Positions 1-64,000 of a stretch of 64,000 nucleotides of DNA are shown here, piece after piece. The notes under the pieces are model-generated. The model was not told where the DNA came from. It searched no databases and saw only the letters and a program-made list of their open reading frames with translations. Numbering within the stretch: the first letter of the stretch is position 1; each line of letters begins with the position of its first letter. This DNA comes from Methanoregulaceae archaeon PtaB.Bin056 (lineage in GTDB: Archaea; Halobacteriota; Methanomicrobia; Methanomicrobiales; Methanospirillaceae). A program made the position numbers and the translations under genes. Location: assembly GCA_002067095.1 (NCBI GenBank), contig MVQD01000030.1:1-64000 (forward strand). The letters run 5' to 3'.

Positions 1-538
1 CTTCGACGGCTCAATGGTTGCGGGAGGCCAGGCCTACTATGTCGAGGTCGATGACAGGCTGTCTTCCTACCCGGTGGCGACGGCCGCGCAGATGATGGAT
101 ACCGCGGTTGCAAGGGCAGCTGCCGATGCCTACAACCAGAAGGCTGCACCAGGGACCCGTGCGATGGTCCTCTCCTCAAACCTCCTGACCCCCATCGACA
201 CCGTCCCTGCGCTCAAACATTACCGCCTGGTGCATGAATCTCCCACCAATGTCATTCCGGCAGGTGCAGGTTGGGATATCAAGTACGTGAAGGTATTCGA
301 GTATGTCCCGGGCGCACGGATCCAGGGCACGGGGGTCATTGCCCTTGACCTGGTGTCCAACACGGGGAGGACGTTTACCTATAAGCAGGCCAGCACCGAT
401 GGGGAATTCATCGTCCCCTACTCGACCACAGGCTCTCCCTACGAGGTGAAGGCAGCAGGCAGGTACCGCATCGAGGGCACCGGCCGGGAGATCGACGTCC
501 CGGAAACTGCGGTCATGCAGGGGCTGCAGGTCGGGTGA
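1..538 (+). CDS. aglB: Oligosaccharyltransferase AglB (STT3 family), C-terminal part
   Basis: This is the last 179 codons of a gene that begins upstream of the window; the frame is open from base 2. The residues match the C-terminal, extracytoplasmic part of archaeal AglB, notably the stretch YVKVFEYVPGARIQGTG followed by a small beta-rich domain. AglB transfers lipid-linked glycans to Asn residues of secreted and surface proteins. The catalytic WWDYG motif and the membrane segments must lie outside the window, so the call rests on the C-terminal domain only. The stop codon abuts the start of the next gene with no gap, so the two are probably cotranscribed. Confidence 0.8.
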   Translation, partial: FDGSMVAGGQAYYVEVDDRLSSYPVATAAQMMDTAVARAAADAYNQKAAPGTRAMVLSSNLLTPIDTVPALKHYRLVHESPTNVIPAGAGWDIKYVKVFEYVPGARIQGTGVIALDLVSNTGRTFTYKQASTDGEFIVPYSTTGSPYEVKAAGRYRIEGTGREIDVPETAVMQGLQVG

Positions 539-1519
539 ATGGCATCCCAGTGCTCCGTCATTTTTGGAGAGGAGTTCACCCGTCACGACCTGGGCTGGCA
601 CGATGAGAACAGCCGGCGCCTGACCCGGGCGCTTGAGTGCATCCCGAAGAACTACAAGGTAAGGCCGGTGGAAGAGGCGTCGTACGATGACCTTGCCCGC
701 GTGCACCATCCCCGGCACATCCGGATGATCGAGGAGCTGTGCGGGTACGGGGGACGGCGCTACCTGGACATGGACACCTATATCACCGAGGACTCTTACC
801 AGGTCGCCCTGTATGCCGCCGGATCGGCGATTGCCGCCACGCGCCTCGCGCTGGAGGGCGAACACTGCTTTGCCCTGATACGTCCACCGGGTCACCATGC
901 CGAACCTGACAAGGCCATGGGGTTCTGCCTCTTCAACAACGCGGCAGTGGCGGCAGCCTGGGCGCTCGAGCGCGTCGACCGGGTCGCAATCGTGGACTGG
1001 GACCTCCATCACGGAAACGGCACCCAGAAGATATTTTACTCAAGCGACAGGGTTCTCTTCTGTTCCATCCACCAGCAGAACGTGTTTCCCTGGAGCGGGT
1101 GGATAGACGAGATCGGCGAGGGAAGGGGCCGGGGCTTCAACCTGAACGCCCCTCTTCCCGCCGGCGGAGGGATCGGCGACTATGCTCTCATCTTCTCAGA
1201 GGTATTCTCAGACGCCCTCTCGCATTTCCACCCGGACGTCGTAATCGTCTCCGCAGGCCAGGATCCCCTGGAAGACGACCCAAAGGGGGGTATGAGGCTC
1301 ACCCCGGAAGATTTCGGGCTCCTGGCAGCTCTTATCAGGGATGCATGCCACCAGCCGCTGGCACTGCTCCTGGAGGGCGGATATGGTCCCTCCCTCGGCG
1401 ATGCGATCGCATGCATCCTTGCCGTGCTGAATGAAGGGAGGACTCCGGAAATCCCGGACGTGCCGGAAAGGGAGAGCACCAGGAGGACTGCCCGGCTCCT
1501 CAGGAGAGTGATGATCTGA
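539..1519 (+). CDS. Histone deacetylase family protein (class II-like, zinc-dependent)
   Basis: 326 residues, the usual length for the single-domain arginase-fold deacetylase family. Visible motifs are RPPGHHA (residues about 118), IVDWDLHHGNGT with the metal-binding Asp and His, VSAGQDPLEDDPKGG with the second Asp, and the late Gly-Gly-Tyr of LLLEGGYG, so the zinc site and catalytic His pair look intact. Family members remove acyl groups from acetyl-lysine, polyamines or other amides; the substrate cannot be told here. The ATG directly follows the aglB stop, suggesting translational coupling with a surface-glycosylation gene, but a functional link is only inference. Confidence 0.9.
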   Translation: MASQCSVIFGEEFTRHDLGWHDENSRRLTRALECIPKNYKVRPVEEASYDDLARVHHPRHIRMIEELCGYGGRRYLDMDTYITEDSYQVALYAAGSAIAATRLALEGEHCFALIRPPGHHAEPDKAMGFCLFNNAAVAAAWALERVDRVAIVDWDLHHGNGTQKIFYSSDRVLFCSIHQQNVFPWSGWIDEIGEGRGRGFNLNAPLPAGGGIGDYALIFSEVFSDALSHFHPDVVIVSAGQDPLEDDPKGGMRLTPEDFGLLAALIRDACHQPLALLLEGGYGPSLGDAIACILAVLNEGRTPEIPDVPERESTRRTARLLRRVMI

Positions 1520-1536
1520 ATGGTCCCTGGGCGCCG

Positions 1537-2712
1537 CTAACCCTGCTGCCTTACCCTCCGGTCCTTGTGGAGGTGCGAGACCTCGAGGCCGGGGACCACC
1601 ACCCTGACAACCGGGACTGCTGTCCTGGGGAGGTCGACCACGCACACCCGCTCAACGCCTGGACGCAAATCGTCAAGGATGAGCGATATGTCTTCGTCAA
1701 TCAACTGTGAGCTCACATCAGGCAGAGACGAGACGGGTATTTCCGGGGCATCGGCAAACCACTCCCGGTTAATCCGTTTCATTCGTTCGTACCCCGCCCT
1801 CGAGAGGAGCATCTCCCGGTGGGAAGAGGTGGTCCCTTCGCGAAGATACGCGGCACGGCTGAACGCCACCTCGGTCAGTGCCCTGGCTGCCGCGATCTCG
1901 GGATCGGTGTGGCACCCTGAACCCATCATCAGGAGCGCAGGATCTCTCGTGACCTGGTCGTCTGCAGCAGCGGCAACCACCGGGACCCGTGTCCTCCCTT
2001 CGAGGAGCCAGAGGTGAATTGCCACGCCTGCCGAGGTGAACCGGTCCAGGAGCGCCCGTCCAGGCCCACCCGTATCCAAGACGAGCCTCTTTCCCATGTC
2101 CTTCTTCCTCTCCGCACGGCTCATCGCGTCCCGTTCGAGGAGCTCCAGGAGCCCGTGAAGGATGGCCTCCTCGCGCACGTTCCCGCTCGCAAGGCCCGAC
2201 GGGTCGCTCTGGAAGAGGGGCATGGTCATACCGAGCGTGTCGTAGGGAAAGAAAACGGCGTTGCTCGGGACCATGACCTGTTCGCAGTTCATGATGTCTG
2301 CGCCAGGTGTCCAGTGCAGCTTTTCGCCTTGCTCGAGCGGCCTCGGGAGGATCAGCGACTCGGGGTCGACTGTCCTGGCAACCCCCGCCTCCTCGTAGCT
2401 GGCATACACCATCTGGTCCCCGTGATATTCTCCCGAGAACCTCTCGATTGCCGCCATCATCGCAGAGACCCTTGCGAGGGGAAGGTCCAGCCCCATACCG
2501 GGGTGGACCCCTGTCCCCCCCCGCGGGATGCGGCTGCGGGAGGAGACGCAGCACGGGATCCCCACGCGGTCGCTCCTGGTGATGTCCCTGACCGGGCCGG
2601 CCCCGATGGACTTCATCAGGGGGCGGGCCATCTTTTCGGTCTCTTTTGGTGTACACGTGCGGTGGGTCCCATGGAAATAGCGTTTCTCCACCCGGTTCAG
2701 TTCGCATTCCAT
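1537..2712 (-). CDS. YcaO-family protein, possibly for McrA-glycine thioamidation
   Basis: YcaO-domain protein of 391 residues: SDRVGIPCCVSSRSRIPRGG near the N terminus, then the GMGLDLPLARVSAMMAAIER segment and EFSGEY-like ending typical of the fold, which activates amide carbonyls with ATP. In methanogens a YcaO partner of TfuA converts a glycine of methyl-CoM reductase to thioglycine; that role is possible, but no tfuA is adjacent. A longer TTG start at 2751 exists, but it would overlap the TATA element at 2736-2747, so ATG at 2712 is chosen; it lies about 25 bases from that element, giving a leaderless message. It converges with the deacetylase gene, leaving only 17 bases between stops. 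Confidence 0.75.
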   Translation of the reverse strand: MECELNRVEKRYFHGTHRTCTPKETEKMARPLMKSIGAGPVRDITRSDRVGIPCCVSSRSRIPRGGTGVHPGMGLDLPLARVSAMMAAIERFSGEYHGDQMVYASYEEAGVARTVDPESLILPRPLEQGEKLHWTPGADIMNCEQVMVPSNAVFFPYDTLGMTMPLFQSDPSGLASGNVREEAILHGLLELLERDAMSRAERKKDMGKRLVLDTGGPGRALLDRFTSAGVAIHLWLLEGRTRVPVVAAAADDQVTRDPALLMMGSGCHTDPEIAAARALTEVAFSRAAYLREGTTSSHREMLLSRAGYERMKRINREWFADAPEIPVSSLPDVSSQLIDEDISLILDDLRPGVERVCVVDLPRTAVPVVRVVVPGLEVSHLHKDRRVRQQG

Positions 2713-2735
2713 CACTACCCCGTTCGCCGGGAAGA

Positions 2736-2747
2736 GTTTTATAGTTT
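2736..2747. promoter_or_regulatory. Shared bidirectional TATA element
   Basis: The sequence GTTTTATAGTTT reads as a TATA box on both strands (TTTTATAG rightward, CTATAAAA leftward). It lies about 25 bases before the ATG of the rightward DUF2098 gene at 2768 and about 25-30 before the leftward YcaO ATG at 2712. One element may therefore serve two leaderless divergent genes. Confidence 0.6.
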
Positions 2748-2767
2748 CCAAGCTCGGGAGAGTGTGT

Positions 2768-3061
2768 ATGCAGGCTGATGAAGTAGAGGTAGGGATGCGG
2801 GTTCGCTATCCGAGGACAGGGACCACGGGCCGGGTCGTTGCCCTGGAGAACGGGATGGGCGGATTATTCGCGGAACTGGACTCGACCCACCTGCGTTACC
2901 GGGTCGACCAGCTGGTCCCTGCAGGTGTCGCGGGTGAACGTGCCAGGACCACAAAAGAAGACCTGATGGACCGGCTGAAAAAGGAACGGGAATTCCTCTC
3001 AGCGACGGGGTTCCAGGACGCGATATCCCACACGGACCAGAGTTGCGAGGGCGGGGGCTAG
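2768..3061 (+). CDS. DUF2098 family protein
   Basis: 97-residue protein matching the methanogen DUF2098 family: VGMRVRYPRTGTTGRVVALE is followed by an ELDSTHLRYRVDQLV segment, which suggests a small SH3-like beta barrel. The C-terminal third is charged and probably helical or disordered. The molecular role of the family is not known. ATG at 2768 is preferred over an in-frame GTG at 2762 because the TATA element at 2736-2747 places transcription start near 2768. Its stop codon TAG shares the tetranucleotide CTAG with the stop of the facing nikR gene. Confidence 0.75.
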   Translation: MQADEVEVGMRVRYPRTGTTGRVVALENGMGGLFAELDSTHLRYRVDQLVPAGVAGERARTTKEDLMDRLKKEREFLSATGFQDAISHTDQSCEGGG

Positions 3062-3480
3062 TCGGTTATCGGGATGGTGGTGAGTTTCACCGACTCTACC
3101 CCTTTCTGGGACATGAGGCGCTCAGCCAGGGTCTTGAGTTCTGATCCATCGCCCCTGACCAGCACCACTTCCAGGCACTTGTCGTGGGTCACGTGGGAGT
3201 GGAGCGATGCCTGGATGATGCCCATGAACTCGTGCTGGATATCGGTGAGCGTCGCCAGGAGGTTTCTCTGTTCGTGGTCGTAGATCATGGTTATCACTCC
3301 CTGGCGCTCCCCTTTCACGTCCGACATCCATTTATAATAGGTGATGTAGTTGCGTATGGCATCCCGGATGCCCTCGGAACGGGATGAATACCCGCGGTAA
3401 TTGATGATCTCGTCGAATTTATCGAGGAGGTTCTTCGGGAGCGAGATTCCAATCCTCGAGAGTTCAGTATCTATGGTCAT
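3058..3480 (-). CDS. nikR: Nickel-responsive regulator NikR
   Basis: 140-residue ribbon-helix-helix repressor with a C-terminal ACT-like nickel domain. The N-terminal RIGISLPKNLLDKFDEII forms the DNA-binding fold. The metal site is visible as QHEF followed by LHSHVTHDKCLEV, which carries the His-x-His and Cys ligands of NikR. It should repress nickel uptake when nickel is plentiful, relevant here to the Frh hydrogenase and methyl-CoM reductase. ATG at 3480 is chosen over GTG at 3498 because GGAGAGG sits about 7 bases ahead of it. No nickel transporter gene lies in this window. Confidence 0.93.
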   Translation of the reverse strand: MTIDTELSRIGISLPKNLLDKFDEIINYRGYSSRSEGIRDAIRNYITYYKWMSDVKGERQGVITMIYDHEQRNLLATLTDIQHEFMGIIQASLHSHVTHDKCLEVVLVRGDGSELKTLAERLMSQKGVESVKLTTIPITD

Positions 3481-3507
3481 GGTTGTGATCCTCTCCACAT
3501 GGGATCT

Positions 3508-3526
3508 CTTATATATAAGTACTTAA
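3508..3526 (-). promoter_or_regulatory. Promoter of nikR with overlapping palindromes
   Basis: CTTATATATAAG (3508-3519) is a perfect 12-base palindrome and a strong TATA box, about 28 bases before the nikR start. It overlaps a second palindrome, TAAGTACTTA (about 3516-3525). The arrangement could let NikR or another dimeric repressor bind over the promoter. No classic enterobacterial NikR box is seen. Confidence 0.55.
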
Positions 3527-3648
3527 AACTTCGGAAAATCACCCCTTTCCAGTGCTACTTAGTAATACTGGCTGGGGCATATTTCCTGTGCAAGTGCCGG
3601 CATTCGGTACTTTTATCTGGTTTTCGCTCCGAGTGTGTTGAAGAGAGC

Positions 3649-4305
3649 ATGTCAGCCCCTTCGTACCACGCCCATTCGGAGAAAGGCCTGCGGGAGAGGA
3701 ACGAGGACGCCTGCATGGCGAGGGAGGTGGGCGGCATACATCTCTTTGCCGTTGCGGAAGGAATGGGCGGATCCCCGGAAGGACCCAGTGCGGCCGAGGT
3801 GGCCATCAGCGCCCTCTGCAGCGGCGAAAGCGTATATGCCGGTTCGCTGGCAGACATGGCGGAATCCTTCCTGGCCCGTGCAGACGATGCGCTCTTCCAC
3901 TCGCACGAGTCAAACCCCGTGGCTGATCCCCCTGCGGTGGCCATGACGCTTGCAATCGTGGGACCAGGCGGTGAGTGCCTGGTGAGCAGCCCTGGCCAGC
4001 GCAAGGTCTTTTTCATGCCGGTCCCACCAGGAGAGAACAAAGGACCGGATCCCAACGATATTCAGGACTCACCCGTTCTCCATGATCCCGGTGCCGGGAT
4101 GCACGAGGCAGTACTTCCTCCCGGGTTTCTGATCCTCTGCTCGGACGGCATCAGCGAGTTCGTTACAGACGACCGGATCTCCGAGATCGTGAGGGAGAGA
4201 GGCGATGACCTGGAGGGTGCCTGCCGCAAGCTGGTGTACGAAGCGTTCCAGAATGGGAGCAATGACAACCTTACCATGGTGCTGGTCAGGCAACCTGACC
4301 GGTGA
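3649..4305 (+). CDS. PP2C-like serine/threonine protein phosphatase
   Basis: 218 residues with the PP2C motif series: EKGLRERNEDAC at the N terminus, VAEGMGG, LILCSDGISEFV and NGSNDNLTMVLVR at the C terminus. The usual DG[MH]GG motif reads EGMGG, replacing the bridging metal Asp with Glu, and the usual GDSR motif region reads SPGQRKVFF. The first and last metal Asp positions remain. The domain is also short for the family. It may be a weak or altered phosphatase, or a phospho-protein sensor. ATG at 3649 follows a T-rich TATA-like element at 3611-3617. No kinase is adjacent. Confidence 0.75.
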   Translation: MSAPSYHAHSEKGLRERNEDACMAREVGGIHLFAVAEGMGGSPEGPSAAEVAISALCSGESVYAGSLADMAESFLARADDALFHSHESNPVADPPAVAMTLAIVGPGGECLVSSPGQRKVFFMPVPPGENKGPDPNDIQDSPVLHDPGAGMHEAVLPPGFLILCSDGISEFVTDDRISEIVRERGDDLEGACRKLVYEAFQNGSNDNLTMVLVRQPDR

Positions 4306-4379
4306 GGCCGCTCTTCACCTGAGTGGAGATCCGGCCATGAACGATTATTCTCTCTCTTTTACCTGCCGCTGGGGGAATC

Positions 4380-5270
4380 GTGGATAGCATCACCCACGGG
4401 CTCGTTGCGATGCTGGCGTTCCACGCGACGTTTCCAGGCTTGCTGGTACTCTTTGCGGTGCTGGGGGCAGTTCTCCCCGATTCAGATGTCTTTCTGTCGC
4501 TCCTCTCTGACCGTGACCCGCGCCTCTTTGTCTTCACCCATGGGGGATTCACCCACAGTATTCCCGGGTCCGCAGCCATTGCCTTCGGTGTCGCGGCTGG
4601 GTTCCAGGCATGGCTGTGCCTGGCAGGCCAGGGGCATGTGGGGGGTACGTTCCTGGTCTTGGCCTGGGCGCTCGCATGGGCGGGTGCGCTCTCGCACATT
4701 GCCCTCGATGCGCTCGCGTTTCCCGGCATCCCCCTCCTGTATCCCGCCAGCACCAGGAAGTATTCTGCCGGTATATTCCCGGGCCCGAGCCTTGTGCTGT
4801 TTGGAACGAGCCTGGGCTTCCTGCTGATGCACTTCGCCGGATACGCCGGCACCGGCGCACTCTATGCCTACATGGCTTTTATCGGGGTGTTCGTCGCGGC
4901 GCATGTCATTCTGAAGGCCTTTGTTGCGGCACGTCATCCGGGACTCACCATCCCCACCTTCAACCCCATGAAGTGGCTGGTTGTCAGGGAGGTGGAGGAC
5001 TCATACGAGGTATGCTCGGCCGGACTTTCACGGGAGTGCACGAGCATCGCGGTATTTCCAAGGTACGATGGAGTCAGGCCGGAGTACCTCGACCGGCATT
5101 CCAATGACCCGGAGATGGCAAGGGTTACTTATCACTCGTATATCACCGTGGCTGCCCGAAGAGACGGGTCGATCGTCGTGCGTGACCCTCTGCGGGATTC
5201 GGGCATACTCCGCTATCCTCCATACTACCGGAGCGTGCGCCTCCCGGAAGAGGAAAGGGGCACCCCCTGA
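4380..5270 (+). CDS. Membrane protein of the YdjM / metal-dependent hydrolase family
   Basis: 296 residues starting with GTG. The N-terminal half resembles the YdjM/DUF457 family: MDSITHGLVAML, VLPDSDVF, FTHGGFTHS and ALSHIALDALAFPG give the conserved His and Asp residues along several membrane helices. Family members are called inner-membrane metal-dependent hydrolases, but few have been tested. After about residue 190 there is a soluble tail of about 100 residues (FNPMKWLVVREVEDSYEV and on), which looks like an added cytoplasmic domain of unknown role. It stands alone between the phosphatase and the aIF2-gamma operon. Confidence 0.75.
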   Translation: MDSITHGLVAMLAFHATFPGLLVLFAVLGAVLPDSDVFLSLLSDRDPRLFVFTHGGFTHSIPGSAAIAFGVAAGFQAWLCLAGQGHVGGTFLVLAWALAWAGALSHIALDALAFPGIPLLYPASTRKYSAGIFPGPSLVLFGTSLGFLLMHFAGYAGTGALYAYMAFIGVFVAAHVILKAFVAARHPGLTIPTFNPMKWLVVREVEDSYEVCSAGLSRECTSIAVFPRYDGVRPEYLDRHSNDPEMARVTYHSYITVAARRDGSIVVRDPLRDSGILRYPPYYRSVRLPEEERGTP

Positions 5271-5389
5271 TCCCGTCTTCTTTTGGGCACATCCCGGCAG
5301 GAGCTGCGCCCCGGCCACTCTGCAGACCGGAGAAAAACCACACCTTCGCGAAAAAATCCCTGCTCGCAGGGTATTAAGTAGGATTGTTC

Positions 5390-5397
5390 TTATATAG
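5390..5397 (+). promoter_or_regulatory. TATA box of the aIF2-gamma operon
   Basis: TTATATAG is centred about 25 bases before the TTG start at 5419. This predicts a leaderless or nearly leaderless message and supports the TTG start. Confidence 0.6.
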
Positions 5398-5418
5398 ATC
5401 AGCGAGGTTTGATCGGCA

Positions 5419-6654
5419 TTGCATGACGTTACAATTCCCAGCGTGAATATCGGCGTAGTCGGGCACGTGGACCATGGAAAGACCACCCTGGTGTATGGCC
5501 TCACCGAGTCCTGGACAGACCGGCACAGCGAGGAGATCAAGCGGGGAATCTCCATCCGCCTGGGATATGCAGATGCCACATTCTACCGGTGCGAACGCTG
5601 TGAAGGCGCAGAAGCCTTCGGCACCAGGCCGGAGTGCCCCGTATGCGGCGGCAAGGCGGTACCGTTCCGGTCGGTCTCCTTCGTGGATGCACCGGGCCAC
5701 GAGACGCTGATGGCCACGATGCTGTCGGGGTCTGCATTGATGGACGGGGCGATGCTCGTGATCGCGGCGAACGAGACCTGTCCACAGCCCCAGACGAAAG
5801 AGCACCTGATGGCGCTCGAACTGGTGGGGATAAAGAAGATCGTGATCGTCCAGAACAAGATCGACGTGGTCCCCCAGAAGGAGGCAGTCAAGCACTACGA
5901 GCAGATCAAGAGCTTCGTGAAGGGGACGATCGCCGAGAACGCACCGATCATACCGGTCTCTGCACAGAAGGTGATCAACATGGGGGCGCTCGTCGTGGCC
6001 CTCGACCAGACCATCCCCATCCCGGACCGTGATCCCGGTGCAGAACCCATGATGCTCCTCGCACGGTCCTTCGACATCAACAAGCCCGGCTCAAGCTGGC
6101 GCGACCTCAAGGGCGGGGTGATAGGTGGCTCGCTGATACGGGGAGTGTTAAAAGAGGGGGAGGATATCGAGATAAGGCCGGGGAGGCAGGTCCAGGCCGA
6201 GAACAGGATTCGCTGGGAGCCGATCGAGACCAAGATCACCACCATCAATGCCGGTTCGAAGAAGGTGGTAGAAGCAACGCCTGGCGGGCTGCTTGGGATC
6301 GGGACGAAGCTTGACCCCGCGTTGACAAAGAGCGACGCCCTCGCAGGTCAGGTTGCCGGCCACCCCGGAAAGTTGCCGCCCGTTTGGGAGAAGGCGCGGT
6401 TCAGGGTCACGCTGATGGAGCGGGTGGTGGGCGTGAGCAGCGAGATGCAGATCGAGCCCCTCAAGCACCACGAACCTCTCATGCTCTCGGTGGGAACGGC
6501 GGTCACCGTCGGAGTCGTGATCAACACCAAGAAGGACATAGTGGAGGTCACCCTCAAGCGGCCGGTCTGCGCGGAGATCGGGGCCCGTATTGCCATCAGC
6601 CGCCAGCTGGGAGGAAGATGGCGTCTGATCGGGATGGGCGTGCTGACCGAGTGA
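5419..6654 (+). CDS. eif2g: Translation initiation factor aIF2, gamma subunit
   Basis: 411-residue GTPase that brings initiator Met-tRNA to the small ribosomal subunit as part of the aIF2 alpha-beta-gamma trimer. The G motifs are clear: VGHVDHGKTT (P-loop), VDAPGHE (G3) and QNKIDVV (G4). A zinc knuckle CERCEG...CPVCGG at about residues 55-75 is typical of the archaeal gamma subunit. Two beta-barrel domains follow. The start is taken as TTG because the family N terminus lies just ahead of PSVNIGVVGH and because of the TATA box 25 bases upstream. The 3' end overlaps the PIN gene by 4 bases (GTGA). Confidence 0.96.
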   Translation: MHDVTIPSVNIGVVGHVDHGKTTLVYGLTESWTDRHSEEIKRGISIRLGYADATFYRCERCEGAEAFGTRPECPVCGGKAVPFRSVSFVDAPGHETLMATMLSGSALMDGAMLVIAANETCPQPQTKEHLMALELVGIKKIVIVQNKIDVVPQKEAVKHYEQIKSFVKGTIAENAPIIPVSAQKVINMGALVVALDQTIPIPDRDPGAEPMMLLARSFDINKPGSSWRDLKGGVIGGSLIRGVLKEGEDIEIRPGRQVQAENRIRWEPIETKITTINAGSKKVVEATPGGLLGIGTKLDPALTKSDALAGQVAGHPGKLPPVWEKARFRVTLMERVVGVSSEMQIEPLKHHEPLMLSVGTAVTVGVVINTKKDIVEVTLKRPVCAEIGARIAISRQLGGRWRLIGMGVLTE

Positions 6655-7031
6655 AGGTCCTCCTCGATGCAAATGCCCTGATGGTCCCCTTCCAGTTCAG
6701 GATTGATATATTCGAAGAGCTGAGAAACCTTATTGGGGCATATGAACCATTGATACTGACAGAAGTGCTCCAGGAGCTGGGAGGGCTCTCCCGGGGCCGG
6801 GGAAGAGGGGGAAGTGCTGCCCGTTCTGCCCTCCTCCTTTCCCGGCGATGCCTGGAGACTGCGAGCGGATATCCGGAAGGGACCGTCGATGAGAAGATCG
6901 CACGGTACGCGGGGGAGCATGGGTGCATGGTATTCACCAACGACCGGGCTCTCCGCGATACGCTCCTTGAACTCGGCATACCGGTGATCACCCTTATGCA
7001 GCAGAAAAAACTTGATATACTGAGGAGATAG
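6651..7031 (+). CDS. PIN-domain protein (Fcf1/VapC-like nuclease fold)
   Basis: 126 residues. VKVLLDANALMVPFQ gives the first acidic residue of a PIN domain, EVLQELGGL the central Glu, and CMVFTNDRALRD the paired acidic cluster, so a Mg-dependent RNase site seems complete. The family includes archaeal homologues of rRNA-processing nuclease Fcf1/Utp24. It lies between aIF2-gamma and Rpo7 and overlaps the former by GTGA, which points to a housekeeping RNA role rather than a toxin, and no antitoxin gene is present. The start is GTG at 6651. Confidence 0.82.
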   Translation: MKVLLDANALMVPFQFRIDIFEELRNLIGAYEPLILTEVLQELGGLSRGRGRGGSAARSALLLSRRCLETASGYPEGTVDEKIARYAGEHGCMVFTNDRALRDTLLELGIPVITLMQQKKLDILRR

Positions 7032-7047
7032 CGGGAGAGAGCGGCGC

Positions 7048-7641
7048 ATGTATTACAAGATGCAACTGGCGGACAAGGTACGGGTACCTCCCAACCGGCT
7101 TGGTGAGGACCTCACGAGAGTGATCCTGGACGTGCTGCAGGAGCACCTGGAGGGCAGCATTGACAAGGAGATAGGGATCTTCATCGCCATCACAAAGGTG
7201 CAGGGGATCGGAGAGGGGGAGATCGTCCCCGGTGACGGCGCGGTCTACTACGACGTGGACTTCGAGGCGGTGGTGCTCCGCCTGGCCCTCCAGGAGGTGC
7301 TCGAGGGCCTGGTGGTGGAGACGACCAGTTTCGGCGCGTTCGTGAGCCTCGGCCCTATCGATGCGATGCTCCACGTGAGCCAGATCTCCGACGAATACAT
7401 CAACTACGACGAGAAGAATGCCCGGCTGATCTGCCAGGAGTCCAAGCGGTTCATCGGCGTCGGCGAACCCGTCCGCGTGCGAGTGGTGACGCTCTCGCTG
7501 AACGAGCGGGAGCCCCGTGACAGCAAAATCGGCCTGACCATGCGCCAGTCCGGCCTTGGAACCGCGCGCTGGCTCGAGGAGGACATGGCAAAGGAGAAGG
7601 AGAAAGAGAAGGAGAGGGGTGGCGAGCGTGGCGGCCGTTAG
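7048..7641 (+). CDS. rpoE1: RNA polymerase subunit Rpo7 (RpoE')
   Basis: 197-residue stalk subunit of archaeal RNA polymerase, equivalent to Rpb7. The N-terminal RNP-like domain begins YYKMQLADKVRVPPNRLGED and the C-terminal S1/OB domain is seen at VETTSFGAFVSLGPIDAMLH. The last 20 residues are a Glu/Lys/Arg-rich tail. With Rpo4 (not in the window) it binds exiting RNA and helps TFE and open-complex formation. The tail overlaps the next gene (Spt4), so translation is probably coupled. Confidence 0.96.
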   Translation: MYYKMQLADKVRVPPNRLGEDLTRVILDVLQEHLEGSIDKEIGIFIAITKVQGIGEGEIVPGDGAVYYDVDFEAVVLRLALQEVLEGLVVETTSFGAFVSLGPIDAMLHVSQISDEYINYDEKNARLICQESKRFIGVGEPVRVRVVTLSLNEREPRDSKIGLTMRQSGLGTARWLEEDMAKEKEKEKERGGERGGR

Positions 7642-7831
7642 AAAGAAGCTGGTCCACGTGTGCAGGGAATGCCACAGGGTCGTGGAGGGCGAGTCCTGCG
7701 CCGTATGCGGGAGCGTGAACCTCTCCACCGACTGGGCGGGGTACCTTGTCATCATCGACCCCAAGCGCTCCGAGGTTGCCAGGAAGATGAACATCACCCT
7801 TCCCGGCAGGTATGCGCTGAAGGTCCGCTGA
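7628..7831 (+). CDS. spt4: Transcription elongation factor Spt4 (RpoE'')
   Basis: About 67 residues with a four-Cys zinc ribbon (HVCRECHRVV and SCAVCGSVNL), then DWAGYLVIIDPKRSEVARKM and a PGRYALKVR ending, which is characteristic of archaeal Spt4. It pairs with Spt5 to keep RNA polymerase processive. A GTG start at 7628 gives the usual N terminus; another GTG at 7619 is possible. The gene overlaps the end of rpoE1 by 14 bases and its TGA shares one base with the next ATG. Confidence 0.92.
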   Translation: MAAVRKKLVHVCRECHRVVEGESCAVCGSVNLSTDWAGYLVIIDPKRSEVARKMNITLPGRYALKVR

Positions 7832-8325
7832 TGCTCCGCCTGCCCGAGAGCCACCGCCATCTTTTTCGAACACCTTTTGGCACACTTGTCCCGGATATTG
7901 CCGATCTCGCCGATGAGATCCAGGGGAGACGGATCTACACGGTAGGCGACATCGTGACAGGGAACGTGCTCTCGATGGGCATCATCCCGGACGTTGCAGT
8001 CGTGGACGGCCACACGATGAGGTCACCCTGCGGGCGGACACCCGAAGGATTTCCCACGGTCTTTCACGCGAAAAACCCCCCCGGGACCATCACGGGGATG
8101 CTGGTCGAAGCATTGAAGAATGCTGTTGCCAGTCCCCCCGCACTAGTCGTCGTGGAAGGCGAGGAGGACCTGGCAGTGATCCCCCTCGTACTCGTGGCCC
8201 CGGAAGGGGTATGGATCCTGTATGGCCAGCCGTGCCGGGGAGTCGTAGTCAGGGAGATCGATGAAAAAGCGAGGAAGACCGCGAAATCGCTCCTTGAATG
8301 CTTTATTGAAGAATCAGGAGAATAA
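7831..8325 (+). CDS. GTP-dependent dephospho-CoA kinase (DUF359)
   Basis: 164 residues matching the archaeal DUF359 family, which uses GTP to phosphorylate dephospho-CoA in the last step of CoA synthesis. Seen motifs are YTVGDIVTGNVL, PDVAVVDGHTMR and VVEGEEDLAVIPLVL, the last two matching the conserved acidic positions of the family. The start overlaps the Spt4 stop (TGATG), so this metabolic enzyme is translated together with transcription factors, an arrangement common in Euryarchaeota. The archaeal enzyme is unrelated to bacterial CoaE. Confidence 0.9.
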   Translation: MLRLPESHRHLFRTPFGTLVPDIADLADEIQGRRIYTVGDIVTGNVLSMGIIPDVAVVDGHTMRSPCGRTPEGFPTVFHAKNPPGTITGMLVEALKNAVASPPALVVVEGEEDLAVIPLVLVAPEGVWILYGQPCRGVVVREIDEKARKTAKSLLECFIEESGE

Positions 8326-8361
8326 TGGCCGTTCTCCCCCGACTGGACGGGGGCAAGATAG

Positions 8362-8373
8362 GATATAAATAAC
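8362..8373 (+). promoter_or_regulatory. TATA box of the S24e-S27ae pair
   Basis: GATATAAATAAC lies about 30 bases ahead of the S24e ATG at 8401. It gives the two ribosomal genes a promoter of their own downstream of the polymerase operon. Confidence 0.55.
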
Positions 8374-8400
8374 TTCACTGCGTATAATAAGAGGATACCG

Positions 8401-8697
8401 ATGGAATTTGAGGTCACCAGGGATACCAGGAATGAACTTCTCGGGCGGCGGGAACTCGACTTCTCGCTCCGGTTTGACGGCCCGACTCCTTCCAGGAAGC
8501 AGATACTCGGAAAGATCGCCGCACAGATGAATGTCCAGGAGAGCCGGGTAGTGGTGGACTCGCTGAAGACGAGTTTTGGCCTGACCGCCTGCACCGGCAG
8601 CGCAAGGGTCTATGACAACGAGGAGAGGCGAAACCAGGTCGAGCGGGCCTACCTCATGAACAGGGGAATGCCCAAGCAAAAGGAAGAGGGTGCTTGA
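8401..8697 (+). CDS. rps24e: 30S ribosomal protein S24e
   Basis: 98 residues. It opens [18 protein letters not shown] and continues [17 protein letters not shown], with [19 protein letters not shown], which together are diagnostic of archaeal and eukaryotic S24e. It is a small-subunit protein absent from bacteria. The S27ae gene follows 2 bases after its stop, matching the conserved archaeal pairing of these two genes. Confidence 0.96.
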
Positions 8698-8699
8698 GG

Positions 8700-8888
8700 A
8701 TGGCGGCAAAGAAGAAGGCGAAGGCCGCATCGGTCAGAAGGGGCGCATACTACAAGGTGGAGGGGGGAAAGGTCTCGTTCTCCAGGAAGTACTGCCCCAG
8801 GTGCGGCCCCGGCGTGATCCTTGCCGACCACCCGGACCGGGCAGCATGCGGCAAGTGCGGGTACACCGAGTTCAAGAAGGCTGCATGA
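8700..8888 (+). CDS. rps27ae: 30S ribosomal protein S27ae
   Basis: 62-residue zinc-ribbon ribosomal protein. The basic N terminus [19 protein letters not shown] is followed by [11 protein letters not shown] and [10 protein letters not shown], giving the C4 zinc site. The eukaryotic orthologue is made fused to ubiquitin; the archaeal one, as here, stands alone. ATG at 8700 is used rather than the upstream in-frame TTG at 8694. Confidence 0.95.
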
Positions 8889-8909
8889 AAATACCGCAGG
8901 CATTTTCAT
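8885..8909 (+). terminator. Hairpin at the S27ae stop codon
   Basis: ATGAAAAT (8885-8892) and ATTTTCAT (8902-8909) form an 8-bp stem around a 9-base loop that begins inside the S27ae stop codon. It may act in RNA ending or stability. Similar ATGAA...TTCAT hairpins occur at 43281-43306. Confidence 0.4.
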
Positions 8910-8978
8910 TCGGGTAAAACCCTCGTGCTCTGTTCCTCTCTTTATATCAGGTGACACAGAAATCCCCGTCATCTTCGC

Positions 8979-10574
8979 ATGAAAAGGAGACACACACCTG
9001 TCCCCGGGCAGGTCCTGGGGATCGAGGGCACGGCCTGGAACCTCAGCGCCGCTCTTTTTGAAGAAGATCTCGTCGCCCTGCACTCGAAACCGTACAAGCC
9101 CCCCCAGGGAGGGATCCACCCGCGGGAGGCTGCGCAGCACCACGCGTCCGAGATGAAGAACGTAATCGGCAGGGTGCTCACCGACCCCTCAAGAATATCA
9201 GGCGTTGCCTTCTCCATGGGTCCGGGCCTTGGCCCGTGCCTGCGCACAGTCGCGACCGCGGCGAGGGCGCTTGCGATCTCGCTGGACGTGCCGCTGGTGG
9301 GGGTGAACCACTGCGTGGCGCACGTGGAGATAGGCCGGTTTGCAACCGGGTGCGATGACCCCGTGGTGCTCTACGCGAGCGGTGCGAACACCCAGGTGAT
9401 CGGGTACCTGAACGGCCGCTACAGGATCTTTGGAGAGACACTTGACATCGGCCTTGGTAATGCCCTCGACAAGTTCGCGCGGAGCCGGGGCCTCCCGCAC
9501 CCGGGTGGCCCGGCAATCGAGGCACTGGCCGGGGGCGGGTCGTACCTCGATCTCCCTTATACGGTCAAGGGAATGGACCTTGCATTCTCTGGCCTTGTGA
9601 GCGCGGCCAGGGAGGAGCAGGGTGCCCCGATCGAGGATGTCTGCTACAGCCTCCAGGAGACGGCGTTTGCCATGTGCGTGGAGGTGACTGAGCGGGCCCT
9701 TGCGCACTCAGGGAAAGACGAGGTGCTCCTCGTAGGGGGGGTGGGAGTGAACCGGCGGCTCCAGGAGATGCTCTCGGTCATGTGCAGAGAGAGGGGAGCG
9801 ACACTCCACGTCCCTCCGCCACAATACATGGGAGACAACGGCGCAATGATCGCGTACACCGGCAGGATCATGCTTGCGGCGGGGTGCGCCATGGACCCCG
9901 GGGAGACCCGGGTCAATCCGGGGTTTCGTTCCGACCAGGTGGAGGTCACCTGGAGGAATGGATCTCGAGGAGGGCAGAAGACGCAGGGAGCGGTGGGGGA
10001 GCCGGCAACAGCCCGCGGGGCGGAAGCGGTAGTCACCGTTACCGGGGACCGTGTAGAGAAACGCCGGGTGCGCAAGCGGTACCGCCAGGGCATTCTGGAT
10101 ATCCGGCTCATTGCAGAGAGGACGAGGGCCGAGGCGCGGCTGATCTCGATGGCCCGGCGCGCCGGGGTGCCGACCCCCGTGATCAGTGACGTAACGCCTG
10201 ATACCCTCGTGATGGAGAATGTCCGGGGGCAGCTTTTGAAGGAGGCGCTTTGTGACGACAACCTCCGCCTTGCAGGAGAGACGGTGGGAAGGCTCCATTC
10301 CGCAGGAATTGTCCACGGGGACCTGACGACCAGCAACATGATCATGCGGGATGCGCAGTGCGTATTGATCGACTTTGGCCTCTCAATGGTGTCCGGCGAG
10401 ATCGAGTCGCGCGGTGTCGACCTGCACGTCCTCTTCCAGACCCTCGAGAGCACCACGGACGCATACCCTGCGCTCAGGCTGGCATTCTGTGAAGGGTACC
10501 GGTCCGCATTCGGCGGCGCCGACGAGGTGCTCGCGCGCGAGCATGAGATCGGGCAGAGGGGGCGCTACCTGTGA
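8979..10574 (+). CDS. Fused Kae1-Bud32: tRNA t6A transferase and KEOPS kinase
   Basis: 531 residues joining two KEOPS subunits. Residues 1 to about 330 are Kae1/TsaD (IEGTAWNLSAALF, the metal site in REAAQHHASEM, GANTQVIGYL, YMGDNGAMIAYTG). After a linker of about 20 residues comes Bud32, an RIO-like small kinase with VHGDLTTSNMI (catalytic loop) and IDFGLSM (DFG motif). The complex adds threonylcarbamoyl to A37 of ANN-decoding tRNAs, and Bud32 acts as an ATPase that regulates Kae1. The fusion is known in several Euryarchaeota. The gene has its own TATA box (TTTATATC, 8941-8948) and overlaps the next gene by GTGA. Confidence 0.95.
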   Translation: MKRRHTPVPGQVLGIEGTAWNLSAALFEEDLVALHSKPYKPPQGGIHPREAAQHHASEMKNVIGRVLTDPSRISGVAFSMGPGLGPCLRTVATAARALAISLDVPLVGVNHCVAHVEIGRFATGCDDPVVLYASGANTQVIGYLNGRYRIFGETLDIGLGNALDKFARSRGLPHPGGPAIEALAGGGSYLDLPYTVKGMDLAFSGLVSAAREEQGAPIEDVCYSLQETAFAMCVEVTERALAHSGKDEVLLVGGVGVNRRLQEMLSVMCRERGATLHVPPPQYMGDNGAMIAYTGRIMLAAGCAMDPGETRVNPGFRSDQVEVTWRNGSRGGQKTQGAVGEPATARGAEAVVTVTGDRVEKRRVRKRYRQGILDIRLIAERTRAEARLISMARRAGVPTPVISDVTPDTLVMENVRGQLLKEALCDDNLRLAGETVGRLHSAGIVHGDLTTSNMIMRDAQCVLIDFGLSMVSGEIESRGVDLHVLFQTLESTTDAYPALRLAFCEGYRSAFGGADEVLAREHEIGQRGRYL

Positions 10575-11125
10575 AGTTCGCGGTCGTCACCGGCAACCCG
10601 CACAAGGCGCGTGAGATCGCGCAGTTCTTTTCCGGTGTGGCAGAGGTCGAGTGTGTCCCGCTCGACTGCCCTGAAGTCAGGGACGACGACGTGGGGACGA
10701 TCGCAGCAAAGAAGGCGGAATATGCCTATGGTGTACTGCAGCGTCCGCTCATGACCGACGATACCGCCTTCTGCATCCCGGCGCTCGGAGGCTTTCCGGG
10801 CCCGTATGCTGCATATGTCCAGAAGACCATCGGCAACCAGGGCATTCTCCGCCTGATGGAAGGGGTGCCGGATAACCGCGCCTGGTTTGAGACCGCGGTC
10901 GCATACGCAGACCGGCGGGGTATCTCGGTCTTCCGGGGCAGGATTGAGGGCGTGGTGGTCCCGCCCAGGGGGAGAGAGGGGTTTGGATATGACCCCATCT
11001 TTGAATGGGAGGGAAGGACCCTCGCCGAACTCTCCCTCGGGGAGAAGAGCAGGGTCTCGCACCGGGCGCGGGCGCTTGCGGCGCTTCGTGAATGGCTCGA
11101 AGCGGGGGGGAGTGAGGAGCAATAA
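10571..11125 (+). CDS. XTP/dITP diphosphatase, RdgB/HAM1 family
   Basis: 184 residues. FAVVTGNPHKAREIAQFF gives the SGNxxK-type nucleotide site, LMTDDTAFCIPALGGFPG the catalytic acidic segment, and GREGFGYDPIFE with EKSRVSHRARAL the base-recognition motifs. The enzyme removes deaminated purine triphosphates (ITP, XTP) from the nucleotide pool. The GTG start overlaps the Kae1-Bud32 stop by 4 bases, so the two are made together; the same neighbourhood is seen in other methanogens. Confidence 0.93.
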   Translation: MKFAVVTGNPHKAREIAQFFSGVAEVECVPLDCPEVRDDDVGTIAAKKAEYAYGVLQRPLMTDDTAFCIPALGGFPGPYAAYVQKTIGNQGILRLMEGVPDNRAWFETAVAYADRRGISVFRGRIEGVVVPPRGREGFGYDPIFEWEGRTLAELSLGEKSRVSHRARALAALREWLEAGGSEEQ

Positions 11126-11197
11126 CGCCCCTCATGACACACAATCTTTTTGTGCCTTCAGAGCCTTTATTTAAAGACCAAAAAGTGGTGTTCTGAA

Positions 11198-11344
11198 ATG
11201 GCACGATTTCCGGAAGCTGAAGCAAAACTGCTCAATGTGAAGATATGCATGCGCTGCAATGCAAGAAACGCCATGCGCGCAACCCGGTGCCGCAAGTGCG
11301 GCTACCAGAACCTCCGGCCCAAGAACAAGGAGAGGAAGGCATAA
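11198..11344 (+). CDS. rpl40e: 50S ribosomal protein L40e
   Basis: 48 residues: basic, with a C4 zinc ribbon formed by [12 protein letters not shown] and [10 protein letters not shown], then a Lys/Arg-rich end. This is archaeal L40e, the counterpart of the ribosomal part of the eukaryotic ubiquitin-L40 fusion. A TATA box, TTTATTTAAAG at 11166-11176, lies about 25 bases before the ATG, which suggests a leaderless single-gene message. Confidence 0.94.
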
Positions 11345-11358
11345 CCAGCCTGCCAGAT

Positions 11359-12009
11359 TCAGGCTGAATAGAACGTCACTTTTTTCCCCTTCTCGCTGTA
11401 TTCCCCCTTGTAGGTCTCGATATTCCGCTTGTAGCCCAGGCGGTCCTTGAACCCGAGTTCGCGGAGCCGCTCGCGGACCCGCATCACGTCGTCCTCGTCC
11501 TGCCAGTCGGCGGTGTAAACGTAGATCACCTTCCGGTTGTCCCGCGAGTCCGGGTTCGGCCTGGCGGTGCTGACCTTTGCGGAAATCCCAAGCTCGCTCC
11601 TGCAGGTGGCGTCGCGGACTTTCGTCCAGGCGGAGTCGACCTCCTCGGGGGGGAGAAAGATGAGCCACTTGCCGGCAAGCTCGTCCTCGATGGCATCGGG
11701 ATGCACATCGGGTGCGTCCTGGACGATCCAGTGCATGGTGAAAGTCTTCCCTGGCATCACTCCCTCCCCCTGGCAGATGAGATCGTAGACCTGGTCTGCA
11801 CTCCCGTACCTTTTAAGGAGAGCCTCCCCGAGTTCGGGGTAATCCCCGCAGAAGCGCCTGAAAAGTTCGAGGAAACGGTCACGGAAGTCGATCCGCTCCT
11901 CTACCAGGGAGAAGAGGAAGTCACCCTGGTCCTGCAGCTCCCGGTTTAACAGGTGGAAGAGAAGGCCACAGGCAACATCCGGGAGAGTATCCGGATCGAT
12001 CGTGCTCAT
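11359..12009 (-). CDS. Bles03/DUF1917-like protein (putative phosphothreonine lyase domain)
   Basis: 216 residues. The C-terminal half carries the pattern ELAGKWLIFLPPEEVDSAW, then ISAKVSTA and KVIYVYTADWQDEDDVMRVR, which resembles the eukaryotic Bles03/C11orf68 family (DUF1917). The N-terminal half is helical and rich in acidic and aromatic residues. No function has been shown for the family. The start is ATG at 12009; the longer open frame upstream lacks matching residues. It sits 31 bases after the Thi4 stop on the same strand and may be in one transcript with it. Confidence 0.6.
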   Translation of the reverse strand: MSTIDPDTLPDVACGLLFHLLNRELQDQGDFLFSLVEERIDFRDRFLELFRRFCGDYPELGEALLKRYGSADQVYDLICQGEGVMPGKTFTMHWIVQDAPDVHPDAIEDELAGKWLIFLPPEEVDSAWTKVRDATCRSELGISAKVSTARPNPDSRDNRKVIYVYTADWQDEDDVMRVRERLRELGFKDRLGYKRNIETYKGEYSEKGKKVTFYSA

Positions 12010-12040
12010 ACAGTAGGGTTGCCGGAAACGGGAAAAAAGG

Positions 12041-12820
12041 TTATGCTGGGTTTTTCTCCTGTCGGAGAGCTGAGGTGGCAATCGCTGCAGCCCGCTCGCC
12101 CGAGAGGAGCATGCCGCCAAAGACCGGGCCCATCCGGTGCTCCCCGGCGACCGCGTTTGCGGCCATCCCGCAGATCACGAGCCCCGGGAATATCTCCCTC
12201 GTGTGAGAGAGGATCTCGGACTCCGCACGTTCGGCCCACATGAACCCCTCCCCCCTGACCTTCACGTCTCCTCCTTTCCTCTCCACGAGCCGGGCAAGGA
12301 CCGCGTCGTGCCCTGTGGCGTCCACGGCGATCCTGCACCCCATCGTGAGCGGGTCCACGTGGAGGCCCGCCATCTCCACCGGGGTCCAGTTCACGACCAG
12401 TCCGGAGAGGCGGCAGTCGCCCCTGATCATCACGTCCTCGACCGAGAAGAGGTTGAAGAACTCGACTCCTGCATCGCACGCGGAAGCGGTCAGTTTCGAG
12501 ACCGCCTCCACCGAGCCCGCCACATAATAGCCTTCCCTGTAGGGGGAATATGCGATGCCAAACCGGTCGAGGAGCCGCCTGGCCTGTTCCTGGACTACGA
12601 TGCGGGGAAACATCATCCCCCCTCCCCACATCCCTCCGCCAATGGAGAGCTTCTTTTCCACCAGGCCGACCCGGAACCCCTCTTCCCCGAGGATGGCGGC
12701 AGCGGTAAGGCCCGAAGGCCCTCCTCCCACGACCGCCACGTCCATCTCCATGAATTCCATGAGTCTCTCCATCTGGGTGGAGAGAATTGCCCTGCTTATC
12801 GCGATCTCGTCAAGCTCCAT
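12041..12820 (-). CDS. thi4: Thiazole synthase Thi4 (sulfide-dependent type)
   Basis: 259 residues making the thiazole part of thiamin from NAD and glycine. It shows a dinucleotide-binding VAVVGGGPSGLTAA, the GGGMWGGGMMFPRI motif and a C-terminal GAVAGEHRMGP-like ending. At the position of the sacrificial Cys of yeast Thi4 it has His (DATGHDAVLA), as in methanogen enzymes that use free sulfide and act catalytically. The ATG at 12820 keeps the conserved DEIAISRAIL start of the family. A likely TATA element lies at about 12855-12862 on the minus strand. Confidence 0.93.
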   Translation of the reverse strand: MELDEIAISRAILSTQMERLMEFMEMDVAVVGGGPSGLTAAAILGEEGFRVGLVEKKLSIGGGMWGGGMMFPRIVVQEQARRLLDRFGIAYSPYREGYYVAGSVEAVSKLTASACDAGVEFFNLFSVEDVMIRGDCRLSGLVVNWTPVEMAGLHVDPLTMGCRIAVDATGHDAVLARLVERKGGDVKVRGEGFMWAERAESEILSHTREIFPGLVICGMAANAVAGEHRMGPVFGGMLLSGERAAAIATSALRQEKNPA

Positions 12821-13007
12821 GGTATCGTATCATATATGGTGTACCCGTGCACCCGTAAATATGCGCCATATTGGTAAGGCGCGTCGCCCGGAGGCAACTG
12901 GATCCGCGTGCGATGGCACGCTCCCTCCCGTTTCTCTCTCCATTTTCGGGTCTCTCTCATGCCCGGGAGAGAATGTTTATCCCGTCAGTTACAGAAAAGT
13001 ATTCAGT

Positions 13008-13886
13008 ATGAAAGTATGGAAACGCGACTTCGGACTCACGCTGCGGATCTGGTTGACCCTGTTCCTGCTGTTTTTAGTGTACCTGGTCTTCCTGGCCGTC
13101 CTCTCATGGCTGGGCGTGGGACTTCCGTTCCTTGTGCTCCTGGTATTCGGAATGGCGTTCATCCAGTACTTCTTCTCGGACAAGCTGGTGCTCTGGAGCA
13201 CGAGGGCCCGCGTGATCGAGCCAGAGGAGTATCCCGAACTTCACCGGATGGTGGAGAAGCTTGCGTCCGAGGCGGGTATCCCCAAGCCGAGGGTCGCCAT
13301 CATGCAGACCCCCGTCCCGAATGCGTTTGCGACCGGGCGAAGCCCAAAGCATGCCGTCGTGGCAGTGACCGACTCCATCATGAGGCTGCTGTCGCCCCGC
13401 GAACTCGAGGCGGTCCTTGCGCATGAGCTTGCGCACGTGAAGAACCGGGACGTCCTGACCCTGACCATCGCCAGTTTCGTGGCAATGCTTGCAGCGCTGA
13501 TCATGAACAACTTCCTCTTCGCGAGCCTCTTCTCAAGGAGGGACGACAACCCATGGATCATCGCGGGGATCGTCGCAATCGTCGTGTACTTCGTGGCCCA
13601 GCTCCTGATCATGGCGCTCTCACGCTACCGGGAGTTTGCTGCGGACCGGGGGAGCGCCTACCTCACCGGGAGGCCTGCTGACCTCATCAGTGCGCTCGAG
13701 AAGATCAGCGGGCGGATGGACCGTGTGCCGGCAGAGCAGAAGCGGGTGGTCGAGAGCGCCAATGCGTTCTTCATCATCCCGGCACTCTCCGGCAGCACCC
13801 TGATGGAGCTCTTCTCCACGCACCCGCCCCTCGAGAAGCGGATCGCCGCCCTCGAGAAAGTTGAGATGGAGATGAGAGGATACTAA
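13008..13886 (+). CDS. htpX: HtpX-family membrane metalloprotease
   Basis: 292 residues (M48B). Two membrane segments lie at residues about 13-50 (WLTLFLLFLVYLVFLAVL) and two more flank residues 155-205. The zinc site is AHELAHVKNRD with the third ligand in YREFAADRGSAYL. HtpX degrades damaged membrane proteins during stress. The open frame extends far upstream, but the first part does not resemble the family; ATG at 13008 fits the usual start. It stands alone, followed by two tRNA genes. Confidence 0.92.
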   Translation: MKVWKRDFGLTLRIWLTLFLLFLVYLVFLAVLSWLGVGLPFLVLLVFGMAFIQYFFSDKLVLWSTRARVIEPEEYPELHRMVEKLASEAGIPKPRVAIMQTPVPNAFATGRSPKHAVVAVTDSIMRLLSPRELEAVLAHELAHVKNRDVLTLTIASFVAMLAALIMNNFLFASLFSRRDDNPWIIAGIVAIVVYFVAQLLIMALSRYREFAADRGSAYLTGRPADLISALEKISGRMDRVPAEQKRVVESANAFFIIPALSGSTLMELFSTHPPLEKRIAALEKVEMEMRGY

Positions 13887-14033
13887 AATCCCCCCAGATC
13901 CTTTTCACGGCCGGTACGTCTCTTCCTGCACCCCTTTTCTCCTTTCCGAGTCGCCGGAGCGACCCCTGGAACCGCGTGCCGGCGAAGAACACAAAGCATA
14001 ATACCGATTATCTTCATAATGAAAGGGCGCACT

Positions 14034-14104
14034 GCATCGATGGTCTAGTGGCATGACTTAGGCCTTCCAAGCCTATAGCCCGGGTTCAATTCCCGGTCGA
14101 TGCA
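14034..14104 (+). tRNA. tRNA-Gly(TCC)
   Basis: A full cloverleaf: acceptor GCATCGA pairs with TCGATGC, anticodon arm TAGGC-CTTCCAA-GCCTA gives anticodon TCC, and the T arm is CCGGG-TTCAATT-CCCGG. The discriminator is A and no intron is seen. CCA is not encoded. Confidence 0.95.
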
Positions 14105-14107
14105 CTC

Positions 14108-14181
14108 GGGCTCGTGGTCTAGCTGGTTATGACGTCGCCTTCACACGGCGGAGGTCAGGAGTTCGAATCTCCTCGAGCCCA
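14108..14181 (+). tRNA. tRNA-Val(CAC)
   Basis: Acceptor GGGCTCG pairs with CGAGCCC, the anticodon loop TTCACAC gives CAC, and the T arm contains GGTTCGAAT-type loop bases (AGGAG-TTCGAAT-CTCCT). It starts 3 bases after tRNA-Gly, so both are probably cut from one transcript. Discriminator A, no encoded CCA. Confidence 0.95.
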
Positions 14182-14222
14182 TCAGAAACAGGCGAATTTG
14201 ACAACATGCCTGTCTGGAGATC

Positions 14223-14232
14223 TTTTTTTTTT
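14223..14232 (+). terminator. T-run terminator after the tRNA pair
   Basis: A run of ten T residues lies about 40 bases after tRNA-Val. Such runs end archaeal transcription. The A+T-rich 230 bases up to the kinase gene hold no other gene that I can see. Confidence 0.5.
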
Positions 14233-14410
14233 GAACTGAATGATTTTAAAAAGGAAAATTAGAGGGTCATCAAGACAGGGAATCCGGCGCGTCTCAAGAT
14301 GCACGATTTATGGATACATACACACCAGAATGTTAAAAATAAAAAATCCGAGATTAATTTATTCGGACTAAGCCACCATTGATTGTTTAAAGAGTTATAA
14401 GGGAACACGG

Positions 14411-16270
14411 ATGCCAGATGAAAAAGAAAATTTGAACTATAAAGCTCTCATCGAACATTCATCTGATGCTATTGTTGTTCATGATCTTGAGGGAAAGGTA
14501 CTGTATGCCAATCCGGCAGCCCTCGCTCTTGTCGGAGATGCCTCTCTCGAAGAAGCAATGAAAAAGTCCGCATTTGCCCACCTCCCGGATAATATCGCAG
14601 AAATTGGTCACAGGGACAGCAAGAAACTGATGGAGGGACAGTCTCTGCCCCCCCTCATTGCCCCTCTTTTTTTAACAAATGGAAAAAGGATCGAGGTTGA
14701 AGTGCATGCTAACTTTGTGCATTTCAGGGATCGGCCAGCGGTCCAGGTTCACATCCGGGATATTACCCATCGTAAACGAATTGATGATATCCTCAAAGAC
14801 AAGTTTGCGACGGAACGAGCGCTCCTCAATTCTCCAATAGAAATGGCGGTCCTTCTTGATGTCAATGGTAATATTTTGAATATTAATGATAATTTTGCTG
14901 CAATATTGGGAAAACCATCTCAGGACCTCCTGGGATTGTGCATTTGGGATCTGATGCCAGCGGATGTTACCGCGGTTCGAAGAGATTTTTTTCACAAGGC
15001 GATTCACTCAAACCAGCCTGTTCGATTCGAGGAGAAATATGAAAATAAATGGTACGATTCGCTTATTTATCCCATTCTATCCAATCAAGGGAAAGTCCTG
15101 CAACTTGCCATTACCGCTCGCGATATCACCGAGAGGATCCGTTTTGAAGAGGCGTTACGGGAACGTGAAGGAGAAATACAAAACCTGATAGATCATTCCC
15201 GGGACGGAATTGTCATCACTGACGAAAAAGGACGAATTACCAGGTGGAATAAGGGAGCAGAGATAATTACCGGCCTTGCCGCTACAGATGTAACAGGGAT
15301 ACCTGCATGGGAAGTCCAGGCATGCAATGTTACCACGGAATGGGCTGGATCCGATCCATTGAGTTGGTACAGGACTCTCTGGTCCCGACTACTCTCTGAA
15401 AGCAACGATACGCACTTCACCCGTCTTTTTGACGGGCAGATCCGTACCCCCAAGGGGGATATCAAATATATCGAGCAAAGTGTATTCAGGATTCCCGGAC
15501 AGCGCGGTTTTCGTATTGGCGCGATTTTCAGGGATGTTACCGATCGAAAAAGGGAGGAACGGAAATTAAAAGAGTTTGCTGATAATCTCAAGCGGAGTAA
15601 TGAAGATCTGGAATTATTCGTGAATATTGCGGCTCATGACTTACAGGAACCACTTCGAGGTATTGTAGCGTATTCTCAGCTTCTCATCAACCGCTGCAAG
15701 GATGAAAAGGATCCACTGATTGGTAAGTATTTGAAGGTCATTGAAACGTCCGGGCTTCAAATGAGCCGCCTTTTAGACGACCTTCGGATATATAGCAGGG
15801 TAAGGGTGCGTGGAAATCAATTCAATCCGGTTGATATGGAAAAAGCCCTTTCAACTGCCCAAAATAATCTTGAATTGGCAATTAGGGAGACCCGTGCAGT
15901 TATCATTCATGACCCGCTTCCGGTTGTCCATGGAGACGCGATGCAGATCACACAGGTTTTTCAGAATCTGATCGATAACGCCATAAAATTCTGCGGAGAG
16001 GAGATTGTTCCGGAAATTCATATCTCGCTTGAATCCCGGGAAGGGGCCTGGCAGTTCGCCATCAAAGATAATGGCATCGGTATCCCGGAAAAATACCACC
16101 ACAAGGTATTCGTCCTGTTTGAACGTCTCCATAGCAGGGATACGTATCCGGGAACTGGGCTCGGACTTGCCCTTTGTAAAAGTATTATCGAGCGGCATGG
16201 GGGACGTATCTGGGTAGAGTCGGAATTTGGAAAGGGATCTACTTTTTATTTCACCCTGCCCAAGGCGTGA
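14411..16270 (+). CDS. Multi-PAS sensor histidine kinase
   Basis: 619 residues without a membrane segment. Three PAS-type repeats are seen, starting near residues 10 (YKALIEHSSDAIVVHDLEG), 135 and 255 (IQNLIDHSRDGIVITDEKG). The HisKA helix has AAHDLQEPLRGIVAYS with the phospho-acceptor His, and the ATPase has QVFQNLIDNAIKF, KDNGIGIPE and GTGLGLALCKSI. No receiver domain or response regulator gene follows. Codons end in A/T much more often than in the neighbours, so the gene may be a recent arrival; it lies just behind a tRNA pair. TTTAAAG about 25 bases upstream is a possible TATA box. Confidence 0.93.
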   Translation: MPDEKENLNYKALIEHSSDAIVVHDLEGKVLYANPAALALVGDASLEEAMKKSAFAHLPDNIAEIGHRDSKKLMEGQSLPPLIAPLFLTNGKRIEVEVHANFVHFRDRPAVQVHIRDITHRKRIDDILKDKFATERALLNSPIEMAVLLDVNGNILNINDNFAAILGKPSQDLLGLCIWDLMPADVTAVRRDFFHKAIHSNQPVRFEEKYENKWYDSLIYPILSNQGKVLQLAITARDITERIRFEEALREREGEIQNLIDHSRDGIVITDEKGRITRWNKGAEIITGLAATDVTGIPAWEVQACNVTTEWAGSDPLSWYRTLWSRLLSESNDTHFTRLFDGQIRTPKGDIKYIEQSVFRIPGQRGFRIGAIFRDVTDRKREERKLKEFADNLKRSNEDLELFVNIAAHDLQEPLRGIVAYSQLLINRCKDEKDPLIGKYLKVIETSGLQMSRLLDDLRIYSRVRVRGNQFNPVDMEKALSTAQNNLELAIRETRAVIIHDPLPVVHGDAMQITQVFQNLIDNAIKFCGEEIVPEIHISLESREGAWQFAIKDNGIGIPEKYHHKVFVLFERLHSRDTYPGTGLGLALCKSIIERHGGRIWVESEFGKGSTFYFTLPKA

Positions 16271-16348
16271 ACCAATTCGTATCGGTTTTATTGGAAAATT
16301 TCACGATATCCCCTGCTCCGATGAAAGGAGCAATTTTCGTCGAGCCCA

Positions 16349-17083
16349 TCACTTCTCCTGGATATCTCCAGGAAAAAGAGAGGCCACGGCGGTCTTTATT
16401 ATGTACCGGGGCAGTGGCTCCGACTGCTCCACGTAATAGGCAAAGAGCCGCTCTCCCCACCCAAGGGACTCGGGCGACCTGCTTACCAGGTCGTATACCG
16501 CATCGTAGGTATGTCCGCTCCTGGTAAAAAGCCCAAAAGAGAGGGCCTTGTCGGTTACGGTCAGCCCAATCCTGACCGGTATCCTGCTGACCCTGAACTT
16601 CAGGTTCCGGTATCTCCAGAGGTCTTTTGCCATCTCGAGGTAGGGGCCTTCCAGGAGGGTATGTACCAGGTCCGGGGTGATGATGAGCACCACTTTCGTC
16701 CCCTCGAGTACCTTTTTACCAATGGCTTTGGCGATATCCGGCGTGGAAAAAGAGGATACCCCGTGGATCCACCGTGCCTCCTCAACGATCTGCCGATACT
16801 GCGACCACCCGTGCACGAAATCGCGAGAGATATCACAGGTGAGCTCGGCATGCAGAAGGTCGCCGAGAGAATCGAGTGCATCCTGGGGTACCCCCTCGAG
16901 GGAATGGCTCTCGAAGAAATCGATGAATTTCTCCATGGTCATAGCCATCGTATAGAGATCGCCTATTTCCGGGAGAATCCAAGAATTCCCGCTTTCGCCT
17001 GCATCGGCTGCTGAATTCGTGGCAGCCGAAAGGGACACAGATTCCCGGTGTAACTCCTTCAGGAGGTGTTCCACCCTCTCCAT
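16349..17083 (-). CDS. FilR1-type regulator, effector domain part
   Basis: 244 residues. From about residue 48 on it follows the methanogenesis regulatory protein FilR1 domain (DUF1724): TMEKFIDFFESHSLEGVPQ, then ITPDLVHTLLEGPYLEMA and SFGLFTRSGHTYDAVYDLVS. In most relatives this domain is preceded in the same chain by a winged helix. Here a winged helix is encoded just upstream in another frame (17059-17433), so this is either the second gene of an overlapping pair or the back half of a frameshifted gene. It faces the PAS histidine kinase, and such kinases and FilR proteins are paired in some methanogens. Confidence 0.65.
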   Translation of the reverse strand: MERVEHLLKELHRESVSLSAATNSAADAGESGNSWILPEIGDLYTMAMTMEKFIDFFESHSLEGVPQDALDSLGDLLHAELTCDISRDFVHGWSQYRQIVEEARWIHGVSSFSTPDIAKAIGKKVLEGTKVVLIITPDLVHTLLEGPYLEMAKDLWRYRNLKFRVSRIPVRIGLTVTDKALSFGLFTRSGHTYDAVYDLVSRSPESLGWGERLFAYYVEQSEPLPRYIIKTAVASLFPGDIQEK

Positions 17084-17433
17084 GGTACACTTCCATGGGC
17101 AGGGAGAGGGTTCTTCGGTACGTTCAATCTCCCCACAGAAAAAACCCTGTCTTCACCCATTGCCACCACCACAGCCCTGATCTTTTCAGAAAGAAGCATT
17201 CCAGACCTGGTAAGGCCATAATGTGCTCCCGATTGCTCTGCAAGCCAGCGATGCACGAGACGCCCGACGACAAGGTAAAGCTGAGACGGATCGAGCCAGG
17301 TCGATCGCGCAAGATCGCACAGCGTGGCAGGGCGCTGGTCAAGCACCATGAGAACGGTCATATCTGCCGCGTCAAGGTGTGGTGTGAGGGGGAGCGGGCG
17401 GGGCCCATCCCCTGGAGGCGTCATTTTATCCAT
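17059..17433 (-). CDS. Winged-helix DNA-binding protein, probable N-terminal half of the FilR1-type regulator
   Basis: 124 residues. LDAADMTVLMVLDQRPATLC, LDPSQLYLVVGRLVHRWLAE and YGLTRSGMLLSEKIRAV form an ArsR-like winged helix of the type that precedes FilR1 domains. The last 30 residues (after MGEDRVFSVG) look non-natural for this family. The gene overlaps 16349-17083 by 25 bases in another frame. A run of six A on the plus strand (17139-17144) lies just where the match ends and is a likely slip or mutation point: from there the downstream frame is open into the FilR1 part. Confidence 0.55.
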   Translation of the reverse strand: MDKMTPPGDGPRPLPLTPHLDAADMTVLMVLDQRPATLCDLARSTWLDPSQLYLVVGRLVHRWLAEQSGAHYGLTRSGMLLSEKIRAVVVAMGEDRVFSVGRLNVPKNPLPAHGSVPWRGWNTS

Positions 17434-17649
17434 GGAGTGTGAGGGGATTTCTTACTGGGAGAGATGGAAAGGGGTAGCCTTGCGCACCATATCTCATCAT
17501 CCGGCACCACAGAATGGAATACGATGCATGGAATTGGTGAGATCAGAAAAGTATTAAAGAGTTTTTCTGTGGATTCGTTATCATCTTAAGCGCATGGAGG
17601 CAATATATCATCGAGTATGCAATCTCTCGTCCCCGGGGGTGGTGGGAGG

Positions 17650-18480
17650 ATGAAAGCACTACTGGCAGCAGCACTCCTGGTCTTCTGCATCCTCATTCCC
17701 ACGTGCGCCGACAACCCCGCAGAGGTGGCATTGTCCCTCTCAAAGAGGGCTGATGACCTTGTGATCCAGGAGAGATACATGGAGGCGATCGAACTCTACA
17801 ACGAGGCCATCGCCCTCGATCCCTACAGCAGTGGTACCTGGAACAGGCTTGGAAGGGCAAAGATGAGCGTGGGACGGTATCCCGATGCGGTTGCAGCATT
17901 CCAGAGGGCACTTGAACTCGACCCCTACAACTCGGCGGCATGGAGAAACAAGGGAGATGCCCTTTTTGCCCAGGAAGATTACAATGCGGCAATCGATGCA
18001 TTCGACAGGGCACTGGCCATCAATGCGAATGACCTGTATGCCGTGCTGCAGAAAGGGGTGTGCCTGCAGCTGATGGGAAAGCCCGACCAGGCAATGGCAG
18101 CATACAACGAGGTGGTCCGCCTTGCGGAGAGGGAGGTGAGGCGGAACCCGAACGAAGCGAGATACGATGCGACCCTCTGGACCAACAAGGGAGATGCCCT
18201 CACCAGGCTCGGCCGTTACCACGAGGCGGTCGAGGCATACCGGGAGGCGATATCGATCAATCCCAAGTACGAACGGGCGGTCAAGGGGATCGAGTACGTG
18301 AATGAGACGATTTTCAGGGCAAGGGGGTCACCCGAACTGCTCAATACCCCCATCTACGTGACAGAGACTCCCACCGGAAAGATGCCGGTACCCCTCTCTC
18401 CCCTCTGTGTGCCGCTTGCCATCGGGATCCTTGCTGTCGGATCCTTCCTGGCCTGCAGTCGCCGCCGGATGAACCGCTGA
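17650..18480 (+). CDS. Secreted or membrane-anchored TPR protein
   Basis: 276 residues. A signal sequence (MKALLAAALLVFCILIPTCA) is followed by about five 34-residue TPR units (ERYMEAIELYNEAIALDPYS, VGRYPDAVAAFQRALELDPY, and so on), a linker, and a C-terminal membrane helix (PLCVPLAIGILAVGSFLAC) ending in Arg-rich SRRRMNR. It thus seems displayed on the outer face of the membrane and held at its C end. A TATA element at about 17601-17608 puts transcription start after the earlier ATG at 17617, so ATG at 17650 is chosen. The radical SAM gene follows after 26 bases and may be cotranscribed. Confidence 0.8.
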   Translation: MKALLAAALLVFCILIPTCADNPAEVALSLSKRADDLVIQERYMEAIELYNEAIALDPYSSGTWNRLGRAKMSVGRYPDAVAAFQRALELDPYNSAAWRNKGDALFAQEDYNAAIDAFDRALAINANDLYAVLQKGVCLQLMGKPDQAMAAYNEVVRLAEREVRRNPNEARYDATLWTNKGDALTRLGRYHEAVEAYREAISINPKYERAVKGIEYVNETIFRARGSPELLNTPIYVTETPTGKMPVPLSPLCVPLAIGILAVGSFLACSRRRMNR

Positions 18481-18506
18481 TCATACGATCCCCTCTGATA
18501 TCCACC

Positions 18507-19628
18507 ATGTTCTTTCACCTTATCCTCACTGACGACTGCAACCTCTGCTGCACCTACTGCAGGGGAAAGATCCTCTCGGGCGGGGTCGAGTGGTGCGGGA
18601 GAGACGTGGCGGTGGACGACCAGCTCCCACCCGATCTGCAGATCGACCTCGCTGACCTCTATGCATTCCTTGAAAAGGACCCTGACCCCTGCCTCACGTT
18701 TTACGGCGGGGAACCGCTTCTGAGGCCAGGGCTCATCATGGAGATCATGGACCACGCGCCCCCCTGCAGGTTCATGGTCCAGACCAACGGGCTGCGTCTC
18801 TGCGACCTGCCGCCGGGCTACCTCCGGCGTTTTGAGACTATCCTCGTCTCGCTTGACGGGTGCCCCGGCGTAACAGACAGGCACAGGGGCAGGGGGACCT
18901 ACCGCAAGGTTATGGAGAATATCGGGTTTCTGGAGAGCACGGGGTTCTGTGGGGAACTGATTGCCAGGATGACAGTCGGGGAGGACATGGATATCGCAAA
19001 GGAGGTGCAGTACCTCTCAAAGAACCCTGACCATTCCTTCCGGTCGATCCACTGGCAGCTCGATGCAGAATTCTCCGGAGATGCCGGGGTGCGGGACTTC
19101 CGGAGATGGCTCGACGAGTGCTACAACCCCGGCATACGCCTGCTGATCCATGACTGGGTGGAGAGGATGGCCGCGGGTGAAGGGGTTGCACGCTGGTATC
19201 CGTTCCTGCAGCCCGCATGGGACCTGCTCAGTGAAAGGGAGAGCCGGCTCCGTTGCGGCGCCGGGCACTCGAACTACACCATCATGACCGATGGGCACAT
19301 CGGGCCCTGCCCCGTGATGATCGGGATGACGGAGTATTATGCGGGGCACATCGCACATGCCCACCCCCTCCACCTCCCTCTCATCGGGGTGGAGAGCGAG
19401 TGCACACGCTGCCCGATCAGGGGGTTCTGCGGAGGGAGGTGCCTCTACTCCCAGGTTGTCAGGCCCTGGCCTGAGGAGATGAGAGTCGCAGTGTGCGACT
19501 CGGTCAAAAACCTGCGGGAGGGATTGCTGGCTGCCCTCCCCCGCATCAGGGAGTGCATCAAAGAAGGCCTGGTCCGCGAGGAGGACTTCTCTCATACCCG
19601 CTACAACGGCTGCGAGATCATCCCCTGA
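18507..19628 (+). CDS. SPASM-domain radical SAM enzyme, putative peptide modifier
   Basis: 373 residues. The N terminus has TDDCNLCCTYCRGK with the CxxxCxxC cluster motif, then FYGGEPLL and a LVSLDGCPGVTDRHRG strand. The C-terminal SPASM part carries LRCGAGHSNYTIM, IGPCPVM and CTRCPIRGFCGGRCLYS, enough Cys for two more clusters. This layout is like the methanogen families described as putative peptide-modifying enzymes (the AF1577 and Mhun_1560 types). Unlike classic systems no short precursor peptide gene was found within 500 bases. It lies 26 bases behind the TPR protein gene. Confidence 0.82.
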   Translation: MFFHLILTDDCNLCCTYCRGKILSGGVEWCGRDVAVDDQLPPDLQIDLADLYAFLEKDPDPCLTFYGGEPLLRPGLIMEIMDHAPPCRFMVQTNGLRLCDLPPGYLRRFETILVSLDGCPGVTDRHRGRGTYRKVMENIGFLESTGFCGELIARMTVGEDMDIAKEVQYLSKNPDHSFRSIHWQLDAEFSGDAGVRDFRRWLDECYNPGIRLLIHDWVERMAAGEGVARWYPFLQPAWDLLSERESRLRCGAGHSNYTIMTDGHIGPCPVMIGMTEYYAGHIAHAHPLHLPLIGVESECTRCPIRGFCGGRCLYSQVVRPWPEEMRVAVCDSVKNLREGLLAALPRIRECIKEGLVREEDFSHTRYNGCEIIP

Positions 19629-19638
19629 ACCCCGGCTC

Positions 19639-20118
19639 CTACTTGTGGTACGGGTCGCCTCGGTGGATCCTTGCTGCACGATAGATCTGTTCGAGGATGA
19701 TGAGGCGGACCATCTGGTGGGGAAAGGTCATGCGGGAGAGCGAGACGGTGTGCTGCGCCTCTCTTCTCACCCTCTCCGAGACCCCGAGCGGCCCGCCGAT
19801 GAGGAACGACACGGTGGAGTGTCCGTCCATCAGCCATGCACTGATGCGGTTGGCGAGGTCACTGCTGCTCCAGGGTTCACCTGCGACGTCGAGGAGGACT
19901 ATCACCCCGCTGCCTCGTGCGGCCGAGAGCAGCCGCTCCCCTTCTTTCTCGAGGATTGGAGCATTTCCGCCATGGGGGGATTCGGGGGGGATCTTCTCGT
20001 CGCGCACGTCGATGACCTCTACCCTGAAATAGGGCCTGATCCGCGCCAGGTATTCCCTGATCCCCTCCTGGAGGTAGGCCTCCCTCACCTTCCCAACCCC
20101 TACGATCTGCACCTGCAT
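19639..20118 (-). CDS. rlmH: 23S rRNA pseudouridine methyltransferase RlmH
   Basis: 159-residue SPOUT methyltransferase that N3-methylates pseudouridine 1915 of 23S rRNA in bacteria. MQVQIVGVGKVREAYLQEGI starts the family fold; VIVLLDVAGEPWSS, SFLIGGPLGVSERV and SLSRMTFPHQMVRLIILEQ form the SAM-binding knot. The C-terminal YHK ending matches the family. ATG at 20118 fits the family start. RlmH is patchy in archaea but is found in several methanogens, and the role there is inferred. Confidence 0.93.
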   Translation of the reverse strand: MQVQIVGVGKVREAYLQEGIREYLARIRPYFRVEVIDVRDEKIPPESPHGGNAPILEKEGERLLSAARGSGVIVLLDVAGEPWSSSDLANRISAWLMDGHSTVSFLIGGPLGVSERVRREAQHTVSLSRMTFPHQMVRLIILEQIYRAARIHRGDPYHK

Positions 20119-20421
20119 GGCGGTAAGGTGGGGTGGCAGATGACGTGAAGCGATCGGCCCCCTCACCGGTCACTTTCACCCTCCACGGCTGGTCCTTATA
20201 TCCACCCATTGCAGATGCTGTGACGAGGAGGCACTCTGAGCCTCCCTCTGCAACCCTCAAAAAAACCCCAGGGATATCAGAGGAACCCGGCAACTCCCCA
20301 TTGCTCTTTTCGGGTTCTCTCTTTTAAACCCCCGCCAGCAGTGCGGCCATACCTTCAGGCAGATCACGGCCTGCGGCGGCAGAGGCGTGATGGTGGACCA
20401 TGAGAGAGATATCGAGCGCCT
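20119..20421. other. Gene-free stretch between rlmH and sepS
   Basis: I see no convincing gene here. A TATA-like element for rlmH (CTTATATCC region, about 20195-20203 read on the minus strand as GGATATAAG) is the only clear signal. Confidence 0.5.
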
Positions 20422-22014
20422 TTAAGCCCCGGGTTCCGGCACTTCTGACCGGACCGAGAGAAAGACCGGGCCCCTGACGTCCACCTTCTTCTTCTGGTCG
20501 GTGATGAACCGCATCGCATATTCTGCGATCCGCAGGTTGATGTCGCTTGGGAGCTTGGCCATCTTCACCTGGACATGCGCACCCCGCCTGCACCGTGCCG
20601 CCTCCTCGACGCGGGAGGCCGCGAGTGCACTGACCGCGTCGAGGTAGGATATCCCGGCAGGCGTCCCTTCCTGCCTGACCGTTGCCCATTGAGGGGTATC
20701 TGGGACCCCGAGCACGGAACCCTGGTAGACGAAGACCTCGTTGCCGCATGCCGGACCGCACAGTTTCGCACCGCTCTCCTGCTCTTCAACCGTCACCCTG
20801 ACCTCAACCCCGTGAAGGAGTCCTTCATAGGCGACAAAAGCGCAGGGACCCATCTCCGCGGCATGCGCTCTCGCGGTGCGGGCGATCGCGTGGGCAAGCG
20901 CCCGACCCTCGGGCGAGACCGGCTCCTCGCGAAGGAAGACTGCTCCGGCAATCTCGAAGTCGGTGAGCGGCTGCGGGTGGAACTGGGGATAGGTGAGCTG
21001 CCGGATGTCCTGGGAGTTGTACGCGATCATCGCGAGGCGCTCCACACCGAGGCCAAGGTTCATCACCGGGACGCCGATCCCGTATTCCCCGAGCGCGGAT
21101 GGAGAATACATCCCAAAGGTTGCCACCTCCACCCATTCGTGGACCGGGTGGCGGGCATATACCTCGGTCTGCGAGTCGGGCATGTAGTACTTGGAGCGCT
21201 TTTCATCAGGGCGGAAACGGAAGTCGGTGTACCCGAATGCAGAGAGGAGTGCCTGGGAGACCGCCTTTCCCTCCTCGTTCGTGACGTCCTCACCGGCGAT
21301 CACGCAGGAGGCGGAGTGGTAACTCATCAGGCGGGTGGGCCCCTCCTCCTGCTCGCGGCGGAAGCAGCGATCGACTGAGAAGAGCTTCAGGGGAAGGGGA
21401 GACTTCTCCCATACAGCAGAGAGGGTGAGGAACCACCCGCTCGTCATGTGGCTGCGCAGCGTGCTCCGGGATGACCGGGGGACGAGCTCGCGGAAGGCAG
21501 AGAAGACCTTCTCGTAGATCTCGACAGTCTGCCCGTCATCAATTCCGAGTGCTTCTGAAGTTGCATGGACCAGGTCGTCGCCGTCAATCGCAGACTTCTT
21601 GTACTGCTGCAGGATCTCCCGGAGCCGCTCCTCGGAAGAAGGCTCGACGGCTCTGCCCGTGATGCGGCTGATCCCTTCCAGCTCCTCGCGGCCGATCCCC
21701 TGGTTGGGCCGGTCGAGCCCCCCGAGGTAGAAGACCCTGTCGAGAACCGCGCGTGCCTCAGGCCCGAACTGCCGATACACGTCCTGCTCATCGATGATGA
21801 CGGGATTGCAGGCCTCGGTGAACCCGAGGGAGAGGTACGTCTCCCTGAGACGGTTCACCATCTCGCAGACAGGGTGCGCGGCGGCACGGTGGTAAGAACG
21901 CCTCGGGTAACGGTCGTTGAACGCAGGTGGCGAAAGGACGGAGGGCCCCTCGTGCCAGGCGCGCTCGAAATGCTCGCGGGATTTTTTCTTATACTCCTCG
22001 GGGTCGAACCTCAT
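20422..22014 (-). CDS. sepS: O-phosphoserine--tRNA(Cys) ligase SepRS
   Basis: 530-residue class II synthetase that loads O-phosphoserine on tRNA-Cys; SepCysS then converts it to Cys-tRNA. Typical segments are [36 protein letters not shown] (motif 2 region), [15 protein letters not shown] and [20 protein letters not shown] (motif 3). This route is nearly confined to methanogens and Archaeoglobus. ATG at 22014 matches the family start, and its 5' end overlaps the taw1 stop by 4 bases, so sepS, taw1 and argS form one leftward run. Confidence 0.95.
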
Positions 22015-22904
22015 TGCACCCTCCCCATGCAGACCACCCGGCTTGCGGGATTCTCGTCCCGGACCTCGTAGTCGCATGCTGCGGCAATGTTCTCGGCAAA
22101 TTCCTTCACGTGGGCAAAGCTCGGCATATTCCCTCTTTCCAATCTCTTTCTACTGTATCCGAGAAACATATATCCCTTCACTTCAACGAAAGTCGCCCCG
22201 GAGTCCTGGATCATCCGCGCATACGCGCCGGGGGAGAAGTCGTTGTGCCCCTTCACGAGTGTGATGCGGATCGCCGAGCGGCGCGTTCCCAGGAGAGAGA
22301 GGCTCTCCTGGACAGCTTCCCAGGTGTCTTCGAGAGGCCGGCACACCTTCCGGTACGTCCCGGCGTCGGGCGCGGTGAGCGAGACGTAGGTCTGGAACGG
22401 CCTGCAGCGTGCAACGACATCGGGCCTGGTACCGTTGGTGACCAGGAACGTCGAGAACCCCTCGCGGGAGAAGAGGTCGATGAGCTCGGGAAGGTGAGGG
22501 TAGAGCGTCGGCTCGCCTGAGAGGGATATTGCCACGTGCTTTGGATCGAGGGCTTCTGCAAACCGTTCCGGGGTGACATAGGGCGATGGCTTGTACCCGG
22601 AGAGCGCCTTCTTCTGGAGCGCCGCAACACGCGCGAGGATCTCCCCCGGCAGGAGGTCTCTTTCCCCTGGATACTCGTGCTCGAATGACCTCCAGCAGAA
22701 GAGGCACCGCTGGTTGCACCGGAGTGTCGGGGTCATCTGGACGCAGCGATGGCTTGAAATCCCGTAGAACTGGTGCTTGTAGCACATCTCGCCTCCACGA
22801 AGGGCCCTCTTGCACCAGAGACAGGGCTTCAGGGCAGCCGAAGATTCCGGCGAGAAGAACTGGTATCCCTGGCGGCGCAGGGCATCACATGGTCCTGAGT
22901 GCAT
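22011..22904 (-). CDS. taw1: tRNA 4-demethylwyosine synthase Taw1
   Basis: 297-residue radical SAM enzyme that builds the tricyclic base imG-14 from m1G37 of tRNA-Phe with pyruvate. The extra cluster Cys residues appear at [10 protein letters not shown] and [10 protein letters not shown], and the radical SAM motif is [27 protein letters not shown] and [13 protein letters not shown] follow the archaeal TYW1 pattern; the flavodoxin domain of the eukaryotic enzyme is absent, as usual in archaea. The chosen ATG at 22904 lies inside the argS end (20-base overlap). Confidence 0.94.
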
Positions 22905-24549
22905 CGATGCCCAGCGTCTGCAGCGCCTCTGCAAGGGTATTCTGGGTTGCCCTCACGAGCGTCAGCCGGGACCGCCGCGTCATGCCCTCGCTTTTCAGCA
23001 CCGGCTCGAAGTGGTAGAATGCATTGAAGAGGTCGGCAAGTTCCCTTGCGTACGCCGCAAGGAGGTGCGGTTTCAGGTCGCGGACCACACTCTCGATGAC
23101 CACCGGGAACCGGATGATATGCCTCGCGAGCGCCATCTCGTGCTCGTTCTCGAGCCTGACGCATTCCTCGAACTCCCCTGCCTTCTCGAGGATGCTGCAG
23201 GCCCGGGCATGGGCGTACTGGATGTAGGGGCCGCTCTGGCGCTCGAAGTCAAGCGCTTCCTTCCAGTCAAAGACCGTGCTCTTTTCAGGGGATATCCTGA
23301 CAATATCGTACCGGATGGCGGCAAGGGCTACTGATCTGGCGATGGCATGCCGCTCGGACTCCGGCAGTTCGGGCCTCCGGGAGGTCACCTCCTCCATTGC
23401 CCGCCTCTCCACCTCGTCCAGGAGCTCGTCGGCGGAGACGAATTTTCCGGCACGCGTGCTCATCGACCCTTCGGGGAGGGATACGAACTCGAAGTGGACG
23501 ATCTCGGGTGCTTTCTCTCCGAGGAGACGGAGTGTTGCGATCAGCTGCGCCCCGATCAGCTTGTGGTCAGCCCCGAGGACGTCGATCACCCGGTCGAAGT
23601 TCCTGCCCTTCCAGGTGTGGTAGGCGAGGTCGCGGGCGGCGTAGACCGAGGTCCCGTCGCTCCTCCGGAGCACGTACTCCTTCTCGAAGCCCGAGGCAGA
23701 GAGGTCGAGCCAGAGCCTGCCGTCTTCATGGCACTCCTCCATGTGGGAGATCTTGGCCAGTACCCTTGCGGTATCGCCGTTCCTGATGAAGTCGCTCTCC
23801 CACACGAACCGGTCGTGGCGGGCGCCAAGACGCTGAAGGGTCACCCTGAACCCCTCCAGGCACAGAGTGACGGCATTCCTGAAGAGAGCGACCGTCGCCT
23901 GGTCCCCCTTCTCGACCAGCTGCATCAGGCGGTCAACCTCGGCGACGGATTCAGGCTTCGCTTCAAGCGCCCTGTTGGCCGCAATATAGACCCTCGCCAC
24001 CTGGTGGTCCCCTTTCTCCCCCTGGACCGGAGTGTCTTTGAGGGTGGAAAAGCCCCATACCACGATGGCGATCTGGCGTCCCATGTCGTTGACGTAGTAC
24101 TGGACCTCGAGGGGATACCCGGCCTTCCGGAAACTCCTGGCAAGTGTGTCCCCGAGGATAGTGTTCCTGATGTGCCCGACATGAAGGGGACCGTTCGGGT
24201 TGGCGCTTGTGTGCTCGAGGACGACCCGTTCTTCCCTGCGCGGGAGCGTCCCGTAGCCTGGGCGGGTGGCTTCCTGGAGCGACCGTTCGATGACAGCCCT
24301 GCTGAAATGGAAGTTCAGGTAGGGGCCAAGGGCCTCCACCGTGATCTCCGTGAAGTCTTTTCGCTTCGCAAGCACCGCCGCAAGCTCCCGGGCGATCTCC
24401 GCCGGAGCTTTTCTCTCCTGTTTCGCGAGCCCGAATGCGACGGTGCTCGCGAGGTCGGCGTGTGCACCCCCTTCCACCAGGAACACCTCGTCCCGGCCGG
24501 TCGCCTCCCTGAGAGCATCCTCGATGGTATGGTAAAGCGCAGAAAGCAT
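22885..24549 (-). CDS. argS: Arginyl-tRNA synthetase
   Basis: 554-residue class I synthetase. The HIGH-type motif is HVGHIRNTILGDTLAR and the KMSKS position is taken by SMSTRAGKFVSADEL, as in many archaeal ArgRS. The N-terminal Add-1 domain (EDALREATGRDEVFLVEGG) and the C-terminal anticodon domain (ending GIDALRTM) are complete. It starts 3 bases after the aRF1 stop and overlaps taw1, so aRF1-argS-taw1-sepS appear to be one translation operon. Confidence 0.96.
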   Translation of the reverse strand: MLSALYHTIEDALREATGRDEVFLVEGGAHADLASTVAFGLAKQERKAPAEIARELAAVLAKRKDFTEITVEALGPYLNFHFSRAVIERSLQEATRPGYGTLPRREERVVLEHTSANPNGPLHVGHIRNTILGDTLARSFRKAGYPLEVQYYVNDMGRQIAIVVWGFSTLKDTPVQGEKGDHQVARVYIAANRALEAKPESVAEVDRLMQLVEKGDQATVALFRNAVTLCLEGFRVTLQRLGARHDRFVWESDFIRNGDTARVLAKISHMEECHEDGRLWLDLSASGFEKEYVLRRSDGTSVYAARDLAYHTWKGRNFDRVIDVLGADHKLIGAQLIATLRLLGEKAPEIVHFEFVSLPEGSMSTRAGKFVSADELLDEVERRAMEEVTSRRPELPESERHAIARSVALAAIRYDIVRISPEKSTVFDWKEALDFERQSGPYIQYAHARACSILEKAGEFEECVRLENEHEMALARHIIRFPVVIESVVRDLKPHLLAAYARELADLFNAFYHFEPVLKSEGMTRRSRLTLVRATQNTLAEALQTLGIDALRTM

Positions 24550-24552
24550 GGT

Positions 24553-25845
24553 TCAGTACCCCGTCCGGTAGCGGAGGATGGCTGCGATTCCTCCGAATGC
24601 GGTATAGAGGATCGAGCCCTCCTCGAAATCGTCAGAGATGATCTCCACCCTCGTGCTGGTCTGGTCGGCGAGCCGCGTCAGTTCCTCTATGATGTCGACT
24701 TCCTGGTCCACGACGAGGGGCCCGCTGCACTTCCGGCATGCCTGGGAGGAGAGGATGTCCTGCACGGTCTTTCCCGGCTCGAGCTGGATGGTCCGCTCCT
24801 CGGAGTGGCCGCAGGCCTGGCACCTGACGCTGACCCTCGACTTCCGGAGAGATGCGGAGAGGAGGAGGATGTCCACGGAACCGACGTCCAGGTTCTTCCT
24901 GATGCTCTCTTCGCCGTATGCGGCAAGGCCGTTCTCCCTGACAAGTTCTTTTAAGAACCGGTTCATGAACTCCTTCTCCTTGATCACCTCCATCCCCTTC
25001 AGTGCGTCTTTTGCGGCGTCGACAAGCTCTGAAAGACCGCTCTCGTTGGTGTAGGCAACATCAAAGAGGCCGATGATCCGCTTCTGGATCTCGTGGTGGA
25101 GGTACTGGCCCGCCTCAAATTCCTCCTTCGTGGGGCTCGGGCCCCCGATGAGAACGCCCTTGAAGCGCTCGAAAAAGTCCTTCTCGGCGAGGAAAATGTC
25201 GCTTGCCCGCTCGCCGATCTTCGTGTAGAATTCGTTGATGGCGATCTCGCGCAGCCGCGCGAAACGGACGCTTGACTGTCCTCCCTTCCTCTGCTTACCA
25301 GGCACCGTGGAGGTGATGCCACCGACCGGCTCGATGCGGTTGCCGCGCAAAAACCCCCAGTACGCCTCGCGCCTGTCGAGCACGAGGAGCCCGTACACGC
25401 TCTTTTCCTCGAGCATCTGTTTGAGCGGCTCGAGTTCGAAGTTCGAGCTGCACCGGTACATGTAGAGGTTCAGGGGCTCAGGCGGCTCTATGATGGTGCA
25501 TTCAAGGTCGGTCCGGTCCCCCTGCAGCTGGACGGTCCCGCAGAAGACCGCCATGCCATGGGGCGGCGGGTTCTTGTAGTACTTGAGCCGCGAGAGGATT
25601 GAGGATATGGCGCTCTGGACGTTGGTCCGGGTCTGCTTGCTCTTGATGTTCGCGCACTGGCCAAACTCGTCTCTGAGCTGCGCGGTCACGTCGTGGATCT
25701 GCTTATCAGGCGGTATGTAGAGCGAGATGAGCTCGGTTCCGCTCCCCTGCTTTGCCATGAGCCGCTCGAGTGTCTTCTTGAACTCGTAGCGCCTCCGGCC
25801 CTCGTCCATCTCCTGCGACCCGGCCATCTCCTTCTCTGTGGACAT
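24553..25845 (-). CDS. prf1: Peptide chain release factor aRF1
   Basis: 430 residues. NIKSKQTRTNVQS carries the stop-codon reading NIKS motif, YRCSSNFELEPL the YxCxxxF motif, and GKQRKGGQSSVRFARL the catalytic GGQ loop. The C-terminal part has a mini-zinc region (RCQACGHSEE and ACRKCSGPL), usual for archaeal RF1. It reads all three stops and releases the peptide. Nearby in-frame ATG codons (MAGSQ, MDEGRRR) make the exact start uncertain by up to 12 residues. Confidence 0.96.
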   Translation of the reverse strand: MSTEKEMAGSQEMDEGRRRYEFKKTLERLMAKQGSGTELISLYIPPDKQIHDVTAQLRDEFGQCANIKSKQTRTNVQSAISSILSRLKYYKNPPPHGMAVFCGTVQLQGDRTDLECTIIEPPEPLNLYMYRCSSNFELEPLKQMLEEKSVYGLLVLDRREAYWGFLRGNRIEPVGGITSTVPGKQRKGGQSSVRFARLREIAINEFYTKIGERASDIFLAEKDFFERFKGVLIGGPSPTKEEFEAGQYLHHEIQKRIIGLFDVAYTNESGLSELVDAAKDALKGMEVIKEKEFMNRFLKELVRENGLAAYGEESIRKNLDVGSVDILLLSASLRKSRVSVRCQACGHSEERTIQLEPGKTVQDILSSQACRKCSGPLVVDQEVDIIEELTRLADQTSTRVEIISDDFEEGSILYTAFGGIAAILRYRTGY

Positions 25846-26335
25846 ATCAAAGCTTCAATACGAGTCAACCCCCAGGGCCATAAATTTGCGCACATTCCCC
25901 AGGTACCAGGGTATCCGCCTCCCGGTTGAGCCCCGCCGGGCAGTTGAATGGGGGGCATTGGTCCGGAAAGCGCATCGGACCGCTCACGCCCACCGGTAAA
26001 GGAGATGTGGTGGGGGGCACCCGGAGACCGGTGGATCCAGACCGTCCGCGGGCTCATCTCCGCTGCATGGGGCGAACGCTGACGCGGGGGAGGGACCTCC
26101 TTGCATCGGTGGAATATCCTTCACGGGATCGGGGGATCCACGGGATCAAAACCCCTTATATTCGGTAAGACCCGGTCCATTGCTGCGGCAATGGCCGCAA
26201 AGCGTCCGCCCTGGCTCTCCCCCGCCAAATAGACAGGCACCGGGGACACCTGCGTCTGGCATGCCCGGCTCGTCCAGGCAGCCCGGGAGGGCGAGGAGAA
26301 GCACGGAGGCTGTAGTGGAGGGGGGTATAGCCGTC
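25846..26335. other. 490-base stretch without a convincing gene
   Basis: This lies between the NUDIX stop and the aRF1 start. Short open frames exist on both strands, but none has a TATA box plus start or any recognisable residues. The AAATTTATGG-like element near 25875-25885 (minus strand) may be the aRF1 promoter. GGATC is repeated three times within about 26110-26145. I see no tRNA. Confidence 0.5.
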
Positions 26336-26845
26336 TCACCCCGATGCCCCGATGCAGCGGCATATGATGCTGATCGTCTTTGCGTCGCAGATACGGCCGT
26401 CCCTTATCATTTCAGGGAGATCCTCCCTCCGTACCCTGACGAGCTCGATGATCTCGTCCTCGTCTTTTTCATAGAGGCAGGAAGGGGAGAGTCCATGGGC
26501 CTCGTAGAGGAAGAGTATTTCATCTGAGAACCCCGGTGTGGTGAAGATGGTCCCACGTGGGATGAGCGTCTCTGCCTGGAACCCCGTCTCCTCGATCAGC
26601 TCCCGGTGCGCCGCGGCAACAGGGTCTTCGCCTGGGTTGAGGGTTCCCGCCGGCGCCTCGATGATATACTCCCCGATCACGAACCGGTACTGCCTGATCA
26701 GGTAGCATGAGCCATCTGCCCGGAAAGGCAGGACGACGACCGCGTTTCCGGGGTGCACTGCCACCCTCTCCACCCGCGACCCGGAGGGAAGGTCGTACTC
26801 CTTCCTGTCAACCCACAACCTCTTTCCCCTGTAAAGGTCGGTCAT
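26336..26845 (-). CDS. NUDIX hydrolase, ADP-ribose pyrophosphatase-like
   Basis: 169 residues with a complete Nudix box: GTLNPGEDPVAAAHRELIEE followed by TGF. The preceding VLIRQYR-like stretch (CYLIRQYRFVIGEYIIEAPA) is typical of ADP-sugar pyrophosphatases, which cut ADP-ribose to AMP and ribose phosphate. The start ATG overlaps the queC stop by 4 bases (ATGA), so it is translated with the queuosine-type genes; whether that has a metabolic reason is unknown. Confidence 0.9.
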   Translation of the reverse strand: MTDLYRGKRLWVDRKEYDLPSGSRVERVAVHPGNAVVVLPFRADGSCYLIRQYRFVIGEYIIEAPAGTLNPGEDPVAAAHRELIEETGFQAETLIPRGTIFTTPGFSDEILFLYEAHGLSPSCLYEKDEDEIIELVRVRREDLPEMIRDGRICDAKTISIICRCIGASG

Positions 26846-27513
26846 TTCCCCTCCCGGTAAGGAATGGGGTCTCTCATCCCGACCAAAGAGAAGGCCGTTT
26901 TCCGGAAATGGCATGCCCCGCACACCCCACAGGCCACGTCCTCGTCCTGGTAACACGACCACGTGTGTTCATAGGGGACGTTCATGCGAATACCCTCCAT
27001 GAGTATCTCCCTCTTGTTCATGTGGATGAACGGGGTATGGATCCTGATGGCGGTCCCGCTCCTCGTACCCGTCTCGACCGCTTTCTGGAACGCCTCGATG
27101 AAGACGGGGCGGCAGTCGGGGTACCCGCTGTAATCCTGTGACTGGACGCCTATGAAGATGGCCCCTGCGCCGCGCGCCTCTGCATAACTGGTCGCGATCG
27201 AGAGGAGATTCCCGTTCCGGAACGGGACGTAGGTGTTGGGGATGCCCTCCCTGTCAGCGCGGTAGCAATCGACAGGGAGCGTATGGTCCGTCAGGCTGCT
27301 CGCCCCAAAGGCCGCAAGATAGGCGAGGTCTACTTCCTGGAACTCTTCGGCGTTGAGAAGCCCTGCGATGGTCCGCGCACAGGCGCGTTCCTTCCTCTCT
27401 GTACGCTGGCCATAGTTGAAATGGAGTGCGAGGATCGAAAAGCCCCTCTCGCGGGCGAGGTAGGCGAGGGTGGCCGAGTCCATCCCCCCGGAGAGGAGGC
27501 ACACCGCTCTCAT
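26842..27513 (-). CDS. queC: 7-cyano-7-deazaguanine (preQ0) synthase QueC
   Basis: 223 residues of the PP-loop ATPase fold: LLSGGMDSATLAYLA at the N terminus, and four zinc Cys at the end (WSCYQDEDVACGVCGACHFR). It turns 7-carboxy-7-deazaguanine, ATP and ammonia into preQ0, the precursor that archaea place at position 15 of tRNA as archaeosine. The gene follows queE by 3 bases and leads into the NUDIX gene by a 4-base overlap. Confidence 0.95.
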   Translation of the reverse strand: MRAVCLLSGGMDSATLAYLARERGFSILALHFNYGQRTERKERACARTIAGLLNAEEFQEVDLAYLAAFGASSLTDHTLPVDCYRADREGIPNTYVPFRNGNLLSIATSYAEARGAGAIFIGVQSQDYSGYPDCRPVFIEAFQKAVETGTRSGTAIRIHTPFIHMNKREILMEGIRMNVPYEHTWSCYQDEDVACGVCGACHFRKTAFSLVGMRDPIPYREGK

Positions 27514-27516
27514 GGG

Positions 27517-28125
27517 TCAGCGTACCCCCAGGAGTTTGTGAAGCTGCAGTTGCAGTCTCGCGGGAAGGTCTTCTTCAATCAGGAAGCGTGCCACGGCACG
27601 TGCATCCGACCCCTCCACGGGTGAGAAGAAGACCTCTCCCTCCACAGGGTGCCCATCAAGCACTCCTGCGGCATACTCGCAGTCCGCGAGGTCCCTGACC
27701 ACGAACTTCACCGAGTCCTCCCGCCTGATCCTGGGGAGGAGCGAGAGGTCGCTCTCCACCCCTGACGAGGGGCACTTCACGTCCATGCAGATGCCTGCAT
27801 AGTCCTGGAACGAGGAAAAATCGATGGTGCCGTTGGTCTCGATGTCGATGAGGTACCCTCCGGCATGCAGGGACCGGAGGAGGGAGAGGAGCGGGCGACC
27901 CTGGAGGAGAGGCTCTCCCCCGGTGATGCAGAGGTAGGTGCCCCCGAGTTCACGGACCCGCGAGGCGATCTTCTCCTCGTCCATCTCGACTCCCCCCGAG
28001 AGGGCGTGTGGAGTGTCGCACCAGGAACAGCGGAGGTTGCAGCCTGCAAACCTGATGAATGTGCAGGGCCTCCCCTGCCGTACACCCTCCCCCTGGACGC
28101 TCCTGAAGACCTCACTGACTTTCAT
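27517..28125 (-). CDS. queE: 7-carboxy-7-deazaguanine synthase QueE
   Basis: 202-residue radical SAM enzyme. The short N-terminal motif is SVQGEGVRQGRPCTFIRF and the cluster motif CNLRCSWCDTP. LCITGGEPLLQ contributes to SAM binding. It contracts 6-carboxytetrahydropterin to the deazapurine ring of preQ0. Its 5' end overlaps the end of queD by 14 bases. Confidence 0.95.
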   Translation of the reverse strand: MKVSEVFRSVQGEGVRQGRPCTFIRFAGCNLRCSWCDTPHALSGGVEMDEEKIASRVRELGGTYLCITGGEPLLQGRPLLSLLRSLHAGGYLIDIETNGTIDFSSFQDYAGICMDVKCPSSGVESDLSLLPRIRREDSVKFVVRDLADCEYAAGVLDGHPVEGEVFFSPVEGSDARAVARFLIEEDLPARLQLQLHKLLGVR

Positions 28126-28525
28126 AGGTCACTTCTGCATGGCAGGTCGGGGATTCCCAGACGCGGATCCTGGTCACCCTGGCCGCGAGTCCCAGGACGC
28201 GGCACTCTTCGTTGAGCATGCCGGCAACCAGGGATGCGAGCAGTTCGCTCGTGGGCTCACCCGGGGTCGTGATGACCGGGTGGAATGCCCTGATTGCCTG
28301 GACCATGGGATCTCCCTCGTTGAGGATGATCTGGTGATCATACCGCTCGACGACATTTTTTATGGTATTGTAGTCCACCAGGATGCCGGTCCGCCCATCC
28401 ACCTGCCCCTCCATCCACACCTCCACTTTCCAGCGGTGCCCGTGCAGGCAGGCGCATTTCCCCTTGTAATGCAGCAACCGGTGGCTTGCATCGAACTGCA
28501 CCTCCTTGTAAATGCGGCAGATCAT
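28112..28525 (-). CDS. queD: 6-carboxytetrahydropterin synthase QueD
   Basis: 137 residues of the T-fold family. The zinc His residues are in FDASHRLLHY and CLHGHRWKVEV, the catalytic Cys in YKGKCACLHG, and the conserved Glu in RVWESPTCHAEV. It makes 6-carboxytetrahydropterin from dihydroneopterin triphosphate, the first committed step to preQ0. ATG at 28525 is used; the longer frame upstream overlaps rps12 on the other strand. As first gene of the leftward queD-queE-queC-NUDIX run it has a TATA element near 28602-28615. Confidence 0.94.
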   Translation of the reverse strand: MICRIYKEVQFDASHRLLHYKGKCACLHGHRWKVEVWMEGQVDGRTGILVDYNTIKNVVERYDHQIILNEGDPMVQAIRAFHPVITTPGEPTSELLASLVAGMLNEECRVLGLAARVTRIRVWESPTCHAEVTYESQ

Positions 28526-28601
28526 GAGAGAAGTTTGGCGGGAACGGGATATAATATTATTAGCAATGCGATGCAACCAATACAGGCAATCGGGGACTCC
28601 T

Positions 28602-28640
28602 CCATAATATATAAGTCGCCACCGCGCGTTTATATATACC
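28602..28640. promoter_or_regulatory. Divergent promoter pair of queD and rps12
   Basis: ATAATATATAAG (about 28604-28614) reads leftward as CTTATATATTAT and can serve queD with a leader near 60 bases. TTTATATATACC (28629-28640) lies about 60 bases before the rps12 ATG and should serve the ribosomal operon. The boxes are only about 15 bases apart, so the two promoters may compete. Confidence 0.55.
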
Positions 28641-28693
28641 ACACTGGGTGAAACCGAGTCCACCACAGATGAACTGGTACATGAGGGTATTTC

Positions 28694-29122
28694 ATGGGTA
28701 AGGGTAAATTTGCAGCAAGAAAACTGCTCAAGGACGCAAAGAAGTTCCGCTGGAGCGAGCCGAAATTCGTGCGGAGCCAGGGCGGGGTCAACCTCAAATC
28801 CGACCCCCTGGAGGGCGCTCCGCAGGCCCGCGGGATCGTGCTCGAGAAGATTGGGGTGGAAGCCAAGCAGCCGAACTCCGCCATCCGCAAGTGCGTGAGG
28901 GTGCAGCTGATCAAGAACGGCCGGCAGGTCACTGCGTTCGCGGTGGGCGACGGTGCCATCAACTTCATCGACGAACACGACGAGGTGGAGATCGAGGGCA
29001 TCGGCGGACGTCTGGGGAGATCGATGGGAGACATCCCGGGTGTCCGGTATGTCGTCACCAAGGTGAACAATGTCTCGCTCCACGAGATGGTCATTGGCCG
29101 CAAGGAGAAGCCACGCAGGTGA
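28694..29122 (+). CDS. rps12: 30S ribosomal protein S12
   Basis: 142 residues of archaeal/eukaryotic S23/uS12 type. The decoding-centre segment is seen as [20 protein letters not shown] and the C-terminal part as [17 protein letters not shown]. It opens the rps12-rps7-EF-2 operon, the archaeal counterpart of the bacterial str operon. A GAGGG stretch about 7 bases before the ATG may serve as ribosome-binding site. Confidence 0.97.
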
Positions 29123-29128
29123 TCGGAA

Positions 29129-29710
29129 ATGACTGAGACAGAACCCGCAACCCGGCTCCTCTTCAACAAGTGGGACCTCGGCGAGGTGCAGGTGACCGAC
29201 CCGAGCCTTGTCAGGTATATCAGCCTCAACCCCGTGATTGTCCCTCACTCAACCGGTAAATTCACCCGCCAGGAGTTCAACAAGGCCAACATGCTGATCG
29301 TCGAGCGCCTCATCAACCGGCTGATGCAGTCCGAGATGAACACCGGCAACAAGCAGCTGGCCACACGCATCGTGCGCGACGCCTTCGAGATGGTCCACAA
29401 GAAGACCAAGAAGAACCCGGTGCAGGTGCTCGTCGAGGCGATTGCCAACACGGGCCAGCGCGAAGAGACGGTCAGGCTGAAGTACGGCGGTATCAATGTC
29501 CCGAAATCAGTGGACACCGCGCCAATCCGGCGGGTCAACACCTCCCTCTACTTCATCTCCGAGGCAGTCAAGAAGGCTGCCCACAAGAGCAAGAAGCCGG
29601 TCGCCGCGTGCCTTGCAGACGAGCTGATCGCCGCCTCGAAGGGCGACGTCAAGGCCTACTCGGTGAACAAGAAGGAAGAACGCGAGCGCATTGCGAAGTC
29701 CGCACGATAA
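29129..29710 (+). CDS. rps7: 30S ribosomal protein S7
   Basis: 193 residues. The archaeal N-terminal extension is followed by [19 protein letters not shown] and [20 protein letters not shown], then a C-terminal [13 protein letters not shown], all typical of uS7. It starts the assembly of the 3' major domain of 16S rRNA. It begins 6 bases after the S12 stop, so it is cotranscribed. Confidence 0.97.
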
Positions 29711-29742
29711 GGAACAATATTCACTTTTTTGTGGTGTTTTTG

Positions 29743-31935
29743 ATGGCCCGAGGCAGAAAATCAATCGAGAAAGTCACTGAACTGATGAGTGATCCGGTTC
29801 ACATCCGGAATATCGGCATCGTTGCCCACATCGACCATGGCAAGACCACCCTCTCCGACAACCTCCTTGCGGGGGCAGGGATCATCTCGGAGGAGCTTGC
29901 AGGAAAGCAGCTCTTCATGGACTCGGACGAGGAGGAGCAGGCCCGCGGCATCACGATCGATGCGAGCAACGTCTCCATGGTCCACGAGTACGAGGGCCAG
30001 GAGTTCCTGATCAACATGATCGACACCCCGGGCCACGTGGACTTCGGGGGCGACGTTACCCGGGCCATGAGGGCGGTTGACGGCGCAGTCGTGCTGGTCG
30101 ACGCAGTGGAGGGGACGATGCCCCAGACCGAGACGGTATTGCGGCAGGCATTAAAGGAGGGCGTCCGCCCTGTCCTCTTCATCAACAAGGTGGACCGCCT
30201 GATCAACGAGCTCAAGGTGGACGAGATGGAGATGCAGATCCGCCTCGGCCGCGTCATCGACAAGGTCAACAAGCTGATCAAGGGGATGAACGAGGAGGCG
30301 TACAATGCCGGCTGGAAACTCGACGCAGCCCAGGGAACTGTTGCGTTTGGGTCTGCCCTCTATAACTGGGCGGTGTCGGTCCCATTCATGAAAAAAAGCG
30401 GGGTCTCGTTCAAAGAGGTGTACGAGAGCTGCAGGACCGGCGACATGAAGAACCTCGCCAAGAGGAGTCCCCTCTGCGAAGTGGTCCTCGACATGGTGGT
30501 CAAGCACCTGCCGAACCCGAAAGACTCGCAGAAGCGGCGTATCAAGGTGATCTGGCATGGGGATGCAACCACGCCCGAAGGAAAAGCGATGCTCGAGTGC
30601 GACCCGAACGGCCCTGCCACCCTGATGATCACCGATATCTCGTTCGATCCCCATGCGGGAGAGGTCGCGACAGGCAGGCTGTTTTCGGGCAGGATCAGGC
30701 GTGGCACTGAACTCTATGTCATGGGCACTGCAAAGAAGGTCAACCGCCTCCAGCAGGTAGGGATCTTCATGGGGCCTACCAGGGTCGAGGTGGAGGAGAT
30801 CACGGCAGGGAACATTGCTGCCGTGACGGGCTTAAAAGACGCCATCGTCGGGTCCACCGTCACCACGCTGCAGGAAATGACGCCTTTTGAGTCCCTGAAA
30901 CACTACAGCGAGCCGGTGATGACTGTTGCGGTAGAGGCCAAGAACATGAAGGACCTCCCGAAACTCGTCGAGGTGCTCCGCCAGGTGGCCAAGGAGGACC
31001 CCACCCTTCAGATCAACATCAACGAGGAGACGGGGGAGCACCTCATATCGGGCATGGGCGAGCTTCACCTCGAGATCGTGACAGGGCGCATCAAGAGAGA
31101 CAAGGGCGTTGAGATTGTCACGTCAGAGCCGATCGTCGTGTACCGCGAGACGGTGACCCAGAAGGCCGGCCCTGTAGAGGGGAAGTCCCCCAACAGGCAC
31201 AACCGGTTCTACCTGGAACTTGAGGTCCTGCCGGATGCCATCGTGGAACTGATCAAGAGCGGGCAGGTCTCAATGAACCAGTCCCAGCTTGAGCGTCGTG
31301 ATGCCCTTATCGCCGCAGGGATGGACAAGGAGGAGGCCAAGAGCGTGAAAGATATCTATGGCCACACTATGTTCATCGACATGACCAAGGGTATCCAGTA
31401 CCTGAACGAGACGATGGAGCTGATCATCGAGGGCCTCCACGAGGCACTCGACGGGGGCCCGCTCGCAGACGAGAAGGTCCAGAACCTGAAGATCAGGCTC
31501 GTGGACGTCAAGCTCCACGAGGATGCCATCCACCGGGGCCCTGCCCAGGTCATCCCTGCCGTGAGGGCCGCTGTTAAGGCCGGGATGCTCCTTGCGGGCG
31601 ACACCCTCCTTGAGCCAGTCCAGAAGATCCAGATCACGGTCCCCACCGACCAGATGGGGAACGCGACTGCCCAGATCCAGGGGAGGCGCGGGCAGGTGTA
31701 CGATATCCAGAGCGAGGGAGATACTGTCACGGTCGTCGGCAAAGCACCTGTCGCCGAGCTCTTCGGGTTTGCCGGGGACATCCGTTCTGCCACCGAGGGA
31801 CGGGCGATGTGGAGCACCGAGTTTGCAGGTTTCGAGCTCGTGCCGAGCAACCTCATGAAGGAGGTCGTAACCTCCATCCGCAAGAGGAAGGGCCTCAAGG
31901 AGCAGATACCCACCCCTGCGGATTATCTCGCCTGA
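29743..31935 (+). CDS. fusA: Elongation factor 2 (EF-2)
   Basis: 730 residues, the usual archaeal EF-2 length. G motifs are [29 protein letters not shown] and FINKVDRL. The diphthamide loop near the C terminus reads [16 protein letters not shown], with the His that becomes diphthamide. The factor drives translocation. ATG at 29743 is used; the frame upstream runs into rps7. A gene for EF-1-alpha does not follow, as it often does in other archaea; only 400 gene-free bases come next. Confidence 0.97.
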
Positions 31936-32348
31936 ACTCACCTTTTTTTCAAGAGACTTCAATTCTCAGACCGGCATCTTCTCTTGGTGCGGTTGAGTCA
32001 TCAACTGGACCTGGGACGCCATTGCACCCTGGTATGGAGAGGATTGATGCATCAGCGCACCAATTGTGGCGGCTGTTTGCCGGTACACCTCCGCATCCGA
32101 TGGATTCCGCCACCCCTTAAATAGCCATGGAAGTTTTACCAACGCATCCCAGGTGGTGGCACTCTGGCAACAAGTAGGCGCCGTTCGTTAGGCAAAAAGA
32201 GGTCAAAACGAAACACCGGATCACCGAGACGACGATGGCCCAATGACTGGATGAGGATGCTGATCACACCCTCGATTCAGCCTCCCATACAGACGCAGCA
32301 GGGAGGAAAAAAAGAGAGAGGGGAACCCGGGTATCGTCGCGGGAGCCG
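31936..32348. other. Gene-free stretch after EF-2
   Basis: A T7 run (31943-31949) right after the EF-2 stop is a likely terminator. A TTAAATAG element at about 32116-32123 could be a promoter, but only a 16-codon open frame follows it. I see no gene, tRNA or clear repeat here. Confidence 0.5.
31943..31949 (+). terminator. T7 terminator of the rps12-rps7-EF-2 operon
   Basis: Seven T residues lie 8 bases after the EF-2 stop, the usual form of an archaeal intrinsic terminator. Confidence 0.5.
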
Positions 32349-32828
32349 TCACGACAGGGTTGCCCGCGTGATGGTGACGGGCTGGAGGGGCCGGTCATTC
32401 CGGTCGGTCTTCACGCTTGCGATCCTGTCCACGACATCCATGCCGGCAGACACACGGCCGAACACGGGGTGTTTCCCGTCGAGGTAGTGGTTGTTGACGA
32501 GGTTGATGAAGAACTGGCTCCCTCCGGTATTGGGCCCGGCGTTTGCCATCGAGAGGGTGCCCCTGTCATTCTTCCTCCCGGCCCTGAATTCGTCCCGGAT
32601 GGTGTACCCTGGACCACCCCTGCCGGTTCCCGTAGGGTCGCCTCCCTGTATCATGAACCCCTTGATGACACGGTGGAAGATGATCCCGTCATAAAACCCC
32701 TTCTTTACGAGGGATGCAAAGTTACCTGCGGTCACAGGCATGTCTTCGAATAACTCAATCTCAATCGTGCCATGGTTTGTCTCCATGGTCACGCGCGTTC
32801 CGGGAAGTGGTTCGTTCTTTCCAGTCAT
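32349..32828 (-). CDS. Cyclophilin-type peptidyl-prolyl isomerase
   Basis: 159 residues, a compact single-domain cyclophilin. Active-site residues are seen in [29 protein letters not shown] and [12 protein letters not shown]. No signal peptide is present, so it should act in the cytoplasm on proline bonds during folding. ATG at 32828 is used; the long upstream frame crosses the facing GTPase gene and is not coding. Confidence 0.94.
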
Positions 32829-33051
32829 GTTTCTCTCATCATTATTTGACCGTGAAAGCAGAAGGATGTTCTGGACCCCTCGCCAGTACACCCTCCATGG
32901 AGATTGCGCAGTGCCAAAAATCGAGGGGTATCCCTGCAGAGTGGATCGGTGAGACAGCCCGCGTCTCTCCGTGGTCTTTCCCAGGGTTCGCACGACTGCG
33001 GGGATGCTCAATAGAAACGGTAAAAAACCAGGGGGTGGATAGATCCCCTGA

Positions 33052-33540
33052 ATGGCAGGAGGAAAGCTGAAGATCGTGGTCTTCGGGGCGTACAATGCCG
33101 GAAAGTCGACGTTTATCCAGGCGATAGACCCAAAGGCACGGCATGTCGAGGCGCACACAAACGAGGGCGATACGACTGTGGCACTCGACTATGGCAGGGT
33201 GGAGATCCACGCCCTGCAGGTTTACCTCTTCGGTACACCGGGCCAGGAAAGGTTCGAGTTCGTGCGCGAGATCATCTCACGGGGCATGGACGCCGCAATA
33301 CTCCTCGTCGACTGCAGTGTCCCCACCGATGAGTTCACGATGACCCTCTACGATACCCTTGCAAAGAAGAATATCCCCCTTGCGGTCATGCTGAACAAGT
33401 GCGACCTTGCAGGGGCATGCCCAGGGACCGTCCGTGCCGCGTTTGGAAATTCCCCGGTGTACGAGATCTGCGCAAGCGAGCGTGCCCGTGCAATGCCTGC
33501 GCTCGTCTCGTTTGTTGAGACCCTGGCGCACGACTTGTAG
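33052..33540 (+). CDS. Small Ras-like GTPase (COG2229 type)
   Basis: 162 residues. The P-loop is [17 protein letters not shown], the G3 motif [14 protein letters not shown], and the G4 motif LNKCDLAG. It resembles the small prokaryotic GTPases related to the SRP receptor beta subunit and MglA. Partner proteins with roadblock/LC7 domains often lie next to such genes, but none is adjacent here, so the pathway cannot be named. It begins about 220 bases from the facing cyclophilin gene. Confidence 0.8.
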
Positions 33541-33610
33541 AAAGAGATCCCCCTGGCCGGATACCCATATGGGTCCGGCGTATGGGGGGGGGAAATTTTC
33601 AACGCCTTCT

Positions 33611-34093
33611 TTACTTCCACACGTTGACCGGGTCGATAGAGGCGTCGATCAGGAGGTCGAAGTCGATGGACTTGAGCCATCCTGCCTTCTCGAACATGTT
33701 CATGAAACAGATACCGATGGTTGCAGCATTTGGGTACTTGGCGATTGCCGATTTCACCTGCTCCGCGTTGACGGGGACATTCGGCATCGAGAGCCCACCC
33801 ATGACCACGACCGCCGCCGGATTTGCGATCTTCGCCGGTCCTTTTGCCTGCATCCCGATGTCAGGAACGAGCGCCAGTTTCTGCGCCTTGGACTCGTCTA
33901 CGTACGGGACAAAGACCTGGGCAAGTTCGAGGCTTCGCACTGCAAAGCCCAGAAGCTCGACGAACGGGGTGCAGGTCCCCGGGCAGCCGTAATACACCAC
34001 CTGGTCGCCGGCCTTCATGCCCTTCTTCTCGATGAACTCCTTGAACGGGCGGAGCATGCCCGGGACGCCCTGAAATACTTCCTTCTGCTTCAT
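33611..34093 (-). CDS. DUF2124 family protein
   Basis: 160 residues matching a methanogen family of unknown role. YYGCPGTCTPFVELLGFAV, then IANPAAVVVMGGLSMPNVPV and ATIGICFMNMFEKAGW suggest a Rossmann-like alpha/beta fold with a possible Cys pair (CPGTC). The start has a strong Shine-Dalgarno, AGGAGGAAAA, about 6 bases ahead, with a TATA box (CTATATATTC) 50 bases ahead, so unlike many genes here it has a short leader. A GAATG-N5-CATTC palindrome lies near the predicted transcription start. Confidence 0.75.
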   Translation of the reverse strand: MKQKEVFQGVPGMLRPFKEFIEKKGMKAGDQVVYYGCPGTCTPFVELLGFAVRSLELAQVFVPYVDESKAQKLALVPDIGMQAKGPAKIANPAAVVVMGGLSMPNVPVNAEQVKSAIAKYPNAATIGICFMNMFEKAGWLKSIDFDLLIDASIDPVNVWK

Positions 34094-34111
34094 GCAATTT
34101 TCCTCCTATGA

Positions 34112-34147
34112 GAATGAATAACATTCACAGTGCATATGAATATATAG
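34112..34147. promoter_or_regulatory. Divergent promoter with palindrome between DUF2124 and flavodoxin genes
   Basis: GAATATATAG (34138-34147) is a TATA-like element usable on both strands. GAATG-AATAA-CATTC (34112-34126) is a perfect 5+5 inverted repeat at or just before the leftward transcription start and could be an operator. Confidence 0.45.
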
Positions 34148-34247
34148 GTACTGAGATGGCCGGTGGGGGATCTCTGCCGGCATACAGGAAGGGATAAGAG
34201 ACATGTCAGGCGGGGGAGCAGCGGCGGCGGGCGGGCAGAAGGGCAGG

Positions 34248-34763
34248 ATGCGATCGGTCCTGGTCTGTTATGCGAGTCGGTATGGGTCTACACGGGAGAT
34301 TGCCGGGTGGATCGCAGAGGAACTGAAAGGCGCGGGTGTTATCGCGGACTGCCTGCCGGCGGGAAAAGGGGTGCGTCCGGCCGCCTACGACGCGGCCGTG
34401 ATCGGAAGCGCCCTGTACATGGGCAAGTGGCTTGCCGAGGCCCGCGAACTGGTATCGAGGGAGAGGGTCCCGCTGGGAAGGATGCCCGTGGCGGTCTTCT
34501 CGGTCGGATACTCGTTGAAAGAGCGGACTCTGGCTTCCCTGCAGGCTGGAGAGGCAGCGCTTTCGGACATCCGCCTCTTCATTTCGCCCCGGGATGCGGC
34601 GTTTTTCCCGGGAAGGGTGGACCCTGAACGGATGAGGCCGGCCGACCGCGCGATTCTCTCTCTCGCAGGGATTACGGGAGGGGATTTTTGCGATGCTGAT
34701 CTGGTCCGGGCATGGGCCAGGACCCTCCCCGGGCTCCTTGGGCTCCTCCAGGCAGAAGAATAA
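34248..34763 (+). CDS. Flavodoxin-domain protein, HemG-like
   Basis: 171 residues from ATG at 34248. The FMN phosphate loop is VLVCYASRYGSTREIA and later strands include AAVIGSALYMGKWLAEAREL and PVAVFSVGYS. The general pattern is that of the COG4635 family (menaquinone-dependent protoporphyrinogen oxidase-like flavodoxins), but in methanogens these proteins probably serve other electron-transfer roles. An upstream ATG at 34203 would add a Gly/Ala-rich 15-residue head unlike the family. It is divergent from DUF2124 and shares the intergenic promoter region. Confidence 0.82.
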   Translation: MRSVLVCYASRYGSTREIAGWIAEELKGAGVIADCLPAGKGVRPAAYDAAVIGSALYMGKWLAEARELVSRERVPLGRMPVAVFSVGYSLKERTLASLQAGEAALSDIRLFISPRDAAFFPGRVDPERMRPADRAILSLAGITGGDFCDADLVRAWARTLPGLLGLLQAEE

Positions 34764-34858
34764 CCCTATTGGCACGGGGAGGGCAAGGGCGGGAGAAAAG
34801 ATTGGCCGCCGGTGCCCCGCCCGACCTTGTGATTAAAAAAATGGAGGGGTTGGCCGGA

Positions 34859-35497
34859 TCAGGTCACCATGACGTGGAGGTCATACGTCTGAAGGGCCTC
34901 GATGTAGGTAAGGTTTACCGGGGTCCCCCACATGTAGATGGTGGCGACATCGCCGGCCGGCTCGGATTCGAAGGCGACCCTGAGGCCGTCGACCCTGAAC
35001 TGAGCGTCAAGGTTCAGCGGGAGATAGTCCCTGCCGTCGTCACCTGCAATCCCGTAAAACCCGCCCTCGAGATCCTGGTAAACGACAGTTCCCGCAGGAA
35101 CCCAGGGCCGCCGGTATTCGCCGTGCACAGACTGGTTCCCCTTCTCCTCCGCTTCGAATACCCACAAGTGGGTTCCGCCTGCCCCTACCAGCTGCGTGGA
35201 CGGCGGGAGGAACTCATCCTTCTGCAGGGCAAGGCCGGCGGAGTGAGAGAGGTTCCACGAATATCCGGTGGTGGGGTTCTCGGCGAGCTTGAGAGAGAAC
35301 GAGGAGCCAAGCGACGCAGTCACCTGTTTCCCGTCGCTCTCCTGGTCAAACGACTGTGATGGAGCAACCGGTGCGGTGGGGGTGGGAGTCGGCCCCCCGT
35401 CTCCTCCCGGCGACTGGGTGCACCCGGCCATGAATACGGCCATGAGGCAGACCAGTGCAACGCCAAGAATCAGGACGTGGTATCGTGACATGAGCAT
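34859..35497 (-). CDS. Chagasin-like (I42) protease inhibitor lipoprotein
   Basis: 212 residues. A lipoprotein signal (LVCLMAVFMAGCTQSPGG) is followed by a Pro/Thr-rich linker and a domain with the chagasin marks AENPTTGYSWN, GAGGTHLWVFEAEEKGN and a SVHGEYRRPW strand. Such inhibitors block papain-type cysteine proteases. After about residue 140 there is an extra domain of about 70 residues. ATG at 35497 is chosen because AGAGGTGA lies 7 bases ahead. Being outside the cell, it would guard the surface against proteases from neighbours; that is inference. Confidence 0.82.
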   Translation of the reverse strand: MLMSRYHVLILGVALVCLMAVFMAGCTQSPGGDGGPTPTPTAPVAPSQSFDQESDGKQVTASLGSSFSLKLAENPTTGYSWNLSHSAGLALQKDEFLPPSTQLVGAGGTHLWVFEAEEKGNQSVHGEYRRPWVPAGTVVYQDLEGGFYGIAGDDGRDYLPLNLDAQFRVDGLRVAFESEPAGDVATIYMWGTPVNLTYIEALQTYDLHVMVT

Positions 35498-36042
35498 AAC
35501 AATCACCTCTGGTAAGAGAACGTATGGATGCCTCCTGATAAACCCTTTCCGATGACTGCGAATCCGTTTGAAGTGATTGGCGAAATTCAGCGAGATCAGT
35601 GTACAATTATTTTCCTTTGGGAGGGGTTTTCCCCTCCTTTAATATGCGATATCCTCTGGGCAGGGTTGCATGTACTTTCTCCAAACCTCCTTTATTCCCC
35701 GCACTGGCCCTATCGTGCTATAGGGATGCCACAGTGGCGGGGGCGTCAGCCACCAAGAACGTCTGACGGGGAAGTGCGGTTGGATTCAATCCACGGGCAG
35801 GCTGCACCGGCCCAGTGTATGTACAACCCCCTTTAGTTGAGGCAGATGCCCCAACTGATTCGTGATAGCCTGCAGGCAGGGCTGCATAGGAACACGCCAG
35901 GACCAAAGGAGCACCATCGCACTGGCCCCCTGGCATTTGCCGGATGCCGCGACCATGGGAAAAATTCTTGACTAACAACACGGGGTGCTCAGTGCCAGGC
36001 CAGTAATTGAGGGGCAGTCCTGAAAGGAAGAGAAAAAAGTAA
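35498..36042. other. 545-base gene-free, hairpin-rich block
   Basis: No convincing gene. Several strong hairpins are packed at 35730-35890: GTGGC-N10-GCCAC, GGAT-TCA-ATCC, GTTG-A-GGC-AGAT-GCC-C-CAAC and the palindrome GCCTGCAGGC. Two related motifs, GGCAGGGTTGCAT and GGCAGGGCTGCAT, lie about 220 bases apart. A structured RNA, or the end of a lost mobile element, would fit. See the findings. Confidence 0.45.
36033..36038 (-). terminator. T6 terminator of the frh operon
   Basis: Six T residues on the minus strand lie about 5 bases after the frhB stop codon, ending the frhADGB operon. Confidence 0.5.
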
Positions 36043-36921
36043 TTATTTTGGTCCCAGGTAGGGGTTCCGCAGGCCCTTGTTCACGCCGAACTTGGCCCTC
36101 TCCTCGACGGTCTTCTGGTTCTTGGTGATCTTCTCGGTCGCAAGCTTGGTCACGAGTTCAAGGCCTGGCTTGACCTGCTCGATGGGCTTGGTCTCGAAGC
36201 AGCCGGCAGCGATTGCCTTGGACCAGATGTCGTCGCCATTGCGGGTCCGGACAAAGACCGTGCTCCAGCCATCAGGGCTTCCGACGGACCCGGTCGAGAC
36301 GTCTGCGAGGTTCGCGACGTAGTCAAGGCATACGTGGCAGCCGGGTTGCTCGTACTTGTGGGTCACCTTGAGGGGGAGCTGGACGACCTGCCCGCGCTGC
36401 CCGTAGACCCAGAACTTGCCCTTGCCGATCTCCATCTTCTTGACTGCTTCCATCTTCATGGCCGCATGGTCCTCGACGAGCTGCTTCACGCTCTGGTACG
36501 AGAAGTTCTCCATGCAGAAGATGCCGATGGCGAGCTTGATCTTGTCGGGAACGTCCCGGAGCCCGACAGGGTAGAGCTGGCCCTTCCTGACCGCCTGCAT
36601 CTGGCAGGGGGTCCCGACGATGCCGATCTTGTCAAGACCGAAGCTGCGGGTTGCCTCCTTGATCCATGACACCTGCGGGCTGATGTTGTACTTGGTCCCG
36701 CTTGACGTCATCAGCTCCTCGACGGTGGTGGCGATGAACGGGCGCGGCCTCCATGGCTCGTCACCGGGTCCTGCCACGATTGCGCCGTCGATGATACCCT
36801 CTTCAAGGGCGAACTTGAAGAGCTGGGTGACAATACCCCCGTCCTGTGCCTTCTTCAGGATGGCCTTGTCAGCGCTGCGTGCCGAAACACAGAGTTTGTA
36901 TTTTCCGAGTTCTCCTGCCAT
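36043..36921 (-). CDS. frhB: F420-reducing hydrogenase, beta subunit
   Basis: 292 residues. FrhB holds FAD and one 4Fe-4S cluster and passes electrons to F420. The match is seen in KAQDGGIVTQLFKFALEEGI, GIVGTPCQMQAVRKG, FCMENFSYQS and PGCHVCLDYVANLADVSTGS, which carries the cluster Cys. ATG at 36921 is used since GAGGTGA lies 6 bases ahead. It is the last gene of frhADGB, 10 bases after the frhG stop, and is followed by a T6 terminator. Confidence 0.96.
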   Translation of the reverse strand: MAGELGKYKLCVSARSADKAILKKAQDGGIVTQLFKFALEEGIIDGAIVAGPGDEPWRPRPFIATTVEELMTSSGTKYNISPQVSWIKEATRSFGLDKIGIVGTPCQMQAVRKGQLYPVGLRDVPDKIKLAIGIFCMENFSYQSVKQLVEDHAAMKMEAVKKMEIGKGKFWVYGQRGQVVQLPLKVTHKYEQPGCHVCLDYVANLADVSTGSVGSPDGWSTVFVRTRNGDDIWSKAIAAGCFETKPIEQVKPGLELVTKLATEKITKNQKTVEERAKFGVNKGLRNPYLGPK

Positions 36922-36931
36922 CTCTCTCACC

Positions 36932-37813
36932 TCATTTGAGTGCCGCATCAATGGCATCCATGATGCCCTCGAATTCGGGGATCACATCGAAGTTGAAGAA
37001 GCTCCTCGGGCACTGGGCGTAGCATGCACCGCACTTGATGCACATCTCCCTGTTCACGTTGGGCTTCCCGTACTCGTGGGTGATGGCCCTGACCGGGCAT
37101 GCCGCTGCGCACGACCCGCATCCCATGCAGAGGCCCTGGTTGACCACGTCATACATCAGGTCGCAGCCGCATGCCTCTGTCCCGCGGTCTGCAAGCTGCA
37201 TCAGCGGGGTTAAGTACTTCTTTGCCAGCTCCTGCTGGTCCTTGTTGCCCTTGAGGAGCAGGTACGCCATCACGCATACGTTCCTGATCAGCTGGGGGGT
37301 CGGGGCACATCCGGGGATGTACACATCCACCTTGATCAGGTCCCCTATCGGGAGATAGGACTCGTGCTGGGGCTGGTTGGGCTGGCCACCGCGGCCGAAC
37401 CGGGTGATGTTGCCATAACAGGCACAGCCGCCAACGGCCACTACCACTGCCGCCTTCTCGCGGGTCTCTTTGATCTCCTGTACTGAGAGCTTGTCCTGGA
37501 TACACACCGACCCCTCAACCAGCGCCACGTCCATCTTGGGGATGTGCCGCACATCGGCGAGGGTCAGGCCATAGACAAGGTCGGCGTATTTGTCAAGTAT
37601 GGTTAACAATCCACCATAGTTGTCTGCTAAGGATACCAGACAGCCCGTGCATCCGCTCATGTGCACGTGGCCAACTGTAATCTTGTCTGCCACAGGCTTT
37701 TCCTCCTTTTTAATCGTTTCAGCCTTTTTCTCCACGTCAGCTCCCGCCGCAGGCTTCGCCTTCGGCTCCGGGCTGGCGCTCTTCTTTCCGAAGATTCTCG
37801 AGAGTAGTCCCAT
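36932..37813 (-). CDS. frhG: F420-reducing hydrogenase, gamma (small) subunit
   Basis: 293 residues in the longest form. The hydrogenase small-subunit Cys residues are in HMSGCTGCLVSLAD, GGCACYGN and YIPGCAPTP. Two ferredoxin motifs follow, CMGCGSCAAACPVRA and CIKCGACYAQCPRSF. The first 40 residues are a Lys/Ala/Pro-rich extension (MGLLSRIFGKK and on) that overlaps the frhD end by 77 bases. A GTG at 37693 preceded by AAGGAGGAAAAG would give the shorter usual form (253 residues). G/C-ending codons in the overlap favour the long form. The protein carries the proximal cluster next to the Ni-Fe site. Confidence 0.95.
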   Translation of the reverse strand: MGLLSRIFGKKSASPEPKAKPAAGADVEKKAETIKKEEKPVADKITVGHVHMSGCTGCLVSLADNYGGLLTILDKYADLVYGLTLADVRHIPKMDVALVEGSVCIQDKLSVQEIKETREKAAVVVAVGGCACYGNITRFGRGGQPNQPQHESYLPIGDLIKVDVYIPGCAPTPQLIRNVCVMAYLLLKGNKDQQELAKKYLTPLMQLADRGTEACGCDLMYDVVNQGLCMGCGSCAAACPVRAITHEYGKPNVNREMCIKCGACYAQCPRSFFNFDVIPEFEGIMDAIDAALK

Positions 37814-38273
37814 AATCCACTCCGATCAGGGCCAGTATCTCTCGAATGGCCCTGGGTATCGCGCTCGAAACCTCATCAGAGAGCCCCATCTCGAATTCAG
37901 GGGCGCTCACATGCTTGGGCTGGCATCCAATGACTACGATCTCCATCGAGTCTTTCAACCGGTGGAGCGGCTCGGTGAGGTCCCAGGAGTGGGCGTCCCG
38001 GTAACTTCCCGGCGGCAGGTCTTCAACTTTCAATCGGACCAGGTCACCAGGGTTCCCCCCAAAGTCCACGGTATCAACTATGATGAGTTTCCGTGTCACT
38101 TCCGGATCAAGCAGCGTGAAAATGAAGTGCGGGCCTCCAAGGCCAGCATCCACGGCTTTGATATTGTCGGGGAGATCGAGGCGCAGAAGCTCCTCAACCA
38201 CTTCCGGTCCGAACCCGTCATCGGCGAACAACGGGTTGCCACACCCTGCGATCACAATCTCTGGATACAGCAT
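37737..38273 (-). CDS. frhD: F420-reducing hydrogenase maturation protease FrhD
   Basis: 178 residues of the HybD-type endopeptidase family: IAGCGNPLFADDGFGPEVVE contains the Glu that senses nickel, and IIVDTVDFGGNPGDLVRL the metal-binding Asp. It trims the C terminus of FrhA after nickel insertion. The last 20 residues read through the frhG start and are unlike the family, so the natural end may tolerate any sequence. It begins 11 bases after the frhA stop. Confidence 0.93.
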   Translation of the reverse strand: MLYPEIVIAGCGNPLFADDGFGPEVVEELLRLDLPDNIKAVDAGLGGPHFIFTLLDPEVTRKLIIVDTVDFGGNPGDLVRLKVEDLPPGSYRDAHSWDLTEPLHRLKDSMEIVVIGCQPKHVSAPEFEMGLSDEVSSAIPRAIREILALIGVDYGTTLENLRKEERQPGAEGEACGGS

Positions 38274-38283
38274 GCGAGCAGTC

Positions 38284-39651
38284 TCACTGGATGAGCTTCT
38301 GGGCAACGAGCCTCTTGTCCTCGTCGATGACTATCATGTGGGTTGCACATGACACGCACGGGTCGTATCCTCGGACGATGACTTCCGCGAGCTGCCAGGG
38401 AGCCCCGGTCAGAGCCCGGCTGCAGGTGGGGAAGTTCCAGGTGGTGGGCACGAGCATCTCATAATAGAGGACCCTGCCGTCCTTGACCTTTGCAAGGTGG
38501 ACATCAGTCCCGCGGGGTGCCTCGTTTGCGGCCCACCCAAGCGATCCGTCACCCTGCGGGATGTGGTCGGCAAGGACCTTTCCGTTCGGGTTGTACTCGT
38601 CCAGGGCGTTGATGATGGTGTACAGGCAGTCCGGGTATTCCATCTGGCGTGCGACCTGCTGCCCGATGGTGCCTTTCTCATCATAGTTCTTGAACTGGAC
38701 AAGCCGTGCGCGGGGTCCGACCTCTACTGGAGAACCGTCATAGAGCGGAACGCCTGTGCATGCCTCCATCTGGGGGTTGACCTTGGTGCCAACCGGGGAG
38801 GTGCCGCCAATGGGGTAGCTCGGGTCTGCGAGGCTGACCTCGCCCTCACCCATGTACCAGTCCCAGGGACGGACATCGGTCCAGCGGTCAGGGTTCCAGC
38901 CGGGACACTCGTCAAGGCTGGAGCTGCCATACATCGGGTGAGCTGCCATGTAGCCCTGGTTGTGGTACCCAAGTGTCTTCGGGATGGGGATCTGCTTTCC
39001 GCCGACCTCTGCCCAGTCACGCTTCTGGTAATTGCGGAGGATTGCGATCATGAAGTCCATCTGCTCGTGGGCAAGGACAAGAGCTTCCTTCGCGAGGTCG
39101 TACATCTTGGTCTTCGCCTGCTGGGTGCAGGCCTTGTACATGCCTCCGACCCTGGGGTTGCTCGGGTGCACCGCCTCACCGCCCGCGATCTCGCCGATGG
39201 TCTGGCCGATCTCGCGGAGCCTCTGGATACGCTTGGCAACGGACCTTACGGGTTCCTGCGGGGAGAAGGGGTTGATCTTCGTATCTGTTCCGGGGAGATA
39301 CATGTCCGGGAGCGTCAGGATGTTGTGGAGTGCGTGGCTGTGAAGCCTGTTTGCACTCTGGAGGATGATCCTGAGCAGTTTTGCATCCCTGGGGATCTCG
39401 CAGCGTATGGAGGCCTCCATGGACTCGATGCCCGCGAGGGTGTGGGCGATCGGGCAGATACCGCATACGCGGGACGCGATCTTCGGGACCTGGTCCATCG
39501 TCTTCCCGATGGCCAGCTTCTCGACCCCTCTCACTGGAGTGATGGAGAGCCAGTCACCACGCTCGATGATACCCGCATCGTCCACCTTCAGGACGAGCTT
39601 TGAGTGCCCCTCATGCCTCGTGGTTGGGGAGATCTCTACAATTTTCGACAA
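38284..39651 (-). CDS. frhA: F420-reducing hydrogenase, alpha (large) subunit
   Basis: 455 residues with the Ni-Fe site: RVCGICPIAHTLAGIES near the N terminus and DPCVSCATHMIVID near the C terminus. FrhD should cut after the His of CATH, removing the last 15 or so residues. No Sec codon is seen; the second Cys of each motif is TGC/TGT, not TGA. The start is a TTG at 39651, since GAGGCGA lies 8 bases ahead and the protein then begins with SKIVEISPTTRHEGHS as in relatives. This is the first gene of frhADGB, with a leader of about 100 bases. Confidence 0.96.
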   Translation of the reverse strand: MSKIVEISPTTRHEGHSKLVLKVDDAGIIERGDWLSITPVRGVEKLAIGKTMDQVPKIASRVCGICPIAHTLAGIESMEASIRCEIPRDAKLLRIILQSANRLHSHALHNILTLPDMYLPGTDTKINPFSPQEPVRSVAKRIQRLREIGQTIGEIAGGEAVHPSNPRVGGMYKACTQQAKTKMYDLAKEALVLAHEQMDFMIAILRNYQKRDWAEVGGKQIPIPKTLGYHNQGYMAAHPMYGSSSLDECPGWNPDRWTDVRPWDWYMGEGEVSLADPSYPIGGTSPVGTKVNPQMEACTGVPLYDGSPVEVGPRARLVQFKNYDEKGTIGQQVARQMEYPDCLYTIINALDEYNPNGKVLADHIPQGDGSLGWAANEAPRGTDVHLAKVKDGRVLYYEMLVPTTWNFPTCSRALTGAPWQLAEVIVRGYDPCVSCATHMIVIDEDKRLVAQKLIQ

Positions 39652-39736
39652 TATAATCGCCTCATGGTATTCTCGTGTTCTCTTTGCGATACCGGTGTAA
39701 TTCCACACGCACCTCTCATGGGGAGAGATGTTTGAC

Positions 39737-39796
39737 CGTACAGAGTACGTTCAGTTTCAATGTAGCAACTTTCCTATATTTATCTACTGTGTAGAT
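39737..39796 (-). promoter_or_regulatory. frh operon promoter flanked by two palindromes
   Basis: The TATA box is ATAAATATAGG (minus strand, 39773-39783). ATCTAC-TGT-GTAGAT (39782-39796), a perfect 6+6 palindrome, abuts its upstream side where the BRE lies. CGTAC-AGA-GTACG (39737-39749), a perfect 5+5 palindrome, covers the predicted transcription start. Both have 3-base spacers. This looks like a regulated promoter, for instance responding to H2 or nickel, but the regulator is unknown. Confidence 0.6.
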
Positions 39797-40121
39797 GATC
39801 AGGGCAGTGATTTAAGGCTTAAATGGACTTCGAATCAGAAAATAACGTGTATTTTCAAGAATTAAAAATGCAGTGCATTCAGGGTGCGGAAGGCCATCCC
39901 GAAAGAGAGTAAAAAAAGCTGTCATTTCGAGGTTTTTTTCCAGGGTTTTTCGTGAGATGCCCGCGCTTTTTAGGAGGGGAGGAAACGGGCACTTCCGGGA
40001 GGGGCCACTGACCTCCTCTGATTGCCCGGATTGGGGAAAAACTAGTTTTTTTGGCCTTTCTGGCAGGGAGCTTCCATACCCGTTCAACCCTGCAGCAGGC
40101 CCTGGCCCTGCGCATTCTCTC
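39797..40121. other. Gene-free stretch between the frh promoter and mptA
   Basis: A+T-rich with several T runs (for example TTTTTTT at about 39948) that may end mptA transcription. An open frame on the minus strand (39812-40087) lacks any recognisable residues. I see no gene. Confidence 0.45.
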
Positions 40122-41057
40122 TCAGGAATGCTCGCCGTTCAGTTCGACGAACAGCTCCGCCATCGTCGCCTGGCGCTCGGCATAGGCGTCGTGCTGGTGG
40201 ATACTCTCCTCGTTGGTCTGCTTGATGGTGATGAGTGAGTCCCCGGGCAGTTCCTTGAACTCTGCCAGTACCTTCTTTGCGATCTCCCTGACGCAGTCCT
40301 CGACGAACCGGGGGTTCTTGTGTGCGCTCAAAACAACGTAACTCTCGTCACCCCGCTTGAGCAGTTCGAAGATAGAGGAACTCATGGACTCTTTGAGGAT
40401 GCGGATGATCTTCTCGAGCTTGACGTGCTGGTCGTCGTCGATCTCGATGCAGAGGAACCCCCGCCCGCGCTGGTTGTGGGTGGCCATCGGCACTTCCCCA
40501 AGGAACGCCTCGATCTTCTCCTTTGGGATCTCCAGGTTCTGGAGGACTGTGACCGCCCGCTCCTTCATGATGTCCTGCGCACAGGGGCATGCGGTCATTC
40601 CCGTCACCTCGGCCCCGATACTCTTTCGTACAATCGGTTCGCGGAAGGTCCTTCGTGCGACCGCCCGGGCATGGACTTTTACCACTTCGTGGCAGCTCGT
40701 ATGGGAGACCGGTGTCTCACGCTTGACCATGAACTGGCTGTTCATGAGCACCTCGGTGCGGTCGGCGTACTCGTGCCGGTCAAGGAGCTTTCTTGCAACC
40801 ACGCTGCAGAGGTTCTCGATCTCTTTCACGTCACCGTCTATGGCCTGCTGGAGCACCTCGTCGATGACCTCGAAGTTCCTCGACAGGTTGGCTCCCTTGA
40901 GGCTCCCGGGGAGGTCCACGAAGACGTCGAAGTTGGAGATGAAAATGACCGGCCTCTTTTCGGGCCTCGAGACCTCTACAAGCTTCTTGACGTTCTTTAC
41001 GCCCACCCTGGTGAGATTGATCCGTACATCCGGGAGTGTGGATTGAATATCTGGCAA
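40122..41057 (-). CDS. mptA: GTP cyclohydrolase MptA
   Basis: 311 residues of the archaeal Fe(II)-dependent GTP cyclohydrolase (type IB-like). VTGMTACPCAQDIMKERAVT carries the metal Cys/His site and PMATHNQRGRGFLCIEI the other His. It converts GTP to 7,8-dihydroneopterin 2',3'-cyclic phosphate, the first step to tetrahydromethanopterin. A TTG at 41057 gives the family start (MPDIQSTLPDVRINLTRVGV). The region upstream in the same frame is antisense to ilvC and not coding. Confidence 0.94.
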   Translation of the reverse strand: MPDIQSTLPDVRINLTRVGVKNVKKLVEVSRPEKRPVIFISNFDVFVDLPGSLKGANLSRNFEVIDEVLQQAIDGDVKEIENLCSVVARKLLDRHEYADRTEVLMNSQFMVKRETPVSHTSCHEVVKVHARAVARRTFREPIVRKSIGAEVTGMTACPCAQDIMKERAVTVLQNLEIPKEKIEAFLGEVPMATHNQRGRGFLCIEIDDDQHVKLEKIIRILKESMSSSIFELLKRGDESYVVLSAHKNPRFVEDCVREIAKKVLAEFKELPGDSLITIKQTNEESIHQHDAYAERQATMAELFVELNGEHS

Positions 41058-41168
41058 ATCTCGCCCGGATTGAATTTTTATGGTATTGGGAATAGCGCAT
41101 CGCTCCCAGGAATGATGTGGAATGTAATGTTTCAATATAATATTTAAGTGCTCTGTTACTGATATCTG

Positions 41169-42173
41169 ATGGATAAGCATATGATGGAAAAATATTATGA
41201 TACCGATGCGGACCTCGGAGTTCTGAAGGGGAAACGTATTGCAGTGATCGGGTACGGGTCTCAGGGAAGGGGCCAGGCACTCAACCTCCGCGACAGCGGC
41301 CTTGACGTCGTGATTGGTCTGCGGCCCGGGCGCTCCTGGCAGGCAGCGTCCGCAGACGGGTTCAAGGTCTATCCGGTTGCGGAAGCCGTCAAAGCGGCCC
41401 AGGTCGTACAGGTCCTCGTCCCTGACGAACACCAGGGAGCAATCTACCAGGCCGAGATCCGACCCCACCTCTCTGAGAACAAATGCCTGATGTTCTCCCA
41501 TGGGTTCAACATCCACTTCGGCCAGATCGTCCCCCCTCCTGACGTGGACGTTATAATGGTGGCACCGAAGGGCCCGGGGCACATGGTCAGGAGGACCTAC
41601 GAGGAGGGGAAGGGCGTTCCCGCGCTCATCGCCGTCCACCAGAACTACACCGGCAATGCCCAGCAGATCGCGCTCGCCTACGCCAAGGGTATCGGGGCAA
41701 CGAGGGCAGTGGTGCTCGAGACCACGTTCCGCGAGGAGACCGAGACCGACCTCTTCGGCGAACAGGTGGTGCTGTGCGGCGGGATCACCTCCCTCATCAA
41801 GGCAGGGTTCGAGACCCTGGTAGACGCGGGGTACGCCCCTGAGATGGCATACCTCGAGGTCCTCCACGAGACCAAGCTGATCGTCGACCTCATCTACGAG
41901 GGGGGCTTTACGAGGATGCGAAACTCAATCAGCAACACAGCCCAGTATGGCGACCTCACGCGCGGTCCCCGCGTGATCGGCCCCGAGGCATACCTGGCAA
42001 TGCAGGAGATCTTAAAAGAGATCCAGAGCGGCGAGTTTGCCAGGGAATGGATGCTCGAGAACATGGTGAACAGGCCTGTCTTCAATGCCCTCACGAGGGC
42101 CGACGAGGAGCACCTGATCGAACAGGTAGGAAAAGAAGTCAGGGCCATGATGCCCCAGTTCCGCAAACAATAA
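41169..42173 (+). CDS. ilvC: Ketol-acid reductoisomerase
   Basis: 334 residues, class I length. The NADPH loop is [18 protein letters not shown] and the catalytic residues are seen in [29 protein letters not shown] and [17 protein letters not shown]. It makes the valine and isoleucine precursors from acetolactate or acetohydroxybutyrate. A TATTTAAG element (41141-41148) lies 25 bases ahead, so the message is leaderless. Other ilv genes are not in the window. It is divergent from mptA. Confidence 0.96.
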
Positions 42174-42476
42174 CCCCGGATCCCCTCCTTTTTCCCTGCA
42201 CTGTGCAGAGCGGTCTTGCCACCTCGCAAGGAAAGCGTGGAGAGTATGGTGATTCGTGCCCCGCCTTCAGGCGGGAACTCTTTTGGATGGAGACGGCCTG
42301 CCAGAGAAGGAAGCAGGATGTAGGCCAGGGTGCGATGCCTGGGAGTTCCCGGACAGGGTTTTCTGCATTTCCGGGTATCGGGAAGAGGGACGCTCCTGTG
42401 GGAAAAATTTTTGGAAAAAAACCTGCGACCGGTTCCATGAGGTGGCATTTTTTACACCAGGACGCCTTATATATGT
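42174..42476. other. Gene-free stretch between ilvC and aIF2-beta
   Basis: A strong hairpin, CCGCC-TTCA-GGCGG (about 42262-42275), and a TTTTTTACA element (about 42448-42456) that may be the aIF2-beta TATA box. CTTATATAT (42466-42474) is too near the start codon to act as its promoter. No gene seen. Confidence 0.45.
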
Positions 42477-43097
42477 ATGATGGTTGAGCCGTACGAGACA
42501 CTCCTGAAGAAAGCCTACTCCCACGTAACCGAACCGACAGAGTCGGTGGAGCGGTTCACGGTGCCGGAAGCAAGGTCATACATAGAAGGGAAGACCACGG
42601 TCCTTGAGAATTTTTCCGAGATTGCCGACACCGTCCGCAGGGACAGAGATCACCTGATGAAGTTTCTCCTCGGAGAACTCGGCACTGCCGGCAAGATTGA
42701 CGGTTCCCGGGCAATCTTCAATGGGAAATTCGAAGCGACGCTGATCAATTCGCTGGTAAAAGGATACGTGGACGACTATGTCATATGCTCCGAGTGCGGA
42801 AAACCCGATACGCGCCTAGTCAAGGATGACCGTGTCCTCCTCCTGCGCTGCGATGCCTGTGGAGGGCACCGGCCGGTGAGGAAGAGAAAGGCCAGGACCG
42901 AGCCGGTCACAAACGAGATCTCGGAAGGAGCAGTTCTCGACGTCGAGGTCCAGTCGGTGAGCCGAAGGGGGGACGGCGTGGTGAGGATGGGGCGGTACAT
43001 CCTCTACATTCCCGGCGGAAAGCCCGGGCAGAAAGTCAAAGTCAGGATCACCCGCGTCTCGGGCTCGATCGTGTTCACAGAGAGAGTGCTTGTCTGA
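42477..43097 (+). CDS. eif2b: Translation initiation factor aIF2, beta subunit fused to a TRAM domain
   Basis: 206 residues. The first 135 are aIF2-beta: [32 protein letters not shown] (the gamma-binding and core part), then a zinc ribbon [11 protein letters not shown]...[10 protein letters not shown]. After a basic KRKARTEP linker comes a TRAM domain ([35 protein letters not shown]), a small beta barrel that binds RNA. Ordinary archaeal aIF2-beta ends at the ribbon; the fusion is seen in some Methanomicrobia. It delivers Met-tRNA with aIF2-gamma, encoded at 5419-6654. The start may be the first or second ATG. Confidence 0.93.
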
Positions 43098-43505
43098 TCT
43101 CCCCTGTGTTGAGGGGGATTGTGTTCCCTGCATCATATCCCTTTTTTAAAAAATGCACATGAATTCCCCGTGAAGCAGGAATTCAGAACGAGAATACCGG
43201 AACTTTTAATTTTCGAATGAAATTCACTTCGAGAATTTCATGCGTTACGCTCGGGCGCACTTCGGTCATGGAAGGTTACTATGAAGATCGCATCCGCGAT
43301 TTTCATTTTGTATCCTTGTGTCTGGACGACAATCATGTGATTTTTTTATAAAAGAGGGAATTTTGCATTTGCCGGTTTCTAATCCCAATGCAGGGTGCCT
43401 CTCCCGCAACGCGCCTGCCCGGGCCCCCTCATGGATAATGGGAGACCGGCAACGGAAAGCCTCCTGGAAGAAGAGTGGGTGCAACTCTTTTGTGGTCTTC
43501 TGAGA
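43098..43505. other. 408-base gene-free block with serial hairpins
   Basis: Starts with a T6 run (43142-43147), then three strong hairpins: TGAATTCC-N10-GGAATTCA (43160-43185), ATGAAATTC-N7-GAATTTCAT (43217-43241) and ATGAAGATCGC-ATCC-GCGATTTTCAT (43281-43306). The last leads into a 50-base repeat shared with 52396-52445. No gene is seen; a short open frame at 43318-43503 has no recognisable residues. Confidence 0.55.
43301..43350 (+). repeat. Dispersed intergenic repeat, copy 1
   Basis: Aligns without gaps to 52396-52445, 39 of 50 bases identical. Shared core features are TTTCATT.TGTAT, TGTGTCT, AATCATG and a terminal T6 run followed by A/T bases. It follows the hairpin at 43281-43306. Confidence 0.6.
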
Positions 43506-43781
43506 TCAGGATCTCCCCCTGGAGAGGCTCTCCAGGAGTTCGTCGCATGACCCGGATATCCTCCGGCAGGCCTCAGAGACCGCGTCAAGGGGTGCTTTTT
43601 TTCCATTCGTGGTGACGAGGAGCTCCGGGTCCGAGAACTGGAACTTGATGAGATATTTCGCCACGTCCACGTCAGGATCCTTTAAGATCTCCTCGGTGAG
43701 GACATTCATGAAGGTATGGCCCTCCCCCTGTATGAGGAGTCTTGCCTTGTCCTTCTCGAGTTCAAGGATCTTTATATTCAT
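43506..43781 (-). CDS. rpoL: RNA polymerase subunit Rpo11 (RpoL)
   Basis: 91 residues. NIKILELEKDKARLLIQGEG and HTFMNVLTEEILKDPDVDVA are diagnostic of archaeal Rpo11, partner of Rpo3 in the alpha-like assembly platform of RNA polymerase. CCTATATAGG (43806-43815), a palindromic TATA element, lies about 28 bases before the ATG at 43781, giving a leaderless message. The longer open frame upstream is not coding. Confidence 0.95.
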   Translation of the reverse strand: MNIKILELEKDKARLLIQGEGHTFMNVLTEEILKDPDVDVAKYLIKFQFSDPELLVTTNGKKAPLDAVSEACRRISGSCDELLESLSRGRS

Positions 43782-43870
43782 CCACTTATAAATGGGCGGC
43801 AGAGTCCTATATAGGTATGCGTGGGGCCTTGCGTGGCCCTGTCCTGAGGGGGATAATACCCTCCGTCTGG

Positions 43871-44590
43871 TCAGAACAGGAATGTCTCGTTGTCGCATCC
43901 CAGGTGCGGGAGGCCCCAGGGGAGGTGATGGCTCTGGTGCACGCATCGGAAATCAACTGCGTCAAGCGTGCCTGCAAGGTCGCATGCCTCCTGGTAGTTC
44001 ATGTGCTTTGGGACATGGAGGTGGGATGGGAGGAGCGCGTCCACGAAGAGGAGATCCACCCCAGTGAGCATCCTGGCGGTCTCTCCCGGGATCTGCGAGT
44101 TCGTGTCGGAGGTATACCCGATGCGCACGCCGTCGCCCTCGAGGAGAACCCCGCAGGTGTACGCAGGAGGGTGAGTGACAGGGAGGAACGTGCACGTGAG
44201 CCCGAAGAGGGAGAACCGAGAAAAGGCGGGTATGGGGTGGCGCTCTCCGGCAAGGAACCTGAAGATGCCTCCGCAATAGTCCATCACCGGCGGAGGCGCG
44301 TACACGACCGGTAATTTCTGGACCCTGTAGAACTCCCCGAACCCCATGAAGTGGTCATAGTGCCCGTGTGTCCAGAGTACGGCGTCGATGTGCGGAGAAC
44401 CCGTGGCAAGGAGCTGCTGGCGGAGGTCGGGGCCCGTCTCGATCAGGATGTGGCGGCCCCGGTACTCGACGAGCAGGGAGGTCCGGAGCCTCTGCAGGCC
44501 GTGGTCGTGCGCATAGGTGCACTGGGTGCAGGAGCACCCTACCCGTGGCGTCCCGATCGCATCACCCGTTCCCAGGAGGACGACCCTCAT
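43871..44590 (-). CDS. PhnP-like metallo-beta-lactamase-fold phosphodiesterase
   Basis: 239 residues. LLGTGDAIGTPRVGCSCTQC is the PhnP/Lipoate-protein-like start with its Cys pair, WTHGHYDHFMGFGEF the metal motif (HxHxDH), and VTHPPAYTCGVLLEG and YTSDTNSQIP the further His and Asp ligands. Relatives include PhnP (5-phosphoribosyl 1,2-cyclic phosphodiesterase) and PqqB-like enzymes; the substrate is open. It starts one base after the AAA ATPase stop, so the two are translated together. Confidence 0.82.
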   Translation of the reverse strand: MRVVLLGTGDAIGTPRVGCSCTQCTYAHDHGLQRLRTSLLVEYRGRHILIETGPDLRQQLLATGSPHIDAVLWTHGHYDHFMGFGEFYRVQKLPVVYAPPPVMDYCGGIFRFLAGERHPIPAFSRFSLFGLTCTFLPVTHPPAYTCGVLLEGDGVRIGYTSDTNSQIPGETARMLTGVDLLFVDALLPSHLHVPKHMNYQEACDLAGTLDAVDFRCVHQSHHLPWGLPHLGCDNETFLF

Positions 44591-44591
44591 C

Positions 44592-45869
44592 CTATGACAA
44601 CCAGTTCTGGGAACGGATGGTGTCCCTGTTCTTCACCACCGCGATGCCGCGCTCGATATCGGCGGCGTTGATGGCGTCCCGCCGCTCCATCAGCGAGGAG
44701 AGGAGTGCCTCCTTTATCATGATGCGGAGATCGGCCCCCGAGAACCCTTCCGTCCGGTCTGCGAGGTCCGGCAGGTCGTAGGTGCACTGCATGCCTGAAG
44801 AGACCTTCTCCAGGATCGACCGGCGCATCTCCCTGTCCGGGAGCCCGAACTCGACCACCTCGTCAAATCTCCGCCATGCTGCTTCATCGAGGAGCTGGGG
44901 ATGGTTCGTGGCCCCTATGAGGAGCACTCCGTGCCTGACCAGGCTCACCTGGTCGATGTTCTTCAGGAGAGAGTTGACCGCCCGCTTCATGGCGCCGTGG
45001 TCGTCGGCGACCCTGCTCTTGGCCACGAAGTCGAACTCGTCGATGAATAGGATGCAGGGAGAGAGGGCCTTTGCAAGGTCAAAGATCCGGTCGATGTTCT
45101 TTGAGGTCTCCCCGAGGTACTGGGAGGTGATCATGGAGAGTCGGACCTCGAGGAGGGGGAGGTGGAGTTTCCGGGCGAGCGCCAGCGCAAGTGAAGTCTT
45201 TCCCGTCCCCGGAGGGCCCACGAAGAGGAGTTTTCCCACCTCGTGGATCCGGTGCCGCCGGAGCACCTCCCGGTGTTTCCTTGCGACCTGGATCTTCCTG
45301 ATGATATTCACCTGGTCCGGTGTGCAGACAAGGTCGTCGTAGTCCTGCTCGACTTCCTCGGGCGCGCTCAGGATGATCAGGTCAAGAGCGCTCTTCAGCC
45401 GCTCGTCATCGGAGACAGCCTTCGCAAGCCGGGACTGGAGAAATACCCTGGTGTCCTCGACAGGTGGATTCTCCTGCCTGGCCTTCTCGTAGGAGACGTT
45501 CGTTGACTCGAACCGCTCGAAGAAGTAGGCCAAGGCGGGGTTCTTCTCGATGTAAGGCAGCCCGCCCTTTTTGAGGAACCAGCGCGCGGCAGGCTCAAGT
45601 GCCGTCAGCCTGATGCGCTGCCCGAACTCCTCGCAGGTGACCACCGGCGTCTGCTCCATCTTCCGGCAGGCATCGTCGATCCCAAGGCTCCTCCTGACCA
45701 TCCCCTCGCTTACGTGGAGGGGCCGCTTCACCTCCGCTGTGCCGTTGACCGCAAAAAGGTTCCTGCATTCGGGGGTCAGGTCATTTGCATCGAGGTCCTT
45801 GTGGGAGTTGAAGAGTTCTGCAGTGAGGAGGATCTCCATGAGCTTGAGGGTCTCGTCATCAGCAGCCAT
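44592..45869 (-). CDS. AAA-family ATPase, single AAA domain
   Basis: 425 residues. An N-terminal domain of about 210 residues is unlike the OB or CDC48-N domains I know. The AAA module has LLFVGPPGTGKTSLALALA (Walker A), ILFIDEFDFV (Walker B), LLIGATNHPQLLDEAAWRRF (sensor 1 and Arg finger region) and EGFSGADLRIMIKEALL (sensor 2). The pattern is close to the proteasomal/CDC48 class, and such proteins remodel or unfold partners. It is paired with the metallo-beta-lactamase gene and 44 bases from the facing promoter region of the map gene's end. Confidence 0.85.
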   Translation of the reverse strand: MAADDETLKLMEILLTAELFNSHKDLDANDLTPECRNLFAVNGTAEVKRPLHVSEGMVRRSLGIDDACRKMEQTPVVTCEEFGQRIRLTALEPAARWFLKKGGLPYIEKNPALAYFFERFESTNVSYEKARQENPPVEDTRVFLQSRLAKAVSDDERLKSALDLIILSAPEEVEQDYDDLVCTPDQVNIIRKIQVARKHREVLRRHRIHEVGKLLFVGPPGTGKTSLALALARKLHLPLLEVRLSMITSQYLGETSKNIDRIFDLAKALSPCILFIDEFDFVAKSRVADDHGAMKRAVNSLLKNIDQVSLVRHGVLLIGATNHPQLLDEAAWRRFDEVVEFGLPDREMRRSILEKVSSGMQCTYDLPDLADRTEGFSGADLRIMIKEALLSSLMERRDAINAADIERGIAVVKNRDTIRSQNWLS

Positions 45870-45913
45870 TTCTGTAACTTTTACTATTTTTCCTGGAATT
45901 GTTTAAGGGTATC

Positions 45914-46789
45914 TCATGCGGTGGTGACCAGGCACCCGTCATTCGTGACGATCAGCGTATGCTCGGCCTGTGAAACGAGGGAGCCGGGGACATCTGAGAG
46001 GACCGGGTAGGCGCGTATCACCTGTGACCGGGCAAGGGCAGAGAGGGCGAGGTCGAGTTTATCTCCCGATATCCATCTCCTGGAGAACGGCAACCCCCTG
46101 CGCGGCCGTATCTCTTCAAGCACCCGGCGGGCGGATGGCAGTCTCACCGGCTTTACTCCGAGTTGCTGGTAGATCTCGGTGCGGGTTTTCTCGGACACCT
46201 GCCCGGTGCCGGTACTGGCGAAGGGCTCGATGGCAAAGACCATCCCTTCCTCGAGGACTGCTCCACCCTTATAGCGGATATTAGGGATGTTTGGGGGGGT
46301 ATGGATCCTGTACCTGTCGAGGCCGTGGCCGGTGAGGTTGGCGACCGGCCGAAACCCGCGGGACTCTATCTCCGCGTGGATTGCCGAACCGAGTTCGCCG
46401 ACGCTAACGCCGGGAGCGACCATCGATATCGCGGCTTCGAGGCCGCGGGCCGACGCTTCGAGGAGGAGGGGGTGGTCTCCGAGGTCAACAGTCACCGCGG
46501 TGTCGGCAATGTAGCCGTCCAGGTGCACGCCGAGGTCGAGCTTGACCACGTCCCCTTCTGAAAAGACCCTCTCGTCATCCCGTGATGCGGTATCGTGCGC
46601 CGCGTCCTCGTTGAGGGAGACATTGAGGGGAAATGCAAGGCCGGCACCGGCATCCTGCACCAGCCCCTCGATCTTCTCCACCACGGCGAGATACGAGGCC
46701 CCCACCCGGATCTCACCCGCGCCAATTTCACGTATCGACGAGGCTATCCTTCCTGCCTCGATGTACAGGTCCATCACGTCGTCTTTCAT
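45914..46789 (-). CDS. map: Methionine aminopeptidase, type II
   Basis: 291 residues of M24A type. Metal ligands appear in VKLDLGVHLDGYIADTAVTV (Asp pair), LTGHGLDRYRIHTPP (His) and the late Glu in FAIEPFAST and EHTLIVTNDGCLV. The helical insertion after the central His marks type II. It removes initiator Met from new proteins. ATG at 46789 has GAGG 6 bases ahead; a GTG at 46801 overlaps the upstream stop by GTGA. It follows another M24 peptidase gene in the same run. Confidence 0.94.
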   Translation of the reverse strand: MKDDVMDLYIEAGRIASSIREIGAGEIRVGASYLAVVEKIEGLVQDAGAGLAFPLNVSLNEDAAHDTASRDDERVFSEGDVVKLDLGVHLDGYIADTAVTVDLGDHPLLLEASARGLEAAISMVAPGVSVGELGSAIHAEIESRGFRPVANLTGHGLDRYRIHTPPNIPNIRYKGGAVLEEGMVFAIEPFASTGTGQVSEKTRTEIYQQLGVKPVRLPSARRVLEEIRPRRGLPFSRRWISGDKLDLALSALARSQVIRAYPVLSDVPGSLVSQAEHTLIVTNDGCLVTTA

Positions 46790-46797
46790 TTTCTGCC

Positions 46798-47925
46798 TCA
46801 CAGTACCAGCTCGCGGGGGTAACGGGTCAGGGTAAAAAACCCCCCGTTCCCGATGACCCCTATGTTCTCAAGCCGGACACCCCCGGTCCCGGGCATGTAC
46901 AGGCCGGGTTCGTTCGTGACCACGTTGCCTTGCACGAGCACCTCGCCAGAGGGCCCGAGACTCGGGACTTCATGGACCTCGAGGCCGACGCCGTGCCCGA
47001 GGTTGTGGACAAAGCCCGAGCTCCCGGTCCCGTACCCAAGATCCGCGAAGAAGTCAACCACAGCCCTGTAGACCTCTTCGCCGGTTACGCCCGGGCGTAT
47101 CCGCGCTGCTGCGAGATCCTGGGCCTCCCTGACAGCCTCAAACATATCGCGGATGTCAGGAGAAGGCTCTCCCCTGCAGACCGTCCGGGTCATGTCGCTG
47201 TAATAGCCCGTCTGATCGTCCCTTGGGAAGATGTCGATGACGATCGGTTCATCCGCCTTCAATGCCCCCTCTCCCCTGATATGGGGGAATGCGGTCTCTT
47301 CCCCGCAGGAAACGATGGTATCAGCGGGGGTGCACCCTTTCTTAAGGAGGACCTGGTGCATGGCTGCCCGGACCATCCCGGAAGTGAGGGGGACCGCGCC
47401 CCGGGAGAGGAGACCCGACTTTATCCCGGCTTTCCTGATCATCGCGATCCCGGTTTCCATGGCCTCCTCGGTAGCCGCCTGCACCTGCCTGATCCTCCCG
47501 ACCTCCCACTCGCTTTTTCTTGCCCGCATCGCAACAAGCGCAGTCCGGTCGATCTCGACTGAGACCAGTGAGGAGAGTTCCTTTGCGAGGGCGTACGGGA
47601 AGTGCGGCGGGACCAGCACCCTGCCCTGCACCAGGCCTGCGATCATCCTTGCAAGTGCCCTCCACCGGTCCTTCTCCTCTTCCAGTATCCCGAGCAGCCC
47701 CGCCTCTGCCCGTGTCATCACCGCGGCGGTTGATTCTCTCCTTGCCCGCTCATACTCCATCTGCGATACCACGACCGTCCCCTGCTCCCCGGGCTTTTTG
47801 ACGTATACGATGGGATCAGTGGTGGAAAACATGGTGAGGTAGCGTATATCGGCGTCCTGTGATGAGCCGAAGGCCACATAGGCCGCCGATCCGCTCCTTT
47901 GGATCGCCTCTTCGAGCGCATCCAT
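46798..47925 (-). CDS. M24 family Xaa-Pro peptidase (PepQ-like)
   Basis: 375 residues: a creatinase-like N-terminal domain of about 150 residues, then the pita-bread domain with [57 protein letters not shown] and [10 protein letters not shown], which together supply the five metal ligands. Xaa-Pro peptidases cut off the residue before proline in small peptides. Its TGA shares bases with the GTG of map, so two metal peptidases of the same superfamily are made from one transcript. Confidence 0.9.
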
Positions 47926-47986
47926 ATGCCACCATTATTGGAGCCGATCCCACAAGTACTTTTATGATAGCGCTGACATTTCTGTA

Positions 47987-48244
47987 ATGGACGAGGCCAC
48001 CAAAGAGCAGTTAAAGTGGAAATTTTACCGCCTGGCAATTCTCCTCAACGCGATAATCCTGCTTGTCGCCCTGGGTGTGATTGCGCTCCTGAAACTGAAG
48101 GAACCCTATGCCGTTCCCGCCGGAGCCGCGCTTCTTCTCATGGCCCTCGGACTTGCGGTCTACTTCAGGGGCCAGTATGTTTTCACCAAGAGATGGCTTG
48201 ATGCGCAGGTCTCGCAGGAACCCGACCGGGAGCAGAGTCCATGA
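47987..48244 (+). CDS. Small two-helix membrane protein
   Basis: 85 residues that I do not recognise. Two membrane helices are clear (LAILLNAIILLVALGVIALL and AVPAGAALLLMALGLAVYF) joined by a short KLKEPY turn, with a positively charged tail. The stop overlaps the ATG of the winged-helix gene by 4 bases, so the two are translated together. A membrane protein linked with a DNA-binding protein suggests a sensor-regulator pair, which is inference. Confidence 0.7.
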   Translation: MDEATKEQLKWKFYRLAILLNAIILLVALGVIALLKLKEPYAVPAGAALLLMALGLAVYFRGQYVFTKRWLDAQVSQEPDREQSP

Positions 48245-48531
48245 TTGGGAAGGTGAAGGGCGAGATCGAGCTGATGCACCGGCACATCCAGGTCCTGCGG
48301 ACCGTGGTCGCGCACCAGCCGATCGGCATCATGAAGCTCTCGGAGCTGATGGACCTTCCTTTCCACAGGATCCGCTACTCTCTCAGGGTGCTGGAGCAGC
48401 TCGGCTACATCCGTGCGTCCCCTTCCGGGGCGGTGGCGACTCCCCAGAGCGAGGAACTTCTCGCAAGCCTGGACCAGGAACTCGGCGAGATGATTGCGCT
48501 TCTCGAGAGCATGAGGCATCAGGGGGACTGA
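48241..48531 (+). CDS. Small winged-helix transcription regulator
   Basis: 96 residues. IELMHRHIQVLRTVVAHQP leads into IMKLSELMDLPFHRIRYSLR and VLEQLGYIRASPSGAVATPQ, a winged helix of the type annotated as predicted archaeal regulators. The C-terminal helix may be used for dimer formation. It overlaps the upstream membrane protein gene by ATGA. No target can be named. Confidence 0.75.
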   Translation: MIGKVKGEIELMHRHIQVLRTVVAHQPIGIMKLSELMDLPFHRIRYSLRVLEQLGYIRASPSGAVATPQSEELLASLDQELGEMIALLESMRHQGD

Positions 48532-48628
48532 TCTGGCGGATGCGCTCCTGATTCCCCGCCACGCCGGGGCACGGAATTCCGCTACCTTTAACACCGAAGG
48601 CGGCAACCTATATTGGCACATCGGGTGT

Positions 48629-48701
48629 GCCGCCATAACTCAGTTGGTAGAGTGGCTGGCTGTTAACCAGCATGTCACAGGTTCGAGTCCTGTTGGCGGC
48701 G
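48629..48701 (+). tRNA. tRNA-Asn(GTT)
   Basis: Acceptor GCCGCCA pairs with TGGCGGC, anticodon loop CTGTTAA gives GTT, and the T arm is ACAGG-TTCGAGT-CCTGT. Discriminator G; no CCA encoded, no intron. Confidence 0.95.
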
Positions 48702-48714
48702 TTTTTTCTTCCAG

Positions 48715-48789
48715 GGGCCCGTAGCTTAGTCCGGTCAGAGCGCCCGGCTCATAACCGGGCGGTCATGCGTTCAAATCGCATCGGGCCCA
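48715..48789 (+). tRNA. tRNA with CAT anticodon (elongator Met or Ile2)
   Basis: Acceptor GGGCCCG pairs with CGGGCCC, the anticodon loop CTCATAA gives CAT, and the T arm is ATGCG-TTCAAAT-CGCAT. The acceptor is almost the same as in the tRNA-Ile(GAT) at 62934-63007, which raises the chance that this is Ile2 whose C34 becomes agmatidine. The initiator type is excluded by the lack of its usual stem features. Confidence 0.9.
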
Positions 48790-48856
48790 CTTCCAAAGCC
48801 CCCACTTCCGGCGCCTTTACAAAGGTTAGTATGGGGGAAGGCCAAATCTCCCGGGT

Positions 48857-49885
48857 ATGAAGTGCCCCGTCTGCGGGGGTGAGTGTATCCGGGATGCGCC
48901 CGAGGTCATCGGGTCGCTCCCGTCTCTTTTCTCCCGGTGCAAGAGGTGCACATTCAGGGTTCTTGACAAGAGCGTTCCGCTCAGGGGACGGTACTTTGCG
49001 ACACCCTGCGAGTGCGGAAAACGGTTTATCGACGAGGTGTTCGCCCACCTCTACGTGATCATGGTGGAAGAGGGGATCTTCTCCGGAAACGAGCCGCTCA
49101 GGGCGGTGGGATCCCCTCTTCTCCACCCCGGCTTCTTCATGTCAAGCCCCCCGTTCCTCCCGCCGGATTCCCTTGTCCTCCTCTCGCCCCTCGTTACAGG
49201 ATCTGCCGCACAAAGGATGGTCCAGGAGGTGCCGGAGGTGCGCGGGGTGGTGAGGTCGGGGGATTTTGTCCCGGGCGCAACCGACCCGTCACTTGCCAAG
49301 CCCCCCCGCACCTATGAACTTCTCGCGGGGTGTGACGTGAGAGCGGGGGTCTTTCCCACCGGGGCCGGGCCGCTGGTCATCTATATCCAGCAGTCCCGGA
49401 TGCATATCGAGGTCCCGCGGCTCGAAAACCCCAAGATCACGTCCGTGGAACGCCACCTTGCCTCGCACAGCCCTGCGTGGTGCGTGGATGCATGCTCGGG
49501 GGCGGGAACCCTCGGCCTCTGCGCCGCCAGGCACGGCATACCCGGGGTGATCCTCAACGACGCATGGTACGCAGCCGCTTTCTGGTCCGCGACAAACCTC
49601 CAGGTGAACCGGATGTTCCTGCGTACCGGGGAGGTCCGGATGCGCTCGAACTTGGACACGATGCAAGAGCACCCAGTGAGGCAAGACCCGGTACTGGTCG
49701 CCGAGGCAACGGGAGAACAGTCGATCAGGGTGTACCATGGGGATTTTCGGCAACTCTGGAAGGTCCTGCCAGAAGAACCGGTCTGTGCGGTCCTCGACCT
49801 CTTCGAGAAATCGGACACCCGGAGAACCGGCGAGGCAGTCAGGGAATGGAAGAGCCGCGTCCCCGGCGAGGTATTTATCCCCTAG
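48857..49885 (+). CDS. Zinc-ribbon class I SAM methyltransferase, target unknown
   Basis: 342 residues. The N terminus has a zinc-ribbon-like CPVCGGEC and CKRCTFRV, then a further CECGKRF. The C-terminal half has WCVDACSGAGTLGLCAARHG (SAM loop), VILNDAWYAAAFWSATNL and YHGDFRQLWKVLP, so it is a Rossmann methyltransferase. The catalytic motif is not of the N6-adenine or N2-guanine type that I know, and no target can be named. It follows two tRNA genes and precedes SRP RNA. ATG at 48857 is clear. Confidence 0.72.
   Translation: MKCPVCGGECIRDAPEVIGSLPSLFSRCKRCTFRVLDKSVPLRGRYFATPCECGKRFIDEVFAHLYVIMVEEGIFSGNEPLRAVGSPLLHPGFFMSSPPFLPPDSLVLLSPLVTGSAAQRMVQEVPEVRGVVRSGDFVPGATDPSLAKPPRTYELLAGCDVRAGVFPTGAGPLVIYIQQSRMHIEVPRLENPKITSVERHLASHSPAWCVDACSGAGTLGLCAARHGIPGVILNDAWYAAAFWSATNLQVNRMFLRTGEVRMRSNLDTMQEHPVRQDPVLVAEATGEQSIRVYHGDFRQLWKVLPEEPVCAVLDLFEKSDTRRTGEAVREWKSRVPGEVFIP
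49872..49879 (+). promoter_or_regulatory. TATA box of SRP RNA
   Basis: TATTTATC lies 24 bases ahead of the predicted 5' end of the SRP RNA, inside the last codons of the methyltransferase gene. Confidence 0.55.
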
Positions 49886-49899
49886 GGTCGCCATATGGT

Positions 49900-50212
49900 A
49901 TGGGGACTAGCCCGGGTGGCCCGGCGTCACCTGTGACCCGAAACCGTCGGCATGCGGGGGGCGAAGTTCGGAGAAGGCGGTACCGGGTTGCCTGTGAACG
50001 GTACAGGCCGACGTTGAAACCTCGTCCCATGAGGTCGGTGGACAGGGATCCAAGCCCCGGAGGGGGCGGCGACCTGTTGTTGCGGGGACCGGTCCAGGCC
50101 CGGAAGGGAGCAGACTTACCGCAAACATTCGGCGCCCATGGGGTTGCGGGGCGGAGGAGGAATGTGCCTGGAAGAGGTAGCCGCGAGCCGCCGACCGAGA
50201 ACGTGTCCCCAT
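49900..50212 (+). ncRNA. ffs: SRP RNA (7S RNA)
   Basis: About 313 bases closed by ATGGGGAC (49900-49907) pairing with GTCCCCAT (50205-50212). The Alu-domain start includes GGTGGCCCGGCGTCACCTGT with CCGAAACC, and helix 8 carries GGTCCAGGCC and the GGAAGGGAGCAG tetraloop (50102-50113), the hallmark of archaeal SRP RNA, bound by SRP54. It is the scaffold of the signal recognition particle. Exact ends are inferred from the closing stem. Confidence 0.95.
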
Positions 50213-50231
50213 TCCCGCGGACTGTAGCGTT

Positions 50232-51179
50232 ATGTCAAAAGTCACTATTCTCGGAGCCACCGGAAACGTTGGCACTTTTTCTGCACACACCCTTGCAAGT
50301 ATCCCTTACGTGCACGAGATCCTCCTGCACGGGAGAGCCGGGCGCGAGAACCTGCTCTGCGGGATCACGCAGGACCTGGCCGACTCGTTCGCCGCATCCG
50401 GGCAGGCGGTAGACCTCTCCTGGACAACAGATCTGGGGGATGCCAGGGATTCCGACGTGGTGGTCTGCACGGCGGGGGTACCCCGGAGGCCGGGGCAGGA
50501 CCGCCTTGACCTTGCGCTTGAGAATGCCCGGATCGTCGCCGGGACGGCCAGGATAATCGGGAAGTGTGCCCCGCGCGCCATGATCCTGATGGTCACGAAC
50601 CCCGTCGATGTGATGACCTCGGTTGCCCTGAAATACTCAGGGATGCAGCCCAACCAGGTCTTTGGACTCGGAACACACCTTGACTCCATGCGGCTGAAAT
50701 CGCTCATCGCCAAGCATTTCCGCGTCCACGTGAGCGAGGTCCATACCCGCATCATCGGCGAGCACGGGGAATCCCTGGTACCGCTCTGGTCCGCAACCAC
50801 GATCGGGGGGATCCAGATCAGCAATCTCCCGGCGTTCTCGCGGCTGCCAATGGAGGAGATGGTTGCGACAGTCAGGTCGAGCGGCGAGAAGATCATACGG
50901 AACAAGGGGGCAACGGTATACGGTCCGGGCGAGGCAATCGCCACCCTCGTGCGGACGGTGCTCGGCAACGAGGACCGTATTCTCACGGTCTCTGCCTATA
51001 TAAGGAGCGAGGTGCACGACATAGGGGACGTGTGCATCGGTGTCCCTGCAAGGATAAACCGGAGCGGTGTCTTCCCGGTCCCGATAAAGATCGCGGAAGA
51101 CGAGGTAACACAGTTCAGGGAATCGGTTGAGAAGATACGCGCCATCACGCAGGCAATACTGCAGAAATTGCAGGAATAA
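50232..51179 (+). CDS. mdh: Malate dehydrogenase
   Basis: 315 residues of the LDH/MDH family. The cofactor loop is VTILGATGNVGTFSA, substrate-binding Arg residues are in CTAGVPRRPGQDRLDLALE, MVTNPVDVMT holds the Asn and Asp, and TRIIGEHGESLVPLW holds the catalytic His. The GATGNVG loop with a following HGRAG (Gly-Arg rather than Asp) suggests NADP-leaning use, as in methanogen enzymes. The gene is 20 bases after the SRP RNA. It supports the incomplete reductive TCA route of methanogens. Confidence 0.9.
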   Translation: MSKVTILGATGNVGTFSAHTLASIPYVHEILLHGRAGRENLLCGITQDLADSFAASGQAVDLSWTTDLGDARDSDVVVCTAGVPRRPGQDRLDLALENARIVAGTARIIGKCAPRAMILMVTNPVDVMTSVALKYSGMQPNQVFGLGTHLDSMRLKSLIAKHFRVHVSEVHTRIIGEHGESLVPLWSATTIGGIQISNLPAFSRLPMEEMVATVRSSGEKIIRNKGATVYGPGEAIATLVRTVLGNEDRILTVSAYIRSEVHDIGDVCIGVPARINRSGVFPVPIKIAEDEVTQFRESVEKIRAITQAILQKLQE

Positions 51180-51235
51180 AAAAAATGAGTATTCCTCCCT
51201 CTCCATGCAGCGGCATGGACCGGAGCGGGACTCCT

Positions 51236-51493
51236 TCAGGTAAGGGTCAGTTCTACGATCTCAGCGCGCTCAACACCGGGGATCTTCTGGATCTCGGCTT
51301 CCACCGCGTCGCTTTCACCGCCGGCATCATTGACGATCGCGGCAACCTTGAGGGCTTTTAAGCCAAACCCGATAGGCTCTTCGCGGATGTCCCGGACCGA
51401 CGGGACCTTCCCCTGGATCTCTCTCTTCAAGGCCACAAGGTCCACTTCCGGGGACTCCGGCATGACCTTCAGGATTATGGCTACAGTGCCCAT
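51236..51493 (-). CDS. ef1b: Elongation factor 1-beta
   Basis: 85 residues. GTVAIILKVMPESPEVDLVA, then IGFGLKALKVAAIVNDAGG and IPGVERAEIVELTLT, are typical of archaeal EF-1-beta, the guanine-exchange factor for EF-1-alpha. It ends a leftward run that begins with mfnE and the zinc ribbon gene (3-base gap to the latter). No EF-1-alpha gene is in the window. Confidence 0.95.
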   Translation of the reverse strand: MGTVAIILKVMPESPEVDLVALKREIQGKVPSVRDIREEPIGFGLKALKVAAIVNDAGGESDAVEAEIQKIPGVERAEIVELTLT

Positions 51494-51496
51494 TGA

Positions 51497-51658
51497 TCAG
51501 GGCCCCCCGAACCCGCATTTCGGGCACGTATAGGGGATGCTCTGCTCGCGGCACCGGTAGCATCTCCTGATCTGGTAATCGCATCTCGGGCATCCGAACT
51601 CGGTGGCGCCCGGTTCGGCCAGGGGTGAACTGCATGATGTGCACTTTCTGATCGGCAT
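51497..51658 (-). CDS. Small zinc-ribbon protein (HVO_2753-like)
   Basis: 53 residues with four CxxC knuckles (CTSC, CPRC, CYRC, CPKC), so it binds two zinc ions. It matches the archaeal small zinc-finger family often placed next to EF-1-beta. An ATG at 51658 is preceded by CAGGAGGG, a good ribosome-binding site; a longer start at 51685 is less likely. A role in RNA binding or stress response is suggested by related proteins. Confidence 0.88.
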   Translation of the reverse strand: MPIRKCTSCSSPLAEPGATEFGCPRCDYQIRRCYRCREQSIPYTCPKCGFGGP

Positions 51659-51681
51659 GAAACCCTCCTGATTGAATGTTC

Positions 51682-52299
51682 TCATATATTCTCTTCTGAA
51701 ACACTAAAAAACCCAATGGTCGTACCGATGGTGGAAACTCCTGTGAGCGCCGCCTTGATCCTGTCGGGGTGCCTCCCGGAGACGACCAGCGCGGGGACCT
51801 GGCGGGCGAGGACGAACGGGAGGAAGCAGGGGTCAACATCATCCGTCACAACGGGTGACCCTATGGAAGGGCAGAGCCGGCCCCCGGAACGGATCCCGTC
51901 CACTGATTTGAGCAGGACAAGGGGGAGGCGCAGGGTGTGCGCACACCACGCCGCAATCGTATCGGAAGTCACCTCCCAGCGGTGGGGGAGGGGGTCCTTG
52001 GCCCTGAGCAGGCAGTAGGGAAGAAGGACCTCTGGGCGGTCCGGGATGTCAAGCGCGGTGGTGGCAGGAAGGCCGAACGAGGAGAGGTACCACCCGTACT
52101 GCTCCATCGCCGCGATAGCCATCCAGTGAGCCGCGGAGCCGTTGACCGGGCACTCTCTCACCAGGTCTGCAAATGCGCCCCCTCCCGGGACAACAAGGAC
52201 CGGGAGGCCAAGGTCCAGGAGGTGGGAGCAGATCTCCCCCGCACAGTCATGGAGGCTTCCGCCGATCTTCAGCACGACTGGGGGGCACACGGGAGGCAT
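51682..52299 (-). CDS. mfnE: Methanofuran kinase MfnE
   Basis: 205 residues of the amino-acid kinase family. VVLKIGGSLHDC is the phosphate loop, LVVPGGGAFADLVRECP and AHWMAIAAMEQYGW follow, and VTSDTIAAWCAHTLRLPLVL and VVSGRHPDRIKAAL are close to M. jannaschii MJ0458. MfnE phosphorylates (5-(aminomethyl)furan-3-yl)methyl phosphate with ATP to the diphosphate used in methanofuran synthesis. Methanofuran takes up CO2 in the first step of methanogenesis. It lies just upstream of the zinc ribbon and EF-1-beta genes. Confidence 0.82.
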   Translation of the reverse strand: MPPVCPPVVLKIGGSLHDCAGEICSHLLDLGLPVLVVPGGGAFADLVRECPVNGSAAHWMAIAAMEQYGWYLSSFGLPATTALDIPDRPEVLLPYCLLRAKDPLPHRWEVTSDTIAAWCAHTLRLPLVLLKSVDGIRSGGRLCPSIGSPVVTDDVDPCFLPFVLARQVPALVVSGRHPDRIKAALTGVSTIGTTIGFFSVSEENI

Positions 52300-52395
52300 A
52301 TGCTCTTTTTTTAGAAAAATCGCACCCGCGATTTCCTATGAAAATACACTGATTTTTTCATTCTTCTGGCCTGATGCGGAACGCATCATGCTTTT

Positions 52396-52445
52396 TTTCA
52401 TTCTGTATGCATGTGTCTTGATAAGAATCATGCGGTTTTTTAATT
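52396..52445 (+). repeat. Dispersed intergenic repeat, copy 2
   Basis: Aligns without gaps to 43301-43350, with 39 of 50 bases identical. It is preceded by two hairpins, AAATCGC-ACCC-GCGATTT (52317-52334) and TGATGCG-GAA-CGCATCA (52372-52388). The terminal T6 run is followed by AATTG and may serve as TATA box for the gene at 52495. Confidence 0.6.
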
Positions 52446-52494
52446 GAATGCATTTCAGCAGATTAATACCTCCCTTCCCTCCCACCTTCCTGGC

Positions 52495-54189
52495 GTGATC
52501 CGGACCTCCCTTCTCCTGATCCTCCTCCTGGTTGGCCCGGTGTCAGGGGTGATGCTCGTGGAGTTCTGCCCTGATCCGTACCTCCCGAACGACCGGGACG
52601 AGTACCTCTGCCTCGAAGGATGGGGCCCGGCAGAGGGCATCACGGTGACAGACGGCGAAGGCGGGTTCCGGTTCCCTCCCGGAACCGTCCTTTCGGGCCG
52701 GACGGTCATTGCCATGGACGCGGAAGCATACCAGAGCAGCCACGGCCACTATCCCGATTTCGAATGGGACGGGCACTCTCCCGCGGTTCCCGACGTGGTC
52801 CGGAACGGACGGTTCCAGCTCTCGAACGCAGGTGACGAGATCCTGGTCTATTCCGGGGGAGTATGCCTCCAGAAGGTGGAATGGCCGGGAATGGTCTCGC
52901 CGCGGCAGGGGCAGGTGCACTTCTTTTCCGACGGCAGGTGGGACGAAAGGGTGCTGATGCTCGGCCAGTCGCAATTTTCACCGGAGACTTTTCAGGATGC
53001 CGCGGGCATCGCATTCGTCTCTCCGGACTGTTCGAGGGAGGTCTTCTCAGCCCTGGTCATGGGGGCAAAACGAGAGATCCTGGTGAGCATCTACGAGTTC
53101 ACGAGCCCCGTGCTCGCGGGTTTTCTCGAGGATGCGCATGCGCGGGGGGTGGCAGTCGAAATCCTCATTGAGGGAGGGCCTGTGGGGGGTATCCCCAAAG
53201 AAGAGCACGAGGTGGTGTCACACCTGCTCCGGTCCGGAATCACGGTCAGGAGCATGCAGGGAACGGAACTGGTGCACAGCCCCTACCGGTTCCTCCACTC
53301 CAAGTACATGGTGATTGACAGGAGCAGGGTGCTGGTCACGAGCGAGAACTTCAAGGAGAACGGGTTTCCCGAGAGGGGGATGAGGGGGAACAGGGGGTGG
53401 GGTGTTGCGATCACGCACCCTGGACTTGCGGAATACATGAGGTCCGTGTACACCCACGATGCAGGGGGAGGGTGGACGGTAGGGGCGGTGCCCGGAGCCG
53501 GTGACCCGGAAGTCTCATCGTCTCGTCAATATCCCGCGGTCTTTTCGCCGTACGTGTTTGAAGGAGCGACTGTTACTCCCGTCATCTCTCCCGACACAAG
53601 CAACCTGCTGCACCCCTTGATCCTCGGTGCAGAGAGAAGCGTTGACATAGAGATGGCCTACATCACCAACGAGACGGCGCAGTCCCTGAATCCTTTCCTT
53701 GAAGACGCGGTCAACGTCTCCCGCCGGGGTATTCCGGTGAGGGTAATCCTCGACTCCTACTACTACAACACCGACAAAGAAGCGGACAACGACGAACTCG
53801 TCGACCTGATCAACGGGATGGCGGCAGCCGAAGGACTGCCGCTTGAAGCCCGGTGCGCATACCTTGGACCAGAAGGCGTCGAGAAGATCCACAACAAGGG
53901 GGTCATCGTTGACCGTGAACAGGTCCTTGTCAGCAGCATCAACTGGAATATGAACTCGCCGACCTTCAACCGGGAGGCGGGAGTGATCATCCACCACCCG
54001 GGTGTCGGAGAATATTACTCCCTCGTTTTCGAGAGCGACTGGGAAATGGCAGGGCAGAAAGAGACGGTGAGAGGCCCCGACCGCATGAAGATTGCTGCCG
54101 CCTGCGTGGTTATTGCTGCCCTCCTCCTCTTCTTCTGGTACCGGAGAAGGGGTGGAGGACGCCGGGCGACCCCCCGGAATCGTGGCTGA
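52495..54189 (+). CDS. Secreted twin-HKD phospholipase-D-like protein with lamin-tail-like domain
   Basis: 564 residues. A signal sequence (SLLLILLLVGPVSG) is followed by a beta-sandwich of lamin-tail (LTD) type (VMLVEFCPDPYLPNDRDEYL to about residue 150). Two PLD catalytic motifs follow: HSKYMVID (about residue 270) and HNKGVIVDREQVLVSSINWN (about 465), so the two-fold active site is complete. A C-terminal membrane helix (IAAACVVIAALLLFFWY) and an Arg-rich tail anchor it facing outward. Such enzymes cut phosphodiesters, either DNA or lipids. The GTG at 52495 opens the signal sequence; a TTG at 52444 is less likely. Confidence 0.85.
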   Translation: MIRTSLLLILLLVGPVSGVMLVEFCPDPYLPNDRDEYLCLEGWGPAEGITVTDGEGGFRFPPGTVLSGRTVIAMDAEAYQSSHGHYPDFEWDGHSPAVPDVVRNGRFQLSNAGDEILVYSGGVCLQKVEWPGMVSPRQGQVHFFSDGRWDERVLMLGQSQFSPETFQDAAGIAFVSPDCSREVFSALVMGAKREILVSIYEFTSPVLAGFLEDAHARGVAVEILIEGGPVGGIPKEEHEVVSHLLRSGITVRSMQGTELVHSPYRFLHSKYMVIDRSRVLVTSENFKENGFPERGMRGNRGWGVAITHPGLAEYMRSVYTHDAGGGWTVGAVPGAGDPEVSSSRQYPAVFSPYVFEGATVTPVISPDTSNLLHPLILGAERSVDIEMAYITNETAQSLNPFLEDAVNVSRRGIPVRVILDSYYYNTDKEADNDELVDLINGMAAAEGLPLEARCAYLGPEGVEKIHNKGVIVDREQVLVSSINWNMNSPTFNREAGVIIHHPGVGEYYSLVFESDWEMAGQKETVRGPDRMKIAAACVVIAALLLFFWYRRRGGGRRATPRNRG

Positions 54190-54517
54190 GTCCTCCACCC
54201 TCCCGGGTTTCCGGGTCCCTCATTGCGCACTGGCAGATGTCGCAGAGGGTAATGCCATCCTCTCTGCCTGCGACTGCCAGCGCCCAGCGGTCGATGAGGG
54301 CGTTCATGTCCGGCGAGAGCTCAAACGACGCGTCACCGCGTTTCCTGCTCAGGTACTGCGAGACCGCAGCCCTCGTGATTCCGAGCCTCTTTGCCGCCTC
54401 GCTCTGGCTGAGCCCCTGCTGCTGGATGAGCCGGAATACCATCTCGGCCCTCATTGCCGGGAGAAACCTGCGGACCATGGTGTCGCACACCATGATGTCG
54501 CAGTCTCTTCCTCTCAT
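54110..54517 (-). CDS. HTH transcription regulator with C-terminal Cys pair
   Basis: 135 residues. VRRFLPAMRAEMVFRLIQQQ precedes a helix-turn-helix SQSEAAKRLGITRAAVSQYL followed by SRKRGD, the pattern of the archaeal XRE-like family (COG2522). Near residue 90 there is CDICQCAMRD, which could bind metal or sense redox state. The last 27 codons are antisense to the end of the PLD gene. Its ATG overlaps the stop of the next upstream gene, a winged helix, by ATGA, so the two regulators are made together. Confidence 0.8.
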   Translation of the reverse strand: MRGRDCDIMVCDTMVRRFLPAMRAEMVFRLIQQQGLSQSEAAKRLGITRAAVSQYLSRKRGDASFELSPDMNALIDRWALAVAGREDGITLCDICQCAMRDPETREGGGLSHDSGGSPGVLHPFSGTRRRGGGQQ

Positions 54518-54741
54518 GCCGTCACCGCGGCGGGCCGGTTCTGGTAGATGATCTGGCGCGCGTCCTTGAAGTTGAACTTCTCGATGATCAGCTGTTGTTC
54601 TTTCAGTCTCTTCAATGCGTATCTCACCGTGCGTGGTGCAAGACGTGTCTTTTTCACCAGGTCCTTATGGGTCATTGCCCCGCCTTCATCAAGTATGTGA
54701 AGGACGGTGAGAGATGAGGGTGGAAGGTTCATCTCAGGCAT
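54514..54741 (-). CDS. Small MarR-like winged-helix regulator
   Basis: 75 residues. LPPSSLTVLHILDEGGAMTH, then KDLVKKTRLAPRTVRYALKR and LKEQQLIIEKFNF form one winged helix with no added domain. It is at the start of a two-gene leftward run with the HTH gene at 54110-54517. It is divergent from the OB-fold gene at 54813 across about 70 bases, so it may control that operon as well as itself. Confidence 0.8.
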   Translation of the reverse strand: MPEMNLPPSSLTVLHILDEGGAMTHKDLVKKTRLAPRTVRYALKRLKEQQLIIEKFNFKDARQIIYQNRPAAVTA

Positions 54742-54812
54742 AAAATAATGTTAACGCTGTTAACATATCAACCTGTCGGTGCTTATCATGTAGAGGAAGA
54801 TATCACTCCCTT

Positions 54813-55193
54813 GTGATACTGGTAAGGCAGGAGAAGATTGCAGTCCTCGTACTTGTCCTGGTCATCGTGGTCGTCCTCACCGCTTCTTTTTTGATCGAAT
54901 CGGCGGGCAAAGGCCTCTTCTCGCGCCCCTATGGTCCCGAAAGCGCGGAAGGGGAACTCGTGCATCACCAGGGCACAGTCGAGGAGAGCACATTGACCGC
55001 GAGTGGCGGCCACCAGGTCCTGGTGGTCTCGGGTGTCCGTGTCTTTATCCCCTCCGATTCAGTGAGGAAAGGGTGGCCCCGCCCAGGCCAGGGGGTCTCA
55101 TTGTACGGCACGGTGCAGACATACCGGGGAGAGAGGGAGATCCTTGTCCGTTCGGCCGATGATATCTTCCCCCTCGCCGCACCTGCCGAATGA
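54813..55193 (+). CDS. Membrane-anchored OB-fold-like protein
   Basis: 126 residues. One N-terminal membrane helix (IAVLVLVLVIVVVLTASFLI) is followed by a small beta-rich domain: GTVEESTLTASGGHQVLVV, FIPSDSV, GQGVSLYGTVQTYRGEREIL and IFP. This strand order, with a YGTVQTYRGEREI strand, is like OB-fold nucleic-acid-binding domains (tRNA_anti type), here placed outside the membrane. It starts GTG at 54813. It heads a three-gene rightward run with the two genes that follow. Confidence 0.65.
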   Translation: MILVRQEKIAVLVLVLVIVVVLTASFLIESAGKGLFSRPYGPESAEGELVHHQGTVEESTLTASGGHQVLVVSGVRVFIPSDSVRKGWPRPGQGVSLYGTVQTYRGEREILVRSADDIFPLAAPAE

Positions 55194-55242
55194 GGAAGGC
55201 AGCACCGGATTCGGCCAATCTTAATATGCCATCGGTGAATAC

Positions 55243-55917
55243 GTGGAGAGTGTGAACCCTGTCACCGTAGAAAGAGAAGGGGGATCCAGCGATCCGAGCG
55301 GAGAAGCACTTCCCGGCGCGACTCACCAGATCTGGATACTCGGCCTTCTCGGGGCGATCTGCATCGCACTCGAGATAGGCGTGCACCTCTTCCTTCGCAC
55401 CGCGATCGGCTATACCCACATCTTTTACGTGCTCCTGGTCCTTGCGGGGGTCTGGTACTACCAGAAAGCGCTCGTCGTTGCGGCGGCGCTCGTCGCAGCC
55501 ACGTTCCTCACCAGTGGTATCGTCGGTGATTTCACCTGGGCAACCCTCCTTCGGGCGGCAATGTTCCTGGTGGTGACCTGGATCGTGGCGAAGATATCGG
55601 AAGAGAGGGACCGGGCAAAGGCAGAGATCCTGGACCAGAAGGCGGCCATCGAAGAGAAGCACTCTGCGCTGGTCGGGTACCTTGCGGAGGTGGCACTCCG
55701 GATGAAGAACCCGATCCACCTCCTGCGGGACAATATGGCTGCCATACGCTTGCAGCTCGAAAGCGAGGACCCAGACCTCGAGGCGGTGAAGATGGACCTC
55801 TCAGTGCAGATCACCCATGCAGATCAGATAATGGCCAACTTCAGGGAGTTGAACCAGGCGATTGTCGAAGAGCGTGACGAGATACCTCTTGCCTACCGGG
55901 ATTTCCTGACCCGCTGA
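55243..55917 (+). CDS. Four-helix membrane protein with a kinase-like dimerisation helix lacking His
   Basis: 224 residues. Four membrane helices span about 25-125, a MASE-like sensor layout. Then comes a coiled coil (KISEERDRAKAEILDQKAAI) and a helical pair GYLAEVALRMKNPIHLLRDN and IMANFRELNQAIVEERDEIP that follows the HisKA dimerisation fold, but where kinases have HELRNPL this reads ALRMKNPIH. No ATPase domain follows. It seems to be a signalling membrane protein that has kept only the dimerisation part of a kinase. A GTG at 55252 is the other possible start. The DUF835-like gene follows by 14 bases. Confidence 0.7.
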   Translation: MESVNPVTVEREGGSSDPSGEALPGATHQIWILGLLGAICIALEIGVHLFLRTAIGYTHIFYVLLVLAGVWYYQKALVVAAALVAATFLTSGIVGDFTWATLLRAAMFLVVTWIVAKISEERDRAKAEILDQKAAIEEKHSALVGYLAEVALRMKNPIHLLRDNMAAIRLQLESEDPDLEAVKMDLSVQITHADQIMANFRELNQAIVEERDEIPLAYRDFLTR

Positions 55918-55931
55918 AGAGGTGGATGGGC

Positions 55932-56510
55932 ATGTCGATCGATCTCACTGGAATCGGGCAGAACCGGCTGTTCCTGGTCTTGTCCTCGGCAGAGAGGCTG
56001 AAACAGAACAACCTCTCCATCATCCGTACCCTGACCGGCCAGGGGTACCGGGTCGTCGTGATCACCTCAAACCACCCTTCAGCCGTGTTGAAGAAGCTCT
56101 ACGCCGCAGAAGGGATCGAGATGGGGCGTGTCTCGTTCATCGACACCATCACCAAGTATGCGATGGGACGGGTCCCGGAGGGACAGGAGGACTGCCGGTT
56201 CATCAGCAGCCCTTCGAACCTTACTGACCTCGGCATCGCGATCACGGAGGTGCTGAATACCCTCTCGGGTGAGAAGGCCTGCCTGCTCTTCGACTCCATC
56301 AGCACCCTCCTGATCTACATCCCCTCCACGAACATCTCAAAGTTCATCCACTTCATCACGAGTAAGCTCAGGCTTGTCGACACATCCGGGATATTCCTTG
56401 CCGTCGAGAAGGGACTCGACCCGCTCCTCCTCACCCAGCTGACCACCTACGTCGATGGGACAATCGACATGGACCTGTCCCCCCAGGCAGAAGAAGGACA
56501 GAAGGGCTGA
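55932..56510 (+). CDS. DUF835-like RecA-fold protein without Walker A
   Basis: 192 residues. NRLFLVLSSAERLKQNNLSI, then QGYRVVVITSNHPSAVLKKL and VSFIDTITKYAMG, CLLFDSISTLLIYIPSTNIS and TSGIFLAVEKGLDP follow the DUF835/KaiC-related family of euryarchaea. The P-loop is absent: the first strand ends LSSAERL, so ATP hydrolysis is unlikely, while the Walker B-like LLFDSIS is kept. ATG at 55932 has GAGGTGG about 6 bases ahead. In the same family many proteins follow a membrane sensor, as here. It probably interacts with the protein encoded just upstream. Confidence 0.7.
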   Translation: MSIDLTGIGQNRLFLVLSSAERLKQNNLSIIRTLTGQGYRVVVITSNHPSAVLKKLYAAEGIEMGRVSFIDTITKYAMGRVPEGQEDCRFISSPSNLTDLGIAITEVLNTLSGEKACLLFDSISTLLIYIPSTNISKFIHFITSKLRLVDTSGIFLAVEKGLDPLLLTQLTTYVDGTIDMDLSPQAEEGQKG

Positions 56511-56526
56511 ATCGGGGGCGGCGGTA

Positions 56527-57024
56527 TCACGCGTCTTTCCCCAGGTGGAGCACTTCATAGCGTACGAGGCCCTTTTCCACGCAGACCCTGACCTGCCTCT
56601 CCCTCTGGGTGAGGGCACCGGTCTTCCCTGTCTTCACCTCGAGGAACGTGATGCGCTCAAGCGACCCGGCAGAGAGCCCCTCGAATACGATGAGGTCGAC
56701 TGGTGTCCCGAGGAACCTTGCATCGCGCGGGTCGTAAGAGAATTCCGGGAAGTAGGGAGTCAGGTGCTCCGTCACCTTTCCCTTCAGGACGGCCCCGCTC
56801 ATCTCGATGGCATCGCGGCGGACACGGGCCTCTTCCCGGAGCGCCCACTCCCGGTGGAGATGTCCCGCCCTCTCATTCACCTCGCTCTCCATCCTCTTTG
56901 CTTTCCATTCCTCGAAGAGGCTGGCGGCTTTCCGTTCTAGGGTCATGCGAAGCGAAAAGTACTTCCATGCAAGGAGGACGGTCCCAATGACGAGCAGCAG
57001 GAGGACCCATTCGATCATATCCAT
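56527..57024 (-). CDS. Membrane-anchored Holliday-junction-resolvase-like endonuclease (COG4741)
   Basis: 165 residues. An N-terminal membrane helix (IEWVLLLLVIGTVLLAWKYF) is followed by a long charged helix (MTLERKAASLFEEWKAKRME) and then the nuclease core: PYFPEFSYDPRDARFLGTPV, DLIVFEGL and ITFLEVKTGKTGALTQRERQ. The D...ExK spacing is that of the restriction/resolvase fold. The N-terminal anchor suggests activity at the membrane or outside. The exact role is unknown; bacteria and archaea carry it near DNA-uptake genes in some cases, which I cannot test here. Confidence 0.78.
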   Translation of the reverse strand: MDMIEWVLLLLVIGTVLLAWKYFSLRMTLERKAASLFEEWKAKRMESEVNERAGHLHREWALREEARVRRDAIEMSGAVLKGKVTEHLTPYFPEFSYDPRDARFLGTPVDLIVFEGLSAGSLERITFLEVKTGKTGALTQRERQVRVCVEKGLVRYEVLHLGKDA

Positions 57025-57111
57025 AACAGGGAGGCCAAAGGGGGAAAAATGCTCCGCGTGCGGGGTGAAAGAGTGCAAACCCGGGCGCTCCGGCATGACC
57101 GTGTGATAAGA

Positions 57112-57639
57112 TCAGGAGGAGGTCTCAAGCCGTGCGATTGCTTCCGCTGCCGATTCTCTTACCCTCCTGTCCTGGTCTTTTGCCGCGTCCCTGAGCACCC
57201 CCAGTGCAGAGGCGTCCCCGAGCCGGCCCAGTGCCCATGCCGCATGCTTCCTGACCAGGGCATCCGGGTCCTTCATTGTCTCGAGGAGCGCGGGGACTGC
57301 CCGGCGGTCACCGAGCCTCCCGAGGCCGATTGCTGCGCCGATCCGCAGCCATTTCTCGCCAGAAGAGAGTGCTTTCAGAAGCGGCTCGAATGCCCGCCCG
57401 TCGCCTATCTGTCCGAGCGTCTTTGCCGCGATCCACGAAACGTCCACGTAGGGGTCCTCGAGGGCATCGATAAGAGGTTCCACGGCAGTGGCATCCCCGA
57501 CTTGTTCGAGGGCTTCCGCCGCTTTCCACCGGTCGTCAAGGTACTTGCTCTGGAGGAGCTTTATGAGCCCCCTGACCCTTCGCCTCCGGGCATCTTCCTC
57601 TGCCTGTATCCTCTGCACCGGAGCCGTCCCCTCTGGCAT
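57112..57639 (-). CDS. HEAT-repeat (PBS-lyase type) protein
   Basis: 175 residues consisting of about five 31-residue HEAT units (DRWKAAEALEQVGDATAVEP, VSWIAAKTLGQIGDGRAFEP, LRIGAAIGLGRLGDRRAVPA, and so on). Such proteins act as scaffolds or bind partner proteins. No signal or membrane helix is present. It lies 88 bases upstream of the endonuclease gene on the same strand and may be in one operon with it. Confidence 0.88.
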   Translation of the reverse strand: MPEGTAPVQRIQAEEDARRRRVRGLIKLLQSKYLDDRWKAAEALEQVGDATAVEPLIDALEDPYVDVSWIAAKTLGQIGDGRAFEPLLKALSSGEKWLRIGAAIGLGRLGDRRAVPALLETMKDPDALVRKHAAWALGRLGDASALGVLRDAAKDQDRRVRESAAEAIARLETSS

Positions 57640-57768
57640 ATTCGGCCCACCAACAGGCAGGAGTTTGAGAGAGGGAATGATAAGAGTTGCGTTTGGCGCG
57701 GTCCCCTGAATGTGGTCTTCGAGTAAATTGCACCCGGGGACTGAAGGGTTGGGGGAGGCCCGGCAGGA

Positions 57769-58617
57769 TCACTCCCGGAGGACGTCCAGGCTTACATCGA
57801 AATTTCTCACGCTGTGGGTGAGGGCTCCCAGGCTGATTTGGTCCACCCCTTCAATCGCGTAGTCTGCAATGTTCTTATCGGTGATGCCTCCGGAGACTTC
57901 GATAAGAAGGCGATTGCGGAGCCCTGCCTCTTGAAGGAGGGAGATGGCGGCTCTCACCTCTCCGGGCGGCATATTATCAAGAAGAAGGATATCAGCTCCG
58001 GCGCGGGCGGCCTCCAGCGCGTCATCCGGCCTCTGCACCTCGACCTCCACTTTCCTGTACTTCGAGTATGCCTTTGCCTTCCGGACTGCGTCTTCGATGG
58101 ATACGAGTGCCAGGTGGTTGTCCTTGATGAGGACTCCATCGGAGAGTGTCATCCGGTGTGGGTCCCCCCCGCCGATGATGACCGCTTTCTTGTCAAGAAG
58201 GCGGAGCCCCGGGGCAGTCTTCCGGGTCGAGGCGATACGGCAGCCTGCCCTGGCATTATCGAGGATTTCCTGGAGGCGGCGGGTCATCGTCGCGATACCG
58301 CTCATTCTCCCTATGATGTTGAGCGCGGTCCGCTCCACCAGGAGCACTGCGCTCGCAGGCCCCTGAAGGGTCGCAAGGGTTGCCCCCGCCACCACCCTGT
58401 CGCCGTCAGAGAAGGAGGGGGTTACCGTGACACCGAAGGCCTGGAAGAGTGCGGCGGCCTCGTCGAGCCCCGCGATCACCCCCTCGTCTTTTGCGACAAT
58501 CTTTGCCATGCAGTCCTGGCCGGAGATGAGCGATTCGGAGGTGATGTCGCCTGCAGGAGCATCCTCCCACACGAAGGAGAGCAGGCGTTCCAGGGGGATT
58601 GCGGGGCCCTTTGTCAC
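57769..58617 (-). CDS. nadC: Nicotinate-nucleotide diphosphorylase (quinolinate PRTase)
   Basis: 282 residues. WEDAPAGDITSESLI opens the family, TALNIIGRMSGIATMTR and IASTRKTAPGLRLLDKKAVI carry the substrate-binding basic residues, and VLIKDNHLALV and VEVEVQ hold the catalytic Lys and Glu. It turns quinolinate and PRPP into nicotinate mononucleotide. A GTG start overlaps the nadA stop by 4 bases. It closes the nadX-nadA-nadC run. Confidence 0.95.
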   Translation of the reverse strand: MTKGPAIPLERLLSFVWEDAPAGDITSESLISGQDCMAKIVAKDEGVIAGLDEAAALFQAFGVTVTPSFSDGDRVVAGATLATLQGPASAVLLVERTALNIIGRMSGIATMTRRLQEILDNARAGCRIASTRKTAPGLRLLDKKAVIIGGGDPHRMTLSDGVLIKDNHLALVSIEDAVRKAKAYSKYRKVEVEVQRPDDALEAARAGADILLLDNMPPGEVRAAISLLQEAGLRNRLLIEVSGGITDKNIADYAIEGVDQISLGALTHSVRNFDVSLDVLRE

Positions 58618-59519
58618 CGGCCGATCACCAGCATCCGCTCGATCGCCCCCCTCGCCCTCTCCATGATAGCGGGGGGGAGGGTGACCTCGTACTGTTCGCG
58701 CTCGAGTGCCGCGAGGAGGTCCCCAAGGGTGGTCTTCTTCATGTCTTCGCAGACTGCCTCCTCTTTCACATGGAAGGTGTGGCCCGGATAGAGGGTCTTC
58801 AACCGGTAGGCCATCTCCCTCTCGGTCAGGATGTTCCAGGCCGCATCACCTGTCCGGCTGCCGACCAGCCTGACCATCCCTCCCGTGGAGGCGACCATGT
58901 CCGACCCGCGCTGGATCTCGGGGCGGCACTCGGGGTGGCAGACGATCGCTCCGCCACGCAGCCGGGCCGCTTCAAGGTCTTCGGCGGTGAAGCACTCGTG
59001 GACGTAGCAATGGCCCCCCGGCGGGATTGCGATGATCGCTTTCTCGGGGACCTGGTCCTGGATATACGCGGCCAGGTTGGAATCGGGTCCGACGATGACC
59101 TCTTTTTCGGGAAGTGACCTGACGACCTTGACGGCATTTGCGGAGGTGCAGATCACGTCGGCGTGTGCCTTGCACTCCGCGGTGCTGTTGATATAGAGGA
59201 CCACGGGGGCGCCAGGGTGGCGCTCCCTGGCCGCGAGGATCATTCCCGGTGTGAGCTGGTCTGCGAGCGGGCAGAGTGCGTCCCTGACCGGGATGACGAC
59301 TTTCTTTCCGGGGTTGAGGATCTTGGCAGTCTCCGCCATGAAGAGCACCCCGCAGAAGACGATGAGCGGGGCCTCCGTCTCCCTGGCCGTCTGGGCGAGC
59401 TCGAGGCTGTCCCCCACCACGTCGGAGATATCCTGTATCTCGGGCCGCTGGTAGTTGTGCGCCAGGATGATGGCCTTTTTCTCCTTTTTCAAGGCGAGGA
59501 TGCGCTCTTTTTGGTTCAT
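58614..59519 (-). CDS. nadA: Quinolinate synthase A
   Basis: 301 residues. AIILAHNYQRPEIQDISDVV begins the triplicated fold. The three cluster Cys residues appear in IVFCGVLFMAETAKIL, CTSANAVKVV and, at the end, AVCEDMKKTTL, and GPDSNLAAYI and PGGHCYVHE hold substrate residues. It condenses iminoaspartate with dihydroxyacetone phosphate to quinolinate. Overlaps with both neighbours are 4 bases, so nadX, nadA and nadC are tightly coupled. Confidence 0.96.
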   Translation of the reverse strand: MNQKERILALKKEKKAIILAHNYQRPEIQDISDVVGDSLELAQTARETEAPLIVFCGVLFMAETAKILNPGKKVVIPVRDALCPLADQLTPGMILAARERHPGAPVVLYINSTAECKAHADVICTSANAVKVVRSLPEKEVIVGPDSNLAAYIQDQVPEKAIIAIPPGGHCYVHECFTAEDLEAARLRGGAIVCHPECRPEIQRGSDMVASTGGMVRLVGSRTGDAAWNILTEREMAYRLKTLYPGHTFHVKEEAVCEDMKKTTLGDLLAALEREQYEVTLPPAIMERARGAIERMLVIGR

Positions 59520-60274
59520 GTCCCGACCACAAGGGGCTGCTCGATATTCTTCAGCAGGGTGAGGATCGAGAGGGCGGCAAGGTAGCTGGTGGCGGGATTA
59601 TCGGGGCTTGGCACGTTGCTTACCCTGATGTAGACCTCTCCAAAGTCCCCCTCTGCCTCGATCTCGTGGATGTTCCTTTCGACGGATGGGTCTGCGTACA
59701 GTTCCACGTCGGCATCCCTGCCGGCGGCGAGGCTCAATGCTACCGAGACGTTCACGTTCTTTGGAAACTCCTTGATGCATTCGTGGGACTTGCCCTGGAA
59801 GACAAGGCAGCGCTCTCTGGTCTTGATGCCGAGGGATTCGGGGCTCTTTGTCGTCCTGAGAAGGAGCCGGCGGATGGGTGAGATCTGGCCGACCTTCAGG
59901 TTGTCGAGCCCTACTATCGCGCCGCTCGGGATATGGATGCGCATCCCGGACCCCTCGGCGAGGCGGACGAGATCCTCGCGGAAGCTGGGGTCGGCGAGTG
60001 CACCGACAGAGAGAAGGATGAGGTGTTTTCCGCTCGAAAGGACCATCTCCGCGTACTGGCGCACCGCCCTGACAGACGCGGCCTCGACGACGTATTCGAA
60101 ATCACCGGCGATAAAGGATTCGAAGTCCTTGTATGCGGTCCCCCCCGAGAGCGCGGCAAGTTCGAGAGCCCGCGGATAGACCTGGTCATACAGGGCCACT
60201 ATCTCACAGTTCTCGCGGTATTTTGCGATGATGTGACCGATATTTCCGCACCCAAGCACCCCGATCCTGATCAT
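59516..60274 (-). CDS. nadX: L-aspartate dehydrogenase
   Basis: 252 residues. IRIGVLGCGNIGHIIAKY is the NAD(P) loop, VVEAASVRAVRQYAEMVLSS and IHIPSGAIVGLDNLKVG follow, and RDADVELYADPSVERNIHEI carries the conserved His and Asp. It makes iminoaspartate for NadA in place of aspartate oxidase, as expected in a strict anaerobe. ATG at 60274 is chosen because the frame before it does not fit the family. Confidence 0.94.
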   Translation of the reverse strand: MIRIGVLGCGNIGHIIAKYRENCEIVALYDQVYPRALELAALSGGTAYKDFESFIAGDFEYVVEAASVRAVRQYAEMVLSSGKHLILLSVGALADPSFREDLVRLAEGSGMRIHIPSGAIVGLDNLKVGQISPIRRLLLRTTKSPESLGIKTRERCLVFQGKSHECIKEFPKNVNVSVALSLAAGRDADVELYADPSVERNIHEIEAEGDFGEVYIRVSNVPSPDNPATSYLAALSILTLLKNIEQPLVVGT

Positions 60275-60456
60275 TGTACTCAGATAGTGGATATCACCGG
60301 TTAAGCATTTTCCCATCACTCCAGGAGTTCTCCTCTGGTTCCGGGAGACCCTGCCCGACTTTTCCCGTATCCGATCGGCCCTGCTGCGTACAGAGTGTGT
60401 GGCAGGTCCGGGAGGTGAACCATCTTCTCCTCTGGCAGAGAGAGTATTCACTGGGT

Positions 60457-61710
60457 ATGGAGGAGAATGGAACGGGGTGCTTCCCCGGCAAGAACACAAT
60501 ACGCTCGATCTCGCAGAAGAATGTTTTCATAAAGACGTACGGGTGTACCTACAACGAGGGGGACAGCCGAAAGCTCGCCGCAGTCCTCGAGCAGCAGGGC
60601 TGCACACTTGTCAGGCGCCCGGAGGAGGCCGGGGCCGTCATCGTGAACACCTGCACGGTCATAGGAGCGACCGAAAGGAAGGTGCTCAGGCAACTCCGTG
60701 ACCTCCACACCTGCCCGCTCTATGTCACCGGCTGCATGGCCGTCGTCCAGAGGGATGCCATACTCTCCGTTTGTGATCCCGTCTTCATCCTCCCAGAAGA
60801 GATCCAGGACGCGTACGCGGGGGCAGGACACGCTCCTGCCGGACCGGTGGGGGTCGTCCAGGTGTGCCGGGGGTGCAGGGGGTCATGCTCCTACTGCATC
60901 ACCCGCATGGCACGCGGTCCCCTGGCGAGCGCGGACGCAGACGAGATTCTCCGCGAGACCAGGGCTCTCGTGGAGAATGGGGCGGTAGAGATACGGCTGA
61001 CCGGCCAGGACGTCAGCGCCTGGGGTGCTGACGCCGGATCACACCTTGGCGCACTCCTCCCAAAAATAAGCGGGGTCCCCGGCATGTTCCGTGTCCGCGT
61101 CGGGATGATGAACCCCGAAACCCTCTCTCCCATCAGAGACAGGGTGGCTGAAGCTTTCGTGGGGGAGAAGATATTCAAGTTCCTTCACCTCCCGGTCCAG
61201 TCGGGGTCGGATGCGGTCCTGGAAAGGATGAACAGGGGGTATACAGGAGAGGGGGTAATGGAGATTGTGAAGAGATTCCGCTCACAATGCCCCGGGATCA
61301 CACTCCATACCGATATCATCTGCGGATATCCCGGTGAGACTTGGGAGGAGTTTTCCGAGACCCTGGATTTCCTCTCCAGGATGCAGCCGGACAAGGTCAA
61401 TGTCACCCGCTACTCGCCCAGGCCCAAAACCCCTGCTGCGGAAGAGAAGGACATGCCAGACCGCTTCAAGAAGGAGAGGTCCAGGATACTGCGGACCTGC
61501 GCTGAGAAGATTGCACGGTCCAGGAATGCAGCCTGGCTGGGAAGGGAGGTCCCCGTCCTCTTCACGGAGCGTCCCAGGGCGGGCTCTTCCATGGGGAGGA
61601 CTCCCTTTTACCAGGGGGTCGTGGTAAGGGGGGACTTTTCGCCCGGGACCGTCAGGATGGTCCGCCTGACACGGGACATGACCTATTATTTCCTCGGTGA
61701 GCCGGTATGA
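60457..61710 (+). CDS. tRNA t6A37 methylthiotransferase (e-MtaB type)
   Basis: 417 residues of the MiaB/MtaB family. The N-terminal cluster domain has VFIKTYGCTYNEGDSRKL, VNTCTVIG and YVTGCMAV, the radical SAM motif reads CRGSCSYCITRMARG, and a TRAM domain closes the chain (VPVLFTERPRAGSSMGRTPF). It adds a methylthio group to t6A37 of tRNA, the base made by the KEOPS fusion encoded at 8979-10574. ATG at 60457 is used; the longer frame from 60274 is not like the family. Confidence 0.94.
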   Translation: MEENGTGCFPGKNTIRSISQKNVFIKTYGCTYNEGDSRKLAAVLEQQGCTLVRRPEEAGAVIVNTCTVIGATERKVLRQLRDLHTCPLYVTGCMAVVQRDAILSVCDPVFILPEEIQDAYAGAGHAPAGPVGVVQVCRGCRGSCSYCITRMARGPLASADADEILRETRALVENGAVEIRLTGQDVSAWGADAGSHLGALLPKISGVPGMFRVRVGMMNPETLSPIRDRVAEAFVGEKIFKFLHLPVQSGSDAVLERMNRGYTGEGVMEIVKRFRSQCPGITLHTDIICGYPGETWEEFSETLDFLSRMQPDKVNVTRYSPRPKTPAAEEKDMPDRFKKERSRILRTCAEKIARSRNAAWLGREVPVLFTERPRAGSSMGRTPFYQGVVVRGDFSPGTVRMVRLTRDMTYYFLGEPV

Positions 61711-61890
61711 AGCGCCCGGCATTTCCATCCAGGTGTGGGGTATCTCACCGGGCCCTGCCAATGTATCGCAACATGTGGTGTATAACACCCTTACAGGATG
61801 AAAAGGAACCCTTATTGCATATGCAGACCACTCCTCATCAACGCCCTCGAAACCAGGAAGAAAGGAAGGAGAAGAGGAGGAATACCGCAG

Positions 61891-62418
61891 ATGGACCAGA
61901 TCGAGAAAGGGTACAGGGCACTTTTGAAGAAGATCGACGAACTCGACGCGAAAAGGGAGGAGCTCTCGGAGGAGGTCCGCGCCCGCGAGGCAGCCCTGAT
62001 GGCCCGCATGGGCGAGCTGACTGCACCCCTTGTCGCAAGGATCGGGATGAATATGCTGAAGATGGGGAAGCAGGACACCAAGGGCGAGATGTACGACACG
62101 GTGTACTACCCCCTGAAGATGATACTCCTTGGAAAGACCGATCCTGTTGCGCACCGCCCCGACAATGTCAGTAAAAAGGTCGACGACCAGTTCTGCGTCC
62201 TCGCCGAGGACGGCAGGTTCTACGAGCTGATGTTCAGCACAACCGGGATCGTCGTCGATTCTTACCAGAACCCACTCTCACCCGAAGACGCGCTCCAGAT
62301 CTACGGCCACGAGATCATGGTGATGCTGTACCGGGCGATGCGCGATTACCTGGAGGGGCAGAAGGAACTCATCGATGCCCTGGAGAAGACCCTCGCGTTC
62401 GTGAGAGCAGAAAAGTGA
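61891..62418 (+). CDS. Unrecognised coiled-coil protein
   Basis: 175 residues that I do not recognise. The first 45 residues are a charged coiled coil (YRALLKKIDELDAKREELSE), followed by an alpha/beta part with VYYPLKMILLGKTDPVAHRP, FCVLAEDGRFYELMFSTTGI and a C-terminal helix pair. No signal or membrane segment. ATG at 61891 has GAGGAGGAAT about 8 bases ahead; an upstream ATG at 61798 is possible given a TGTATAAC element near 61768. It is conserved-looking by codon use (G/C ending). Confidence 0.65.
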   Translation: MDQIEKGYRALLKKIDELDAKREELSEEVRAREAALMARMGELTAPLVARIGMNMLKMGKQDTKGEMYDTVYYPLKMILLGKTDPVAHRPDNVSKKVDDQFCVLAEDGRFYELMFSTTGIVVDSYQNPLSPEDALQIYGHEIMVMLYRAMRDYLEGQKELIDALEKTLAFVRAEK

Positions 62419-62433
62419 GGGGGGGAGTGGGGG

Positions 62434-62892
62434 TCACTTCCACTTGAAGAGGGGGAATACGGGTTTCAGGAGGTCTTCGTCGGGCTTGTCGAATACCGAG
62501 ATCTCCATGCGCTTTTCATACGCCCTCCCCTGCTCATTCTGGTATCTTGCCTTGACTGTGGTCCTCTCGATCATCTGGTCAGAGGAGAGCGTCTTCTCTG
62601 CATCCTCGTCAAGAGACGGGACGTGATACTTGATCTCCTGGGGCATCAGGGTGAGGAGTATCGAGACCGCCCTCGCATTCCCCCGGTTCCTGACGACGAT
62701 CCCCCTGCCGTCCTCTTTCATGCGCACGGACACATCGGGCGTCATGGCGCTGTCCTGCATGATGAAGAAGGACATCGCGAGGGCGATCACGAGCACGACC
62801 CCTATAAGGCTTGCATAAATGTCCACGAGAAAATAAAGTGCCCCGCAGGCCACCAGTCCCAGAACCACCAGAATAATCTGGTTCTTTTCCAT
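62434..62892 (-). CDS. Unrecognised membrane protein with two N-terminal helices
   Basis: 152 residues. Two membrane helices at residues 5-45 (IILVVLGLVACGALYFLVDI and LIGVVLVIALAMSFFIM) are followed by a soluble domain of about 100 residues (MTPDVSVRMKEDGRGIVVRN and on) that looks like an immunoglobulin-like beta sandwich, placed outside if the first helix goes in. I cannot name a family. It converges with the coiled-coil gene and is next to tRNA-Ile. Confidence 0.65.
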   Translation of the reverse strand: MEKNQIILVVLGLVACGALYFLVDIYASLIGVVLVIALAMSFFIMQDSAMTPDVSVRMKEDGRGIVVRNRGNARAVSILLTLMPQEIKYHVPSLDEDAEKTLSSDQMIERTTVKARYQNEQGRAYEKRMEISVFDKPDEDLLKPVFPLFKWK

Positions 62893-62933
62893 AGTATCCA
62901 CTCTGCTCCGATCAGTAATAAGAGGATATGAAG

Positions 62934-63007
62934 TGGGCCCGATGTGATTCGAACACATGACCTCCCGGTTATCAGCCGGGCGCACCACCGGGCTATGCTA
63001 CGGGCCC
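62934..63007 (-). tRNA. tRNA-Ile(GAT)
   Basis: On the minus strand, acceptor GGGCCCG pairs with CGGGCCC, the anticodon loop CTGATAA gives GAT, and the T arm is ATGTG-TTCGAAT-CACAT. Discriminator A; a GGTTTAAATT element about 25 bases upstream may be its promoter. Confidence 0.95.
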
Positions 63008-63137
63008 CCGATGTCCCAATAATTTAAACCCCCGACCCTTTTATAGGTTTTGAGTCGCGCTCCTCGTCAGTGCGGGACCGTCATATTATTTGTACATGGG
63101 CAGAGTAACTGTGACAGGAACATGTGGGTGGAGGATA

Positions 63138-64000
63138 ATGACGACACAGTATCTGCTTGGGAATGAAGCAATCGCAAGAGGGTGCCTCGCGTCACCCGCG
63201 CATTTCGTGACCGGGTATCCCGGCACGCCGTCATCGGAGGTGATCGACATACTCCGTTCCCTCCCTGAACGGGACTTCTACGTGGAATGGTCGGTGAACG
63301 AGAAGGTGGCGCTCGAAAATGCCCTTGCAGCGGCATGGTGCGGGCTACGGGCGCTCTGCACAATGAAGCACGTGGGCCTGAACGTCGCAGCAGACCCACT
63401 GATGACGAGCGCGTATACCGGGGTCACGGGGGGCCTCGTGATCATGAGCGCGGATGACCCGTTCGCGCACAGCTCCCAGAACGAGCAGGACAGCCGCTGC
63501 TACGCGCTCTTCTCCCGCCTCCCCTGCCTCGATCCCTCTACCATCCAGGAAGCCCATGACATGGTCAGGGACGCTTTCGCACTCTCCGAAGAGTTCTCCC
63601 TGCCTGTCATCTTCAGGCCGACCACACGCATCTGCCACTCAAAGGGGGACACGGTGACAGGAGACCCTGCCCATGCCCCAAGGAAAGGACAGTTCCAGCG
63701 GAACCCCCAGCAGTACGTGGTGATCCCGGCGCATACACGGGTCCTCCACCGGAAACTGAACCAGAAGCAGCCCCTGGTAAAGAGAGCACTGGTTGAGAAG
63801 GGGTACAACCATGCGGTAGTCCGTGGCCCTGTAGCCGTGGTGGCTAGCGGGATTGCGGCGGCGTATGTCCAGGAGGTGCTTCCCGAAGGAGTCTCCTTCA
63901 TGAAGATAGGGGCGTATCCCATCGACGAGGAATGGCTTGCCGCGTTTGTCCGGCAGCACGAGAAGGTCCTCGTGGTCGAGGAGCTCCACCCCGTGGTGGA
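63138..64000 (+). CDS. iorA: Indolepyruvate:ferredoxin oxidoreductase, alpha subunit (5' part)
   Basis: 287 codons, running off the window end. LLGNEAIARGCLASPAHFVT, TGYPGTPSSEVIDIL and VGLNVAADPLMTSAYTGVTG follow IorA, the subunit that binds thiamin diphosphate and, farther on, carries two 4Fe-4S clusters. It oxidises aryl pyruvates to aryl-CoA with ferredoxin, or works in reverse in methanogens that assimilate aryl acids. ATG at 63138 follows GGTGGAGG; iorB would be expected next, outside the window. Confidence 0.93.
   Translation, partial: MTTQYLLGNEAIARGCLASPAHFVTGYPGTPSSEVIDILRSLPERDFYVEWSVNEKVALENALAAAWCGLRALCTMKHVGLNVAADPLMTSAYTGVTGGLVIMSADDPFAHSSQNEQDSRCYALFSRLPCLDPSTIQEAHDMVRDAFALSEEFSLPVIFRPTTRICHSKGDTVTGDPAHAPRKGQFQRNPQQYVVIPAHTRVLHRKLNQKQPLVKRALVEKGYNHAVVRGPVAVVASGIAAAYVQEVLPEGVSFMKIGAYPIDEEWLAAFVRQHEKVLVVEELHPVV

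Follow-up and report, generated by a model that had tools for sequence, protein, structure and literature searches.

Archaeal signalling is thought to mix parts of bacterial two-component systems with a native network based on KaiC. On the two-component side, nonenzymatic histidine kinase-like proteins carry a HisKA domain with its conserved histidine and no HATPase domain, and are found mainly in Archaeoglobi and Methanomicrobia (Galperin et al., 2018, PMC5847659). On the KaiC side, inactivated KaiC-like domains (iKaiC) have been proposed as hubs of archaeal signalling (Makarova et al., 2017, as cited in Galperin et al., 2018).

Here we describe two adjacent genes of Methanoregulaceae archaeon PtaB.Bin056, gene 2 and gene 3, which probably constitute a Methanomicrobiales-specific cassette, in which a pseudo-DHp domain signals to a pseudo-KaiC protein by conformation and with no phosphotransfer. 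The sensors that carry this domain (hereafter CT) resemble the nonenzymatic kinase-like proteins in their N-terminal sensors of the PAS/GAF type, their C-terminal HisKA-like dimerisation domain and their lack of HATPase; unlike these proteins, CT is devoid of the histidine in 124 of 124 copies, escapes the HisKA model and is followed by the gene of a KaiC-like partner (compare PMC5847659). As far as the iKaiC proposal is presented in the citing paper, gene 3 shares with it a KaiC fold devoid of a functional P-loop and a link to signalling domains, but it stands alone and is paired with a dedicated pseudo-DHp sensor. The canonical two-component system HK853-RR468 is likewise a gene pair of a sensor with a DHp hairpin and a co-evolving output protein, whereas the cassette has neither the histidine nor a HATPase domain, and a RecA-fold protein takes the place of the receiver as its output. 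The family to which gene 3 belongs, DUF7504 (PF24336), has no described function, and the gene 3 subfamily within it is order-specific and sensor-linked. No mention of DUF7504 was found in the literature searched, nor of the sensor-partner pairing, which may stand in the KaiC-hub paper of 2017. Inactivated KaiC signalling and kinase-less histidine kinase-like proteins have thus already been described, and a histidine-less, partner-linked family is apparently undescribed.

Layout of the locus

The window, a stretch of 64,000 nucleotides (contig MVQD01000030.1, positions 1 to 64,000), stems from a genome of 2.24 Mb, whose closest named relatives at this locus are MAGs of Methanolinea sp., within the order Methanomicrobiales. 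An earlier sequence-only reading had described three rightward open reading frames here, all of which are confirmed:

54813-55193, plus strand: gene 1, membrane-anchored OB-like protein with one membrane helix, a neighbour and no dedicated partner
55243-55917, plus strand: gene 2, membrane sensor of 224 aa with a C-terminal pseudo-DHp domain (open reading frame, AF2 model)
55315-55596, plus strand: four transmembrane helices of gene 2, residues 25-118 (hydrophobic segments)
55651-55914, plus strand: putative pseudo-DHp domain (CT) of gene 2, residues 137-224 (order-wide family)
55696-55698, plus strand: codon of L152 of gene 2, at the position of the phospho-acceptor histidine (alignment column never His)
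55879-55914, plus strand: conserved C-terminal tail of gene 2, EIPLAYRDFLTR, residues 213-224, outside the hairpin (conservation, AF2 model)
55932-56510, plus strand: gene 3, partner with a predicted P-loop-less KaiC/RecA fold, DUF7504 (profile match, fold comparison)
55968-55997, plus strand: place of the lost P-loop of gene 3, LFLVLSSAER (no GxxxxGK[ST] in 104 homologues)
56292-56297, plus strand: Walker-B-like Asp-Ser of gene 3, D123 and S124 (D123 in 103/104, S124 in 95/104)

The open reading frame of gene 3 already opens at 55926; the start is nonetheless likely to be 55932, because the spacing of the putative ribosome-binding site (AGGTGG, about 7 nt upstream of 55932) and the starts of many homologues at the 55932 Met both fit.

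Upstream of the locus, 52444-54189 encodes an exported phospholipase-D-like protein of two domains, with a membrane helix at its C-terminus; the gene is kept in this position in related genomes. Between a divergent winged-helix gene (54514-54741, minus strand) and gene 1 lies the palindrome TGTTAACGCTGTTAACA (54749-54765), a likely operator, the GTTAAC half-sites of which are invariant in seven members of the genus.

Gene 1 is a neighbour of the pair

All three genes had been taken as one membrane module, the first protein of which might sense nucleic acid or a ligand on the outer side. The family of gene 1 occurs in 207 of the 219 genomes of Methanomicrobiales, nearly always as a single copy and also in genomes that lack CT, and the three-gene module is rejected for this reason; nothing was found in favour of such an outer sensor. 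Gene 1 adjoins the pair in its own genus and in one further genus; a single genome from another family also has it next to the pair, and in a third family one anion-transporter-like gene stands between them. By its distribution it is an order-wide core gene, and a neighbour rather than a subunit of the pair. Even the OB fold is weakly supported, PF01336 matching 5 of 12 family members with a best E of 5e-4. One genus member without the pair (L367 in genome G022, 2945-3790) has kept gene 1, and downstream of it 33 codons of gene 3 are left as a deletion scar.

A sensor without the histidine and without the ATPase

The product of gene 2 consists of two separable parts, a portion with four transmembrane helices (4TM) and the last ~90 residues, each of which recurs in other proteins in whole-protein searches. 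The four membrane helices that had been noted are matched by four hydrophobic segments. In the AF2 model (mean pLDDT 81), membrane helix 4 continues unbroken as a long helix (99-173), after which come a hairpin helix (179-210) and, in the tail, one more short helix. In other genomes, proteins related to the 4TM part have RHDI, with the histidine present, together with HATPase, i.e. they are true histidine kinases, and in the genome studied here a sensor of this 4TM type is fused to HEAT repeats (L034 on contig C26, 2787-4028); the sensor part is therefore common to true kinases and to histidine-less output.

Aligned over the loci, CT has the consensus aLiaYisEaalRlKnPvElv.dNl ... L..Q..N..QI..N..ELN.aI.e...eIPeaYR.FL. 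The H-box of gene 2, AEVALRMKNPIH, holds L152 at the position of the histidine and P157 at +5, as the sequence-only reading had seen for the missing residue. The check on homologues bears this out: amongst 124 distinct copies of CT the column contains Met in 52 and Leu in 51 (103/124 together), and His in none. The Glu, Arg and Pro columns beside it are near-invariant (E13 is found in 120 copies, R17 in 121, and P21 in every one of the 124), and a further column, 56, is occupied by Asn in 70 and by His in 34 of the 124. The 13 best-scoring HisKA domains of the same genome, which belong to genuine kinases, have all kept the histidine; this genome contains 14 HisKA and 42 HATPase matches above the cut-off.

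The absence of an ATPase domain after the helix pair of gene 2 is confirmed as well, and it extends to the family, given that none of 100 CT proteins has a HATPase or HisKA match at an E of 0.001. These proteins differ in their inputs, with PAS in 76, REC in 8 and GAF in 6 of the 100, and 66 of them have no membrane helix. CT is always C-terminal, with a tail of 0-3 aa after the domain in 100 of 103 proteins.

Relationship of CT to DHp domains

At the level of sequence, the HisKA-like character that had been ascribed to the helix pair is weak. No CT member exceeds the curated cut-off of the HisKA model (PF00512), which matches 3 of 36 members with a best E of 0.026; in two genomes searched, none of the HisKA matches falls on a CT domain, and no convincing model for the domain was found in Pfam and NCBIfam. 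A profile-profile comparison with 32 genuine kinase HisKA domains places L152 under the histidine with a score of 20.2 (E 0.0019), as compared with 9.9 for the reversed profile and at most 18.4 for twenty heptad-block shuffles. Reversed and block-shuffled profiles served as controls, rotations being unfit where the aligned segment stays intact.

The predicted structure adds to this. DHp domains are the top matches of the CT model (5c93 and 4jau, both with Z 8.2, rmsd 3.6 and 3.1 over 78 and 82 residues), although helical hairpins easily give such middling Z values. HK853 is among the best matches, with residues 132..220 of the model on 240..321 (offset 108), which puts L152 on H260 if the alignment is ungapped, and the DivL-type pseudo-kinase 4q20 is also found among the matches. 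A DHp domain is a two-helix hairpin with a proline at +5, and CT has both in the AF2 hairpin and in P21, the proline lying five residues past the histidine position as in HExRTP; this is supportive and no proof. Proline spacing, profile comparison and structural comparison, each a weaker line of evidence, agree on the register, all of them putting L152 at the position of the histidine. A divergent DHp domain is the likely, though unproven, origin of CT, given that CsoR/FrmR repressors match it structurally almost as well and that helical hairpins reach such Z values.

A KaiC-like partner without a P-loop

The protein encoded by gene 3 matches DUF7504 (PF24336) with an E of 5.8e-13 and 50.1 bits, above the cut-off of 27. 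The label DUF835 that it had been given does not hold, its match to that family (E 0.069, 13.4 bits) being below the cut-off of 33.1. Among 31 aligned relatives, DUF7504 matches all 31 and KaiC 18. The KaiC fold and the missing P-loop stood up better: the AF2 model (pLDDT 89.5) matches PH0284 with Z 17.0 and KaiC with Z ~15, as well as PH0321, Elp456 and FlaH, and Walker A (GxxxxGK[ST]) occurs in 0 of 104 family members, of which 99 have kept His142. A sequence search of the PDB returned no relatives, KaiC being found through fold comparison only. As judged from sequence and predicted fold, gene 3 encodes a pseudo-KaiC, with a KaiC/RecA fold and no P-loop.

More distant relatives occur in Archaeoglobi-like loci (L187-L191), where they directly follow an active-type KaiC gene (PF06745, E 1.7e-29 in L187). 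In the genome studied here, a DUF7504 gene adjoins a KaiC-like gene (G000, C106:263409-264385, L036). At another locus (L200, 2276-3558) the partner gene is preceded by that of a REC protein, the C-terminus of which resembles a degenerate CT domain.

The pair is kept across the order

A search for CT in 393 genomes of the phylum retrieved 46 genomes, all of Methanomicrobiales, with up to seven copies per genome, and two borderline matches elsewhere; in the same 393 genomes, strong matches to the partner are confined to this order and weaker relatives are spread more widely. The partner lies directly downstream on the same strand in 85 of 114 CT matches, with a median of 21 nt between the two matches. 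Conversely, in the related loci, which were gathered with an alignment of the partner protein, CT is directly upstream in 65 of 68 named partner loci; of the other three, one has the order swapped (L093), one is a fragment and one falls at a contig end. The swapped locus, from Methanoculleus sp. FWC-SCC1 (3254-5778), reads OB-anchor, partner, CT sensor, and its last two genes overlap by 4 nt. Across 97 distinct pairs, the median distance from the CT stop to the matched partner start is 14 nt. The check on gene order in other Methanomicrobiales therefore came out in favour of a kept linkage for genes 2 and 3.

The distances of CT and partner are also correlated (0.76 over 86 pairs, with a permutation maximum of 0.11). 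Among paralogues of the same genome the correlation is a weak signal of 0.35 (permutation fraction 0.018), and it suggests that CT-partner cassettes diverge as units. About one quarter of CT domains are orphans that have no adjacent partner gene; two of these, both small PAS-CT proteins, are found in the genome studied here and may share its one partner. No fusion of CT and partner in one protein was found, and no recurrent third gene as an output, the recurring neighbours reflecting a few conserved genomic sites.

Proposed mechanism and alternatives

The direct basis of the cassette reading is formed by sequences, absences, conservation, gene linkage and predicted folds; dimerisation, physical contact, direction of the signal, stimulus, ligand and target are what we infer. 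Input by the sensor (4TM here; PAS, GAF or REC elsewhere) would travel through an uninterrupted signalling helix into a dimeric hairpin of the DHp type, which has neither the phospho-acceptor histidine nor an acidic residue after it and would meet no ATPase to phosphorylate it. A stimulus could then shift the packing of the hairpin helices, and thereby alter a binding face or the C-terminal tail towards the co-translated partner; the tail EIPLAYRDFLTR is a possible partner-docking peptide. Being unable to bind ATP via a P-loop, the partner would give its output by binding other proteins, and may dock on active KaiC-type ATPases. Since its relatives outside the order directly follow KaiC genes, KaiC-type assemblies are the first candidates for a target.

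In an alternative scheme the KaiC-like protein itself belongs to assemblies built on KaiC-type ATPases, such as the archaellum, pili or further hubs, and all that the sensor does is anchor or sequester this protein at the membrane, with no graded signalling. What speaks for this is the Archaeoglobi-like gene order, together with the neighbouring DUF7504 and KaiC-like genes of the present genome. However, most of the sensors lack a membrane helix (66 of 100) and PAS, GAF or REC inputs are carried, so that regulation is favoured over plain anchoring, and we regard the scheme as unlikely. A shade less likely still, the pseudo-DHp proteins could be adaptors or inhibitors of genuine kinases, through mixed dimers or competition for response regulators, with a KaiC-like partner that merely stabilises them. 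DivL-type pseudo-kinases act through other kinases, and one of them is among the structural matches; the genome also holds many genuine kinases (the 14 HisKA and 42 HATPase matches), and the 4TM module is found on true kinases too. Yet the tightly linked gene encodes the KaiC-like protein, neither a kinase nor a response regulator, and kinase-dimer specificity would need conserved residues of the DHp core, from which CT has diverged too far for the HisKA model.

A disguised phosphorelay, with the phosphate on another residue such as the histidine of CT column 56 or His142 of the partner, appears very improbable. His142 is kept in 99 of 104 partners, but column 56 is more often Asn (70 of 124) than His (34), the sensors have no ATPase domain, and the partner has no P-loop and no receiver fold. 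We give even less credence to genes 2 and 3 as decaying remnants of a two-component system: both catalytic centres are lost and genome G022 keeps just the 33-codon remnant of gene 3, and yet the motif columns are invariant across the order, the frames are open in all main matches and a genome may hold up to seven copies.

Conformational signalling from pseudo-DHp to pseudo-KaiC is the best reading, in line with the idea, already voiced in the sequence-only reading, that the signal travels by contact and not by phosphotransfer, in view of 0 of 124 histidines, 0 of 100 ATPase domains and a kept pair; the contact itself is presumed. That the arrangement amounts to an order-wide two-component-like system made up of two pseudo-enzymes, where diverse sensors act through a histidine-less DHp hairpin on a dedicated P-loop-less KaiC by conformation alone, seems to us somewhat favoured. 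If true, the cassette would be a direct joint of the two-component and the KaiC networks, linking a DHp-type sensor devoid of kinase chemistry to a dead KaiC output. Its ~97 distinct pairs offer a testable set for phosphate-free transmission via a DHp hairpin, and the family puts a name to many proteins of methanogens which general libraries of protein families either know by PAS alone or miss.
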